A DNA stretch of 64,000 bases from Salminus brasiliensis (Eukaryota > Chordata > Actinopteri > Characiformes > Bryconidae), in assembly GCF_030463535.1 (NCBI RefSeq), contig NC_132900.1, positions 32,443,233-32,507,232 on the forward strand. Direction: 5' to 3'. A model generated the notes under the pieces. The model did not search any database and was not told the DNA's origin. It saw only the letters and a list, made by a program, of their open reading frames with translations. A program made the position numbers and the translations under genes. This document shows, in pieces, positions 1 to 64,000 of the stretch; the first letter of the stretch is position 1; each line of letters starts with the position of its first letter.

Positions 1-402
1 TGGCAGGACTAGGCCGGTTTAAGGAGGCATTCAGCCCTAAATAAATGTACAGTAATATTTTCAGTACATTTCTTTCTCTCATGTCTTTAACATCAAATTA
101 AACACGAGGGTGCTCGAGCCTGGGGAGTCTAATCTAAACTACTACTGAAAATAATAATAAAGAGAATAAAGAGGGATACAGAGTAAACAGGGGTGACGTC
201 TGACTCAATGAATCGTTGAATTGGGAGTTCGATTCATTCAAACGTGTTTAAAAAACGACAGTTGGAAAGAATCGGTTCGTGAACACTGAATCGAGCCACG
301 CCTCCCATCTGTAGCGCAGAAGCGCAGCGGCCTCTGGTGGCAGAAGTGCGCGTTACACGCTTAACCCTTTCCTCTCCAGCGCGCCGTCCAGTGCAGCGGA
401 AG
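1..402 (+). promoter_or_regulatory. Upstream/5' UTR region of nipsnap2
   Basis: No coding exon is seen before the nipsnap2 start codon at 403. The stretch is AT-rich up to about 180 and becomes CpG-richer from about 300 onward, as expected near a housekeeping promoter. A TGACGTCTGAC stretch near 192-205 resembles a CRE half site, but this is only a motif match. The transcription start is not visible from sequence alone. Confidence 0.4.
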
Positions 403-3400
403 ATGGCGACTAGAGTCCTTCATCGCTCCTTCTGCGGCCTGAATGAGGCGAAAACCCGGTCCAGGATAACAGGACAGGTCGCCACGTTTAGCAGGTCTGA
501 CCATTTTCTCTGTAGTATCTGCGCTGTGATGTGAACGCGACGCTTCGTCGGAGGTAGACCGGATAACGGAGCCTGGAGCCCTGCAGCCCTGCAGCCCTGC
601 AGCGGTGCCCCAAGTTCTGAGCAGTGTAAAACCGAACCCGGCTCAGTACCAGACACCTCCACACACTGTACAGTTCGGGACTGTTGTCTTACAGAGGGGA
701 TAACGCAGGCAGAGCTGAGTGAGCCATGATAAAGCAGGTTATCACAGTAGATGGGCCAAGGTCATGACTACTTCCTGTATATGGCTGATTTAGGGAGGGA
801 TGGTGAGGGATGGTGAGGGGGGTGATCTGGCCTGGGTTCTGGCTTCTGCTGACAAGATAAGATCTCCTGCACCCTGCATGCTCCTACCCCTGCCCTGAGC
901 TGAGTCTGATAAATGAAGCTGGGCGGGACACTGTCGTCCCTGTTTTTGGGCTCATTTAGGGTCAGATGACCCCACTGTGTAAGCAGTCTTGGCCTTGGCC
1001 GGGGTTCTAGCCTGACCCCTTCTAACGTCCCGTTTCAGGAGCCTGCCGTCAGCGAACAGGGAGCGAGAAGAGAGCTGGTTCAAGTCTCTGTTTGTGCGCA
1101 AAGTGGACCCCAGAAAGGACGCCCACTCTCACCTGCTTGCGAAGAAAGAGGAGAGCAACCTCTATAAAATCCAGTGTAAGTAAAGTTCGGCGGGCGGTGC
1201 GTTCCTGCTGTTCTGGAGTTCCTCTTATTCATTATTCCTGCTGCTTTCATTTCAGTTCACAATGTGAAACCGGAGTGTCTGGATTCCTACAACAAACTCT
1301 GGTAAGGACACTACCCCCCCACCCCCCTCCCAAACCCCCTCCAGTATAATGCAAGATTTATTGGTGATTAACTACACTCCAGTTTGCCTTTTTTCTTTGA
1401 TCAGTTTCTTAATGAAGAGCTGTTTTGAGCCCTTCGGGCTGAACTGATTTGCCAGCTGTAGTCTCTGAGGTGCTGAAATGTCCTCAGTTCTATTTCTGGG
1501 AGGAGATTGGCAGGAGACAGACCTTAACATGTGCTGAGCTCCATTCCTGAGGTGGCTGCCCTCTGTTTGCTCCACCCTTTCATAGAAGTCTTACCGAACA
1601 GTAGACGAGTGTTAAACAGTGAAGGCCCGTGTTCTGGACGTTGCTTAAGTGGGAATGGTTTTCCCTTTTTCAGAACTTTCTAATTGACTTACAAACTCAC
1701 TGAGAGTCAACGAGACGAGAACTGTAACATACATAAAGAGTAGTTACATAAAGAAATGTAATGACTCCTGTGCAGGGCAGTGATCGGAATCAGACAACAT
1801 TCATAACCACTTCATCTAATTAATTCAAGCAGCTTTTACAGGCATGCAGGTCTAATCAACACCACTGTGATCAATTCTGACTCAGAACGTTTCTGAAGAA
1901 TGAAGCATTTGATCAGAGCGCTACAAAAGACTTCATAAACATCATAACCATTTCATTATGTATCTGTTTAATTAGGGCTATTCAGTGTCAAAAGTGATTC
2001 ATCACTTATAAATTATTTTTAATTTGAGTTTTTCGTGTAAAGAAAAAAAATCAGCAATTTATTTATAGAATTTATACAAATTCTTTTACATGAGATGTTT
2101 GAGAACTTTATTCCATGTAATTTAAACCGTTTCTGTTGGTTAATTTGCAGTAGAGTGTTCACACAGAGTAAAGATCCAATGAAGTCTCCTAAATAAATAA
2201 ATAAATACAATCTTTAGATTTTGAACCCATTCAGCCTTTAATACTGATATGTAGCTACTGTTGACGTTTAGAAGCTCCGTCATAACTGCTGTATTTTATT
2301 ACCTCTCTGCTCCACAGTGAGGGTGTGTTGCCTTCTATCCACGCTGATAAATACTACCCCTGTGAACTGGTGGGCACGTGGAACACCTGGTATGGAGAAC
2401 AGGATCAGGCTGGTAGGACCCCACAGTAAAACACCTCACGCTTTCATCCCCTGCTCAGCAAATGGCAAGGCAGAAATGGATATAAGCCCAAGTTTTTTTT
2501 TCCATATAGAGTTCTTATCTTATATGAAGGTACATATTTAGTTGGATGCTTATTAACCAAACCTGATATGAATGAATTCCTGTTTACAGTCCACATATTC
2601 CAACTATATATTTGGAGTTCAGAAGTGTGAGCTAGTGCAAAAGTCTAGGGCTGCACGATATTGGAAAAAAATGACATTGCAGTATATACATTTTGAATAT
2701 ATATATATGGTGTACAGGAATTTTCACCAGATTTCAGCAAACGTGATCTAACATATGATATAATAATGTACTCTGGATATCCAGGATCGGACTAAAATAG
2801 TTGTGACATGCATGCACACATTGCAATGCTGAAAGGACATATTGTGCAGCTCTACAAAAAACACTGAATAGCGTCTTCCTTTGTGTACAGTGCATCTCTG
2901 GAGGTACAGGGGAGGGTACCCTGCCCTGACCGAAGTCATGAATAAGCTGAGAAATAATAAGGTAGACGACCCCTTGGTTTGTTCCTGTTTTGCACAGTTT
3001 AGTTCTAAGATCTCACACATTACAGAAAGCTCCTTTTAAAAGTAGATGAGAATGCATACATGCGATTTATACGGCTTATACCTGTAGAAGACCACTGGAC
3101 ACTGTCCTACAGTCGTATGCTGGTTTACATCGTAGTGTTTAGTTGCAGAGATTAGCTGTGCTGTGTCTACTGTATTCTCAGCGCTATAGTGAAGACACCA
3201 GTGTTACAACTTTTACATTCACAGCATTAAATCCCCAGAGCTCTTACAGGTGAATCCTGTAGGAGAATGTAGAGTTAGACTTATTGGTGAAGAGTGGTGT
3301 GTGTGCGTGTGTGTGCTCGCTGGGCCACAGATTTGACAGACTGAGGGTGGTGTTACCCACTACACCTTCCGGTGCGGTTCATTTGGTTCTAAAGCCTCTG

Positions 3401-5494
3401 TCTCTGTACAGGAATTTATGGAGTACAGGAAGGAACGGGGGAAGATGCTGCTCTCTCGCCGTAATCAGCTGCTGCTGGAGTTTAGCTTTTGGAACGAGCC
3501 AGTTCCACGACCGGGACCAAACATCTACGAGCTCAGATCGTACCAGCTGAGAGTGAGTGTTCCTTCCACACAGCTCACATGATGCTCACATCCCCACCAG
3601 TGCTGAATCTGACACTGACATTTCCAGTGTAAAAATCCAGTTCTTCTCAAATTAATTCTAAATCTCCACCACTGGAAAACATAAAAATCTGACCCTGAGC
3701 CTTTCTCTGGAATGAAGCATTGCATCATTATATATATATATAATCTCCAACCATTTAAATGTACATACATCCTGTTTATTCCTCATTTTAAATTAAAATC
3801 AGTGTCAAAGGTGAATCATCATTAAAACATTATTATGATGGGAAGATGATCTATCCTTTAATAGAACACCTTCCATAACATTGACATTTTCCAGCTGAGC
3901 AGCAATTCAGCATTGTTCAACATCCAGTGTGAAGCCGTCCCAGAAGAGTACAGGCTGTTACTGCAGGGAAGGAAGGGTGTTCCTGTCTCTAATAACATTG
4001 GTTTGAGAAAAGGACTGGATGAGCAGGTTTATGGACATAAAGTGAAACTTCATGTAATTATAAATGTTAGACTTAAGGACGCATTCATGTTAATTTGATA
4101 GAAATGAAGCGACGGCTCTTTGTAGGGTTTCAGCTCTATTGTCTTCATGACGATGGCATGCGTTTTTGTCTCCTGCATGATCCACCCTTGGCACCGCTGT
4201 ACCTATTGACTAGCATTCCAGTCATTGTGTGCATTTGGGTTTTATTGCACAAGGCGTCGCTCACACTGTAATGATTTGGGGGAAGGGGAACGTGTGTGTG
4301 TGTGTGTGTGTGTGTGGAATGCAGTCTTGTAACTGTATAATCTCTGCTTTGCAGCCAGGGACAATGATTGAGTGGGGTAATTACTGGTAAGGCGGCCTAT
4401 ATTTGTTATTTTTATATATTTATATGTTATTTTAGTTTTTTGTCATGCTCCTTATTGCTCATTGGTTTATTAATATGCGATGGAAATGAGTGATCTGTGT
4501 AAAGCTGCTGCCGTAAGTTTACTGTCATGCGTGCTCTGGCTTGTTCAGGGCTCGAGCTATTCGCTATCGGCAGCATAATCGCGAGGCAGTTGGAGGATTC
4601 TTCTCTCAAATTGGAAGTCTTTACATGGTCCATCACCTCTGGGGTAAGAACTGTCAGTAAAGTATACTGCATACAGGGGCTGGATGATATGGTAAAAATA
4701 TTATATCAAGATCATAATAGACATTTTCATGATACACAATATTTATCACCCAGACAAAAAACTTGCAGACATTTTTTTAAGAAACTGCTGTCCAATTACA
4801 ATTCCATCTCTTTTATGCTGCACTCCAAGTTCAGCAGGACATAGTTTTATTTGTCACAGTTAGCAGTGGAATGCTGTGTTTGGGATGATGTGTGTTCATG
4901 TATTATGTATGTATGTTAAGTTACCATTTTGGAGATACGAGGGACTGCGTTGATGGACACTTTAATTTCAGCACATTTATCATTTTGGAAAAACAGCAGA
5001 GACAGATTGTGTGAAACAGGCCTCAGTAAACTCCATATCCAAGAATTAATATTAATAACAAATCATTTATTTAACAGTGGTGCATTATCAAAAACAATAA
5101 AACTTGGTGTGGCTTTAGTCCTTCTACTGTCGAGTTTATTCAGTTGGAAGTTGGAAGTACTTGTTGCTTATTGTCCATTTCTTTCAGCATATAAAGACCT
5201 ACAGTCAAGAGAGGCCACTAGAAACGCAGCCTGGCAGCACGAGGGGTGGAATGAAGCGGTCTACTACACAGGTGAGCTCACCTTCCCACATCTTGTATTT
5301 AAATACAGAATTCAGGTTCATTTAATAGATCTCAATTTAGAAAAGGTGATGACAAAATGTCACGATGTTGTAATGTGAATACTTTCCATTATTAAAACGG
5401 CTAATTATCAACTTTCTTCCTGCTCTAAGTGCCCCTTATTCAGCACATGGACTCCAGGATAATGATTCCACTGAAAACCTCACCATTGCAGTAA
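403..5494 (+). CDS. nipsnap2: NIPSNAP homolog 2 (mitochondrial), 10 coding exons
   Basis: Exons: 403-494, 1039-1175, 1256-1301, 2318-2412, 2891-2961, 3412-3552, 4355-4386, 4549-4643, 5188-5271, 5430-5494. All have GT/AG borders, joins stay in frame, and the total is 858 nt or 285 aa (human NIPSNAP2 is 286). The N-terminus ([10 protein letters not shown]...) is basic and Ser/Thr-rich like a mitochondrial presequence. It is followed by the two ferredoxin-like NIPSNAP domains: motifs [59 protein letters not shown] and the terminal [12 protein letters not shown]. Residues [12 protein letters not shown] and KPECL favour NIPSNAP2 over NIPSNAP1, and the psph neighbour agrees. NIPSNAP1/2 are matrix proteins that accumulate on damaged mitochondria and recruit autophagy factors (family knowledge). 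The start was chosen because exon 1 must end in phase 2; the donor at 494/495 satisfies this. Convergent with psph. Confidence 0.95.
2646..2857. mobile_element. MITE-like element with terminal inverted repeats, nipsnap2 intron 4
   Basis: The left end (TAGGGCTGCACGATATT) and the right end (ATATTGTGCAGCTCTA) are inverted copies of each other, about 200 bp apart, with an AT-rich interior and no coding capacity. This looks like a common teleost non-autonomous DNA transposon, perhaps hAT-derived (family inferred). It ends about 35 bp before the acceptor of nipsnap2 exon 5. Confidence 0.6.
4290..4316. repeat. (GT)n microsatellite in nipsnap2 intron 6
   Basis: About 13 uninterrupted GT dinucleotides lie roughly 40 bp upstream of the acceptor of exon 7. 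Confidence 0.9.
4675..4762. mobile_element. Fragment of an AT-rich dispersed repeat, nipsnap2 intron 8
   Basis: The stretch starting GGGGCTGGATGATATGG and containing AAATATTATATCAAGATC resembles the end of an abundant fish inverted-repeat element. Only one end is recognisable, so boundaries are approximate. Confidence 0.35.
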
Positions 5495-6925
5495 TACTTC
5501 ATCGTATCCCAGCAAGCTGCAAACTGGAAGTTTGACGGCGGCACAGCATCAGATAACTCTCACTGCCGTGTTTTAATCCACCGTGATGGAACCCATTCCA
5601 TAAAACAATGATTATTTTAATCCAAAAAAAACATTAAAACGTTGTACAACAAAACTATGACAAAGTGACTGAGAGCTCTGAAGGAAACGGTGTCCGAGTA
5701 TAAACTCTGTAAGAAAGGTTTGCTTCTCATCTGGCAAGACTGCTGCAGTTACGTCACGCTGACCGCGTCACTGCTCACTTCCACCTGCCATAAGCAAACA
5801 GTCTTCACATGATCTGAAGCTTAGTGGGTCAGAGCCTCTGAATAACGTCCAAATTACATTCATTTAATTAAAGACACACGGGTGCTTGATCATGTGTGAT
5901 GTCAGTTCTGCAACTGGTTAGAAGTGTTGCCTAGATCTGCTGGAAGGGAGTAATGGACAGCTGTATTTCTGTGGGGTGGGGTCATTACTTTTGGAATGTG
6001 CTTGATGTTAACATTGGCTTCTTTATTAATTTCTTTTTTTGTGTGTGTGTAAATAGAAAATTAATGTCTAAATTAAAATCTCTGAGTGGTACAAGAACAT
6101 TTGCAGATGGGCCGCACAATGAAACTAAACCCAGTTCCTTTTCCTCAGATCTACACGCACAAATATGAAAACAAACATGTACTGTACGTAAGACAACTGT
6201 ACCTTTACGCATAAAAAACCTGGATCAGTCCTGCAGAGTTTCTAAACAGCTGTAAAAAGACCGCTTGTACTTCAGTCAGTTTCTGTGTTTGATAGTCATA
6301 CAAATGTAAGTTAATGGTATTTATTCTCCTGCTTCGGTGTTATATTGAACCTCAGTCCTGCTTTTCTCCGGAATGACAGTCAGTGTTTATTTTGTGGCAT
6401 GTTCAGTCTTCTTCACTGAATGAACGAGTCAGAACCAGCGTTCTGTCCAAACATGAAGTGAAGCTCTACAATAAACCAGAACTGAAGCATTCTGTTCCGC
6501 CCATGTGTGACTGATGTGCTTTCATATTAAATCAACAACCTCAAAATAGCTTAGAATATATATTTTAATATTTCTACAAGTATATTTCTAAGTACCAAAA
6601 TGAAAAAGGCTCCTTAAGATATGCACATTGCACATATTGTTGTAAAATAAAAAGAAAATTACAATAATTTTAGTAAAACATCTACTAAAGCATCGCCTTT
6701 ATAAAATGCTGAACAGGACACTGAAACTAAACGATTGTGCGACTTCAGTTACATCACATTAGTTATTGAATAGATTAGCAGTCTAGCAGGTGCCTTCTAT
6801 TCCTTGTAAACACTGTAGTGTACTTTAATGCTTCTTATGACGGAGATATTAAAATGAGAAAATTTGTGCAATTAGTAAAAATTAGCAGAAAGGCACAAAG
6901 CTGGTAATGATCAAACAAAAAGTCA
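5495..6925. other. nipsnap2 3' UTR and convergent intergenic region
   Basis: No exon is found here. AATAAA signals on the plus strand at about 6470-6475 and 6646-6651 could end the nipsnap2 transcript. TTTATT (AATAAA on the minus strand) at about 6386-6391 could end psph, so the two convergent 3' UTRs may overlap. The rest is AT-rich single-copy-looking DNA. Confidence 0.45.
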
Positions 6926-9134
6926 CTAAATCTTCTCCAGCTCTTTTAGCAGCTCCCCAAAACTTGTGACGTACCAAGAAGACTTCTCCTTGACCTGCTG
7001 CCGGACAACGTTGCCACCAAATCCAATAAAAGCACTCTGGAAAAAAATCATTATACAATTTATCATTAAAACAACTGTAGTGCTTTCAGGTAGACTTCAT
7101 TATTACTCATTTGCTGTGTCTGTACAATCAAACCCACGTCTGATCAGAGCAGGTGTGTAAATTTGAGATCAGTATTTTAAGACTGATTTATAAAACATCT
7201 AAATAAATGTTACTGTCAATAATATCAGACTATTAATAAAAACAACTGATTAATCAGCTTCTGCTGTGTAAACTGCAGCTACCCACTAGTACCTTATTTA
7301 CATATTTGCAAATGACACCATCATTTACTGTCATACACCTATAATTTACATATAACATGAGCCAGTGGAGGTTCTCCATGAAACAAAACGCAGATTATAC
7401 ACTACTTTTAATCTGACTTTATTTAATTTATTAAATTACTATTTTAATTACTGGCATGACTCATGTTGTTGCACTACTGGGTAGATCAGCCTTTTTCAAT
7501 TGGTTTAACCATCATCACTAATACACAGAGTCTGATGATTTTGATGAAGAACGCGTAGCAAGGTACTGCTACGCACTCACCGCAGGGGGACAGGCCTCTA
7601 GGTCTGTGGCACCATCTCCAATCATCACGACTTTTTCGAAGCCATACTTCTCCTTCAGCAGACTGATCACCTTGCCTTTGCCTCCGGACTCTGCTGTAGG
7701 CTGAGTCTCATCAAAACCCGCGTATTCCCCTGAAGAGCAGAAAAAAAAGCAGTTAAACAGGCAGCAGGTTCACCATTAACACAGGAATGACCACGAGTAC
7801 CCACGCACATATTATACTAATATTAGTCCATTTAAAGAATTATAGGCCAGGACTGTAATACGCCAGGACCGTATTATTGCACACATCTGCACTGAAAGTG
7901 ATCTCTCTACAACACTGATGCAAATTTAGAGCATAAAGAATCAGAGGCAGAAGCCTGATCCATTAAAACATGCCTACCTTGGACTGGGAAAGCCCTAGAC
8001 CCTGTATATATCATAAGCAACATGCTTCAATTAAAAATAGCGGAATTTAAAGCAAAGCAGTTTAGAGAACATGTCATATCTCCGTTATTGGCCATGATCA
8101 TGATCTGCATGTCTGACAGGGTGTGCTTTCTTACCACTGAAGTAAAATTTCAAGCGGTTTGCATAGACACGGTCAAGAGGAATGCCCAGCTGAGTGGCCA
8201 CGTGCTCCACAATACAGCGAAACCCTCCGGAGATGAGGAACACCTTCACATTGCGCTGATGTAGCCTTTCCACAAGCTCCCTGAGGACACAAACACGGAC
8301 ACTTAGACTCAGGAAAAATCAGGAGATAAAATAAAATAATAACAGTACACTCACTGTCCACTTTATCAGACACGCCTACCCTGTAGGCCCACTGTCCGGT
8401 GTACAGTTAGAGGCTGTAATCGTCTCTAACAATCTCTTTCTAAGACCTTCATCAGTAATCAGAGCTGGCCTTGGTTGGGTATTTATTGAGTAGTAAACCA
8501 TGGTCAACCCTGCAGTGACGCCTGATCTGTGTTGAGAAACTGACGGCAGGTAATTAGGGCTCATAAAAATGGGCCGAGAGGGGAACGAAGCATAAGGAAA
8601 GAGCTTCTAATAAAGCGGGCAGTGAGTGAGTGTACGTGACGTGTCCATTGCTGGACTTTCCACTAAGGTAACCATATGAAGAGAACACAGACACCAACTT
8701 ACTTAATACCTGCAGTCAGCTGAGGGGGGTGGTCTGTTATTAGTTTGTTGACTTGTTCCCTTGAGCACTTTATTATGGACAGCCGTTCTGTCAGGGCTGT
8801 TTTGAAGGTCACTGATCCACCCATGGCTTTCCGAGTCCTACGAAAACACACATTCTCAGTAGCTGCCAACTGCGTCGGCCTATCAGAATGAAATCCCTGT
8901 TGTGTGACTTAGAAGTCGGGGGTCCCGAGGATATCACAGATCATATAAATGCGTGCCAGAAAGACCAACACTGAAGACCATCGAGAAACCTTACATCTCT
9001 GTGACGGCATCTCCGACTCCACAGAACTTGGCGAGCTCATCAATGCCTTCCTCGCGTATAACTGTGCTGTCCACATCGAAGCAAACGGCGTCTGCACAGC
9101 GGAACGCTTCTTTCGTCTCTGCTAACGTCGTCAT
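6926..9134 (-). CDS. psph: Phosphoserine phosphatase, 5 coding exons
   Basis: Coding exons in transcript order: 9134-8995, 8837-8703, 8280-8135, 7729-7581, 7036-6926; total 681 nt, 226 aa (human PSPH 225). It catalyses the last step of L-serine synthesis, hydrolysing phosphoserine in the cytosol. The haloacid dehalogenase catalytic set is complete: DVDST motif with nucleophile Asp20 and Asp22, Ser109 in LISGGF, Lys158 in GGKGK, and the GDGATD motif with Asp179 and Asp183, all at the human positions. The cap domain follows residue 40. The ATG at 9134 lies 13 nt inside an exon whose acceptor follows base 9148, so a separate 5' noncoding exon must exist; a good donor sits at 11299/11298. Tail-to-tail with nipsnap2, as in human 7p11.2. 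No defects seen. Confidence 0.96.
8342..8636. mobile_element. MITE-like element in psph intron 3
   Basis: Left end AGTACACTCACTGTCC and right end GGCAGTGAGTGAGTGTACG are near-perfect inverted copies flanking about 290 bp with no transposase. It lies in the intron between psph exons 2 and 3 (8704-8837 and 8135-8280). This is a common fish-type non-autonomous DNA transposon by appearance; the superfamily is not assigned. Confidence 0.6.
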
Positions 9135-9547
9135 TCTGGACAGTGTCCTGCAAAGCAATAAATGTACAGAAAAAAAAGAGCAAAAAGTTGAGTAAAGATA
9201 CTGGGGATATTGAAGAACTTTCCTAAAACCTAAAACCTTAAAGTTTTCTTAAAGATTCTGACATTTCCTAATTTGGGATCTCTTCAGTTTACAAGAACAT
9301 CAACAAAACGTGTCACGAATTGTTAAGTTGCTGCATTTCCTTTTAATATGTACATAATTTACTTCCACTAAAGCACATACCATACAAAGACTTGACACAT
9401 TTCCTATGAAATCTGCATTAACACCCTCTTATCTGCTATTCTGCTGAGACTGAGCATTTACATTTTCTGGAACATTGCAGTGAGGATCTGATTGCGCAAA
9501 ACACCAATATAACCGTAGTGGATTTCTGCATTGATTACTAAACTAAA

Positions 9548-9550
<3 letters not shown>

Positions 9551-9602
<52 letters not shown>
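9551..9602. repeat. (CA)n microsatellite in psph intron 1
   Basis: About 26 uninterrupted CA units. Confidence 0.95.
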
Positions 9603-9603
<1 letters not shown>

Positions 9604-9614
9604 CGAGTGAGCGT

Positions 9615-10430
9615 CCAGAGTGCAGGCTAGAAAAAGTAAGTGAACCCTTAAATGTAATAATCTGTACTGGGTCACTGGCTTGTTCAGTGGTGGGTAATGG
9701 GGCCGGAGTCCAGTTGAATTAGGCCTGCTTGAGCAGGTAAAGCACAAAACTCTGCAGGAATCCGGCCCTGCAGGACTGGAATTACCCACCCTGGACCTGT
9801 TGCATCACCCAGTGTCTCTTTAGATTGAGGTCATGGGCTGCTGTGCATGCATTCTCTTGTAAAAATGTCTTCATGCAGCTTTGAATTCATTGTTCCCTCA
9901 GAGGTCGCAAAGCGTCCAGACCCTGAGGCAGCAAAGCAGCTTTACACCGGGCCGCTCCTTCGTGGCGTAGGGGAGGTTTAGATGTGCAGTGTTCTCCTTC
10001 CGGGTGGTCTTGAGCAAACCTAAAGCAGGCTGCAGTTTTTGTGGACCTCAGCAGCTTTCCTTCCTGCTCTCCTTCCATGAACACCATCTTGTTCAGTGTT
10101 GTGAAAACAGTGGACACACAAAGAGGGTCTCTGCAGTGATCTTAACAGGTCGGCCACTCCTAGAAGTCTGTACCTACCGTGTATTAATAGACACTCAGGT
10201 CCATAACAATGCTTCTGTATCATTGTCCAGGTCCATGAGTCTCTACAACACTTCTTCTGAAAGTGTCCGTGATGAGGTACGGTGCACACTAACCAGACCT
10301 TCTCTAGAAGAGCAGATTTGTCTGTAGCCAGGTTTGTCTGCCTTAATCTCTGCACATGACCTACAATTAAATATGTGCAGTTACAAATGAAAAGCATGTG
10401 AGGAATATACAGACGGCCAGACTGTCTCAA
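9615..10430 (-). mobile_element. Degraded Tc1-like DNA transposon in psph 5' intron
   Basis: Translation of the minus strand gives, in shifting frames, pieces of a Tc1-type transposase N-terminal helix-turn-helix region: SRSGRPVKITAETL, then GVHGRRAGRKAAEVHKN, then ALGLLKTTRKENT. Several stops and frameshifts break it. On the plus strand, AAAAAGTAAGTGAACCC near 9632 matches the kind of terminal sequence seen in such elements. It is a dead copy; nothing functional is predicted. Confidence 0.65.
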
Positions 10431-10974
10431 AGCAGCATCTCTCTTTAGTTCTGAGCAGCTTTAATACAGACACTACTGAATCTGTCTGATTCCACAGTAA
10501 TGTAGAGTGGAGGTCTATAGCAGTGAGACAAAGAGAGCTTGATTTACTCTTATTTATGTATTTTTAACAGATTACACATGAGTCAAATCAGTAAACGATG
10601 GATACTTCGACTGACAGCCCAAAAAAATCTGCTATAAATTAGAGTATAAATGGTTTTGTATTATTTTTTGAACTAATAACTTTGTGGCTCAGACTGTTTT
10701 ACCCTGCCCTTTCACTTCTCCTGAATCATCATGTGCTTGCAGCTGATCAGTTGGTTCAGGGTGTTTTGAGCTTCTCCAGCAGATTCTTATTAATCCTCCA
10801 GGCACGAGGAAGCAGAGGTCAGGCAGTCTGGCTCTGGGAGCAGGGAGAGAGAACCTGGGGCTGTTTTTCTCCAGCAGGACGTGAGGTAACGATAGTTACA
10901 CAGCAGTGTGTGGAATATGAGCCACTCTGCTCCAACCAGGAGCCACAAACTACAATCCACCACAGAGACGAAGA

Positions 10975-11210
10975 CCATAATGAAGATGATGAAGAGGAAG
11001 AGGAAGAGGAAGATGACTGTCAGGACAATCAGGAACAGCAGCACAGCAAGTGGGCAGGTTATTGCATCAGCCTCACACAGGGAACCTCTCTTGGCCCAAA
11101 CCCGGCGTCCAGCACCGCTCACAGCCCCGCAGTCTCTTCTGGGTGCAGGCTGGGTGCAGGCTGGGTGCTGGGTGCAGGCTGGGTGCTGGGTGCGGGCTGG
11201 GTGCAGCTGC
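10975..11210. repeat. Low-complexity: purine tract and short GGGTGCAGGCT tandem array
   Basis: A GAA/GAT-rich purine tract (about 10980-11015) is followed at about 11140-11205 by five or so tandem copies of an 11-15 bp unit related to CTGGGTGCAGG. Long open frames across this stretch on both strands are compositional artefacts. Confidence 0.7.
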
Positions 11211-11298
11211 TCTGGGGGGAAAGTGCGCTTTGCTGGCAGGAATTACAGAAATTAACGTTCAGTAAACCAGTAGCGGCGCGCTCGTGCGTTTAGCTCAC

Positions 11299-11480
11299 CT
11301 TTTCAGCCCGGCTGCACACTCGGAGAGGTCCCGATGTCCCGCGCTCTGTCTGAAACACGCCGCTGATCTCTGTCCTAAAACCTGCAGCGTGTCACTTTTA
11401 CCCCGCAAAACAATCAATGAACCGCTCCTTCCTACCGGGTTCCTTCTGCTCTGCAGACGCAGGGGGAGCCAATCACACGA
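11299..11480 (-). promoter_or_regulatory. psph: Probable psph noncoding first exon and promoter
   Basis: A strong minus-strand donor (AAAAG|GTGAGC) at 11299/11298 closes a GC-rich, CpG-containing stretch, and psph needs an upstream exon because its ATG exon starts at a spliced acceptor (9147). I infer this is the 5' noncoding exon; the upstream limit (transcription start) is a guess. Confidence 0.5.
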
Positions 11481-11639
11481 GGCGTACGTTCACCGCAGAC
11501 TGCAGTGATTGGTCAGTTAGCCGGTGTTGCTCTTTCCGGCGTTGTCATTGGTTGTCGTGTGAAACGCGGCGCGGCTGAGCGGATTCTGCCGATTGTGAGA
11601 TATACGTCTTCGGATTTACTCGGGAAATGTAGAGACACC

Positions 11640-11826
11640 CAGATAGCCAGCAGGGGGAGCCAGATTTCATCCAACACTAATAATCATTTTAGTCAACTCC
11701 AGCGCCGGGGAGCAGAGAGGGTGAAGGGCCTTGCTCAAGGGCCCAACAGTGGCAGCTTTGGGCCCGGGAATCGAACCCACAACCCTGTGATCAACAGCCC
11801 GGAGCTCTAACCGCTGAGCACCACAT
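11640..11826 (-). mobile_element. tRNA-derived SINE
   Basis: On the minus strand the element begins with a tRNA-like head: an A-box-like segment (GTGCTCAGCGGTTAGAGC) and a B box (GGTTCGATTCC), followed by a body containing GGGCCCTTGAGCAAGGCCC and a tail. This is the structure of fish tRNA-derived SINEs transcribed by RNA polymerase III. A related truncated copy lies at 47440-47516. Confidence 0.75.
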
Positions 11827-12593
11827 TTATATATATATATAATCACTGTAACACAACCAGCTTATTGTTTTAATAAAATACAATATGACCCAAAACGTTC
11901 AATAAATATTTTATTTATTGTTATTATTTATTGAGTTATAATCATTAATACTGCTGCATTCATTCTGAATCCATTTTACTGATGCATGCAGTTGTATGTG
12001 TATATATTAAGTATTTTACAACAGTTTTAAACATGGCTTATTCAATCTAATTATTATATTTCAATATTTTAAAATCTCCAATAGCTGCTATGTGGCACAT
12101 ATATGTGAAATAGTCTATTAATTCAGGTTAAACATTAGGCTATGTCGTCAACAAGCTACTACGCTGGGCTGTCCTAAATGACACTTTTTTATGTTTGGCC
12201 AAGTATGATGCTTTAGTGTACAGATTTCTTACAGAACTGTAAAACTCTGAATCTCTCTGTTAACTTTCAAATAAATAAATAACAAAAATATTTGCACATT
12301 TTGTCTTGCAAAATAAGAAGTAAAAAAAGTTACAGTTTTGCACAGGATCTCAACATAGCTGCAGATCCTAAACGAGAAGATACAGTTTTCCCTCATCACA
12401 CAGGATACACTCTTAATCCAGGGCCGACAAAGTACAAAACACCTGTACACATACAGACAGAATACGTGTCCTTCAGCTCAGGTCATATTTAGTATTTAGG
12501 AGTATTTCTGCTGTCTCTCAGGTACGGGTGTTTTGTACTTGGTCCTGCTCTTGTTATCCCTTTTTTCAGCAGCCTCAGGGAGCTCGTGCTCCT
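11827..12593. other. AT-rich region, probable phkg1 3' UTR
   Basis: Between the SINE and the phkg1 stop codon no exon is seen. The minus strand carries AATAAA-type hexamers (plus-strand TTTATT near 11912), so the phkg1 transcript probably ends here. Confidence 0.4.
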
Positions 12594-18556
<5,963 letters not shown>

Positions 18557-19435
18557 GATGACGGCTTCACAGATTATCCAAGGAAACTGGGTTACAACCC
18601 TGCGGAGAGAGGGCACAGACAATAACCGCCAGCTGCTCGGCGTAACGTGGGGATGACGCCCCTTTTTACCACATTTAACCCATTTTTAGGGCCTTTTACT
18701 GTCGCACAAAAACCTTGTATCTCCAAAACAGCAGATTTACAGAACAAGAAAAAAAGCTTCTGTCAGACATTTTTTTTTTTTTAATTTCATTTTATTATAC
18801 TGTAACATCTCAACATTAGCACATTTAAAACACTGTGCAATATTATGCGGGTTAATTTCTAATGTGTATTATATGTATAATATTATTCTATTATTATTAT
18901 TATTATTGTCCTAAACACCTTTCAGATTCACACATGTCAAAAAGTGAAAACAGCAGAAATGATGATGATGTATTTTACCAATACTGTCATGTTTAATTTC
19001 GATGATTGCTTTATAGAGATGGGAAATCTCAGCAGCTGCAGCAGAGCTGGCCAGGAGGTTAGAACAAGTTTACTTTCTGGACATTTCTCTAACATTGATC
19101 CTAACATTTTCCTATGACGTCAGTGGACTCCACAGCTGCCTTCTTCTTCAGCATGTGACACACATGCTCTTTTAGATCAGGTGCTGTTGACCTGTACAGA
19201 ACCTCTTATGCTCCCTAACTCTGGAGAAGGCTGCACAGTGTATTGGACCACTGCCCTGCGCAATGACTGGTTAGTTGTTAGGGGCATAACAATAACCATA
19301 TCTTCAGAATTAATAATAATTCTAATTATTTAATTAATTTAGAGGTTCCTGTTTGATTAATCGTGTCTAAAGTATAAATTTACACGAATGTCACATCTAA
19401 AGCTTTATACTTTATACAGATTACACAGGGTATGG

Positions 19436-19800
19436 TTGCACCACACCACTAGGCTGCTGCTACATGGTTGCTATGGTATCATAGGTGGTTGCTATAGTAT
19501 TGTTAAGTGGATGATAAGTGGTTGATACGCAGTTGCTATGATGTTGCTAAAGTATTCCAGGTGATTGCTATGGTGTTGCTAATTGCTGGCTAGCTGGTTG
19601 CTATGGTATCCCAGCTGGTGGTTTGTACGGTGTTGCTAGGTGGTTGTTATGGTGTTGCTAAGTGCTTGCTAGATGGGTGCTAAGAGGGTTACAAGGTGAT
19701 TACTAGTGCTATGGCACTTCATACAGATGTTTGAGTGTTGCTAGGCAGTTGCTATGGTATCTCATGTGGATGCTCAGGTGTCGTCATGTGGTTGCTATGA
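19436..19800. repeat. Irregular GTTGCTATGG-type repeat array
   Basis: At least ten imperfect copies of a 20-25 bp unit with core GGTTGCTATGGTGTTGCTA occur in direct orientation. The core resembles the half site of RFX transcription factors (GTTGCCATGG), but the array is irregular and similar arrays are common in fish genomes. Confidence 0.7.
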
Positions 19801-19956
19801 CATCGTGACATTTGTAGGATGCCAAACCCCCCCATTCCTTCCTAGGGGGTAAATATTGCACAGAAATCCGTACATGAGATACGTAGAAACCGTGCGTCCG
19901 ATCACACCATCAGACCCAACAATCCAGCGAACCATCCGCTTACATGGAGCCAACGA

Positions 19957-20090
19957 TGGCAAATCCGGGTCCAGGAATCCGCCCCAGGGTTTGGTTACAA
20001 CTGCCTGGACGGGCAGCCGAGCTGCAGCAGAGCCGCCCCGGCAGTTGGAACAAAACCCTGGGGCGGATTCCTGGACCCGGATTTGCAACC
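19957..20090. repeat. Foldback (long inverted repeat) element
   Basis: Arms of about 33 bp (left starts GCAAATCCGGGTCCAGG, right ends CCTGGACCCGGATTTGC) are exact reverse complements around the outer part. The inner part continues with CAACTGCC...GGCAGTTG, leaving a small GC-rich loop around 20010-20045. The transcript of either strand would form a strong hairpin. Related sequence occurs at about 32640-32790 and 60955-61035, so this is a repeat family. Confidence 0.8.
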
Positions 20091-20416
20091 GCTATTGATT
20101 AACGCTGTATATTAATGATCGAACATTCGATTATAGCAACCAGTAAATAAACAAAACTACAAAGCTTTCAGCCTCTGCTCGTGCAATTCACCCCTCATCC
20201 CCGTTTCCCACGAGCTCTCCAATCACGAACCCCAGCCGTTAATCGCCTGTGTGTCGCCGGCCTGTCTGTCCTGCAGGACCCGCAGTGCTGTCCGCCCTTA
20301 CCTCACTGCACCAGTGCGACCTGCTGTGCTCCCAGTCAGTCCGCCAGGCACTCAGTCCATGGTTTAACTCGATGGTCTGTCTGGTAAACCGAAACGACGA
20401 GTCAAGCTAAAAGCCG

Positions 20417-20417
20417 G

Positions 20418-20459
<42 letters not shown>

Positions 20460-20581
20460 TCACCTCTCTCACTCACACACACACACACTAGTGCACACTG
20501 CAGGACGCAGAAAGGGCAAGCGATAATGTCAGGACCCAAAAATAAAAAGAGCTCTATTAGACATGGAGCTGCTATCACCTC

Positions 20582-20613
<32 letters not shown>
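20417..20613. repeat. (CT)n/(CA)n microsatellites
   Basis: A CT run (20417-20443) passes into CA runs (20443-20490), and a second CA run lies at 20583-20614. Confidence 0.9.
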
Positions 20614-20616
<3 letters not shown>

Positions 20617-20754
20617 CCGGACACACCGGCCCGATTAGCCCCAGTCACACCCCTGATAGTGTAAAGCTTACTGCTGGCCCAGTCACTCAGTTCTACCATT
20701 AACCATTACACTGAGATATCAGCATGTGTGTATATATAATATTTATTGATTGCA

Positions 20755-21008
20755 TTGTGCTGGATGGAGCTCCTCCACCATCATTCCAGAGAACACAGCT
20801 CCTCCACTGCTGGGGGGCTTTATACCCCTCTAGCCCACGCCTGGCATTAGGCAGCATGGAGCCAATAGGGTCATGATGATGATCTGCTCCAGAGAGTCCT
20901 ATTCTATTGGCAGTACTTCTTCTCTACAGGGACTAGACAAGCTGTGTGTGTGCATTTGCACATCTGTGCCAGCAATGGGTGCAACACAGCTGAAGGTAGC
21001 ATATGGAC

Positions 21009-21048
<40 letters not shown>

Positions 21049-21121
21049 CACACACACAGTTGAAACTAACTGGTTTCAACTGTGTGACTATCTGACCAAT
21101 CTTTACAGTTAAAATCTCTCC

Positions 21122-21165
<44 letters not shown>
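20755..21165. mobile_element. MITE copy B with flanking TA and GA microsatellites
   Basis: GGGTCATGATGATGATCTGC, CCAGAGAGTCCTATTCTATT and GTGCCAGCAATGGGTGC match copies at 58.8 and 63.3 kb closely. The copy is followed by (TA)n at about 21014-21041, CA, then (TA)n and (GA)n at 21121-21166. Confidence 0.65.
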
Positions 21166-21166
<1 letters not shown>

Positions 21167-21670
21167 TTAGCTGTAAAGATGGATAGAAATGCTCCAGTAT
21201 ATTTTACACTGACTGCCATGGGAAGTTCTGAGACAGCAGACGTGTTTGCAGGGTCTCTCTCACTGGATGAAGTGAACAGGTCTCACTCTGTACAGGCCTT
21301 TATTACATTTAGGAAAGCTGAAAATGCAAAAGCACTCATTCCCATCCCAGCAGCTGTAAACTTACAAACGTAGGTGAAAGTAGAGTGAAGAGAGTGAAAC
21401 AGTGGTTTTACGATTTATTGTTTTGTTCAAGCCGTCATTAACATACTTCTGAAACTATGGAAAGCTGAAAATATGCATCCTGAATCACCATCATTAAAGT
21501 TTACATAAATGTTACACACACGTTTTATACAGTGTAAATACAGCGGCTCCTCCACACACACACACACTTCACTGATCTATAACAATGCTAGATCTCCTCC
21601 TGCAGTCTTCTGAAGTTTAACTTTATTATGGATGTAGAATGTGGTAGGTGGTTCTCCAGTCTCAATCTCA

Positions 21671-24442
21671 CTACATTCCTACAACAGAGAATGAAAGGGA
21701 GATTATATTACTATGTGAAACACACGGTTCTGCATGGCAATAGGTTCAGCTTCAGAGCTATTCAGTAAAAGTGACAGAGCCTGGAGGTGTAACAATTCAC
21801 GCAGGTCATTATTTGGTCAGAGGTCTTAATCTAATAAATATTTTTAATACAGCCAAATTCCTAAAAATGTGCTTTATGTTAATACAGCAAAGTCATAAAT
21901 TCCTTACATAAAAAAACAATATTACAGAGAGTAGAGTCTCTTAATGGCACAGTGGTGTTTTTAATGATCCATGTAGACTGATTTCTCAGTGGTGTAACAA
22001 TTTTAATATATATGATAGTGTTGTTTTATTTGATTTACTACAAAGAATGAAAGAAAACATGTTTAAGTGTGTTTTTAAAGAGAAAAGTAGATCATACTTA
22101 CAGAAATTAGCACAATTTATAGTCTTATAGCTTAATGCTTAACCATCTCAATCAGATCTACTGAAGAGAGTTCTGTTTTCAGCTCTGATTCATAAAGCAT
22201 AAAGCAATGTGTATGTGTAACGCTGCTGCTTCTGGCTCCGGCCGGGGGCTGGAAGCAGCACCAGTGTGTGTTCACCACTTCCTGTTTAAAAAGGACTTCT
22301 TTCTTCAGGAATTCTTGTTGATCCCAGCAGACAAACTAATCCCCATCGTGTACCACAAACAAATACATGCACACCTGTCACACATACGTACCATTGGAGA
22401 ATTTGCATTGTTTAAGGACTTCACTAAATCCCTCGCAGAGTTTGAGGTCGCTCTGGGTCTGAGCACACTCGATGAACTGCTTGAGCTCGTATGAGCAGGG
22501 GTTCTGCTGGGCTTGGTCCTGCTGGTACATGGGCTGCTGCGGCTGCTGGTACATGGGCTGACTCTGATAGGGCTCCTGCAGGATTGATTCAAAAGGAGTT
22601 TCCAATTATTGTCCACACACAAAATAAAGGTGAGGAAAATACTTATTTCTAAGATGTTTTGTGAATTTTCCCCTTCATAATAAACAATTTTTTCAACAAT
22701 ATTGGGGGGCAAGGGGTCATCTGAGCAGGCTAAAATATACATGCATACATACGTTTTAAATCACATCACTATAATATAATACTTTTTACATGTAATTAAA
22801 ATTTACAATTAAATATTTCTGTGCTTCAGGTGGCAGAATACTCTATACATGCCTTCAGATACAAATTCATTACCGTTCTAGCCTGACTGTTATCAAGCTA
22901 AAGACTGCACAGCTAGCAAAAAGGCCAATAGATTGTGCCTAAACCTAAAGATTACAAACAGATAAAGCAATAATTTGCATTATTTAAGTAAGCTACCAGA
23001 TTTCTTAGAGTTACACGGCTAGAGAATTTACTCAATAACTGACCTCTTCTGTAGTGCAGACTATTATGACAATAAATGGGACTGTGGACTGGGACTAGAT
23101 CTGTAAACATTTCAATTTCAACTTATATTAGCACTACATATATTCACCTGATAGGTGATATCAGGCCTGGCAGCTTCTGAACTTCCACCACCACCAAAGC
23201 CACCGGTCATGGCATGGCCTATGGTGTGTCCCACAGCAGAGCCGACTGCCACGCCGGCCGCAGTGGTGGCCATCTGAGCAAACATCCCCGGCTGTCTAGG
23301 CGCAGCAGCTGCAGGGCCAGCCACAGCAGACGGAGGGGCAGGAGCTGGTGCGTAGGACGGTGGAGGTGCAGCTCTGGACACCGGAGGGGGTGGCGCAGGC
23401 CTGGAGGAGTAGCTGTGGTGGACAGACAAACATTGCTTGAGTCACAGTTTGTTTATTAACACAAAGTGAATCAGTTCATTACCAGAGTTTTAAACATGGC
23501 ACCGATATCAGAACTCCAGGCTGCAATCGGTTAGCCAATGCTGTGATCATCCTGCATCTCTTCTGACCCACCTGAGCACTGACAACACTTTCCCAGCCAC
23601 CTACGAGCTCACCATCACTCTCAGCTGAGAAAAGCTTCGAGGCTGCACAGTGGTGTTTCACAGAGCCCCTACACAATTCTCCAAAACACTCTCTCAATGG
23701 GTCTAAAGTGTCCTCTCTAAACTGAGGGAAAGGTTTATGTCTTCACATATTTTTCTACATTGGAACTTGAGCTGGGCTGGTCATCATCCAACATCTTGAT
23801 CAAATCCTGACAGCAATGCTCCTACAAAACCTCTGGGCAGTAGAGACAGTCACTCCAACAAAGGCAGGATCCTTTTTTACACTTGATTTCAGAAGAAGCA
23901 GGTGTCCCAATACTTTTGTCCATATATTGTAAGGCGTGCACCACATTTATAATCTGCTGTTACACAGTGTTCACCAGGCTGTGTAGATGTGGGCGCTAGG
24001 AGTGAGCTGCTGCTGGCTAATCAGACACTAGCAGAACATTAGCTGCTGCTGGCTAATCAGACACTAGCAGAACATTAGCTGCTGCTGGCTAATCAGACAC
24101 TAGCAGAACGTTAGCTGCTGCTGGCTAATCAGACACTAGCAGAACGTTAGCTGCTGCTGGCTAATCAGACACTAGCAGAACATTAGCTGCTGCTGGCTAA
24201 TCAGACACTAGCAGAACATTAGCTGCTGCTGGCTAATCAGACACTAGCAGAACATTAGCTGCTGCTGGCTAATCAGACACTAGCAGAACATTAGCTGCTG
24301 CTGGCTAATCAGACACTAGCAGAACATTAGCTGCTGCTGGCTAATCAGACACTAGCAGAACGTTAGCTGCTGCCCACCGGTTTCCGCTCTCTTACCTGGG
24401 AGGAGCCATCCTCGAGGTTCGGCTACGGCTTCCCCGCGGCAT
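21671..24442 (-). CDS. chchd2: Coiled-coil-helix-coiled-coil-helix domain protein 2 (twin CX9C)
   Basis: Exons in transcript order: 24442-24396, 23412-23148, 22575-22392, and a proposed tiny terminal coding exon 21678-21671 (GA ATG TAG); 167 aa. CHCHD2 is imported into the mitochondrial intermembrane space, stabilises cristae and respiratory complexes and moonlights in the nucleus. Seen here: basic N-terminus [15 protein letters not shown] shared with human, Pro/Ala-rich stretch, conserved AAAAPRQPG and small-residue/Gly-rich helix (about 65-95), RPDITYQ, then twin CX9C pairs Cys131/Cys141 and Cys151/Cys161. The stop is less certain: reading through the GTACGT donor at 22391 would end the protein with GTYV at 22378. 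The spliced model is preferred because it gives the short NG-x ending of the family and an AATAAA signal follows at 21627-21622 on the minus strand. Head-to-head with srsf7. Confidence 0.93.
23715..23940. mobile_element. MITE fragment in chchd2 intron 1
   Basis: Ends with GGTGTCCCAATACTTTTG and TCCATATATTGT, the inverse of the terminus at 15.28 kb and 63.24 kb. The left end is not certain. Confidence 0.5.
24003..24373. repeat. 36-bp minisatellite, about 10 copies, in chchd2 intron 1
   Basis: Unit of 36 bp containing AGCTGCTGCTGGCTAATCAG and ACACTAGCAGAAC is repeated about ten times with almost no divergence; the only clear variant is ACATT versus ACGTT. On the transcribed (minus) strand the array begins only about 22 nt inside intron 1. 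Confidence 0.97.
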
Positions 24443-26007
24443 TTCAACTGATATGATCAATTACAGTAAAGTTCAAAACTCTTAACTCCCTTAACTCGGG
24501 TTTATGTAAATGAGTCTCTCCTCTGTCTCCTGTCCCCTGTCCCCTGTCTCCTGTCCTCTGTCTCCTGTCCTCTGTCCCCTGTCTCCTCTCTGCTGTCTCT
24601 GTTCGACCTTCTTAGTGGCTGCTAGCTAGCACGCTACATCCGGGGAACTTTCCAGTTTGTTACATCATCCGTATCACATGGCAACAAAATAAAAGTCATA
24701 GATTTAATTGATGAAACCGTAAAGCTCTCAGACCTGTCGGGAAAATTCACTTTACACAAAACCGTCAAACCCAACTCTAGACTATTTATCACTGATTTAA
24801 AGAGGTCGCGTGACTCCCTGCTTTACATCCTCTATAACAAAAACAACATTTTTAATGGATTTAGTCCCTTTTATTCATTTATTTTACCCTTTTCTTTTTG
24901 GTACCCCGTAACGTGTTTTATGGGATTTGTGGATTTGAAGACTAAATAAAGAGGAAAAAACAAGAAAACCCAAACATATCCGGGCTGGCGGCGCTTCCGG
25001 CTGCGGGTGTCTGGTGTTCCTCCTTCGGGGCTCCGGAGAGAGACGCTAACGCCCGCGCCTTTGTGTCTGATGTCGCTTAATTAATTTAGAAACAGTGTAA
25101 TTATATAATACAAGTTTATCCAGAGTGCTCTGCTTAATGCTGCTTTAGGACACTGGATGTAATAATTAGATAAAGAGGTGAGGTTTGTTGTTGTTATTCC
25201 CGTCTTAGTCGGGTAGCGCTTATTAGCAGCTGAGCTAGTGCTAGCTCATCAAACTGCGCCTCTCAGCAGCCCAGCAGCTCATAACATAATCATACAGTTA
25301 ATAACACACTTAAACTGTGCAACATTAACCTTTATTATGGGGTTGTAATGAGACAGGTGGAGCTCGAGCTCTTTCCGGTTCTAGGTGCTCTGTGTCAGCA
25401 GCCTGCTGCGTCTGCATGTCTAGAACCTCATTTACATGCGTTCTAGTGGAACTGCAGTACCACCAATACTGAGAAATAGGACTTCTGGGAGGCTACATTG
25501 TTTCCCTTTTGTACGTAGAGGCAGGTTAATAACTTCAGTATGTGGAATATATCCAATTCCATAATTCAGCCATTAACCTGAAAACCTACTGTCAGAAAGT
25601 AGCTAAATGTTGGGGACAATGTTTATACTTATTAATAATGGTAACGTTACTCATCTAGTGTCTGTCATGCATTGAATGCAGTAAAGTACAACAGTGTAAA
25701 TAAGAATAAGCGAATAGAACTTAGATCAAATGAAAAGAACCCCCAAATAACAGTAAAAGCAAAAAGATAAAACTTAACAACTTAATGAAAGACAACCCAA
25801 CCCAATTAATATGAAACTCAAAACACTAAATAAAGATATTAAATAAATAATATAAAACATTTTTTTCCAGCTGTTTATCAAGCTGGTGATAATCAGTAAG
25901 GTTTTCTGTGTTGACAGTAGTGTTAGTATTAGATTCTGACAGTAACTTTAAATCACTGAATTGGAGATCTGAATGCTTCATCCATCTTTTTGCAGATAAG
26001 GTGAGGG
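24443..26007. promoter_or_regulatory. Divergent chchd2/srsf7 promoter region
   Basis: The two start codons are 1.6 kb apart and point away from each other. A pyrimidine-rich tract of CTGTCCC/CTGTCTC repeats (about 24515-24602) is probably chchd2 5' UTR or promoter. A CpG-rich stretch with GCTTCCGGCTGC (ETS-like) lies at 24985-25060. An acceptor-like TTTTTGCAG at 25987-25995 precedes the srsf7 ATG, so srsf7 may have an upstream noncoding exon in the CpG-rich part. The 25420-25985 part is AT-rich and featureless. Confidence 0.5.
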
Positions 26008-29000
26008 ATGTCCTATTACTCCTCATCGTCTCGCGGGTCCTCCCGCAACATAGAATGCAAAGTGTACGTTGGAGATTTGGGCAGTGGCGCTGCTAAAGGT
26101 GAACTGGAGAGAGCTTTCAGCTACTACGGCCCTCTACGCAGCGTCTGGGTGGCGAGAAACCCACCTGGCTTCGCCTTTGTGGAATATGAAGATGCCCGGG
26201 ATGCAGAGGATGCTGTGAAAGGAATGGATGGAAAGTAGGTGTATATATATCATTAAGTGCTTATAAATCCTGATAAATCTTGTTTTTTGTTTCTAAATGA
26301 TTATAAAAGCTGTGTCACCAGCGGACAGAGACATTGAGGTTTGCGTCACATCTGTTTTTCATGTTCTTTTCAGGGTTCTCTGTGGATCTCGGATTCGCGT
26401 CGAGCTGTCCACCGGTATGTCCCGGAAAAGCCGATACGGTCGACCCAGTCGCCGCCAGTTTGACCCAAATGATCGCTGTTACCAGTGTGGAGACAGGGGC
26501 CACTACGCTTATGACTGTTATCGCTTCAGCAAAAGGGGACGTCGTAGCAGGTAAAAGTAAAAAATTAAACTTGTTACTTACTGTTACGCTGTCATAGTCT
26601 TAATATACTGACAGTCAAAAGATGCAGCATGCAAATGTGATGTAATCACTGATACACACAAATCTAACAAATCTGACTAACAGAAAGGGCGACTAGGAGA
26701 GTCAGTCATTATTTGTTGCTTTTCCTCTGGTCTTTTTCCACTACCACACAGGTTGTCATACTTTAAGATTTTTAAATGGCTGGAATTAATCTTACTTATC
26801 TTAATATTACTTCCCACACATTCTTCACCACTGTGAGGACTGTCCGATCCTGAGAAGTTCTCAATAGTATTTAAATCTGGTGACAGAGGTGCTTTGGCTG
26901 TTTTAAAAGTGTTGTTTCTCTTGTAGGTCCCGTTCTCGATCTCGATCCAGGTCTAGGTCCAGGGGCCGACGCAATCGTTCGCGCTCCCGAAGCCGCAGCA
27001 ATGACCGGTTGGAAATTTCATCATTATTTTCAAGCTGATTAGTATCTAATAATCTCATAATGTGATTATGCAAGACGCTAAACCATGGCAAGAGGCTACT
27101 ATTCCGACACATGAGCAGAATATTACCTTTTTACAAGTTGTTTTTGTAAATAAAGATTTATTTGTCTTCTGTGTTTTGCAGGAGGTACCGTTCTCCATCT
27201 TATTCTAAACGCAAGAGCAGGTGAGCTGTTGTAAACTCCTGCTAGATACCCGTAGCAGTTTCCAGTTGTTCATAGCTTAGAACAAACATGTAAAGTTATA
27301 CACTTGCCTTTTCCCTTTTGAAACCCTAACCCTAGGTCTGGTACTCCAGCCCGCTCAAAGTCCAGGACTCCTGTTCGGAGGTGAGGCGTCAGTCCGGAAT
27401 CGTTATTACATTGTTTGCTCATACAGGACCAGCCTTTACTCAAGAAGGCCATTTGCTCTTGTTTCCTTTCAGTCGCTCTCGATCTCGCTCTCGCTCCAGA
27501 TCTGCCTCGCGCTCGCGCTCTCGCTCCAGGTCCCGCTCACCCAACCCTAAAAGGGACAGGTAATTTTTTTTGGTCTCCAACAACATTATATTATAATATC
27601 TGCTAGTTTGTTACTTGTCATTTTTCTGCTCAATTATTTTATTGTTTAAAAGCATGTTTCTAATGAATAAATGATGTGGATTAGAATGTATTGTAGGCCG
27701 TCTACATTTCTATCACATATTGAGAAAGTCACTTAGCTCTTAAATAAATAAATAAATGTGACCTTTCACAGCTAGCTCAGATGAACCGGCTGCTTTTAGT
27801 CAGAAAACAGTATCTTCTGTTTAGTTGAGATTAGTCCGCCATACATGCACACAGTTTTCCCTGGAAACCCGCTTACACCTGAGGTAAGCCAGTCTTTTAG
27901 CCTGACAACGGAGACCCTTTGACGGAGATGGATGGACCGAGCAGGTGCAGGGAAGGCGGAGAATTTAGAGGTTAGGGATTTTTGACACACTCCAAAAACA
28001 AGCCCAGCCCATTCCCACTGTATGAAGTGCCTGAAATGTCCCTTTCTTGGAGATGACTTGTCCAGGCCATGCTTAGGTTCAGAGCTAACTCGCACACACA
28101 TACACCTCACAAGCCTAGATTCCAAGAGCCAGTATTTTGTATAAGGCCAAGGGCGTTAAGGGGAGGGACGTGTGATAAAACTTGGGGAATCTTCTCTTCT
28201 CTCTTCTCCCTCAGATTCAGCCTCATGTTGGTTAGCTACAGAGGGTGACCGAGATCGCAAATCTCCAAAAAAAAAAAATGTCATGATCAGACACCGGTGA
28301 CCAATTGCTGCAGGCTGTTCTTGTTTTTCTCTAAAGAGTGTGGGAGTCGACGGCTCAAGCACTGACCAGGCCTTGCCATGTTAAACGTCCTCCAGGAGGG
28401 TGACAAAAGAGCTTACCTGAGATCAGCCTCCGCCACGGTGATTTAGAGATCGTCCGACGCACAATTCTGACGAGACACCTCCTGCGCGTACACAAACAGT
28501 TGTTCCACCCACCCCACTCCTATCCCGAACCTATGCACTACTACTACTACTACTGCAGACCAGAATGCCCCCCTTCCCTCCAAAGCTCCGCCTTCTTGCT
28601 TAGCTTCTGAGAAGGGTTGTGAGAGAGAGAGAGAGAGAGGAGAGAGCTGGCGAGAGATCAGACTTCAAGACCCTCCGAGTGTGTCTTCGAGTTCTAGCAT
28701 CCGTCGCTTCTCTGTATGTTGTTTCCGCCACTGTCTCCTAAAGGTAACCAAAACCCAAGAGTTAATGTCCTTCTTGCTATGAGCCCTGGTTTCTAGTAAA
28801 ACCCAGAATCTTTTGTAAACTGTTGCTTAATACTGAGTGTGTGCAGAGCATGCACTGATTAACACCGCTGTGAGTGACTGAGTGAGCAGTGAGAAAGACC
28901 TCCGCTTCAACATTGTTTTTAACAAGCTCTTGTTGACTCCGCTCATAATTCCACCTCCTATTGGCTAAGACGAGTACAGGTCACCATACAGGCAGACAGT

Positions 29001-30260
29001 TTACCCTACTAGCCTCCAGCTCACACTGTAGGTTCACCAGTCTTTTAGCCTGACAGCACAGACTGACCGCCTCCAACAGAGACTTCCCCCTTTTCTTAAT
29101 CTCATCGGTTCAGTGAATAAAACCCTGATTGATAACTGAGCCCAAACTGAGTTGATTAGCCAAGACGTGTTTGACCTCTGACCTCGTCTTGCTATGTTTG
29201 GATGTGTACAGTGTGATCTTACTGTAGGGTTAATCAGGAGAGTACATACAGGGCCTAAATTGTATATCATTTATTTATTGTCATGTGCTCAGCAGGAACA
29301 ATCGGTTCCACTGTACAATTTAATTCTTACTTTGCAGTTCCTCCATTTACCCACATAGTCTTATAAGTATCACTAAATAAAGGGAGAAACACAATAGGTA
29401 TAATAGTTAGAGTAATTGAATATTTTAATTACTATCAGTGATACCCAACCCGAAAGTATTTAAACTGGATCGGGTGTCGGAGATCTGTATGGGGACCTCT
29501 GTATTTATTTGGTAATTGGGTGAACAGATGGACGGCAGCTAGCAGTCTGCATTCTAAACCTGAAGCTTAAACCACGAAAGCAGTGAGGCTCAAAGTTCAG
29601 AAGCTCAGACACTGTACTGAGGCTAGCGTAGCTGAGGTGAGTGTCCCCTCCTGTCTACGCCTGTCTACTGTGACCTGCGAGTGTGACCTGTGTAATCTAG
29701 GTGCTGTTCCATTCTAAATAGTGGGTTGAAGTCGGCAAGAGCCTGTAAACCCAAATAAAAGCAATATTGAGCTGGAGGTGGTGTGTCTGCATGTGAATGT
29801 GAAGAGCACATGCAGGTGTGTGTGTGTGTGTGTGTGTTTATCTTGTCTAACCCAGGTTTATAGGGCTTCTCTGGGTTTTTCTCAGCTGAAGGAGGAATTC
29901 CAGCTACAGTAATGTATGGGTGTCCTCCTGGTGCTATTGTTAAAGAAGAGAGAATGAGGAAAGATCTCAGGCTAGATGGATCATACGAGAGCAGTGCTCT
30001 TGGGTTCTGAACTGGTAATATCTGCAGATCTCCAGATGAAGCACTTTTGATGCTCAGTCAACAGCAGCCTGCACTCTGAGACTTGCTTGAAGCAAGTCCT
30101 CACCTTAATTCTATGGTTTTAAGTAATGTGCTCTCAGCTCCCTCCCTGTTCTTTAATTCTGTAGCTTAAAGGGTTGGGGACATTTCTTAAAGGGCCCACA
30201 TCCCGCATTTGTCTTGTATCTATTTCTATACTTATAAATGTAGTTTTATAGACTAAAGGC

Positions 30261-30293
<33 letters not shown>

Positions 30294-30983
30294 GACCATC
30301 TTCCTCAGAATTAAACAGGCTGTCACTGTGCTGTTAAGACTGATACATAAATGATCGTAGTTCTGATTGGCTGCTGTAAGCTGAATAGGTAAATGTATTT
30401 AGACGTGTGTCTTTTTGTGGCATCACAGAAACAGCGAATTCCGAACATATATAAGTCCATATAACACTTTTATTTCAATAAAGGAAAAATGAGTTTTTCA
30501 CCTTGATTGTACATTTTTTTACTGTTCGTGCTGTTACTATTGATTATATTAATAATCAGCTAATTGGCAGAATCTACTGAAGTTACAAAACTAAACATAT
30601 ATAAACACCTTGTGGCACAAATATAAGTGTTTATACATCAAACATGTTCTTTATTGTGGAAATAAGATTTTAAATATTCAGACGGTCAGTAATCGCTGCT
30701 GCTCGATGGTCGTTTTTCAACAGAATAATCCCTATTCAGCCCTATTCACACTACTCTTTAGATATGTATCCTCTGTTGACCCCAAGCACTGACCCTGTGA
30801 AAGATTTGATGAGGTGAGAACAGGGGCAGAGCTGCGATAGGTTCTTTAATGGCTGTGGCTTTGTGTCGAAATACACATTCTCTGCATTGACTCCCTCGTT
30901 CTGTCTGTTCCAGCCGTTCCAGGTCCCCCAGCCAGAAAAACAGCCCAGCCCCAGACGAAGAGCAACTGGAGAAGAACCCCTAA
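26008..30983 (+). CDS. srsf7: Serine/arginine-rich splicing factor 7, 7 coding exons
   Basis: Exons: 26008-26234, 26374-26550, 26927-27007, 27182-27220, 27336-27380, 27473-27559, 30914-30983; 726 nt, 241 aa (human SRSF7 238). An SR protein that binds exonic enhancers, couples splicing to export and shuttles between nucleus and cytoplasm. One RRM: RNP2 VYVGDL (19-24) and RNP1 in PPGFAFVEY (52-60). A CCHC zinc knuckle Cys111-X2-Cys114-X4-His119-X4-Cys124, unique to SRSF7 among SR proteins, fixes identity. Residues 134-220 form the RS domain, encoded by four small exons. The C-terminus ends EEQLEKNP. The donor after exon 3 (CG|GTTGGA) is weak. Introns 1-5 are 125-380 bp but the last is 3.35 kb. 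A polyadenylation signal AATAAA lies at 31323-31328. Upstream of hnrnpl on the same strand. Confidence 0.95.
27560..30913. other. Long last intron of srsf7
   Basis: No reliable exon found. It holds a pair of direct repeats sharing CCAGTCTTTTAGCCTGACA at about 27885 and 29036, a CTA triplet run (28538-28556), a GA run (28624-28640), a GT run (29816-29838) and an ATT run (30264-30292). The 27.8-29.3 kb part looks like repeat-derived DNA of unknown family. Confidence 0.5.
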
Positions 30984-32330
30984 CTCAAATCACTTTCCTT
31001 CCTTACTTGCTTTTCTCTGATCTAGTTTTCTTCCCCACGTGACGCTCTACCTTGAGTTTGTTGAGCTTTCGTTTTTGGTCGCTTCTGTTTAATGAGGTTT
31101 TTGTTTATTCCAACATCTTTACACAGACTGAAAATAATAGTTAGATTTTTGCTCTTATACGTGTTTGTATTTTTATTTCTTACATAAGTAATTGGAAAGA
31201 AAAGATAGATGGTCTAAAAGGGCTGTTGTTATTATTATTATTATTATTGTTGTTGTTGTTGTTTTCCCCTGTCTTATCCCCGGGTTGGTGTGTAGATGTA
31301 CACTGGAAATGAAGAAGAAATTAATAAAGAGTTCATAGCATGATGTGAAGGATCTCTGTAAACTGGAAATGTGTCATGTTGCTTCATCAAAACATCACAT
31401 CACCACATCCTGATGTGACGAACAAATTGGCAGTTAAAGATAAATAATATTGATGGATGTAAATAAATAGATGTTTTTACAATGTCCCAATCGTGAACCA
31501 TAATACTGTACTAATATAATATGTTAATGTTTCTTATTAAATGTTGCCAGATGTTTAAATTACAATCAGGTTAAAATTCAGTTTATCTTAGTGAATCTAA
31601 ATAAACTCTATTGCTGCTACAGAAGATCACAGTGAGGGTATGCAGCGTTCCACTGAATTCATCATTTTATAAGTTGATGCACTGTTGGTCTACTCAGTTA
31701 ATTCTAAACTGGCTGACTGTCTGTGACACAGACGCAACAAGCCAAATAACTGTTCAGTCACAGAAAATAAAGTGATATGATAAAAATTAACAGTGTAGAA
31801 CCGAAAGATGTGAAAGGTTTAACATTATTTTGTGTGTTCAGTTTGTTTTAGCACAGAAAAAAAACTTTTTCTCTCTCTATTTTCTTATTCATGCAATTAT
31901 TTTTTTTAATGTAATGTATTGTATATTATTATTCTTTTAATTAATAAATTGAATTCAATAACATTATACCAATACAGGGTTTTAGATATGTGCATGAGTA
32001 TGTGCTGTAGGCCAGAAGGTGGAGGTGGGAGTGTAAACTGTAACTGTAGTTATTATACTAATAAATAAATAGTAAACATTAGTGTGAACTATTTGCAGCT
32101 TAGATATATACGTACATTAGACCTCTATATGATTTATAATTATTTATATAATATCACACAGATGTTGCAGAAACTCAAAGCCTACTATAAAATCCGAGCT
32201 ATGATATATTCGACTTTAAAGAGAACTTTTAAAAGAATTTTATTTTATTTTTATTTATTTTGTATTTCTGTTCTTGTGTTCAAGGGAAAAAAGGATTTCC
32301 ATTACCCAATCACGATGCAGTGACCGACGT
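30984..32330. other. srsf7 3' UTR and intergenic spacer
   Basis: AATAAA at 31323-31328 on the plus strand is the likely srsf7 polyadenylation signal, after an ATT/GTT triplet run at 31228-31264. The rest (to about 32330) is AT-rich with no exon seen. Confidence 0.5.
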
Positions 32331-32456
32331 TGTGCTTTTGCTATTGGTTGTCTGTGTGGGCCGTGTCCTCCAATGGAAGGCCGCGGGGGGCGGGCACACA
32401 CGGGCTTGTATTCTCCTCCATTTTCATTTGCTGAGTGGAGAAGCTAACGGGACAAC
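32331..32456 (+). promoter_or_regulatory. hnrnpl: hnrnpl core promoter region
   Basis: Two CCAAT boxes, one inverted (ATTGGTTG at 32344) and one direct (CCAATGG at 32370), and a GC box (GGGGGGCGGG) at about 32384 precede the hnrnpl ATG by about 70-115 bp. A sharp change from AT-rich to CpG-rich DNA occurs here. The CpG-rich state extends to about 33100. Confidence 0.55.
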
Positions 32457-35400
32457 ATGGCGACGCAGGCGGCCCGGTACTACAGCGAGGGAGGCAGGGC
32501 GACGAAGCGCCAAAAAACGGACAACGACGGAGGAATGGCGAGTGTAAGGGGCCGTGAGTGGCCGGGGGAATGCTTCGGGTCCACGCAGTGTCTGTGCTGC
32601 CTTTATTCTCTTGCTGTTTGTCTGTTAGGGCTGAAACCGCGGCGGATAGCTCCCCTGCTAGCAGAGAGGGCAGGTCCCGGTCCAGAAAGTAACGATCCGC
32701 TCCGGCTCTTTGTTCCAGCTGCGTGGATGGCTGGACCGCGGCAGGGCCGGGACGAAATCGCGGAGCGGCTTTGTACCCTCTGGGTGTGGATCTGCTGGCT
32801 CTGCTGGGCTCGGTTGGACTCTTTGTTTCGTTGCGCTGAGATTGAGCCCGGGCTCGGCTCTGACTGAGCCCCACTGCGCCCGGACCTGCACACACCCGCC
32901 GCCGCCGACCGGCTGACCGAGCGGGCGAGTGCGGCTCTGCGGGCTGGTCGGGGGGCTGGTCGGGGGGCTGGTCGGGGGGCTGAATTGGGGGATGAATGGG
33001 GGGCGCTAGCGGGTTAGCATGGAAGCCGCGCCGTTTCAGCAGCAGGCCCGGCTCGGGTCCTCTGACCTCCTCCTGCCCGAAAGGAGTCTGAACTGGACGC
33101 AGATCCGCAGGATTAGAGGGTCAACAGCCTTAGGAGTCTTAAATGCGCGGGTTTTATATTAGATTGTGTTTTAAGAAAATAACAGAGATTCAGTCATTTC
33201 CTCTGTTTAGTAACGACATGCTCCCTAACAGTGTTCCGATCCAATACACTCGGCCCGCTGGCTGGCTGGCTGGCTGGCTCCCTCGGCCCAAAAATCCCCC
33301 CAGTGTAGCCCTCGCCCCCCCAGTGTAGTGATCTGTTCCCTGACTGCAGTAAGCGGGTTTCCTCAGATCTTTAGGGCAGTATGTTCTGTTAATACATCTG
33401 TTCACTTATTTATTATTAGATTAAAATGCTGTTCTCTGCACTGAGAGACTGCTGTAGTAAATGTAAATATATGCAGAGATTAAAGTCTGTAAATATCATT
33501 TTTGTACCCCAGTGTTTAGGAGCTCTGTGTGTGGGTCTGACTGGGCAGAATTTAGACATTCGTTTTCTTAGTTAGTTTAAATGAGCTCCCAGTGCAGTGT
33601 AAGTTTGGGTTCTGTTTATTATGTATTATGTTATTATAGTTTGGGTTTATTGGCACCTCTTACCTTTTTAAGGAGGTTTTGTAGCACAGTATGAATTCAT
33701 TCAGATCAGCTGTAAAACGTACTGAAGTTGTTTCCACTTTATTTGGGATCATTAGTGTCCGTCTCAGCGCTGTTACAGCCGCTCTCCTCAGACCGAGCTA
33801 AAGGCCAGAAGATAACAGTCGACTCTTTTCGGGGTTTTGAAAGTTGGGGTTTCTTCCTAATTGTAATCTGATTCCCTGTTTTGCAGGAGGGATATGACGA
33901 CCCTCACAAACCTCTCCCGTCCCTCGTGGTCCATGTAAGGGGGCTGGTGGATGGGGTTCTGGAGGCAGATCTTGTGGAAGCCCTGCAGGAGTTTGGAACC
34001 ATTAGGTAGGGTTTCTTTTTCACCAGCTGCTGCTTTTAGTGTTTTGTTTGGTTTTTAGTGTTTTATTCTGAGGGAATGGGTTTCTGTGTCTCTGCAGTTA
34101 TGTAGTGCTGATGCCCAAAAAGCGCCAGGCCCTGGTGGAGTACGAGGACATGAGTGGTTCGTGCAACGCGGTGACCTACGCCAACGACAACCAGATCTAC
34201 ATCGCTGGAAACCCTGCGTTTGTGAACTACTCCACCAGCCAGAAGATCTCCCGGCCCGGCGATCCCGACGACTCTCGCAGTGTTAATAATGTCCTGCTTT
34301 TCACAATCATGAACCCGATCTATCCCATCACCACGGTAAAGCCCACTAGCACTTCGTAGTGCTCTCAGATCTGTAATTCGTTTCCTAACGATCTGCTGGT
34401 TCTTCAGGGGTGTGGATATTCATTATTTCTCGTTATCCCGCAGGATGTGCTCTATACCATTTGCAACAACTGTGGGCCGGTACAGAGAATCGTCATCTTC
34501 AGGAAAAATGGTGTCCAGGCCATGGTAGAATATCCTTTACTGCTTCTGATGGAGCTGTGAATCAGCTTGTGTGGAGCAAGTGCTTAATACTGTGCTGCTG
34601 CACATCCAGCTCAGGAAAGTCTGTATGGAAAGGACATGTTTTAAAGAAATGGTTTTTTTGTCTATCAAATGTGTCTCGATTGGAAAAACTACCCCTGGGG
34701 TAAATGTAAATTAAGACAAAAGTATTCCTTTAATTTTTTAAAGAATACTAAATTTTAATGGAAAGCTGTATTCAGTTTGATCCTGGTATATAATTTCCTG
34801 TTTCAGAGAGATGTGTTAAAACATTTTGCTTTTTTAGTAGTGGAAGTTATTTCAGGTTTTAATTTAGAGCAGTTTGTATTAATGTCAGTTTTAAGTTTGT
34901 TTAGGTCATATTCAAACCCATTAAAGCAGCATAATTTGATTCGGGAACGTCTAACCTTGAATAACAGAAGGGTGGTTGCTGTTGTTTGTCTGTGTTGAAG
35001 ACATTATTTCTTTTTCCTTAATTATTCTTACGTTTGATTCAGTCCAGAGTGCCCAAAGGGCCAAGGCCTCTCTAAACGGCGCTGATATATACTCAGGCTG
35101 TTGCACGCTCAAAATTGAGTATGCTAAGGTAAGTGAGCGTCTGTGTTATTTTGACCCAGCTGTTTTGTGACTGGTGCAGATGATAAGAATCAGCTGAGAG
35201 AATGAAAGTGAATGTGCTGTGAGCGTAGTAATGTCGTTCACCTGCTGCAGGTTGTAATGGTCCTTGTTTTTCTTTGTTAGCCGACGCGCCTCAATGTTTT
35301 CAAGAATGATCAGGACACATGGGACTACACAAATCCAAACCTCAGCAGCCAAGGTAAAGTGGCCACTCCTCTTCTATTCTGACACTACTCAGCACCCTTA

Positions 35401-38400
35401 CTGCCACTGTGGGGAACAGATAAGCGGGTGGGACTGGGCCATGTTAAACCGACATTCAGGAGCAGCGTCACTTCACTGACCCGTGCCTTCCCTACAGAGA
35501 GTCGGCGCTCCGGCTCTGTAGAGGAGGCAGAGGGCTGGTATTGACGTTGTTAATGAATTGTTCTCGGCTTGTGAAACTCGTAAGAACGAGGGCAACCATC
35601 AGCACAACACTGCGGCTGTAGGCATGTCTTGGCCACAACTGTGCAGATCTCAGTTTTTATTTACTATTTATTTATTTTTTATGAGCACAGCTGAAGGAAG
35701 CTCGCCGTAGAACTGCAAACTTTAGATGAGCACCGTTGCTGCTTTAACGGCCGTGTGCATTATCCTAATTTGAGCTGATTGACTTTTGAGAACACTTAGT
35801 GAAGCACAGTGTGCAGTAGTATGACTTCCTTTGTTTGAAAGATTGGGAGGTTTGAATGTACCCCAGGTCCCCATCCCCGTTATGGTGGTGGCATTGCATA
35901 TCCTTTGTGGTAAGGCACCCGAACGCTGCAGTGTTGAGAATTTGCCTCTGACACAGCCCTACTCAGAACAAGCTCCCGTTCTCAACAAATCAGTGATGTG
36001 AGGAGCAACTGGACCACTGGGTATGTGTCCTTAAGGGAGGAACAGAAGTTCTGCTCCACAAGTTAATGTACGACTTCTCCGGCCATTTTTCATTGCCTTT
36101 TATTATTATTTATTTATTTTTGAGCACAGTGTTGTGCGCTATGTGTTTGTCCTGTCCTGATATTCAGACTACCCATGGATTCTCAAGATTTAAAATTAAA
36201 GGTGCTGGAGGAATGGCTTATGATGGGCCATTTTGGAAGGTATTGCCTTCCCGTAAGCGTTATGATGCCTGCTCATGGCCAGTTGCTCCTCAGCATCTAT
36301 GTCCTACACTTTATCATCCAAACCCAAAGCACAGAAACTGCCTCAACATCAGCTTCTACAACAGAACACACCTGGACACTGGAGAGCACTTCATACTTGC
36401 ACTGAAGACATTTCAGTTTCAACATAACTGCCTACAGCACATTACCAGTCAGCCATCATTGGTCCTACACCTACAAGAGCAAGGAAAACACCTACCCCGC
36501 CCTCAGTGAAAGCAGGCTCAGTAGTGAGACGACATTTTGACACTCCATACGAGACACATCTGTCCATACAACACTCTGTCCATGCACGCATCTTCCTACT
36601 GAACCAGCACTGCCCTACAGCCACGAAGACGCGCTCCCCAGGTTTCTAACTAGTTGTGCCTCGTATTTGTGCTCCAAGAACAAGACACACTCTACTATGA
36701 CACCGCACCACCACCTCACTGCTGACAGAGGAGGCTCTTCAGAGGGGAAAACACGATATTGACAGAAAAGACAAGTTACAGTGCATTCACACCAAACAGA
36801 TGACGTCCACAGACACACTGCAGTTGCTCCAGAAAACAAACTGCCGCCTTTGAACCCTACATGTGTTTGGGTGTACCTATTTTTTTGCTTTCTGTCCCTC
36901 TTCCTTACAATCTCCTCGTGCTGATGAACACAAACATTCACACGCCATGTAGAAAACCTCGAAGGTTCCACCTTACTGACTCAGACTTATCGCCCTGATC
37001 ACTGGAAGGGATCCACCAGTCCACCAGTGACGAGGAAGACATGCCAAACACACTGACACGCAGGCAGACAACACGCCAACTTTTCAACTCACCCCCTCCG
37101 TGCTGACGTACGTTACGGAGTATAGCCTGCTTGCCCCTTCACCCCACCTTTACTGATCTTATCCAACATAACCTACTCCCTCTGTAGGCTGCCCTACATC
37201 TCCTTAAACATTCTGCCACTCTCAATGTGTGACTTCATTTTTTTTTTCTTTATATTTTGGTCTTATGACTACCTTCTGTAATGCCTTCCAATATGATGCA
37301 GGTTTGGCATTGTCTCTAGTGGGAACTGTCTGAAATGTGCAAAAAGCCAACATTGCAGCCTGCGCGTGATGAGAAGGAAAATGTGTTCAAATGAAAGTGT
37401 GGAGCGCACAAGGACTGCACTGGGACTTTAATCTTGGACAAAGAGGATGGCCAGAAGCGGCTGTGGAACTGAACTGAGTGGGGAGGAAAATGGAGAAATG
37501 TGTAAATGTGGCGTGGCAGCGACGAAGAGGTGTGTGCGTCGCCCCCGTGGCTTATTTACATCTCGCGCTACCTGCCTCACCCTCTGCCCCCCTACTTGAG
37601 TTTCGGCTGTAAGTAACCCCAAGCTTATGTTGTCTTGGAGTGATGCTCTCATTTGGTTTTGTTTCAAGAGGTTCTGTGACCAAAAAAATGTGTTCTGACT
37701 AACTTGCTTTTGTTCCCCTTCCAAAGAGTGAGTACTCCTCCAGCGGACTCATCAGTCTCCTGTTGTTCTGCAGTGTGGAGTTGTTTTCAGTAATGCTATG
37801 TTGAACAGAGGCAGATTTAATTCATGCTTTCTAGAAAACCCTTTGTTTGTTTGTTTGTTTATTTTAAGTTAAGCTACTTGCTGTGCTTTTGTGGCCATTC
37901 AGAGCGAACATGTGATCCTCGACCATGCAGCACATTTTCAGCAGTAGCCCTGTCCTTGTCTTGCGTTAAAACGAATGCACAGAAAATAGCTTGAGATTGA
38001 TGTTTGCAATATGTGTACCTGAACAGGTGCAGACGCTGATGGCAATGGGGGCGATCAAGGTGTGTGCATCAGGCTTTTTCTCTCTTTACTGTTTTCCCCT
38101 GTAAATCCACCCTCTGCTAGATAACCGAGTCACAGTCGGCCGGCCTTGTTCTTTTGGTGGGTTTGTGAAGTTAGTTGCTGCACGCTAGTGGGGTCTGCAG
38201 ACCTAGGGTTGGTGCACGTTTCCCTAAAGCCCATCATGTTTGTATTTTATCTCCACCAAATGGAGGAAGTATGGGTTTTCTCCCCCTGTCCCTTTTGCTG
38301 CCCCCCCCCCCCCCCAAAGCGCACTTAATTGAATGTCAGGCTATAAACAGAGTAGATTCCTATTTTGCTGCTTCTCAGCAAATTCATTTTCCACACTTTC

Positions 38401-39580
38401 TTTCTTTTTCTCTCTCTGTATTGTTCTTTTCCTTTCTTGGCCCCTCCCTTCCCTCTCTTGCCTCTCAGATATGAATACCAACCCAAACAAGCGTCAGAGG
38501 CAGCCGGCTCTGCTGGGAGACCACCCTCCAGAGTACGGTAAGGCTTGTGGCGGACACCTTCTAACACCAACACATTCGGTCGGGTTGAGAAAATGGGGAG
38601 TGACTGGTTGTTAAATTGGGTGCTTAGATCCACAGTGGCAGCAAGGCGGTGCTGTGTTGAGTCACTCAGAACTAAAGTGAAATCGGAGATGTGCAGCTTT
38701 TTCACTGACCGATGTCTGTCTTTCCTTCTTTTGGTCCAGGTGGTTACCATGGATACCAGGACGATAGTTACGGTGGCTACGAGGGGCGCCGTATGGGTCC
38801 GTCCATGGGTGGCCCACGCCGGGGCGGAGGAAGTCAGCGTTATGGGGGTCAGTATGGTGCCCCTCCTCCACCTCCAGGGGAGTACAGCGCCCACGCCGAA
38901 TCCCCAGTTATGATGGTCTATGGGCTGGAGCCCTCCAAAATAAATGCTGACCGGGTCTTCAACATCTTCTGCCTCTATGGCAATGTAGAGAGGGTAAGCA
39001 GGCCAGACTCAAATGGATGCTTTTGCAACACATGCGGGCTGTATAAAACTGAAGAGCTGACGTACTCGTGACATTTCAGGTGAAGTTTATGAAGAGCAAG
39101 CCAGGTGCTGCGATGGTGGAAATGGGCGATTGCTACGCAGTAGATCGGGCAATTTGCCATCTAAACAACCATTTCCTGTTCAACCAGAAACTGAATGTGT
39201 GGTAAGTCTTCTCATATGAGCTGCTTCTCATAAATATATATCCTTCATTAAACAGTTTAGTGTGTGTGTGTGTGTGAGTGCACACGGTAATGGAAAGTGT
39301 CCTGTGCTTCCCAGTGTGTCCAAGCAGCAAGCCATCATGCCAGGCCAGTCGTACGAGCTGGAGGACGGAACCAGCAGCTTCAAAGACTTCCACGGCAGTC
39401 GGAACAACCGCTTCACCTCCCCGGAGCAGGCAGCCAAGAACCGCATCCAGCATCCCAGCAATGTGCTGCACTTCTTCAATGCTGCCCCAGAGGCCTCAGT
39501 GGAGATCTTCTCTGAGGTCAGCCAACTGTGCCGCTTAAAAGAGCAGCGGTAGTAGATGGGGTTGGGTGTCATCCGTCAGT

Positions 39581-39634
<54 letters not shown>

Positions 39635-40647
39635 AATCAAGAGCTGGTGCCCTAATTCAGCTAGAAACCATTCTTTTTTGCACACAGGCACAAATTAGGC
39701 TGCACAGTTTTCAGTTTAAGCGCACATCTTTGAATTACATGCTGTAGGACTGTTCCCTCACCTCAGCTTGGCCAGTAAAGCAGGGCGTTTCTGCAGCCAC
39801 AAATACAAACAATGCAGAAGTCTTTAAGAAAAGCTTGTAGTGGAACGCACAGCTGCCATGCTGTTTGAGGTCTGAAAATGAGGTCATTAGGTCGTTTGAA
39901 TGAATTGATTGATTCTGTTTTTGCTGATTGCAGATCTGTGAGGAACTTGGTGTGAAGAGCCCATCTAATGTAAAACTCTTTGCAGCTAAAGGTGGGTAAT
40001 GGATCATTTAATGACCTTTCTAAACCCTAATCTCTTCTAGGGTCTGGTTGAGGAAGTAACCATTTGGTTTACATGGTTTGGTCTGATAGTGGTGAAATGT
40101 AAAATTAAGTTGTTTTAGATTGTAGATTAAAAGGTGATAAATTCTGGCTTGTGAAGACCTCAAGAAAATAGTTGAATGGTTTGAGTTGGCTCTAAATTCA
40201 ACTCCTTGCCTTTTCAGGTGGGGCCTCATCAGAGAGAAGCTCGTCAGGTCTGCTTGAGTGGGAGTCTGTTAACGATGCCATGGAGGCTCTTGCTATGATG
40301 AACCATTACCAGATGAAGAACCCTAGTAAGTAATAGATAACTGCTCTAGACAGAAGCTGGTAGTTAATTACTTATATTTACTCAAATATTAAACCATTCT
40401 GCTGTTCATGTACTTTAGCCTAATTCTATTGATTTTATTTATTTTATTTTTTTAAATGGAGTCAAGCAGACAGACGTGGGATCTGTTTGAGAGGGTTTTA
40501 GGTTTATAGGAGTGTTTGTGTGGTCTGTAGTTTTAAATGTCTGTGGTCAGATTTCATGCCCTAACTCTTTCTCCTTCACCTGTTCTAGATGGTCCGTACC
40601 CTTACACGCTGAAGCTGTGCTTCTCCACTGCGCAGCATGCAAACTGA
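32457..40647 (+). CDS. hnrnpl: Heterogeneous nuclear ribonucleoprotein L, 13-14 coding exons
   Basis: Exons: 32457-32543, 33887-34005, 34098-34335, 34444-34529, 35032-35128, 35281-35353, (38027-38059 optional), 38469-38537, 38740-38993, 39080-39201, 39315-39516, 39934-39991, 40218-40325, 40589-40647. This gives 534 aa with the 33-nt exon and 523 without. hnRNP L binds CA-rich RNA and regulates splicing and polyadenylation in the nucleus. Four RRM-like domains: about 42-115, 133-210, 323-398 and 438-520, with a Gly/Tyr/Pro-rich linker (268-320). KRQALVEYED, FVNYSTSQKISRPGD, VQRIVIFRKNGVQAM and the end TLKLCFSTAQHAN match HNRNPL and not its paralogue HNRNPLL. Exons 4 and 5 join only if intron 4 is AT-AC (see separate entry). 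Polyadenylation signal AATAAA at 41003-41008. Followed by ech1, as in human. Confidence 0.95.
32640..32790. repeat. Foldback element related sequence, hnrnpl intron 1
   Basis: CCGCTCCGG and CGGAGCGG form inverted arms, and on the minus strand AGCTGGAACAAAGAGCC, GGAGCGGAT and CTGGACCGGGACC match the element at 19957-20090 in order. Long open frames on both strands here come from this GC-rich repeat. Confidence 0.6.
34530..35031 (+). other. hnrnpl: U12-type AT-AC intron of hnrnpl
   Basis: After the codons for QAMV the exon must end at 34529 (GTA GA) and the next exon must begin G TTT GAT TCA at 35032 to restore VEFDSVQS, the family sequence. The intron so defined starts ATATCCTTTA, the exact U12 AT-AC donor consensus. 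It ends with TTCCTTAAT (35014-35022), a near-perfect U12 branch site, 9-11 nt before a terminal AC. No GT-AG alternative gives an in-frame join here. It is therefore removed by the minor spliceosome. Confidence 0.93.
35354..38468 (+). promoter_or_regulatory. hnrnpl: hnrnpl intron 6 with CA-rich block, candidate autoregulatory region
   Basis: This 3.1-kb intron is far longer than its neighbours. From about 36280 to 37100 the plus (transcribed) strand is strikingly rich in CA/ACA/CAC motifs and poor in G (for example CACACTCTAC, CCACAGACACAC, AAACACACTGACACGC), without being a simple repeat. In mammals HNRNPL binds a CA-rich cluster in intron 6 of its own gene to include a poison exon; the matching position suggests the same control here. 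I could not fix the poison exon's borders. A C15 tract lies at 38301-38315. Confidence 0.55.
38027..38059 (+). other. hnrnpl: Candidate 33-nt cassette exon of hnrnpl
   Basis: A phase 1-1 segment flanked by AACAG| and |GTGTGT encodes ADADGNGGDQ plus a split codon, and joins in frame with exon 6 (ends 35353) and exon 7 (starts 38469). Human HNRNPL has only a short DPGS-type stretch at this point, so inclusion is probably alternative. The acceptor's pyrimidine tract is weak. Confidence 0.5.
39582..39631. repeat. T50 homopolymer in hnrnpl intron 11
   Basis: An uninterrupted run of 50 T residues 65 bp downstream of the donor of the exon ending at 39516. The exact length may be affected by sequencing error. 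Confidence 0.9.
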
Positions 40648-41720
40648 GGCTAGTCATCACGGAGCTCCAGCATTCCCTCTTACCGCCACAACTCCACTGT
40701 CCCCTGCTATGTTTATCGTCCTGAATAGGTCCTCCATACGAGCGTATGTGTGCAGCCCTGTTAAACAAGTCTTTCTATTGAGTGAGCCACAGCACACGCT
40801 GCGAGAGTGAATCAGACAAAACTGTCAAATTATTGTTTTTATAGAGGAGGAGAAAGGTGAAATGCTTTTGTACCAGTATTTTTTTCTGTTAATGTATTTT
40901 GTTTTTTATTGCTTTCCATTATTGACTGTTAGCTGTGTGCTCAGCACCTCACTTTTGGAAGTGTCATCCTGTAAAGGCGACTACGTTTTTCTCCAATTGT
41001 AAAATAAAATTAAATAGTGATAATGGACTGATGTTGTCGTGATTATTTTTTTATTCAGGAAAGACTGTTTTTAGCACCATTGCAATGAATCTGATCATCT
41101 GTTTTTGTACTTGCCTTGTTTGAGTGGTCAGAAGCGTCTTCAGGTTAAGCTGCGTTGCTGATGAAATGACACCAGTATTCAGATGAAACTGTAAACTGAA
41201 ATTAAACAGTGAGGAGTAGAGGTCTGTTTCAGGAGCTGTGTAATGCACTACATTGGGGTGAAGGGGTGGTTCAGGTTCCCCTAGTAACCTAAAGAGGGAA
41301 ATTATATGTTGTGTTTTGCAAGTGAATAAAAAGGGAACAGTAAAAATAGTAAAGACACTGAAGGCCACAGATATTACTTTTAGGCTAAAATTGAAATAGT
41401 TCAAATGTCTGCTTGAGCGTTTATTAGATGTGTTTGGTTTTTTTTTTTTAAGTCTCATGGTTGTGAACACTTGTGGACGTGTTTTGTCCAAATATCATTT
41501 ATTCAACAGGTATTTAAATTAAAGCACATTGAGCACAAGGCTTTAGCAAAAGATAAGAATGCTTATTAAGTTCAGGGGTTTTTTTTTTAGGAGACACTTC
41601 TTCACATACAACTGGTTTGTGCCATAAAATTCAACCTTTTTTATATTCCATGTTTTTTTTAGGAATTAAAAGCCCACACAGAAGATTATAAAAAGAGTAT
41701 TTTGTGTCTGATGCATGTAA
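40648..41720 (+). other. hnrnpl 3' UTR and spacer
   Basis: The hnrnpl 3' UTR runs to the AATAAA at 41003-41008, with a G/T-rich stretch (GATGTTGTCGTGATT) about 25 nt downstream as a likely cleavage element. From about 41040 to 41720 no exon is seen. Confidence 0.6.
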
Positions 41721-43285
41721 TTGGGTCAGTGTGGGACAGTGTGGGTCAGTGGGGGTGAGTGTGGGACAGTGTGGGTCAGTGTGGGTGAGTGTGGGTCAGT
41801 GTGGGACAGTGTGGGTCAGTGTGGGTCAGTGTGGGTGAGTGTGGGACAGTGTGGGTGAGTGTGGGACAGTGTGGGTGAGTGTGGGTCAGTGTGGGTGAGT
41901 GTGGGACAGTGTCGGACAGTGTGGGTGAGTGTGGGACAGTGTGGGTGAGTGTGGGACAGTGTCGGACAGTGTGGGTGAGTGTGGGACAGTGTGGGTGAGT
42001 GTGGGACAGTGTGGGACAGTGTGGGTCAGTGTGGGTCAGTGTGGGTGAGTGTGGGACAGTATCGGACAGTGTGGGTCAGTGTGGGACAGTGTGGGTGAGT
42101 GTGGGACAGTGTGGGTCAGTGTGGGTCAGTGTGGGACAGTGTGGGTGAGTGTGGGACAGTGTGGGTGAGTGTGGGTGAGTGTGGGACAGTGTGGGTCAGT
42201 GTGGGACAGTGTGGGTCAGTGTGGGACAGTGTGGGTGAGTGTGGGACAGTGTGGGACAGTGTGGGTGAGTGTGGGTGAGTGTGGGTCAGTGTGGGTGAGT
42301 GTGGGACAGTGTGGGACAGTGTGGGTGAGTGTGGGACAGTGTGGGTCAGTGTGGGACAGTGTCGGACAGTGTGGGTGAGTGTGGGACAGTGTGGGTCAGT
42401 GTGGGACAGTGTGGGTGAGTGTGGGACAGTGTGGGACAGTGTGGGTCAGTGTGGGTCAGTGTGGGTGAGTGTGGGACAGTATCGGACAGTGTGGGTCAGT
42501 GTGGGACAGTGTGGGTGAGTGTGGGACAGTGTGGGTCAGTGTGGGTCAGTGTGGGACAGTGTGGGTGAGTGTGGGACAGTGTGGGTGAGTGTGGGTGAGT
42601 GTGGGACAGTGTGGGTCAGTGTGGGACAGTGTGGGTGAGTGTGGGACAGTGTGGGACAGTGTGGGTGAGTGTGGGTGAGTGTGGGTCAGTGTGGGTGAGT
42701 GTGGGACAGTGTGGGACAGTGTGGGTGAGTGTGGGTGAGTGTGGGTCAGTGTGGGTGAGTGTGGGACAGTGTGGGACAGTGTGGGTGAGTGTGGGACAGT
42801 GTGGGTCAGTGTGGGACAGTGTCGGACAGTGTGGGTGAGTGTGGGACAGTGTGGGTCAGTGTGGGACAGTGTGGGTGAGTGTGGGACAGTGTGGGACAGT
42901 GTGGGTCAGTGTGGGTGAGTGTGGGACAGTATCGGACAGTGTGGGACAGTATCGGACAGTGTGGGTGAGTGTGGGACAGTGTGGGACAGTGTGGGTGAGT
43001 GTGGGACAGTGTGGGACAGTGTGGGTCAGTGTGGGTGAGTGTGGGACAGTATCGGACAGTGTGGGACAGTGTGGGTCAGTGTCGGACAGTGTGGGTGAGT
43101 GTGGGACAGTGTGGGTCAGTGTGGGACAGTGTGGGACAGTGTGGGTCAGTGTGGGTCAGTGTGGGACAGTATCGGACAGTGTGGGTCAGTGTGGGACAGT
43201 GTGGGTCAGTGTGGGACAGTGTCGGACAGTGTGGGTGAGTGTGGGACAGTGTGGGTCAGTGTGGGACAGTGTGGGACAGTGTCGG
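41721..43285. repeat. 10-bp minisatellite, about 156 units, between hnrnpl and ech1
   Basis: A strict 10-bp period holds for about 1.56 kb. Units are almost all one of GTGGGTCAGT, GTGGGACAGT, GTGGGTGAGT, with rarer GTCGGACAGT and ATCGGACAGT. The order of unit types is itself repeated: 42001-42210 and 42421-42630 agree base for base, giving a higher-order repeat of about 420 bp. Long open frames inside it (VGQCG-type translations) are artefacts of a 30-bp codon period without stops. Confidence 0.98.
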
Positions 43286-43740
43286 CTGTATGAGCAGGAG
43301 GGACTCAGAAACAGATGTCTGGACCCCTGCGATCGCCGCCTGCCGCTGTACTGCCTCCTAGCGGCGAGAGCAGGTCACTGAAAGCTACCCGCCTCTACTT
43401 TTCAACATTTATCCGTTTTTCCTACGTAAACAAACCTGTATCTGCTCGCTGTAGTCCGCAGTGATGAGGAATTAGTGAGACTTCACCTCTGAACAGGTTC
43501 AAACTCGCTGAAGAAAGAAGTCGAAAGTGCGAATGTGAAACCGCGGTGAGCTACTCCAGCCTTTTTGGACCTTCTCAGACACCGTACCTGCAGGAGGGGG
43601 CATGGCGATCTGATTTTTCTCTCTTTAAGGAGAAGCTTCTCCTCAGCAGACTCTGGAGACCTCTCCACCTCCCTGCTGTGGTTTAGGGTCAGAGTCTTCC
43701 TTCTGCTGCAGATCTGATAGAGAACTGACCGCAGATCAGA

Positions 43741-43783
43741 CCCCCCCCCTCCTCCTCCTCCTCCTCCTCCTCCTCCTCCTCCA
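43741..43783. repeat. C tract and (CCT)n just upstream of ech1
   Basis: A C8-9 run followed by about ten CCT triplets ends about 45 bp before the proposed ech1 ATG, so it is probably promoter or 5' UTR sequence. Confidence 0.85.
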
Positions 43784-43827
43784 GTCTGACCTCCAGCCTG
43801 AGACTGAGCCACCGGACAGAGTGCAGA

Positions 43828-46800
43828 ATGAGCTCCATGATCAGATCTGCTGTGTTTGGAAGTAAGTAAGGAGGCTGTGCTGCTTCTCTCAGCTCGGCTT
43901 CAGCTCCTGTATTCCTCCTCCACCTGAGCTCCTCCACCTGAGCTCCTCCACCTGAAGATCTTCATGCTGCTCCTGCTGGAGGAGCAGAGCTGAGAGCTGA
44001 GCTCCTCTCCTCCTCCTTCAGGAGCTGCTTTCTAGAAGAGCTCAGACTCCAGCCCTGCAGCTTCTCCACTGTGGAGCTTTTAGATCGGACTGGGTTCTTT
44101 GGCTCCTCACTGCTCAGACCTGCCCGTCACCTCAGCTGACCCTGCTCTGTAGGAGTCATGTGGGATCTCTAGAAGCTGGTCTGATGTACTGAGCGTGTTC
44201 AGCAGCTGTTATATGAGGGGTTTATTGTGAATTTCTACAAACGCACTGATGAAGTAAGGCTGTGTGCATCTGCTGGAGGAAGTGGGTGAGAGGTCAGAGG
44301 CTGGGCTACAGCTACAGGTCAGCTGTAAAAGTCAGAGATCTGCAGGTCTGGATGAATCAGGATATGAAGTCAATAATCATACAGAGATCAGAGAAGATTC
44401 ATTAGCTGTCTAAAAGTTTATAAACAATCCGAAGGTCTTCTCTGTCCTACTGCAGAGCCGTTAACTGGGGTTACTGATCATATTGATATTAATGATAATA
44501 GAGGAGAGCTGAAACTATGGTTAATAATTCATTTTCATAATTTCATTATTATTATTTCATAACTGCTAACCATGTTTCTTAAAGCTGCTCTCCTTAGTTT
44601 GGCACAGGGGCGCCATATTCCCTCTGCTCGGATTTTGTCCAGTTGTGTGTTCCTGTGTAAATATATATTTTTTCATGAGTCCAAATTCCCTGCAGCGCTC
44701 CTGTCTGGGTGTCGTTCAGCCTGCCATGCTGTTCTTCTTGTTGGCAGATATTCAACATGAGACTTGATGTACATTCATTTCTAACAGCTGCAGATATGTT
44801 TGGTGCCACTGTGCATTTTTTAATTTCCTAATCTGCAACCCAGCCAGTCGAACACAAGCGCGTGCATGACGAAAACCTTTATGTTGAAGTTTAGGCTTCA
44901 GGCATTGGGCCGGCACTGTTGTCCAGGGCAGCTCCTGTTCCACCGGTAGGAGAATGTGGAGTTAGGAGTGTTAAGCGCAGTTTCACCATCAGGGCTTTTC
45001 TTGTGTTTGATCCATAGTTTTCAGGGTTGAATGAGCAGCTGGAATAGTAATATTATGGATGTATTGATTGATCAGGCAGGGGACTGTGGCGTCCTGCGCT
45101 GACTGCTGTTAGAGCCATGTCTGCCTCAGGACCCACCCCACCTTTCACCACCCTGTCGGTCAGCAAGCCAGCCACTCATGTGACCCACGTGGAGCTGCAC
45201 CGCCCTGAGAAACGCAACGCCATGAACAAGGCCTTCTGGAGGTATGCAGTTCTGTCACTCTCCCAAAAAAGTCAAAGTTCATGGAGATAAATCTGACCTG
45301 AGCTGAGTGGTGTAGAAATATCCCTGTATGAAAAGGTTTGCAGTAATAAAGTTAATGACTGTATCCCCCAGGACGAGGGAGGGGGGAGTGGACGGGCCTG
45401 TACTCCTCTTTCAGGCAGAGCTGCTTTAATATGGCTTTTCTTTCTGCAGTGAAATGGTTGATTGCTTTAACCAGATCGCAGTGGACCCAGAATGCCGTGT
45501 GGTGGTCCTCTCAGGTGCTGGGAAGATTTTCACAGCAGGTAAAGTCATTCCCAGCCCCTCTCCTCCTGAACATCCTTCTCCTTCATTACTCCATCCACTT
45601 TCTGTAGTCTGTCAGTTCCACTGGCAGCAGAACAGCCCCAGAGTATGATGCTACCCCCACCATGTTTAACAGCTGGTACAGTATTCCTGGGGTTGAATGC
45701 CTCACCTTTACTCCTCCAAACAGAGCTCTGGTCACTGTAGCCAAACAACCCTGTACCTTGTTGGGTTTTAGGATGCTCCTGACCATTCAAACTAATTTCC
45801 TGAAGCTCTGTTTGGGGCAGATTTTGATGCAGTCCATCACTGAAAGTTGTCTCCTGTATTTTTTCCTGTTTTAACTGATTTATTTGGGAAATGTTTGCAT
45901 CTTTATGAGTTCGGGTTAAAGCTCGTGAGTGTGTGTCTGAGGTTCTGTGGAGTGATGCAAACCCTGTGATTAGGGATTGACCTTATGGACATGGCTAGTG
46001 ACATCATTCAGCCTCAAGAAGAAGAAGACGACGCCGCCAGGACGTCATGGCAGCTTCGGCGCATCATCACCAAATACCAGGAAACGTTCTCCGTCATTGA
46101 AAAGGTTCCCTCATCACATTAGTACTGATATTACACATTATTTAACATATCAGCTAAAACAGAGCTGTGTGTTTTTTTTACAGCATTAATAAATGTTTAA
46201 TAAATGTTTTATTTATTTTTATTATTTTTATTTTCTTTCACATTTTTTAATGTTTATGTTTAATCTTATGTAAATGCAGTTGTGATGTTTTATGTTTTAT
46301 TACAGAATCTTATAAGAGAGAATTATTGATTTATTTATGAATAATTATTTTTGTTTCTGTCTCTATTATAAGTTATTAATAATGATACAGAATTGGTGGA
46401 TCATGTGCCTCGTCACAAATCTGTGATGTTTCTGTGCAGTGTCCGAAGCCGGTGGTGGTGGCGGTGCATGGGGCGTGTATCGGAGGAGGTCAGTTTGGGT
46501 TCGTTGTTTTGTGCAAATGTTAATGCACTGATTTTTTTTTTTATTAATTTTATTAATTTGTGTGTGTGTGTGTGTGTGTGTTGCTCTGGCAGGGGTGGAC
46601 CTGATCACAGCCTGTGATATCCGTCTCTGTACGCAGGACGCTTGGTTTCAGGTGAAGGTATGATGAAAACCTCACTTTACAGTTTTCTGTCTCTAATGAA
46701 ACACTAATTTTCCACCCATCAAATTAGAAATATTCATTAAAATGTATATTGGGGTATCTCTGCATTATAATGAAATATATGCTCTAAATGCAGTTTATTT

Positions 46801-48284
46801 GGATGTCAGATAAATGAATTACTTTTTTGGCTTTTCCAAAATAAAAATGAATCCAACATTTGCTCTGTTTGTGAGGAATTCATATTAAAAGTCATGTTAA
46901 ATGTGTGTTGTTAAGAGTTTTAGTCTGGAGAAATAGAACACTAGTCTTGAGAACAGTTTGAGAGTGTCCACAATTTTATCTCTATTCAGTATTGCTGCTG
47001 TGTGAATAAATGTGTATATAAATGAAGAACACCTGCATCCTAAATCACTGCTGTGATCTGTTTAGGAGGTGGACATCGGTTTGGCAGCAGATGTAGGAAC
47101 TCTGCAGCGTCTTCCTAAAGTGATCGGCAGCCGTAGGTCAGGGTCTTCCTCCGCAGTCTAACCTGAGTAAATCACATAGTGCAGCTGACCAACCTCTCCT
47201 TGTCCTCTGTCTCTCTTTCAGCTTGGTGAATGAATTGGCCCTGACTGCGAGAAAAATGCTCTCTGATGAAGCGATGAGTTCTGGGCTGGTCAGGTGTGTT
47301 GCTGCTACTGTGTGTTGTGCTGTTTATTAGCTGCTGGAATACGTACACAGGTAAACACATGCAGGACAGTGCAGGACTAAAGGGATGGAGGCCAGTGTCT
47401 CTCTTCATACTTTAATAAAGTCAAACAGTTGCAGTTTGATAAGACTGGGTATCGAACCCACAACCCTGTCATCAATAACCTGTGGCTCTAACTGCTAAGC
47501 CATCGCTGTCCCTAAAGAGCCGTGGACCTCTGGGTTATGGGCTCATTTGTTGCTCGTTGCTTCTTTCCTGCAGTCGTGTGTTTCCTGATAAAGAGACTCT
47601 GTTGGCGGCAGCGATGGAGATGGCAGGAGAGATCGCAGGCCGGAGTCCTGTTGCTGTCCAAGGAACCAAAATCAACCTGATCTACTCCAGAGACCACAGT
47701 GTGACCGAGGGTCTGGACTATATGGTAGGTTCAGAGAGGGAGACAGGAACTCAGATTAAGTTCATTACTGCTCGGAATATTAAACTCATTACGTTTATTG
47801 GTTCTAATAAAGGGTTTCATGGCCATTCTAAACGTATGCATTGCAGATACACTCCTCAGTCTCTCCTGAGGGTCTGTCCTGCATCTGCGAGACTGAGGCA
47901 TCACTAGGCTCCTCGTGTGCATGCATTCAGGCTTTGCAGAAGGTTCAGTCCTTATGTTAACATTCTTATTAAACACAATGAACGTATTCAGGTCCTCCAA
48001 ACTTCAGAAGCTCCGAACAAGGAAACCTCCACCATCACGCAGTGTGAGCTCAGACACACCCAGATTCTCCTCTCCGCTCCTTTGCAGAGCTCTGAGGGAT
48101 TCTGTTCTGCTGCAGAGTTCTGTGCGCTCTCCCCAGTTCAGCTGACTGAGGCTCCTTCTCTCCGTCTCCTTCTCTCCAGGCTGTGTGGAACATGAGCATG
48201 CTGCAGACTAAAGACCTCATCAAGTCCGCCCAGGCAGCCCTGGAGAAGAAAAGTCCTAAAGACGTTCCCTTCTCCAAACTGTGA
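43828..48284 (+). CDS. ech1: Delta(3,5)-delta(2,4)-dienoyl-CoA isomerase, 10 exons
   Basis: Exons: 43828-43865 (proposed), 45113-45241, 45450-45538, 45974-46104, 46440-46488, 46593-46657, 47066-47136, 47222-47293, 47574-47724, 48180-48284; 900 nt, 299 aa (human ECH1 328). It shifts 3,5-dienoyl-CoA to 2,4-dienoyl-CoA in beta-oxidation of unsaturated fatty acids. Crotonase fold: oxyanion-hole motifs SGAGKIFTAGIDLMD and HGACIGGGVDL; catalytic Asp148, Glu168, Asp176 have the same spacing as the rat enzyme's 176/196/204. The C-terminus is SKL, a peroxisomal PTS1, while exon 1 gives MSSMIRSAVFGSKA, a plausible mitochondrial presequence, matching the dual location known for ECH1. Exon 1 is inferred from phase (donor AGTAA|GTAAGG); otherwise translation would start at 45117. 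The AAG|GTTCCC donor of exon 4 is weak. Adjacent to hnrnpl as in mammals. Confidence 0.94.
45570..45800 (-). mobile_element. Tc1-like transposase fragment in ech1 intron 3
   Basis: Antisense to ech1, the translation reads LFGYSDQSSVWRSKGEAF, then NTVPAVKHGGGSIILWGCSA, then KVDGVM. This is the conserved central catalytic-domain block of Tc1-family transposases. Only this block is open; both sides are frameshifted or lost, so it is an inactive relic. Confidence 0.85.
46556..46581. repeat. (GT)n in ech1 intron 5
   Basis: About 12 GT units directly upstream of the exon 6 acceptor (46592), within the polypyrimidine region. Confidence 0.9.
47440..47516 (-). mobile_element. Truncated tRNA-derived SINE head, ech1 intron 8
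   Basis: On the minus strand, GATGGCTTAGCAGTTAGAG (A-box region) and GGTTGTGGGTTCGATACCC (B-box region) match the head of the SINE at 11640-11826. The body is missing. Confidence 0.65.
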
Positions 48285-49613
48285 GTGGAGAGGACGCACA
48301 CTGAGGGAGAAGATCCAGCTCAGACGGTTTCTCCAGTTCTTCATTATTCTGTTAAACTCTCTTTATTCATCAGAAAGGGTTTGCATTGACCTTTATAGCA
48401 TTCTATCCAAAACTACTTAAGTGCGCCGCTTGCCTTAATGTAATAAATAATTCAGCTTGATGTGATTGTTGCACTAAGTGCTGTTTTTGCTGTTAAATCA
48501 GAGTTTTCTGCATTAAATGCATTTAGTTTGAATCTTAAGGTTCTGTATCGTTCGTCTCCTGTGTGAATTAACGCTCGGTTGATGGATCAGTTGGCTGATG
48601 ATATCTGCTGATGGACGACCTGCAGTTTTATTGATATTGCAGTAAATATTGAAGGCACTATAATCTCCCACAATGCACTGGTAAATTATAGTAAGCATCG
48701 TAGCTCACTACATCAGCTGAATGTGGACCAGAATGCATTACAAGTCTCATATTCCTGAGCCGATGGCGTTTGCTCATATAATCCAGTGATGGTTACGAGC
48801 CACTGAACTCCGGCCCTGAATTTCCCATATTCTCCTCTGTAGTTCCTTAATGGCAGGCTGATGTCTCCAAGCGACTTAAGGATTAAGGTTATTTCATGAA
48901 CGGTGCTGAATTAGTAAAATCTGATTCGTCATGCGCTGCTTGATGATGATGATGATGATGATGATGAGCTAAATGGTCCTTTCCTAAATAGTGCAACACT
49001 AATGAGGGAGTGGGGATCTCTTTCAGTCACAGACAGAGTTTAAAAATCTAGGATACGTTATTAACTACAACAGAAATGCAGAGCATGCATACCCAGTAAA
49101 CTTCAGCACACCTATTTTTATATAAAATTTTATATTAAACATATAAAAACTGCAAAACTAACTTTTAGCAAGAAAATAAAACAAAATGAGAGAGAAGAAA
49201 TGCCTGGTAGTTTGTAGTAACCGTGGAAATAAAACCATCAATAAACAATAATCACCAGTAAAGCACTGTTACAGTGTTTCCATCAGTCTGACTCCAGTGT
49301 AATTCTGGCTGACCAACTGAAATCCTGCTCTGCTTCATGTTTGTGAATAAATCATATGCAATAAAATTTGATACCATAGCATCAGTATCCTCTGATTATT
49401 GGGCGTCCTGGTTTCAGGTTTTCATTTTTAGCTGATTCTTCTGTTTAATGAAGATCTGCACAGGGAAGCTCTGTTGGCTATAAATAGGACTCAGACTGCA
49501 GCACTCAGACATGCTGACGGAGATTCATCTGTAACTTAGAGGCTTAATTTTGTCAACTAGAACAAAGACAAACCCACAGCAGCGTTCACTGAATATCTAG
49601 AACCTCAGGAGTC
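48285..49613. other. ech1 3' UTR and spacer to prss16
   Basis: No exon is seen. AATAAAT at about 48441-48447 may serve as the ech1 polyadenylation signal. A GAT triplet run lies at 48944-48967. The end (about 49480-49600) holds CTATAAATAGG, a good TATA box at about 49479-49489, consistent with the prss16 start about 125 bp further on. Confidence 0.55.
49475..49490 (+). promoter_or_regulatory. prss16: Probable TATA box of prss16
   Basis: GGCTATAAATAGGAC fits the TATA consensus (TATAAATA) and lies about 130 bp upstream of the prss16 ATG. A tissue-restricted gene such as the thymus protease is more likely than a housekeeping gene to use a TATA promoter. Confidence 0.6.
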
Positions 49614-52236
49614 ATGAGGAGTCAGTGGGCTGTGATGATCCTACTGATCGACTGTGCCTTTTCTGGTAAGACTGATTATCCACTAAACCCCTAACTCTTC
49701 TTTAAAACTGTACAGATTTACTAAATTTATGTTTAAATATATTTCTGCCATTTACTGCCGTGTTGTCATGCAAACTATTTTCAGAGGTTTAATGTTTTTT
49801 TTACATGAGTGAACAGTAACAATATTACATAGATACTATAAATATAAGTACTATATTCATATATGAGATAAAGTACTGTATAAAAGTACCTGCTGTTATT
49901 ATACACACTGTAATACAGTGATAAGTTGGTGCAAATTACAAAGATATGGAGGGAAGGGGGCGCTATTAGTACTCACACAGTTTCTGGAGCTTCACATCAA
50001 TTAACACTAATTAAGGGCAGACTCAGGAATGCTGTGACGGGTGTGTTTCAGGGCGCGTGCTGTGGAAGATGAAGGAGCGCGCCCTCGCAGCGCAGGAGTG
50101 GACTGCCAGGGAGCATCTGGCCGCGCGCGCGGACAGCACGGTGAGACCAGTAGAGGGGGATATACACCAACCACTGGACCACTTCACCCACACAGGCACC
50201 AGAACCTTCGCCCAGGTAAACAACTTCAGGTAGAATTCCACACCTGGTTTATTAAGAGCACAAAAAGACAAGTGCTCAGCCATGCTTGACCACTGGGGGC
50301 GCTGTCTTCTGACAGTTTATTGATGCCCCTTGTGTTTATACCTGTCACCTTTATCTCAGAAAACTGAAATAGGTTTGATTTAGTAAACAAACAAAACCCA
50401 GACTAGACAAATAATGAATTAAAGTGAATTAAAGAACAAATGCATTTATAAATATGAACTAACATGAAACACTAATGCTGGAATATGAAACGTCTTCTCC
50501 TTTTTTTATACCACAGAAATATTTAGTGAATGAAGAGTATTGGGAGCGTCCCCATGGCCCAGTGTTCCTCTACATTGAGGGTGAAGGAGCTCTCTCTGAA
50601 TTCAGCGTATTGGCTGGTATTACTGCTTTCCTGCATTAATATGATTTATGGTTTATCTTCTGTTTCCAGTTGATGCTTCGTCTTAAACTGTCCTAAGTGC
50701 TGTCGTTAGAATCCGGCAGAATCTGTACTTTTGGTCCTGATTAATTAAGACATTAAGACCCCAACTAGCTTCATGGTGTAGAACAGTGAGCAGTAGAAGG
50801 CGTGTGGTCTGCACGGTGGTGAATGGTGGAGTAAACTGCTCTGTTGTTCAGGGTTCCCTGAAGCTCCAGCCCGGAAACATCTGCAGACATCAAGCATGTC
50901 TTGGCTGAGCTGCACCTGTGAAGACTGTGTAGATGGGTTTTAGACAGAACGTTAAGGGCAGCTTCTCTGCTGTTGGTAATTCAGATTCTGCCTGGTGTTC
51001 CTCTGTCCTTCAGGTCACCATGTGGCCATGGCTAAGGAGCATGGGGCTCTGCTGGTGGCTCTGGAGCACCGTTTCTACGGCCGAAGCATCATCTCCGGAG
51101 GACTGGAGACGCAGAACCTGCAGTACCTGTCCAGCCAGCAGGCGTAAGTGCGCACCCTACAGACACTGTTCTGCACCATCTGATGAACATCATAAGCGTT
51201 TTCTCATGACTTCTCTCCTCCTTCTCGCTCAGGCTTGCAGATCTCGCTGCTTTCCACCAGCACATCAGCCAGAAGTACAGCCTTACCCACAGGAACGTCT
51301 GGATCAGTTTCGGAGGATCATACGCTGGTGCCCTCTCTGCATGGTTTAGGGGAAAGGTGTGTGCACGTCACTGTTCAGCTTTTCTCAACTATTAAAGAAT
51401 AAAGGTCTCAACAGGGTTCTTTGAACAGTTCCATAAAGAGCCTTTTAAAGGGCCTCCACATACTGTACAGCGTTATTATTCTTAGAGTGTCTTTACTTCA
51501 ATCATCAAAGTTAAGAAAAAAAGTAATAGTGCCATTACATAAAACCTAATTGGTCACTGGAAGACTCGTCTCTGAAGGGGTTGGTCATCACCAGTGTGTC
51601 TGTGTTGTAGTTTCCTCACCTTGTCTACGGGGCAGTGGCGTCCTCCGCCCCTGTTCAGGCCAAACTGGATTTCTCCAGTTATACCACGGTAAGATGATGA
51701 GCTTATCATCACCCGTATGGAGATATGGTGGATTATTAGCAGTGGTGTTCTTTGCTGGGAAAATCTGCACTGAATAAAATGTGTATTTATATACTGAACA
51801 GTGCAGAGCTCAGAGCTCACCCTTCATTTAATATTAATTAAACCAAAGATCTGTGATACAGATTAAAGGAATAATCATCAGAACGGATCATCAGAATGAT
51901 CCCCGTCAGATAAACATTACTTATAACTTTCTTATACTTATAGCATAACCTGTACAGCCTTTTAAACTGGAAAGAGCGTGATTGGTTGCTTTAACTGGAA
52001 ATGAAATGCACAGAACTGTGTAAAATGTAAAAGTGTAAAATGTATAAAAACATTAACATCTGAGGATATAATAAAAATGCAGAAACATAATTTACAATTA
52101 TTTATGTTTATCTCACTTTTTATGGTCACATCACAGAATCAAAATGTAAATGATGCTGATGTAATAATATATTTCTTTAATTCAGTCTTTCTAACTGCAT
52201 CAGTGTACAGTCTTATTAATGCACATTTATTATTAA

Positions 52237-52267
<31 letters not shown>

Positions 52268-52382
52268 GCAGCCGCCTACTTATCTCTATGCGTCTGCAGG
52301 TGGTTGGGCGCAGTCTCATGGATGAGAGTGTGGGGGGCTCTGAGAAGGTGAGGTCAGCTTTTAATTCAGTGTATTTATGTCT

Positions 52383-52427
<45 letters not shown>

Positions 52428-55400
52428 TGTGTGTGTGTGTGTGTGTGGCATCAGGGCGTATGTTTAAGTGTGTAACCTCGTTTGCTCAGTGTGTGAAGGC
52501 TGTTTATGAGGCCTTTGCAGCGGTGGAAGCTGCTCTGCTCAGGGGTGAAGAGACGCAGGTGGGGAAGGACTTTGGCTGCTGTGACACACCGAAGAGCCTC
52601 GAGGACCAGACAGAATTTCTGCAGAGCCTGGCAGACATCTTCATGGGAACCGTCCAGTACAACGAGGAAGTCGGGCCGCTGACCATTGCCCGTCTCTGCG
52701 ACATCATGACCAATCAGAGTAAAGCTTATGCGGAGGAAGAGGAGGCCTACGATAGGCTGGTCAAACTCACAGCGGTGTGGAGATCCTTTCATTACTAATC
52801 CTTACTGCTAATGTTTCTGACAGAGCATCAGCACAGCCACAGTAACTCCCCAGTGGGAAAGCTAAACTGCGTATAGTGGAGGGGTCGGGGAGTCTGAGGC
52901 CACTGGTGAAGAAGTTTCTATTTTGCATTGTTTTGTAATTTAATACAAAATATTTCATTTCAATATAATTTATATTTATGTGATAAATAAAGCCAACTTT
53001 TAATGAGACAGAAAAGGGTTTGTGGGCTTTAGGCCTGAATTTGTATATTTCAGTATCAGCACTAGGTGGCGATCTTACCCACCAAATGACTGCCCACCAT
53101 GTTGATTAAACGCACAGTCTGACTGTCCTTCCTGTTGAAATTCTCCTAGTGCACATTTAAAAGACTTCAGTGAGAAAAACCCTTCAGATCAGACATGTGC
53201 CTTAGACCTGGTATAGATCAGACCTGTTCAGAGAATTCTTCACTGATTTGCTGGTGTATTAGATGTATTGCGTGTACCTCCCCTCTCTGGCCATTTGTAT
53301 CAGTAAGATCTTTCATGAGGTGCACAGGTTTATCCACACACACACACCCAATCCCCCCGCTCAGTGGAAAAGACCAGCGCTGATCAGTCTGATTACCGCT
53401 GATATGAGGTGTGTGCAGTGCAGCAGTGAAGCAGGCATGCTAGTGGAATGGTTTGCTGCACCGGTTGGAGTAATTTTCCTGCCGTTGATAGATGTGGTAC
53501 AGAGGGGTGATAAACTGTCCTCAGTGGGTAACCGGTCACCTGTAGGTACCAGGCAGTGTAATAGGAACACTACAGTAATACTGAGTCGGGCCTGCCCTAA
53601 CTCTCACAGCAGCCTCAGTCCTTTATGCCATGTTTTCTCAGTTCCTGCAGATTCTTGAACCCATTTATGCTCATCTCTGTAGATTTATCGCACCGTGGAA
53701 AAGGAGCCGTGTCTTGATGTATCTTACGAGAAGACCATCCTGCACCTCAACAAAACCACTCATGTGGGCTCCGGGTACAGGCAGTGGTTCTACCAGACCT
53801 GCACTGAGTTCGGCTTCTGTATGTATTAGTGTGTAGAGTTTCTGTCCGTTTGCAGACTGCTAGAACCTTTCTCACTGAACTCACTGATAACACACCCAAA
53901 CCCGTCCAACCCAGTAACAGTCCTGATTATCAATTTATTATATTATTTACCGGTTGTCCTTTTCTGGAGCACTTTTGGTAGGTACTGACCACTGCATACC
54001 AGGAACACCCCACAAGACCTGCCTGATGTTCTGGAGATGTTCTGACCCAATCATTATCTAGAACATCACAGTCTGGTTCTTGTTCAAGTCTCAAATCTCA
54101 GATTCTTATACTTGTACATTTTCCTGCTTCATCATCTTCATCATCTTCCAGATCTGACTGTAGATGAGGATAATTGATGAATGTAGTTCACTTCACCTGT
54201 TATTCATGTTTTCCAGATCAGACGTGTGAAGATGCGACCTGCCCGTTCTCTCGTATGATGACCCTGCAGACACAGACTCAGCTCTGCCCTCTCCTGTTCA
54301 GCATCCCTCAGCACACCCTGCTCTCCAACATCGACTTCACCAACCAGTACTACGGAGGAGACCAGCCTCAAACTCAGCGTGTGCTGTATGTGAATGGTGA
54401 GGACGTGTAGAGGGGGGTGGTTTAACCAATGTCCAACAAATACATTTATCAAAGAACTTTATACTTTTTTTTACTTTTTTTTTATATCAAAGTGCTCCTC
54501 TAAATCAGTACTCCAGTAAATCAGTGCTCCTCTAAATCAGTACTTCAGTAAATCAGTACTCCAGTAAATCAGTACTCCTCTAAATCAGTACTTCAGTAAA
54601 TCAGTACTCCAGTAAATCAGTGCTCCTCTAAATCAGTACTTCAGTAAATCAGTACTCCAGTAAATCAGTGCTCCTCTAAATCAGTACTCCAGTAAATCAG
54701 TACTCCAGTAAATCAGTACTCCAGTAAATCAGCACTCCAGTAGACCAGTACTCCACTAAATCAGTACTCCACTAAATCAGTACTCCAGTAAATCAGCACT
54801 CCAGTAGACCAGTACTCCACTAAATCAGTACTCCAGTAAATCAGTACTCCAGTAAATCAGCACTCCAGTAGACCAGTACTCCACTAAATCAGTACTCCAG
54901 TAAATCAGTACTCCAGTAAATCAGTACTCCACTAAATTAGTACTTCAGTAAATCAGTACTCCAGTAAATCAGTACTCCTCTAAATCAGTATTCCAGTAAA
55001 TCAGTACTCCTCTAAATTAGTACTTCAGTAAATCAGTGCTCCTCTAAATCAGTACTTCAGTAAATCAGTACTCCTCTAAATCAGTACTTCAGTAAATCAG
55101 TGCTCCGCTAAATCAGTACTTCAGTAAATCAGTACTCCTCTAAATCAGTACTTCAGTAAATCAGTACTCCTCTAAATTAGTACTTCAGTAAATCAGTACT
55201 CCAGTAAATCAGTACTCCTCTAAATCAGTATTCCAGTAAATCAGTACTCCTCTAAATTAGTACTTCAGTAAATCAGTACTCCAGTAAATCAGTGCTCCTC
55301 TAAATCAGTAATTCAGTAAATCAGTGCTCCTCTAAATCAGTACTTCAGTAAATCAGTACTCCAGTAAATCAGTGCTCCTCTAAATCAGTACTTCAGTAAA

Positions 55401-57673
55401 TCAGTACTCCAGTAAATCAGTACTCCTCTAAATTAGTACTTCAGTAAATCAGTACTCCAGTAAATCAGTACTCCTCTAAATCAGTACTCCAGTAAATCAG
55501 TACTCCAGTAAATCAGTACTCCTCTAAATTAGTACTTCAGTAAATCAGTACTCCAGTAAATCAGTGCTCCTCTAAATCAGTACTTCAGTAAATCAGTACT
55601 CCAGTAAATCAGTACTCCTCTAAATCAGTACTTCAGTAAATCAGTACTCCAGTAAATCAGTACTCCTCTAAATTAGTACTTCAGTAAATCAGTGCTCCTC
55701 TAAATCAGTACTTCAGTAAATCAATACTCCAGTAAATCAGTACTCCACTAAATCAGTACTCCACTAAATCAGTACTCCAGTAAATCAGTACTCCAGTAAA
55801 TCAGTACTCCTCTAAATCAGTACTTCAGTAAATCAGTACTCCAGTAAATCAACACTCCAGTAGACCAGTACTCCAGTAGACCAGTACTCCAGTAAATCAG
55901 TACTCCAGTAAATCAGTACTCCTCTAAATCAGTACTTCAGTAAATCAGCACTCCAGTAGACCAGTACTCCACTAAATCAGTACTCCAGTAAATCAGTACT
56001 CCAGTAAATCAGCACTCCAGTAGACCAGTACTCCACTAAATCAGTACTCCAGTAAATCAGTACTCCAGTAAATCAGCACTCCAGTAAATCAGTGCTCCAC
56101 TAAATCAGTGCTCCAATAAATCAGTGCTCCTCTAAATCAGTACTCCTCTAAATCAGTACTCCAGTAAATCAGTACTCCACTAAATCAGCACTCCAGTAGA
56201 CCAGTACTCCACTAAATCAGTACTCCAGTAAATCAGTACTCCAGTAAATCAGTACTCCTCTAAATTAGTACTTCAGTAAATCAGTACTCCAGTAAATCAG
56301 TGCTCCTCTAAATCAGTACTTCAGTAAATCAGTACTTCAGTAAATCAGTACTCCAGTAAATCAGCACTCCAGTAGACCAGTACTCCACTAAATCAGTACT
56401 CCAGTAAATCAGTACTCCAGTAAATAAGTACTCCACTAAATCAGTACTCCAGTAAATCAGTACTCCAGTAAATCAGTACTTCAGTAAATCAGTACTCCAG
56501 TAAATCAGCACTCCAGTAGACCAGTACTCCACTAAATCAGTACTCCAGTAAATCAGTACTCCAGTAAATCAGTACTCCAGTAAATCAGTACTCCAGTAAA
56601 TTAGTACTCCAGTAAATCAGTACTCCAGTAAATCAGTACTCCAGTAAATCAGTACTCCAGTAAATCAGTGCTCCACTAAATCAGTGCTCCAGTAAATCAG
56701 TACTCCAGTAAATTAGTACTCCAGTAAATCAGTACTCCAGTAAATCAGTGCTCCACTAAATCAGTACTCCAGTAAATCAGTACTCCAGTAAATCAGTACT
56801 CCTCTAAATCAGTACTCCAGTAAATCAGTACTCCTCTAAATTAGTACTTCAGTAAATCAGTACTCCAGTAAATCAGTGCTCCTCTAAATCAGTACTCCAG
56901 TAAATTAGTACTCCAGTAAATCAGTACTCCAGTAAATCAGTGCTCCTCTAAATCAGTACTCCAGTAAATCAGTGCTCCACTAAATCAGTGCTCCAGTAAA
57001 TCAGTGCTCCACTAAATCAGTACTCCAACAAATCAGTACTCCAGTAAATTAGGACTCCAGTAAAACAGTACTCCAATATATCAGTATACACATATCTCAT
57101 ATATCACACACACACACTTACAGTTTAAGGTTTGTTTTCAGTACTCCAGTAAATCAGTACTCCAGCACTCCAGTACTGTGGCAAAATGACTGAGTGGTTC
57201 TGTGTTTGTGGTGGTTTGCTGTTAGGTGACACTGACCCCTGGATGGCGCTGAGTGTGGTGCGTAATGGGACCAACGAGGACAAACACAGGGCCATCCTCA
57301 TTCACAGCACTGCCCACTGCGCTGACATGAACCCGACACGGGCCAGAGACAGAACCTCACTGCTGCAGGCCAGGAAGGTGAGAGGGAGAGAGAGAGAGAG
57401 AGTGTGAGAGTGAGCGAGAGAGAGAGGGGAGGGGGGATTGTGTAATGGATGGGTTGGGGAAGTGGTGACGGCGGCACAAGAACAAAGATGGATTACTCTA
57501 ATACTGCACCTGAGAACCTCTCTCTCTCTCTCTCCATTATCCCCCCCACCACACACACACACATTTACAGTTTAAGGTTTGTTTTCAATGCAGGGAAATC
57601 TGTTCTTCTGCAGGACATTGAGATCCTGGTGGGCGCGTGGGTGAAGCGTGCAGCACAGGAGCGCACGGTCTGA
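49614..57673 (+). CDS. prss16: Thymus-specific serine protease-like (family S28), 12 exons
   Basis: Exons: 49614-49665, 50052-50215, 50517-50616, 51014-51143, 51233-51356, 51611-51688, 52300-52347, 52490-52774, 53683-53818, 54217-54396, 57226-57377, 57614-57673; 1509 nt, 502 aa (human PRSS16 514). PRSS16 is an endosomal/lysosomal serine carboxypeptidase-type protease of cortical thymic epithelium that shapes peptides for CD4 T-cell selection (known in mammals). A signal peptide is visible (MRSQWAVMILLIDCAFSG). S28 signatures: QPLDHF, LEHRFYGRS, catalytic Ser178 in FGGSYAG, Asp436 in NGDTDPW, His463 in STAHCADM. The FYQTCTEFGFYQTC motif separates it with PRSS16/DPP7-like enzymes, and the overall sequence fits PRSS16 better than PRCP or DPP7. 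Intron 10 is swollen to 2.8 kb by a minisatellite. Confidence 0.94.
52231..52446. repeat. (ATT)n and (GT)n around prss16 exon 7
   Basis: An ATT run (52231-52267) ends about 30 bp before the exon 7 acceptor, and a GT run (about 52385-52447) starts about 35 bp after its donor and ends about 40 bp before exon 8. The 48-nt exon 7 is thus bracketed by microsatellites. Confidence 0.92.
53490..54180. mobile_element. Dispersed repeat relics, prss16 introns 8-9
   Basis: GGTACCAGGCAGTGTAATAGG and CACTACAGTAATACTGAG (53540-53585), and in intron 9 TTTTGGTAGGTACTGACC with GACCCAATCATTATCTAG (53965-54065), are of a kind found repeatedly in fish non-autonomous transposons. Exon 9 (53683-53818) lies between them. 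Boundaries are uncertain. Confidence 0.4.
54488..57085. repeat. 16-bp minisatellite, about 160 units, in prss16 intron 10
   Basis: The unit TCAGTACTCCAGTAAA is repeated for 2.6 kb with variants at a few positions (GTGCTCC, ACTTCAG, CTCTAAA, CACTAAA, AGACC, TTAG). Mixed variants form longer recurrent blocks, for example the group AGCACTCCAGTAGACC followed by AGTACTCCACTAAA, which recurs many times. A short remnant of the same unit is present at 57138-57175, only 50 bp before the exon 11 acceptor. Confidence 0.98.
57378..57560. repeat. GA-rich, CT and CA runs in prss16 intron 11
   Basis: GA run immediately after the exon 11 donor (57381-57425), a CT run at 57520-57534 and a CA run at 57551-57563. 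Confidence 0.8.
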
Positions 57674-57764
57674 CCAATCAGCATGAGTGGTGACTGATCA
57701 CATGACCAAACTGGACTAATATGTTTGACCTTAAATTAGGCTTCTCTTCTGCTTTCTTATCATC

Positions 57765-57802
<38 letters not shown>

Positions 57803-58759
57803 ATTAGTAATTCACTGTTTGTGTTTGTAATTGATGTCTGTTGGATCATCATTTCAGAGACAGGCTGTATTGCTGAGTGTGAGTTGCTGGTGTGACACAG
57901 CCTGTTTAGAAATGAGTAGAAATCAGTAGAAAAACGTTAATCTGGATTTAGTTCAGATTTTTGTTTTTTTAGATGTTTTGTTATTACATTTATTTTGGAG
58001 CCAAATCCCAAAATTGTCCACATAAAAGAAGCGAAAATGTCTAAAATAACTTAGAGGAGGTAAGATCATCACTCATCTTAAAATAAAGGTTAAAGTTAAA
58101 AAAGCTACAGTAAAGTTAGACTTTATTAGAAAAACAGCGTTCTGCATCATTTCAGATTTAATGAAACACTGTATTAATTAACAGTGAGGATGAATACCTG
58201 TGTAAGATTGTATGCTCGGATTTTCGTGACGTCACACCAAAGGACACACTTACACCAGCGGCCCAATGCTGACCACTGACCGACAGATCAGATCCAGAAG
58301 GACTTGTTAATTACTAATTGTTGATTACTTCACACTGAAGTTCACATGTGTTGTTCTGTAAGCCAGGTTTTGATCCAGCAGCTTCAGCTTTACTTTTCTA
58401 TTCATAACTTCAGAAAAACAAACTGCGAAAGGGGACTGTGACAGTTTCACTTCAGCCCTGTGTGTCAGCCCTGCTGTAGTGCTGTTACAGTTCTCTACAG
58501 TGCACCGTTGGTCATTTCATGGCTACACTCCCTGTAATTCACTAAAAGGTAAATCCTTTATTCTGAAGAGGAAAGGGGTTGACTGTGTGAAGCTTTTTTT
58601 ACAAGTGATTCGAGTGAATCAAAAGTGTTTTTACAGAGGTTAAACTCCACCACCCATACACTGGATTTATTTATACCTAGCATCCACTGTTACACAGCAT
58701 ACTGTACACTCAGCACACCGTACACACTGTCATTTACGAGCGTTAGTGAGGTCAGGATA

Positions 58760-58972
58760 TTGGGTGATTTGACTTTATACCCCTCAAGCCCACACCTGGG
58801 ATTAGTGATGATCTGCTCCCGAGAGTCCTATTCTATTGGCAGTACTTCTTTTCTGTTGTTGTTTAGTTGTGTGTGCATTTTCACATCTGTGTCAGCAATG
58901 TGTGCAACTCAGAGAAGCTGAATGCTTATGTTTGAAGTGGTGTCCACAAACATTTGGACATGCAGTGTATCT
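58760..58972. mobile_element. MITE copy C
   Basis: GATGATCTGCTCCCGAGAGTCC, GGCAGTACTTCTT and GTCAGCAATGTGTGCAACTC match copies at 20.8 and 63.3 kb, and it ends with GGTGTCCACAAACATTTGG. The left end is not clear. Confidence 0.65.
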
Positions 58973-59151
58973 TTATTTTCAGACAGGAGGACGGTTGTAG
59001 ATGATATGGGCTTTTACAGTCCTGGTGTAGCCGTTCTCTCTGGGTCCCGTGTGTGAGGTGTGAGGTTTAGGCGGTGTCTGAGGGATGGCGGCGCGGCTCA
59101 GCTAATGGACTGATGTAAAGTGGTCCGTATGAAGCAGCAGCAGAACCCCAT

Positions 59152-59412
59152 GAACACAGATCATCAATATCATAAACACAGATCATCAATATCATAAACA
59201 CAGATCATCAATATCATAAACACAGGTCATCAATATCATAAACACAGGTCATCAATATCATGAACACAGATCATCAATATCATAAACACAGATCATCAAT
59301 ATCATAAACACAGGTCATCAATATCATAAACACAGGTCATCAATATCATAAACACAGATCATCAATATCATAAACACAGATCATCAATATCATAAACACA
59401 GGTCATCAATAG
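59152..59412. repeat. 22-bp minisatellite, about 12 copies
   Basis: The unit ACACAGATCATCAATATCATAA (22 bp; written here once) is repeated about twelve times with only A/G (CAGATC or CAGGTC) and A/G (ATAAAC or ATGAAC) changes. Confidence 0.96.
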
Positions 59413-60293
59413 CAGCAGAATGTGTGGATGTGTTTGTAAGGTGAGGATCGGCGAGCTGCCCCATGGCCATCTGTTTGGCTATGGGTGGGAGGGGGTTGGT
59501 CTGTATGTGTGTGTGTTAGAAGGTGGTTTAGGGGCCAAGGGGTGTGTCCTGCGCCTGCTGCTCTGTACTGCCTCTCGCTGATTGATGATCTCCACTCCCC
59601 CGGGGTCAACTAGGTCGCGACCTCACATCACTGACCCCCCCACTGAGACAGCCCCCCTCTGTCCTCACACACACACACACACACACACACACCTAACACA
59701 CACACAGACATACTCTTTCTCACACAAATACAGGCACTATCCCGCTCCTCCACACATACATACATTACTAACACCAGGTCACACCAGGACCTCCGGATGT
59801 TTAGTGAAGCTGCCGAGTCAAAACCTGCAGAACTTCAGAACTTCAGAACTTCAGGATAAAAATACTTAACTTCAGCGTAAAGTAATAAGGTTTAATCATT
59901 GAAATATGGTGATTTTTGATCATATGTATTGATTTATTTGTGAACGTGAGCAACCATAAAGATCTTAAAGATTCTCAAAGTCGACCCTTTCTCTCAAACT
60001 CTCAGACAGACAGACATTCAGTCGCTCTTTATGTGACTTTAGGTGTGGTAAATACAGAGTAGAGTTTTAGACAGGTTACTGTGTATTTGCAAAATACTTA
60101 ACTTCTCCTTGTTGTTGAACACGTTACTACACCCTTGCTAAGCGTTTATGTATGTATGGTAAGTCTGTACCATAAAATCAGAGAATAAAGAGTGAAATAG
60201 ATAAATCAATACTAAATAAACAGGAGTGTGAGACATTCTGGATGGTTTCACATGATTGAATCACAGAAACATGAATATTTCTCTGGGATCTTA

Positions 60294-60353
<60 letters not shown>

Positions 60354-60954
60354 ATAGTGATAATCACATTATACAGTGAAGCACACAGTGAGCTGGTTTA
60401 TTTAGAGAACCCTATTCCCTGAACATGTGTGACAGTAATGCCTCAGATATAAAAACATTTCAGCTGTTTTAATGATTTGGGTGTAAAAATAAAAACAAAA
60501 TAAATCTTCATAAATGACCGTTCTTCAAAATCCTATCTGTGTACGGGTATAGGAGAGGTTGGATGTTGAGGTGTAGGAGGAGGTTAAAGGTGCAATTAGC
60601 CAAAAACAAACAAACAGATAAACCCATAGGACAAAATAGCTTTTGTTGTTTTCCCTCCTCTTTCTCTCCTTTTTCTTCACAAGTGTTTTTTGGAGCTTGC
60701 CAGGTTGCATGTTTTTAATGGCCTGTCTGGTTAAAGTAAAGGCTAAATAAACAAACAAACAAATAAAATCCATAGGCATAGTATTTATTGAATTTAAAAC
60801 CTGAAACCAAATAGAATTCATTTTAACTGTGTTTTAAATCTACATTCCTTTCTTCCCTTATTAAACTGCAGAGACACAGACAGTCTTTACATTTTGGGTT
60901 GGACGTGTCCTCCCTGTCCCTCCCTGGTTCCTTCCTGCACTATTAACTTTATTA

Positions 60955-61125
60955 AGAGTTCTGGTCCAGGACGTAAAAATCAGCAGAGCCAGAACAAAGA
61001 GTCGGAACAAAGTCCTGTGGCGGATTTGTTAGTTGGGTAATGTAGAGGTTAAAATCAAACACTACCTGGAACATTTCAGTGAAGAGAACAGTATACCCAA
61101 ACTTTTGACTGACAGTATATAAGCA
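60955..61125. mobile_element. Foldback-family fragment followed by a Tc1-type end
   Basis: GTCGGAACAAAGTCCTG and GGCGGATTTG (60998-61030) match one arm of the foldback family at 19957-20090. About 60 bp on, CCCAAACTTTTGACTGACAG resembles terminal sequences of Tc1-type elements. Confidence 0.5.
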
Positions 61126-61766
61126 TGCTTTACGTTATGGCCACTCCTGCCCTGCTCCCTGATACCAATCTATTCTGTTTTTCCTGCCTGTTATGATACC
61201 AGAGGTTGCGGGGTCATGGGGATGACCATCACTGGTCAGTTTATCTACTGGCCAAAGCCATATCTACCAGCCTTATCAGCTCAGGGCCCGCACCAACACC
61301 AGGCATCAAAGGCTTGAACTCTCCAATACACCTTGTAACACTGATTCACACACCTAATCAAAAGCAGCCAGCGTCACACGACACCAGGCAGAGCCAAACC
61401 CATATGACAACTGTAAGATTCACACAGGTCAAAAGTTTAGAATCACTTCATCATTCTTGTGCTTTAATAAACAATAATAACGAATGTACTGCGTATTTCA
61501 AAAAATTACACATTACTGTAGATACCATATTGTATTTGAGTTCCTTCAGGTATTTCTGTCCGGAGTCTTTCTGTATTTCCATTTTAGCTTATGTTACTCT
61601 TCTGCAGCTTTTCGGAGTTTCTGAATTCATCTCAAACTGAGCTTCTGATTTTTCTCTCTTTCTGTGTCTGTATTTTTACTTCTCTTGGTTTTAATGAGGT
61701 CTTTAGTTTAATTATGTGTTTAGTCTTTAATTTAAGTTGTACAGTTTTTGCTAGTCCTAATAGTGC

Positions 61767-61802
<36 letters not shown>

Positions 61803-62390
61803 AGTGCTGGTAGATGCTGACTACATTTCATTGCTTTGGGGTTCTTTGTAAAGGCTTGAAGAACCTTTCAGTGACTCTTTACTGTTTTTACATGGAAAAC
61901 AGTTTATGGTTCTAGACTCTATATAGCAAAAAAAAAAGTTTTCAGCACCAAAAAGTGGTCAACAAACCTTCTATCTAGAACCTTTTTGTAAATATCACTG
62001 TAATCATGATCATTGTGAAATCATAAAAAATGATGTCTAAAGCGTTACAAGCTGACAGATGATTGATGTGCTCTGTACTGTGATCCGGGGGTTGTGATTC
62101 ATATTCTGATATATAATAGAGTCTGATTCAGGCTCCAGTATTTTATTAGCTGAAACTAATTGGACGGGTTTGTCTCAGGTGAAGGTTCTTCAGTAGCACG
62201 TGTGGTGACGTTGTTTCACCTGTAACTGTAACACACAGATAGAGCACACACAGCTCCATACACCACATCTGCAGCTAATACACAGCTTAATGACTCGAAT
62301 CACTCTGAATCACTGATTCACTGAATCCTATTGGAAAAAATGATCATGAGCGGATCATCTGCAAAGCAGGACGCCTGACATGGCTGCAAT

Positions 62391-62426
<36 letters not shown>

Positions 62427-62459
62427 CACTCTCCCTCCTACTCCCCATCCCTCTCTCCT

Positions 62460-62597
62460 GTTCCCTTGATCAATGAGCAGGAGCCGGAGCCACAACTATT
62501 AATCAGAGCCTATCGGCTATCTGTCTCCAGCAACAACCAATCACAACGGCCCGACAGCTGCCCCATGACAAATGGAGCGAGGAGGGACGAGGTGGGG
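62460..62597. promoter_or_regulatory. Candidate conserved noncoding element
   Basis: A non-repetitive 135-bp block between CT and GT microsatellites contains CAACTATTAATCAGAG (homeodomain-like), AACCAATCACAA, CGACAGCTGCC (E-box) and CATGACAAATGG. It looks more ordered than its surroundings and is open in one frame, but no protein family is recognised. Called regulatory by inference only. Confidence 0.3.
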
Positions 62598-62598
62598 T

Positions 62599-62652
<54 letters not shown>

Positions 62653-62722
62653 TGCGCATATTTTATCTGATCCTAGCCAGGCCACAGAACAACAGCACTT
62701 ACAGATGACTCCAGATGCTGAT

Positions 62723-62772
<50 letters not shown>

Positions 62773-63237
62773 GTAGATGCACAAACAAACGACTGAGTAG
62801 TGATTGAGCTGGCTTGTGTGATTGATAACCCTGAGTATTTAAACTGTTCGTTTCAATAAGCTGATCAGTTGATCAGTAAAGCTGCGGCTGTGTTTTCCAG
62901 GTGAGGAGCGGAGCTGCTGTGATAAATCCCTTCACTGCTTAAACTGTTCAAACATTTCTTCTGACTCTTTGCTTTCAGTGTTTCTGTGAAGCTCTTCCAC
63001 ATCAGGGCTCCTCACCCTCAGATCTGTAGGCTGAACTGAAACCGGGTCTTCCTGGCCTGCACCCTCTGATGTGGGCTGGCTCTTCTCTCCAGTGCTGGTG
63101 TTCAGCATGTTCTACACACTACGTCACCTGTCCTAAATACAGACGCCATCATCTGATACCCAGTATCGTATTGGTCTGATACCAGCAGAAAACACTGGAT
63201 CTGATTGAGGGGGATTCTGTTACACCCCCTCCTAACA

Positions 63238-63462
63238 TATCAGATGGACAAAAGTATTGGGACATCTGGCCATTCATTGTTTCTTCTGGAATCAAGGATA
63301 TTAAAAAGAGTTTCAATAGGGTCATGATGATGATCTGCTCCAGAGAGTCCTATTATATTGGCAGTACTTCTTCTCTACAGGGACTAGACAAGCTGTGTCA
63401 GCAATAGGTGCAACTTAAAGGAACAGAATGCATTCATTTGAAGGGATGTCCACAAACAAGGC
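63238..63462. mobile_element. MITE copy D
   Basis: Starts CAGATGGACAAAAGTATTGG, contains GGGTCATGATGATGATCTGC and GGGACTAGACAAGCTGTGT, and ends GGGATGTCCACAAACAAGG; inverted ends and interior match copies A-C. It is bracketed by a 50-bp direct duplication (63151-63202 and 63466-63517). Confidence 0.7.
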
Positions 63463-64000
63463 ATTATCTGATACCCAGTATCGTATTGTTCTGATACCAG
63501 CAGAAAACATTGGATCTCCCCCCACCCCCCCAAAAAACATCAGATAATGCTGCAGTGCTGTGTAAGGTTAATGGCTGTGTAGTGATGTGTAAGGAGCAGA
63601 TTACTGAATCTTCACAGCTCACAGTCTAATGAATCCACCGAACTGTATCCGGTCCAGACTGGGTTATATCTCTGTATCTCAGAAGCGTTATCAGTGCCGT
63701 CCCAGTTAAACCAGCTCCTGGTCTGAGTGGGGATCTAAGTGCAGTTTCATTCCCAGTACAGAACACCAGTCTAACTAATCTGGCTCAGTTACTGTAGCTC
63801 ACAATAACACTGCAGCTCATCTCAACACCTCCGCCAGCACTCCAGCCGTACGTGATGCAAACCAGACCTTCAGCCAGATTTATGGTCCACTTGACTTGGC
63901 GTTTCTCCTTTGCCCCACTCCTCACTCCTCCCCTCCGTCTGTCCTTCCCCACATCTGTCCATCCATCATCCCCATGGCCAGCGGAAGAGCATTAATCCCC

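Follow-up and report, generated by a model that had tools for sequence, protein, structure and literature searches.

The window analysed here, a stretch of 64,000 nt, carries an hnrnpl gene in which one intron appears to begin with AT and to end with AC, and this raises two questions: is the interval a genuine U12-type intron, and would the supply of hnRNP L then depend on the minor spliceosome? Besides the main splicing machinery, vertebrates possess a minor spliceosome of low abundance, and the recognition and removal of U12-type introns by this machinery are well established. The donor consensus of such introns reads ATATCCTTT, while the branch consensus against which we scored, TTCCTTRAC, is located near the 3' end. 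Membership in the U12-type class is defined by the 5' splice site together with the branch site (PMC3584512), and an optimum of 11-13 nt is cited for the distance from branch to 3' end in PMC6717393. The features that matter for the argument are the following.

34530..35031, + strand: very probable U12-type AT-AC intron of 502 nt, recognised by its termini, the reading frame, motif scores and a matching intron in two paralogues
34444..34529, + strand: hnrnpl exon 4, the donor exon (RRM2, ending in ...RIVIFRKNGVQAMVE), with GA as last bases and phase 2, from join enumeration, gene model and PDB match to hnRNP L RRM2
34530..34538, + strand: U12-type 5' splice site ATATCCTTT, 9/9 by consensus scoring
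35014..35022, + strand: U12-type branch-site motif TTCCTTAAT, 8/9, with its 8th base 10 nt before the last intron base
35030..35031, + strand: 3' terminal AC, from sequence and gene model
35032..35128, + strand: hnrnpl exon 5 (FDSVQSAQRAKASLNGADIYSGCCTLKIEYAK), the acceptor exon, from join enumeration and gene model
34530..34560, + strand: read-through upon retention, 10 codons (the first being the split codon) and then TGA at 34558-34560

The gene model rests on exon anchors chosen by eye. Exons 3-13 are stop-free from YVVLMPKKRQ to the terminal STAQHAN and its stop codon, and exons 1 (32457-32543) and 2 (33887-34005) were joined in frame by hand. Translation of exons 3-13 yields 454 residues that reach 568.3 bits against NCBIfam TIGR01649 (hnRNP-L/PTB; cut-off 287.4). 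In the PDB, this translation is matched best by chains of hnRNP L RRM3/4 and RRM2, ahead of HNRNPLL and PTBP, and RRM2 differs from the 2mqm chain in only 2 of 85 residues. The peptide encoded by exons 4-5 is identical to HNRNPL in 60 of 61 positions and to HNRNPLL in 47 of 61. Judged by these sequences, the window gene is closer to HNRNPL than to HNRNPLL within the hnRNP-L/PTB family. A Pfam search with the 30-aa exon 4 peptide alone retrieved no family, and none of the pattern stretches found with the RRM2 peptide in viral contigs (0/9) or genome contigs (0/42) was confirmed as a relative. The surroundings of the gene were also inspected. At 26008-27560 resides a gene encoding an RRM, a CCHC zinc knuckle and an RS-rich tail, which we take to be srsf7-like. 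Exon peptides at 45117-45540 resemble enoyl-CoA hydratase (one of two matches ECH_1, below the Pfam cut-off) and presumably belong to an ech1-like gene. We assume that this srsf7-hnrnpl-ech1 neighbourhood resembles human ones. Downstream of hnrnpl, a minisatellite in which a G-rich 20-bp unit is repeated about 78 times occupies 41722-43282 and is likely to explain the strong GC skew of its bin.

Eleven of the twelve hnrnpl introns are of the GT-AG type and one is AT-AC. The latter interrupts RRM2 after ...QAMVE, starts with ATATCCTTTA and ends with TTCCTTAATTATTCTTAC, and MVEFDSVQSAQRAK is restored when 34529 is joined to 35032. The original prediction regarded this as the only join that restores VEFDSVQS, a statement that has to be corrected: when donor ends 34505-34559 were combined with acceptor starts 35015-35059, three joins restored the peptide. 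AT..AC termini are found only at 34529/35032, while the other two joins feature TA..CG and AT..GT, and as these fit no class known to us, only the AT-AC join makes sense. The proposal to score both ends against the U12 consensus was borne out, with agreement at 9 of 9 donor positions and 8 of 9 branch positions of the consensus, combined with frame-keeping AT and AC termini at the junctions; the departure in the branch motif is its last base. In the other eleven introns, agreement with the U12 consensus never exceeds 4 of the 7 donor positions tested, and at the branch 4-7 of 9 positions fit. Two further details need adjustment. The branch motif TTCCTTAAT is separated from the terminal AC by 7 nt and not by the 9 nt initially given, a figure obtained only when the AC itself is included, and with 502 bp the intron is not short but the third longest among the twelve of hnrnpl.

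Signals of this kind may be met by accident, and a chance motif or a mis-joined gene model would then mimic a minor intron. The 5' motif is indeed common across the genome: ATATCCTTTA-N2-20-AC yields 2318 matches genome-wide versus 2575 for the reversed control, where one site is countable at several gap lengths. Because genome matches are not enriched over the reversed control, the 5' motif alone is uninformative and is no evidence for an intron; independent support comes from the paralogues described below. The pair of motifs behaves differently from the 5' motif. Defined as exact ATATCCTTT and, at a separation of 60-5000 nt, TTCCTTAA[CT] followed by 6-12 nt and AC, it has a single instance on the window's + strand and none on its - strand, and it was encountered anywhere in just 3 of 600 dinucleotide-shuffled strands, a count made without requiring the join that the protein demands. 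Given also that the same site is found in two paralogues with a diverged interior, we attach virtually no credence to an accident of this kind and return to the U12-type intron.

When the 1.07-Gb genome that includes the window was searched at the protein level, with all 21 candidates scored and counts for large families being lower bounds, at least 13 matches were obtained: three in the window, three in an hnrnpl2-like gene on C1, two in an hnrnpll-like gene on C17 and five that are weaker, PTB-like or ambiguous. Over 61 residues, the hnrnpl2-like protein agrees with HNRNPL in 60 and with HNRNPLL in 47 positions, while the hnrnpll-like protein agrees with HNRNPLL in 56 and with HNRNPL in 48. 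In both paralogues, the donor exon ends with ...ATGGT(T/G)GA and is followed by ATATCCTT, and the AT-AC join restores QAMVEF(D/E)SVQ, the codon and phase being identical to those in hnrnpl. The hnrnpl2-like intron comprises 445 nt (ATATCCTTC with TTCCTTGAC) and has a 9/9 branch motif at 11 nt from the 3' end. Its hnrnpll-like counterpart comprises 4035 nt (ATATCCTTA with TCCCTTGAC) and has an 8/9 branch motif at 15 nt, a distance outside the cited optimum of 11-13 nt. This latter intron (C17:30793000-30801500) is 8-9 times longer than the other two and features a (GT)n run from about 56 nt onwards. CA words amount to 1.12 per 100 nt in the 445-nt and 2.35 per 100 nt in the 4035-nt paralogue intron, and in the hnrnpll-like gene they may offer hnRNP L binding sites within a minor intron. 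On C11, a PTB-like copy (L017) continues through the homologous codon uninterrupted by an intron. It is the only PTB-like copy readable at this codon; in the weaker match L021, the matched exon starts downstream.

Local alignment of hnrnpl with hnrnpl2 extends 11 nt past the AT-AC donor versus 3, 4, 2 and 4 nt past four aligned GT-AG donors. On the acceptor side, it covers 19 nt of the AT-AC intron, up to the branch motif, compared with 5, 17, 6 and 3 nt at four GT-AG acceptors, and is weaker support because one GT-AG acceptor also reaches 17 nt. Between hnrnpl and hnrnpll, the alignment continues for 13 nt past the donor and for only 2 nt before the acceptor. The interior of the AT-AC intron did not give any local alignment between the genes, and a global alignment of hnrnpl and hnrnpl2 contained no long conserved block. 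The exon 6-7 introns of hnrnpl and hnrnpl2 gave no alignment, but this says little about their conservation, as the hnrnpl2 stretch used was also unmatched to exons 7-13, a poly-T run excepted. An uninterrupted run of 50 T is present in the exon 10-11 intron of hnrnpl (39582-39631).

Since three hnRNP L genes share the site and a PTB-like copy is without it, the intron is most simply explained as ancestral to the hnRNP L family: it would predate the family's split and is missing in one PTB-like gene or more. This view is founded on a single genome together with the HNRPLL case from the literature. The intron seems to be a long-standing trait of the family and not peculiar to one gene. The existence of a U12-type AT-AC intron in hnrnpl, the core of the original prediction, is upheld by sequence signals, the in-frame gene model and the presence of the same intron in two paralogues, and we are confident that 34530-35031 represents a genuine member of this class, one that most probably goes back to the ancestor of the hnRNP L family and has been preserved at a single RRM2 codon in the three family genes found here.

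Which machinery would remove this intron, and by which sites? The rare U2-type AT-AC class is not known to carry the U12 donor and branch consensus. Here, this consensus is near-perfect and kept in three genes, and although U2-type AT-AC introns do exist (PMC6717393, PMC3584512), removal by the major spliceosome appears highly improbable. U12-type AU-AC introns, in addition, seem to be poorly recognised by the U2-type spliceosome (PMC10853781). Another arrangement is that of a twintron, in which a competing U2-type intron at the same place gives rise to an alternative RRM2, as in human HNRPLL. The gene is listed among 18 human twintron genes, its products measure 537 aa by the U12 and 536 aa by the U2 route with slight RRM changes, and the ancestral intron is reported as U12-type in all 18 and the presence of these twintrons as highly conserved in vertebrates (PMC3564746). 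In hnrnpl, an AG with a pyrimidine-rich lead is situated 11 nt into exon 5, ending at 35042, and might serve as the acceptor of such an intron. No strong U2 pair emerged from the search. On a crude matrix, U2 donors within the intron reach 5.4 at most versus 5.2-12.4 for nine scored hnrnpl donors, a value that overlaps the weakest real donor (5.2), and every frame-keeping U2 pair found has a donor of 2.7 or less on the same crude matrix. The nearest GT follows the start of the U12 donor by 27 nt in hnrnpl, 15 nt in the hnrnpl2-like and 21 nt in the hnrnpll-like gene. A twintron at the hnrnpl site is therefore unlikely, and we prefer a single intron processed by the minor spliceosome.

The class as such is well known and the case of the paralogue HNRPLL has already been published. 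As described by Janice 2013 (PMC3564746), the U12-type intron of HNRPLL (HNRNPLL) affects an RRM and is conserved in vertebrates, and the hnrnpll-like gene in the present genome has its AT-AC intron at the hnrnpl position. HNRPLL differs by its alternative U2-type intron, of which we see no good trace here. SRSF10 is similar in that a splicing regulator contains an AT-AC U12-type intron that must be removed for full-length mRNA (PMC7244321, PMC8329584), and it illustrates minor-spliceosome control of a splicing factor through an autoregulated minor intron. In contrast to hnrnpl, where none was seen, SRSF10 has a competing U2-type intron, and it also features an enhancer responsive to SRSF10 as well as an alternative exon 3 that contains a polyadenylation signal (PMC8329584). 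A further hnRNP gene, human HNRNPM, likewise carries a U12-type intron alongside U2-type ones (PMC10853781), but it belongs to a different gene family. The USSE of SNRNP48/RNPC3 also brings the sequence of a U12-type 5' splice site into a gene for a splicing factor, yet as a tandem repeat that is not used as a donor (PMC8329584), whereas hnrnpl has a single site at an exon end. In the literature searched, which left supplementary tables and most subscription papers aside, the HNRNPL intron itself was not found named as U12-type. What is new, as read from the sequences, is that the three hnRNP L-family members identified in a single genome share an AT-AC intron at one codon.

Following knowledge of the class, U11/U12 would bind ATATCCTTT and the branch motif, U4atac/U6atac.U5 would join the exons, and splicing of 34529 to 35032 would yield the RRM2 coding sequence. 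If the intron stayed in, the observed frame would reach a stop after 10 codons, so that full-length hnRNP L could not be made; the retained RNA would probably be decayed or held in the nucleus. It follows from class knowledge that full-length hnRNP L would require U11/U12 and U4atac/U6atac.U5. Stops upon retention occur after 10, 10 and 4 codons in hnrnpl, the hnrnpl2-like and the hnrnpll-like gene, respectively. As a retained intron would block the full-length protein, the three genes would share one need for the minor spliceosome. By sequence, this need is not peculiar to hnrnpl but common to the three family genes found, and the U12-type intron of HNRPLL is in print. An Rfam search for U12 in the genome, with 44 of 48180 candidates scored, found none, but this is uninformative, as the same search detects U12 in 0 of 14 control genomes. 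A query with the presumed human U12 5' end had no match in the genome at up to two mismatches, and on the window Rfam gave no match at the gathering score.

Minor-spliceosome activity could set hnRNP L dose, as originally suggested, and the idea is plausible because each of the three genes would run into a stop 4-10 codons into the retained intron. Taken further, U12 splicing of hnrnpl would be slow and limiting, such that the level of the minor spliceosome determines that of hnRNP L, a scheme already put forward for many genes with minor introns and an addition to the minor-intron reading and not its replacement. Expression of minor-intron genes has been described as limited by U6atac (PMC3728624), and SRSF10 offers a precedent (PMC7244321, PMC8329584). 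These are, however, precedents from the class, and dependence on U6atac varies widely, its low end apparently being made up of 44 of 223 introns (PMC3728624). The intron interior lacks a block conserved between hnrnpl and hnrnpl2, no elements specific to dose control were seen in it, and a known second control, the poison exon 6A loop, could act as a buffer (PMC7547044). We thus regard such a dose switch as conceivable but doubtful.

That loop operates through binding of hnRNP L to the intron just upstream of exon 6A, by which the protein promotes its own poison exon (PMC7547044). The exon 6-7 intron of the window gene (3115 nt) contains a CA-rich stretch at about 36254-37153 (C+A 0.53-0.63), in which six 150-nt bins hold 33 CACA/ACAC words versus 50 in the whole intron. 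This stretch is a candidate hnRNP L-binding autoregulatory element near poison exon 6A. Self-binding of hnRNP L near the AT-AC intron was considered as well and dismissed, with a single CACA/ACAC word in 502 nt. A second ATATCCTTT is present in the exon 6-7 intron (35898-35915), and 12 nt downstream of where it starts there is a good U2-type donor, GTGGTAAGG (GT at 35910, score 8.4). This second copy may be accidental, or U11 may bind there next to a cassette exon.

Taken by itself, such an intron is nothing unusual among the several hundred genes with minor introns. Its occurrence in three genes renders a family-wide dependence testable, as all three should respond together. We tentatively put forward, as a possibility well short of probable, that all hnRNP L-family genes found here depend on the minor spliceosome at a common RRM2 codon, no paralogue without the AT-AC intron being available as an escape, that the output of this machinery jointly gates this family of CA-repeat splicing regulators upstream of poison-exon autoregulation, and that a loss of hnRNP L function is part of minor-spliceosome disease. 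If the shared intron ties hnRNP L supply to U6atac or U12, disorders of the minor spliceosome may owe some of their secondary splicing damage to effects on hnRNP L targets.
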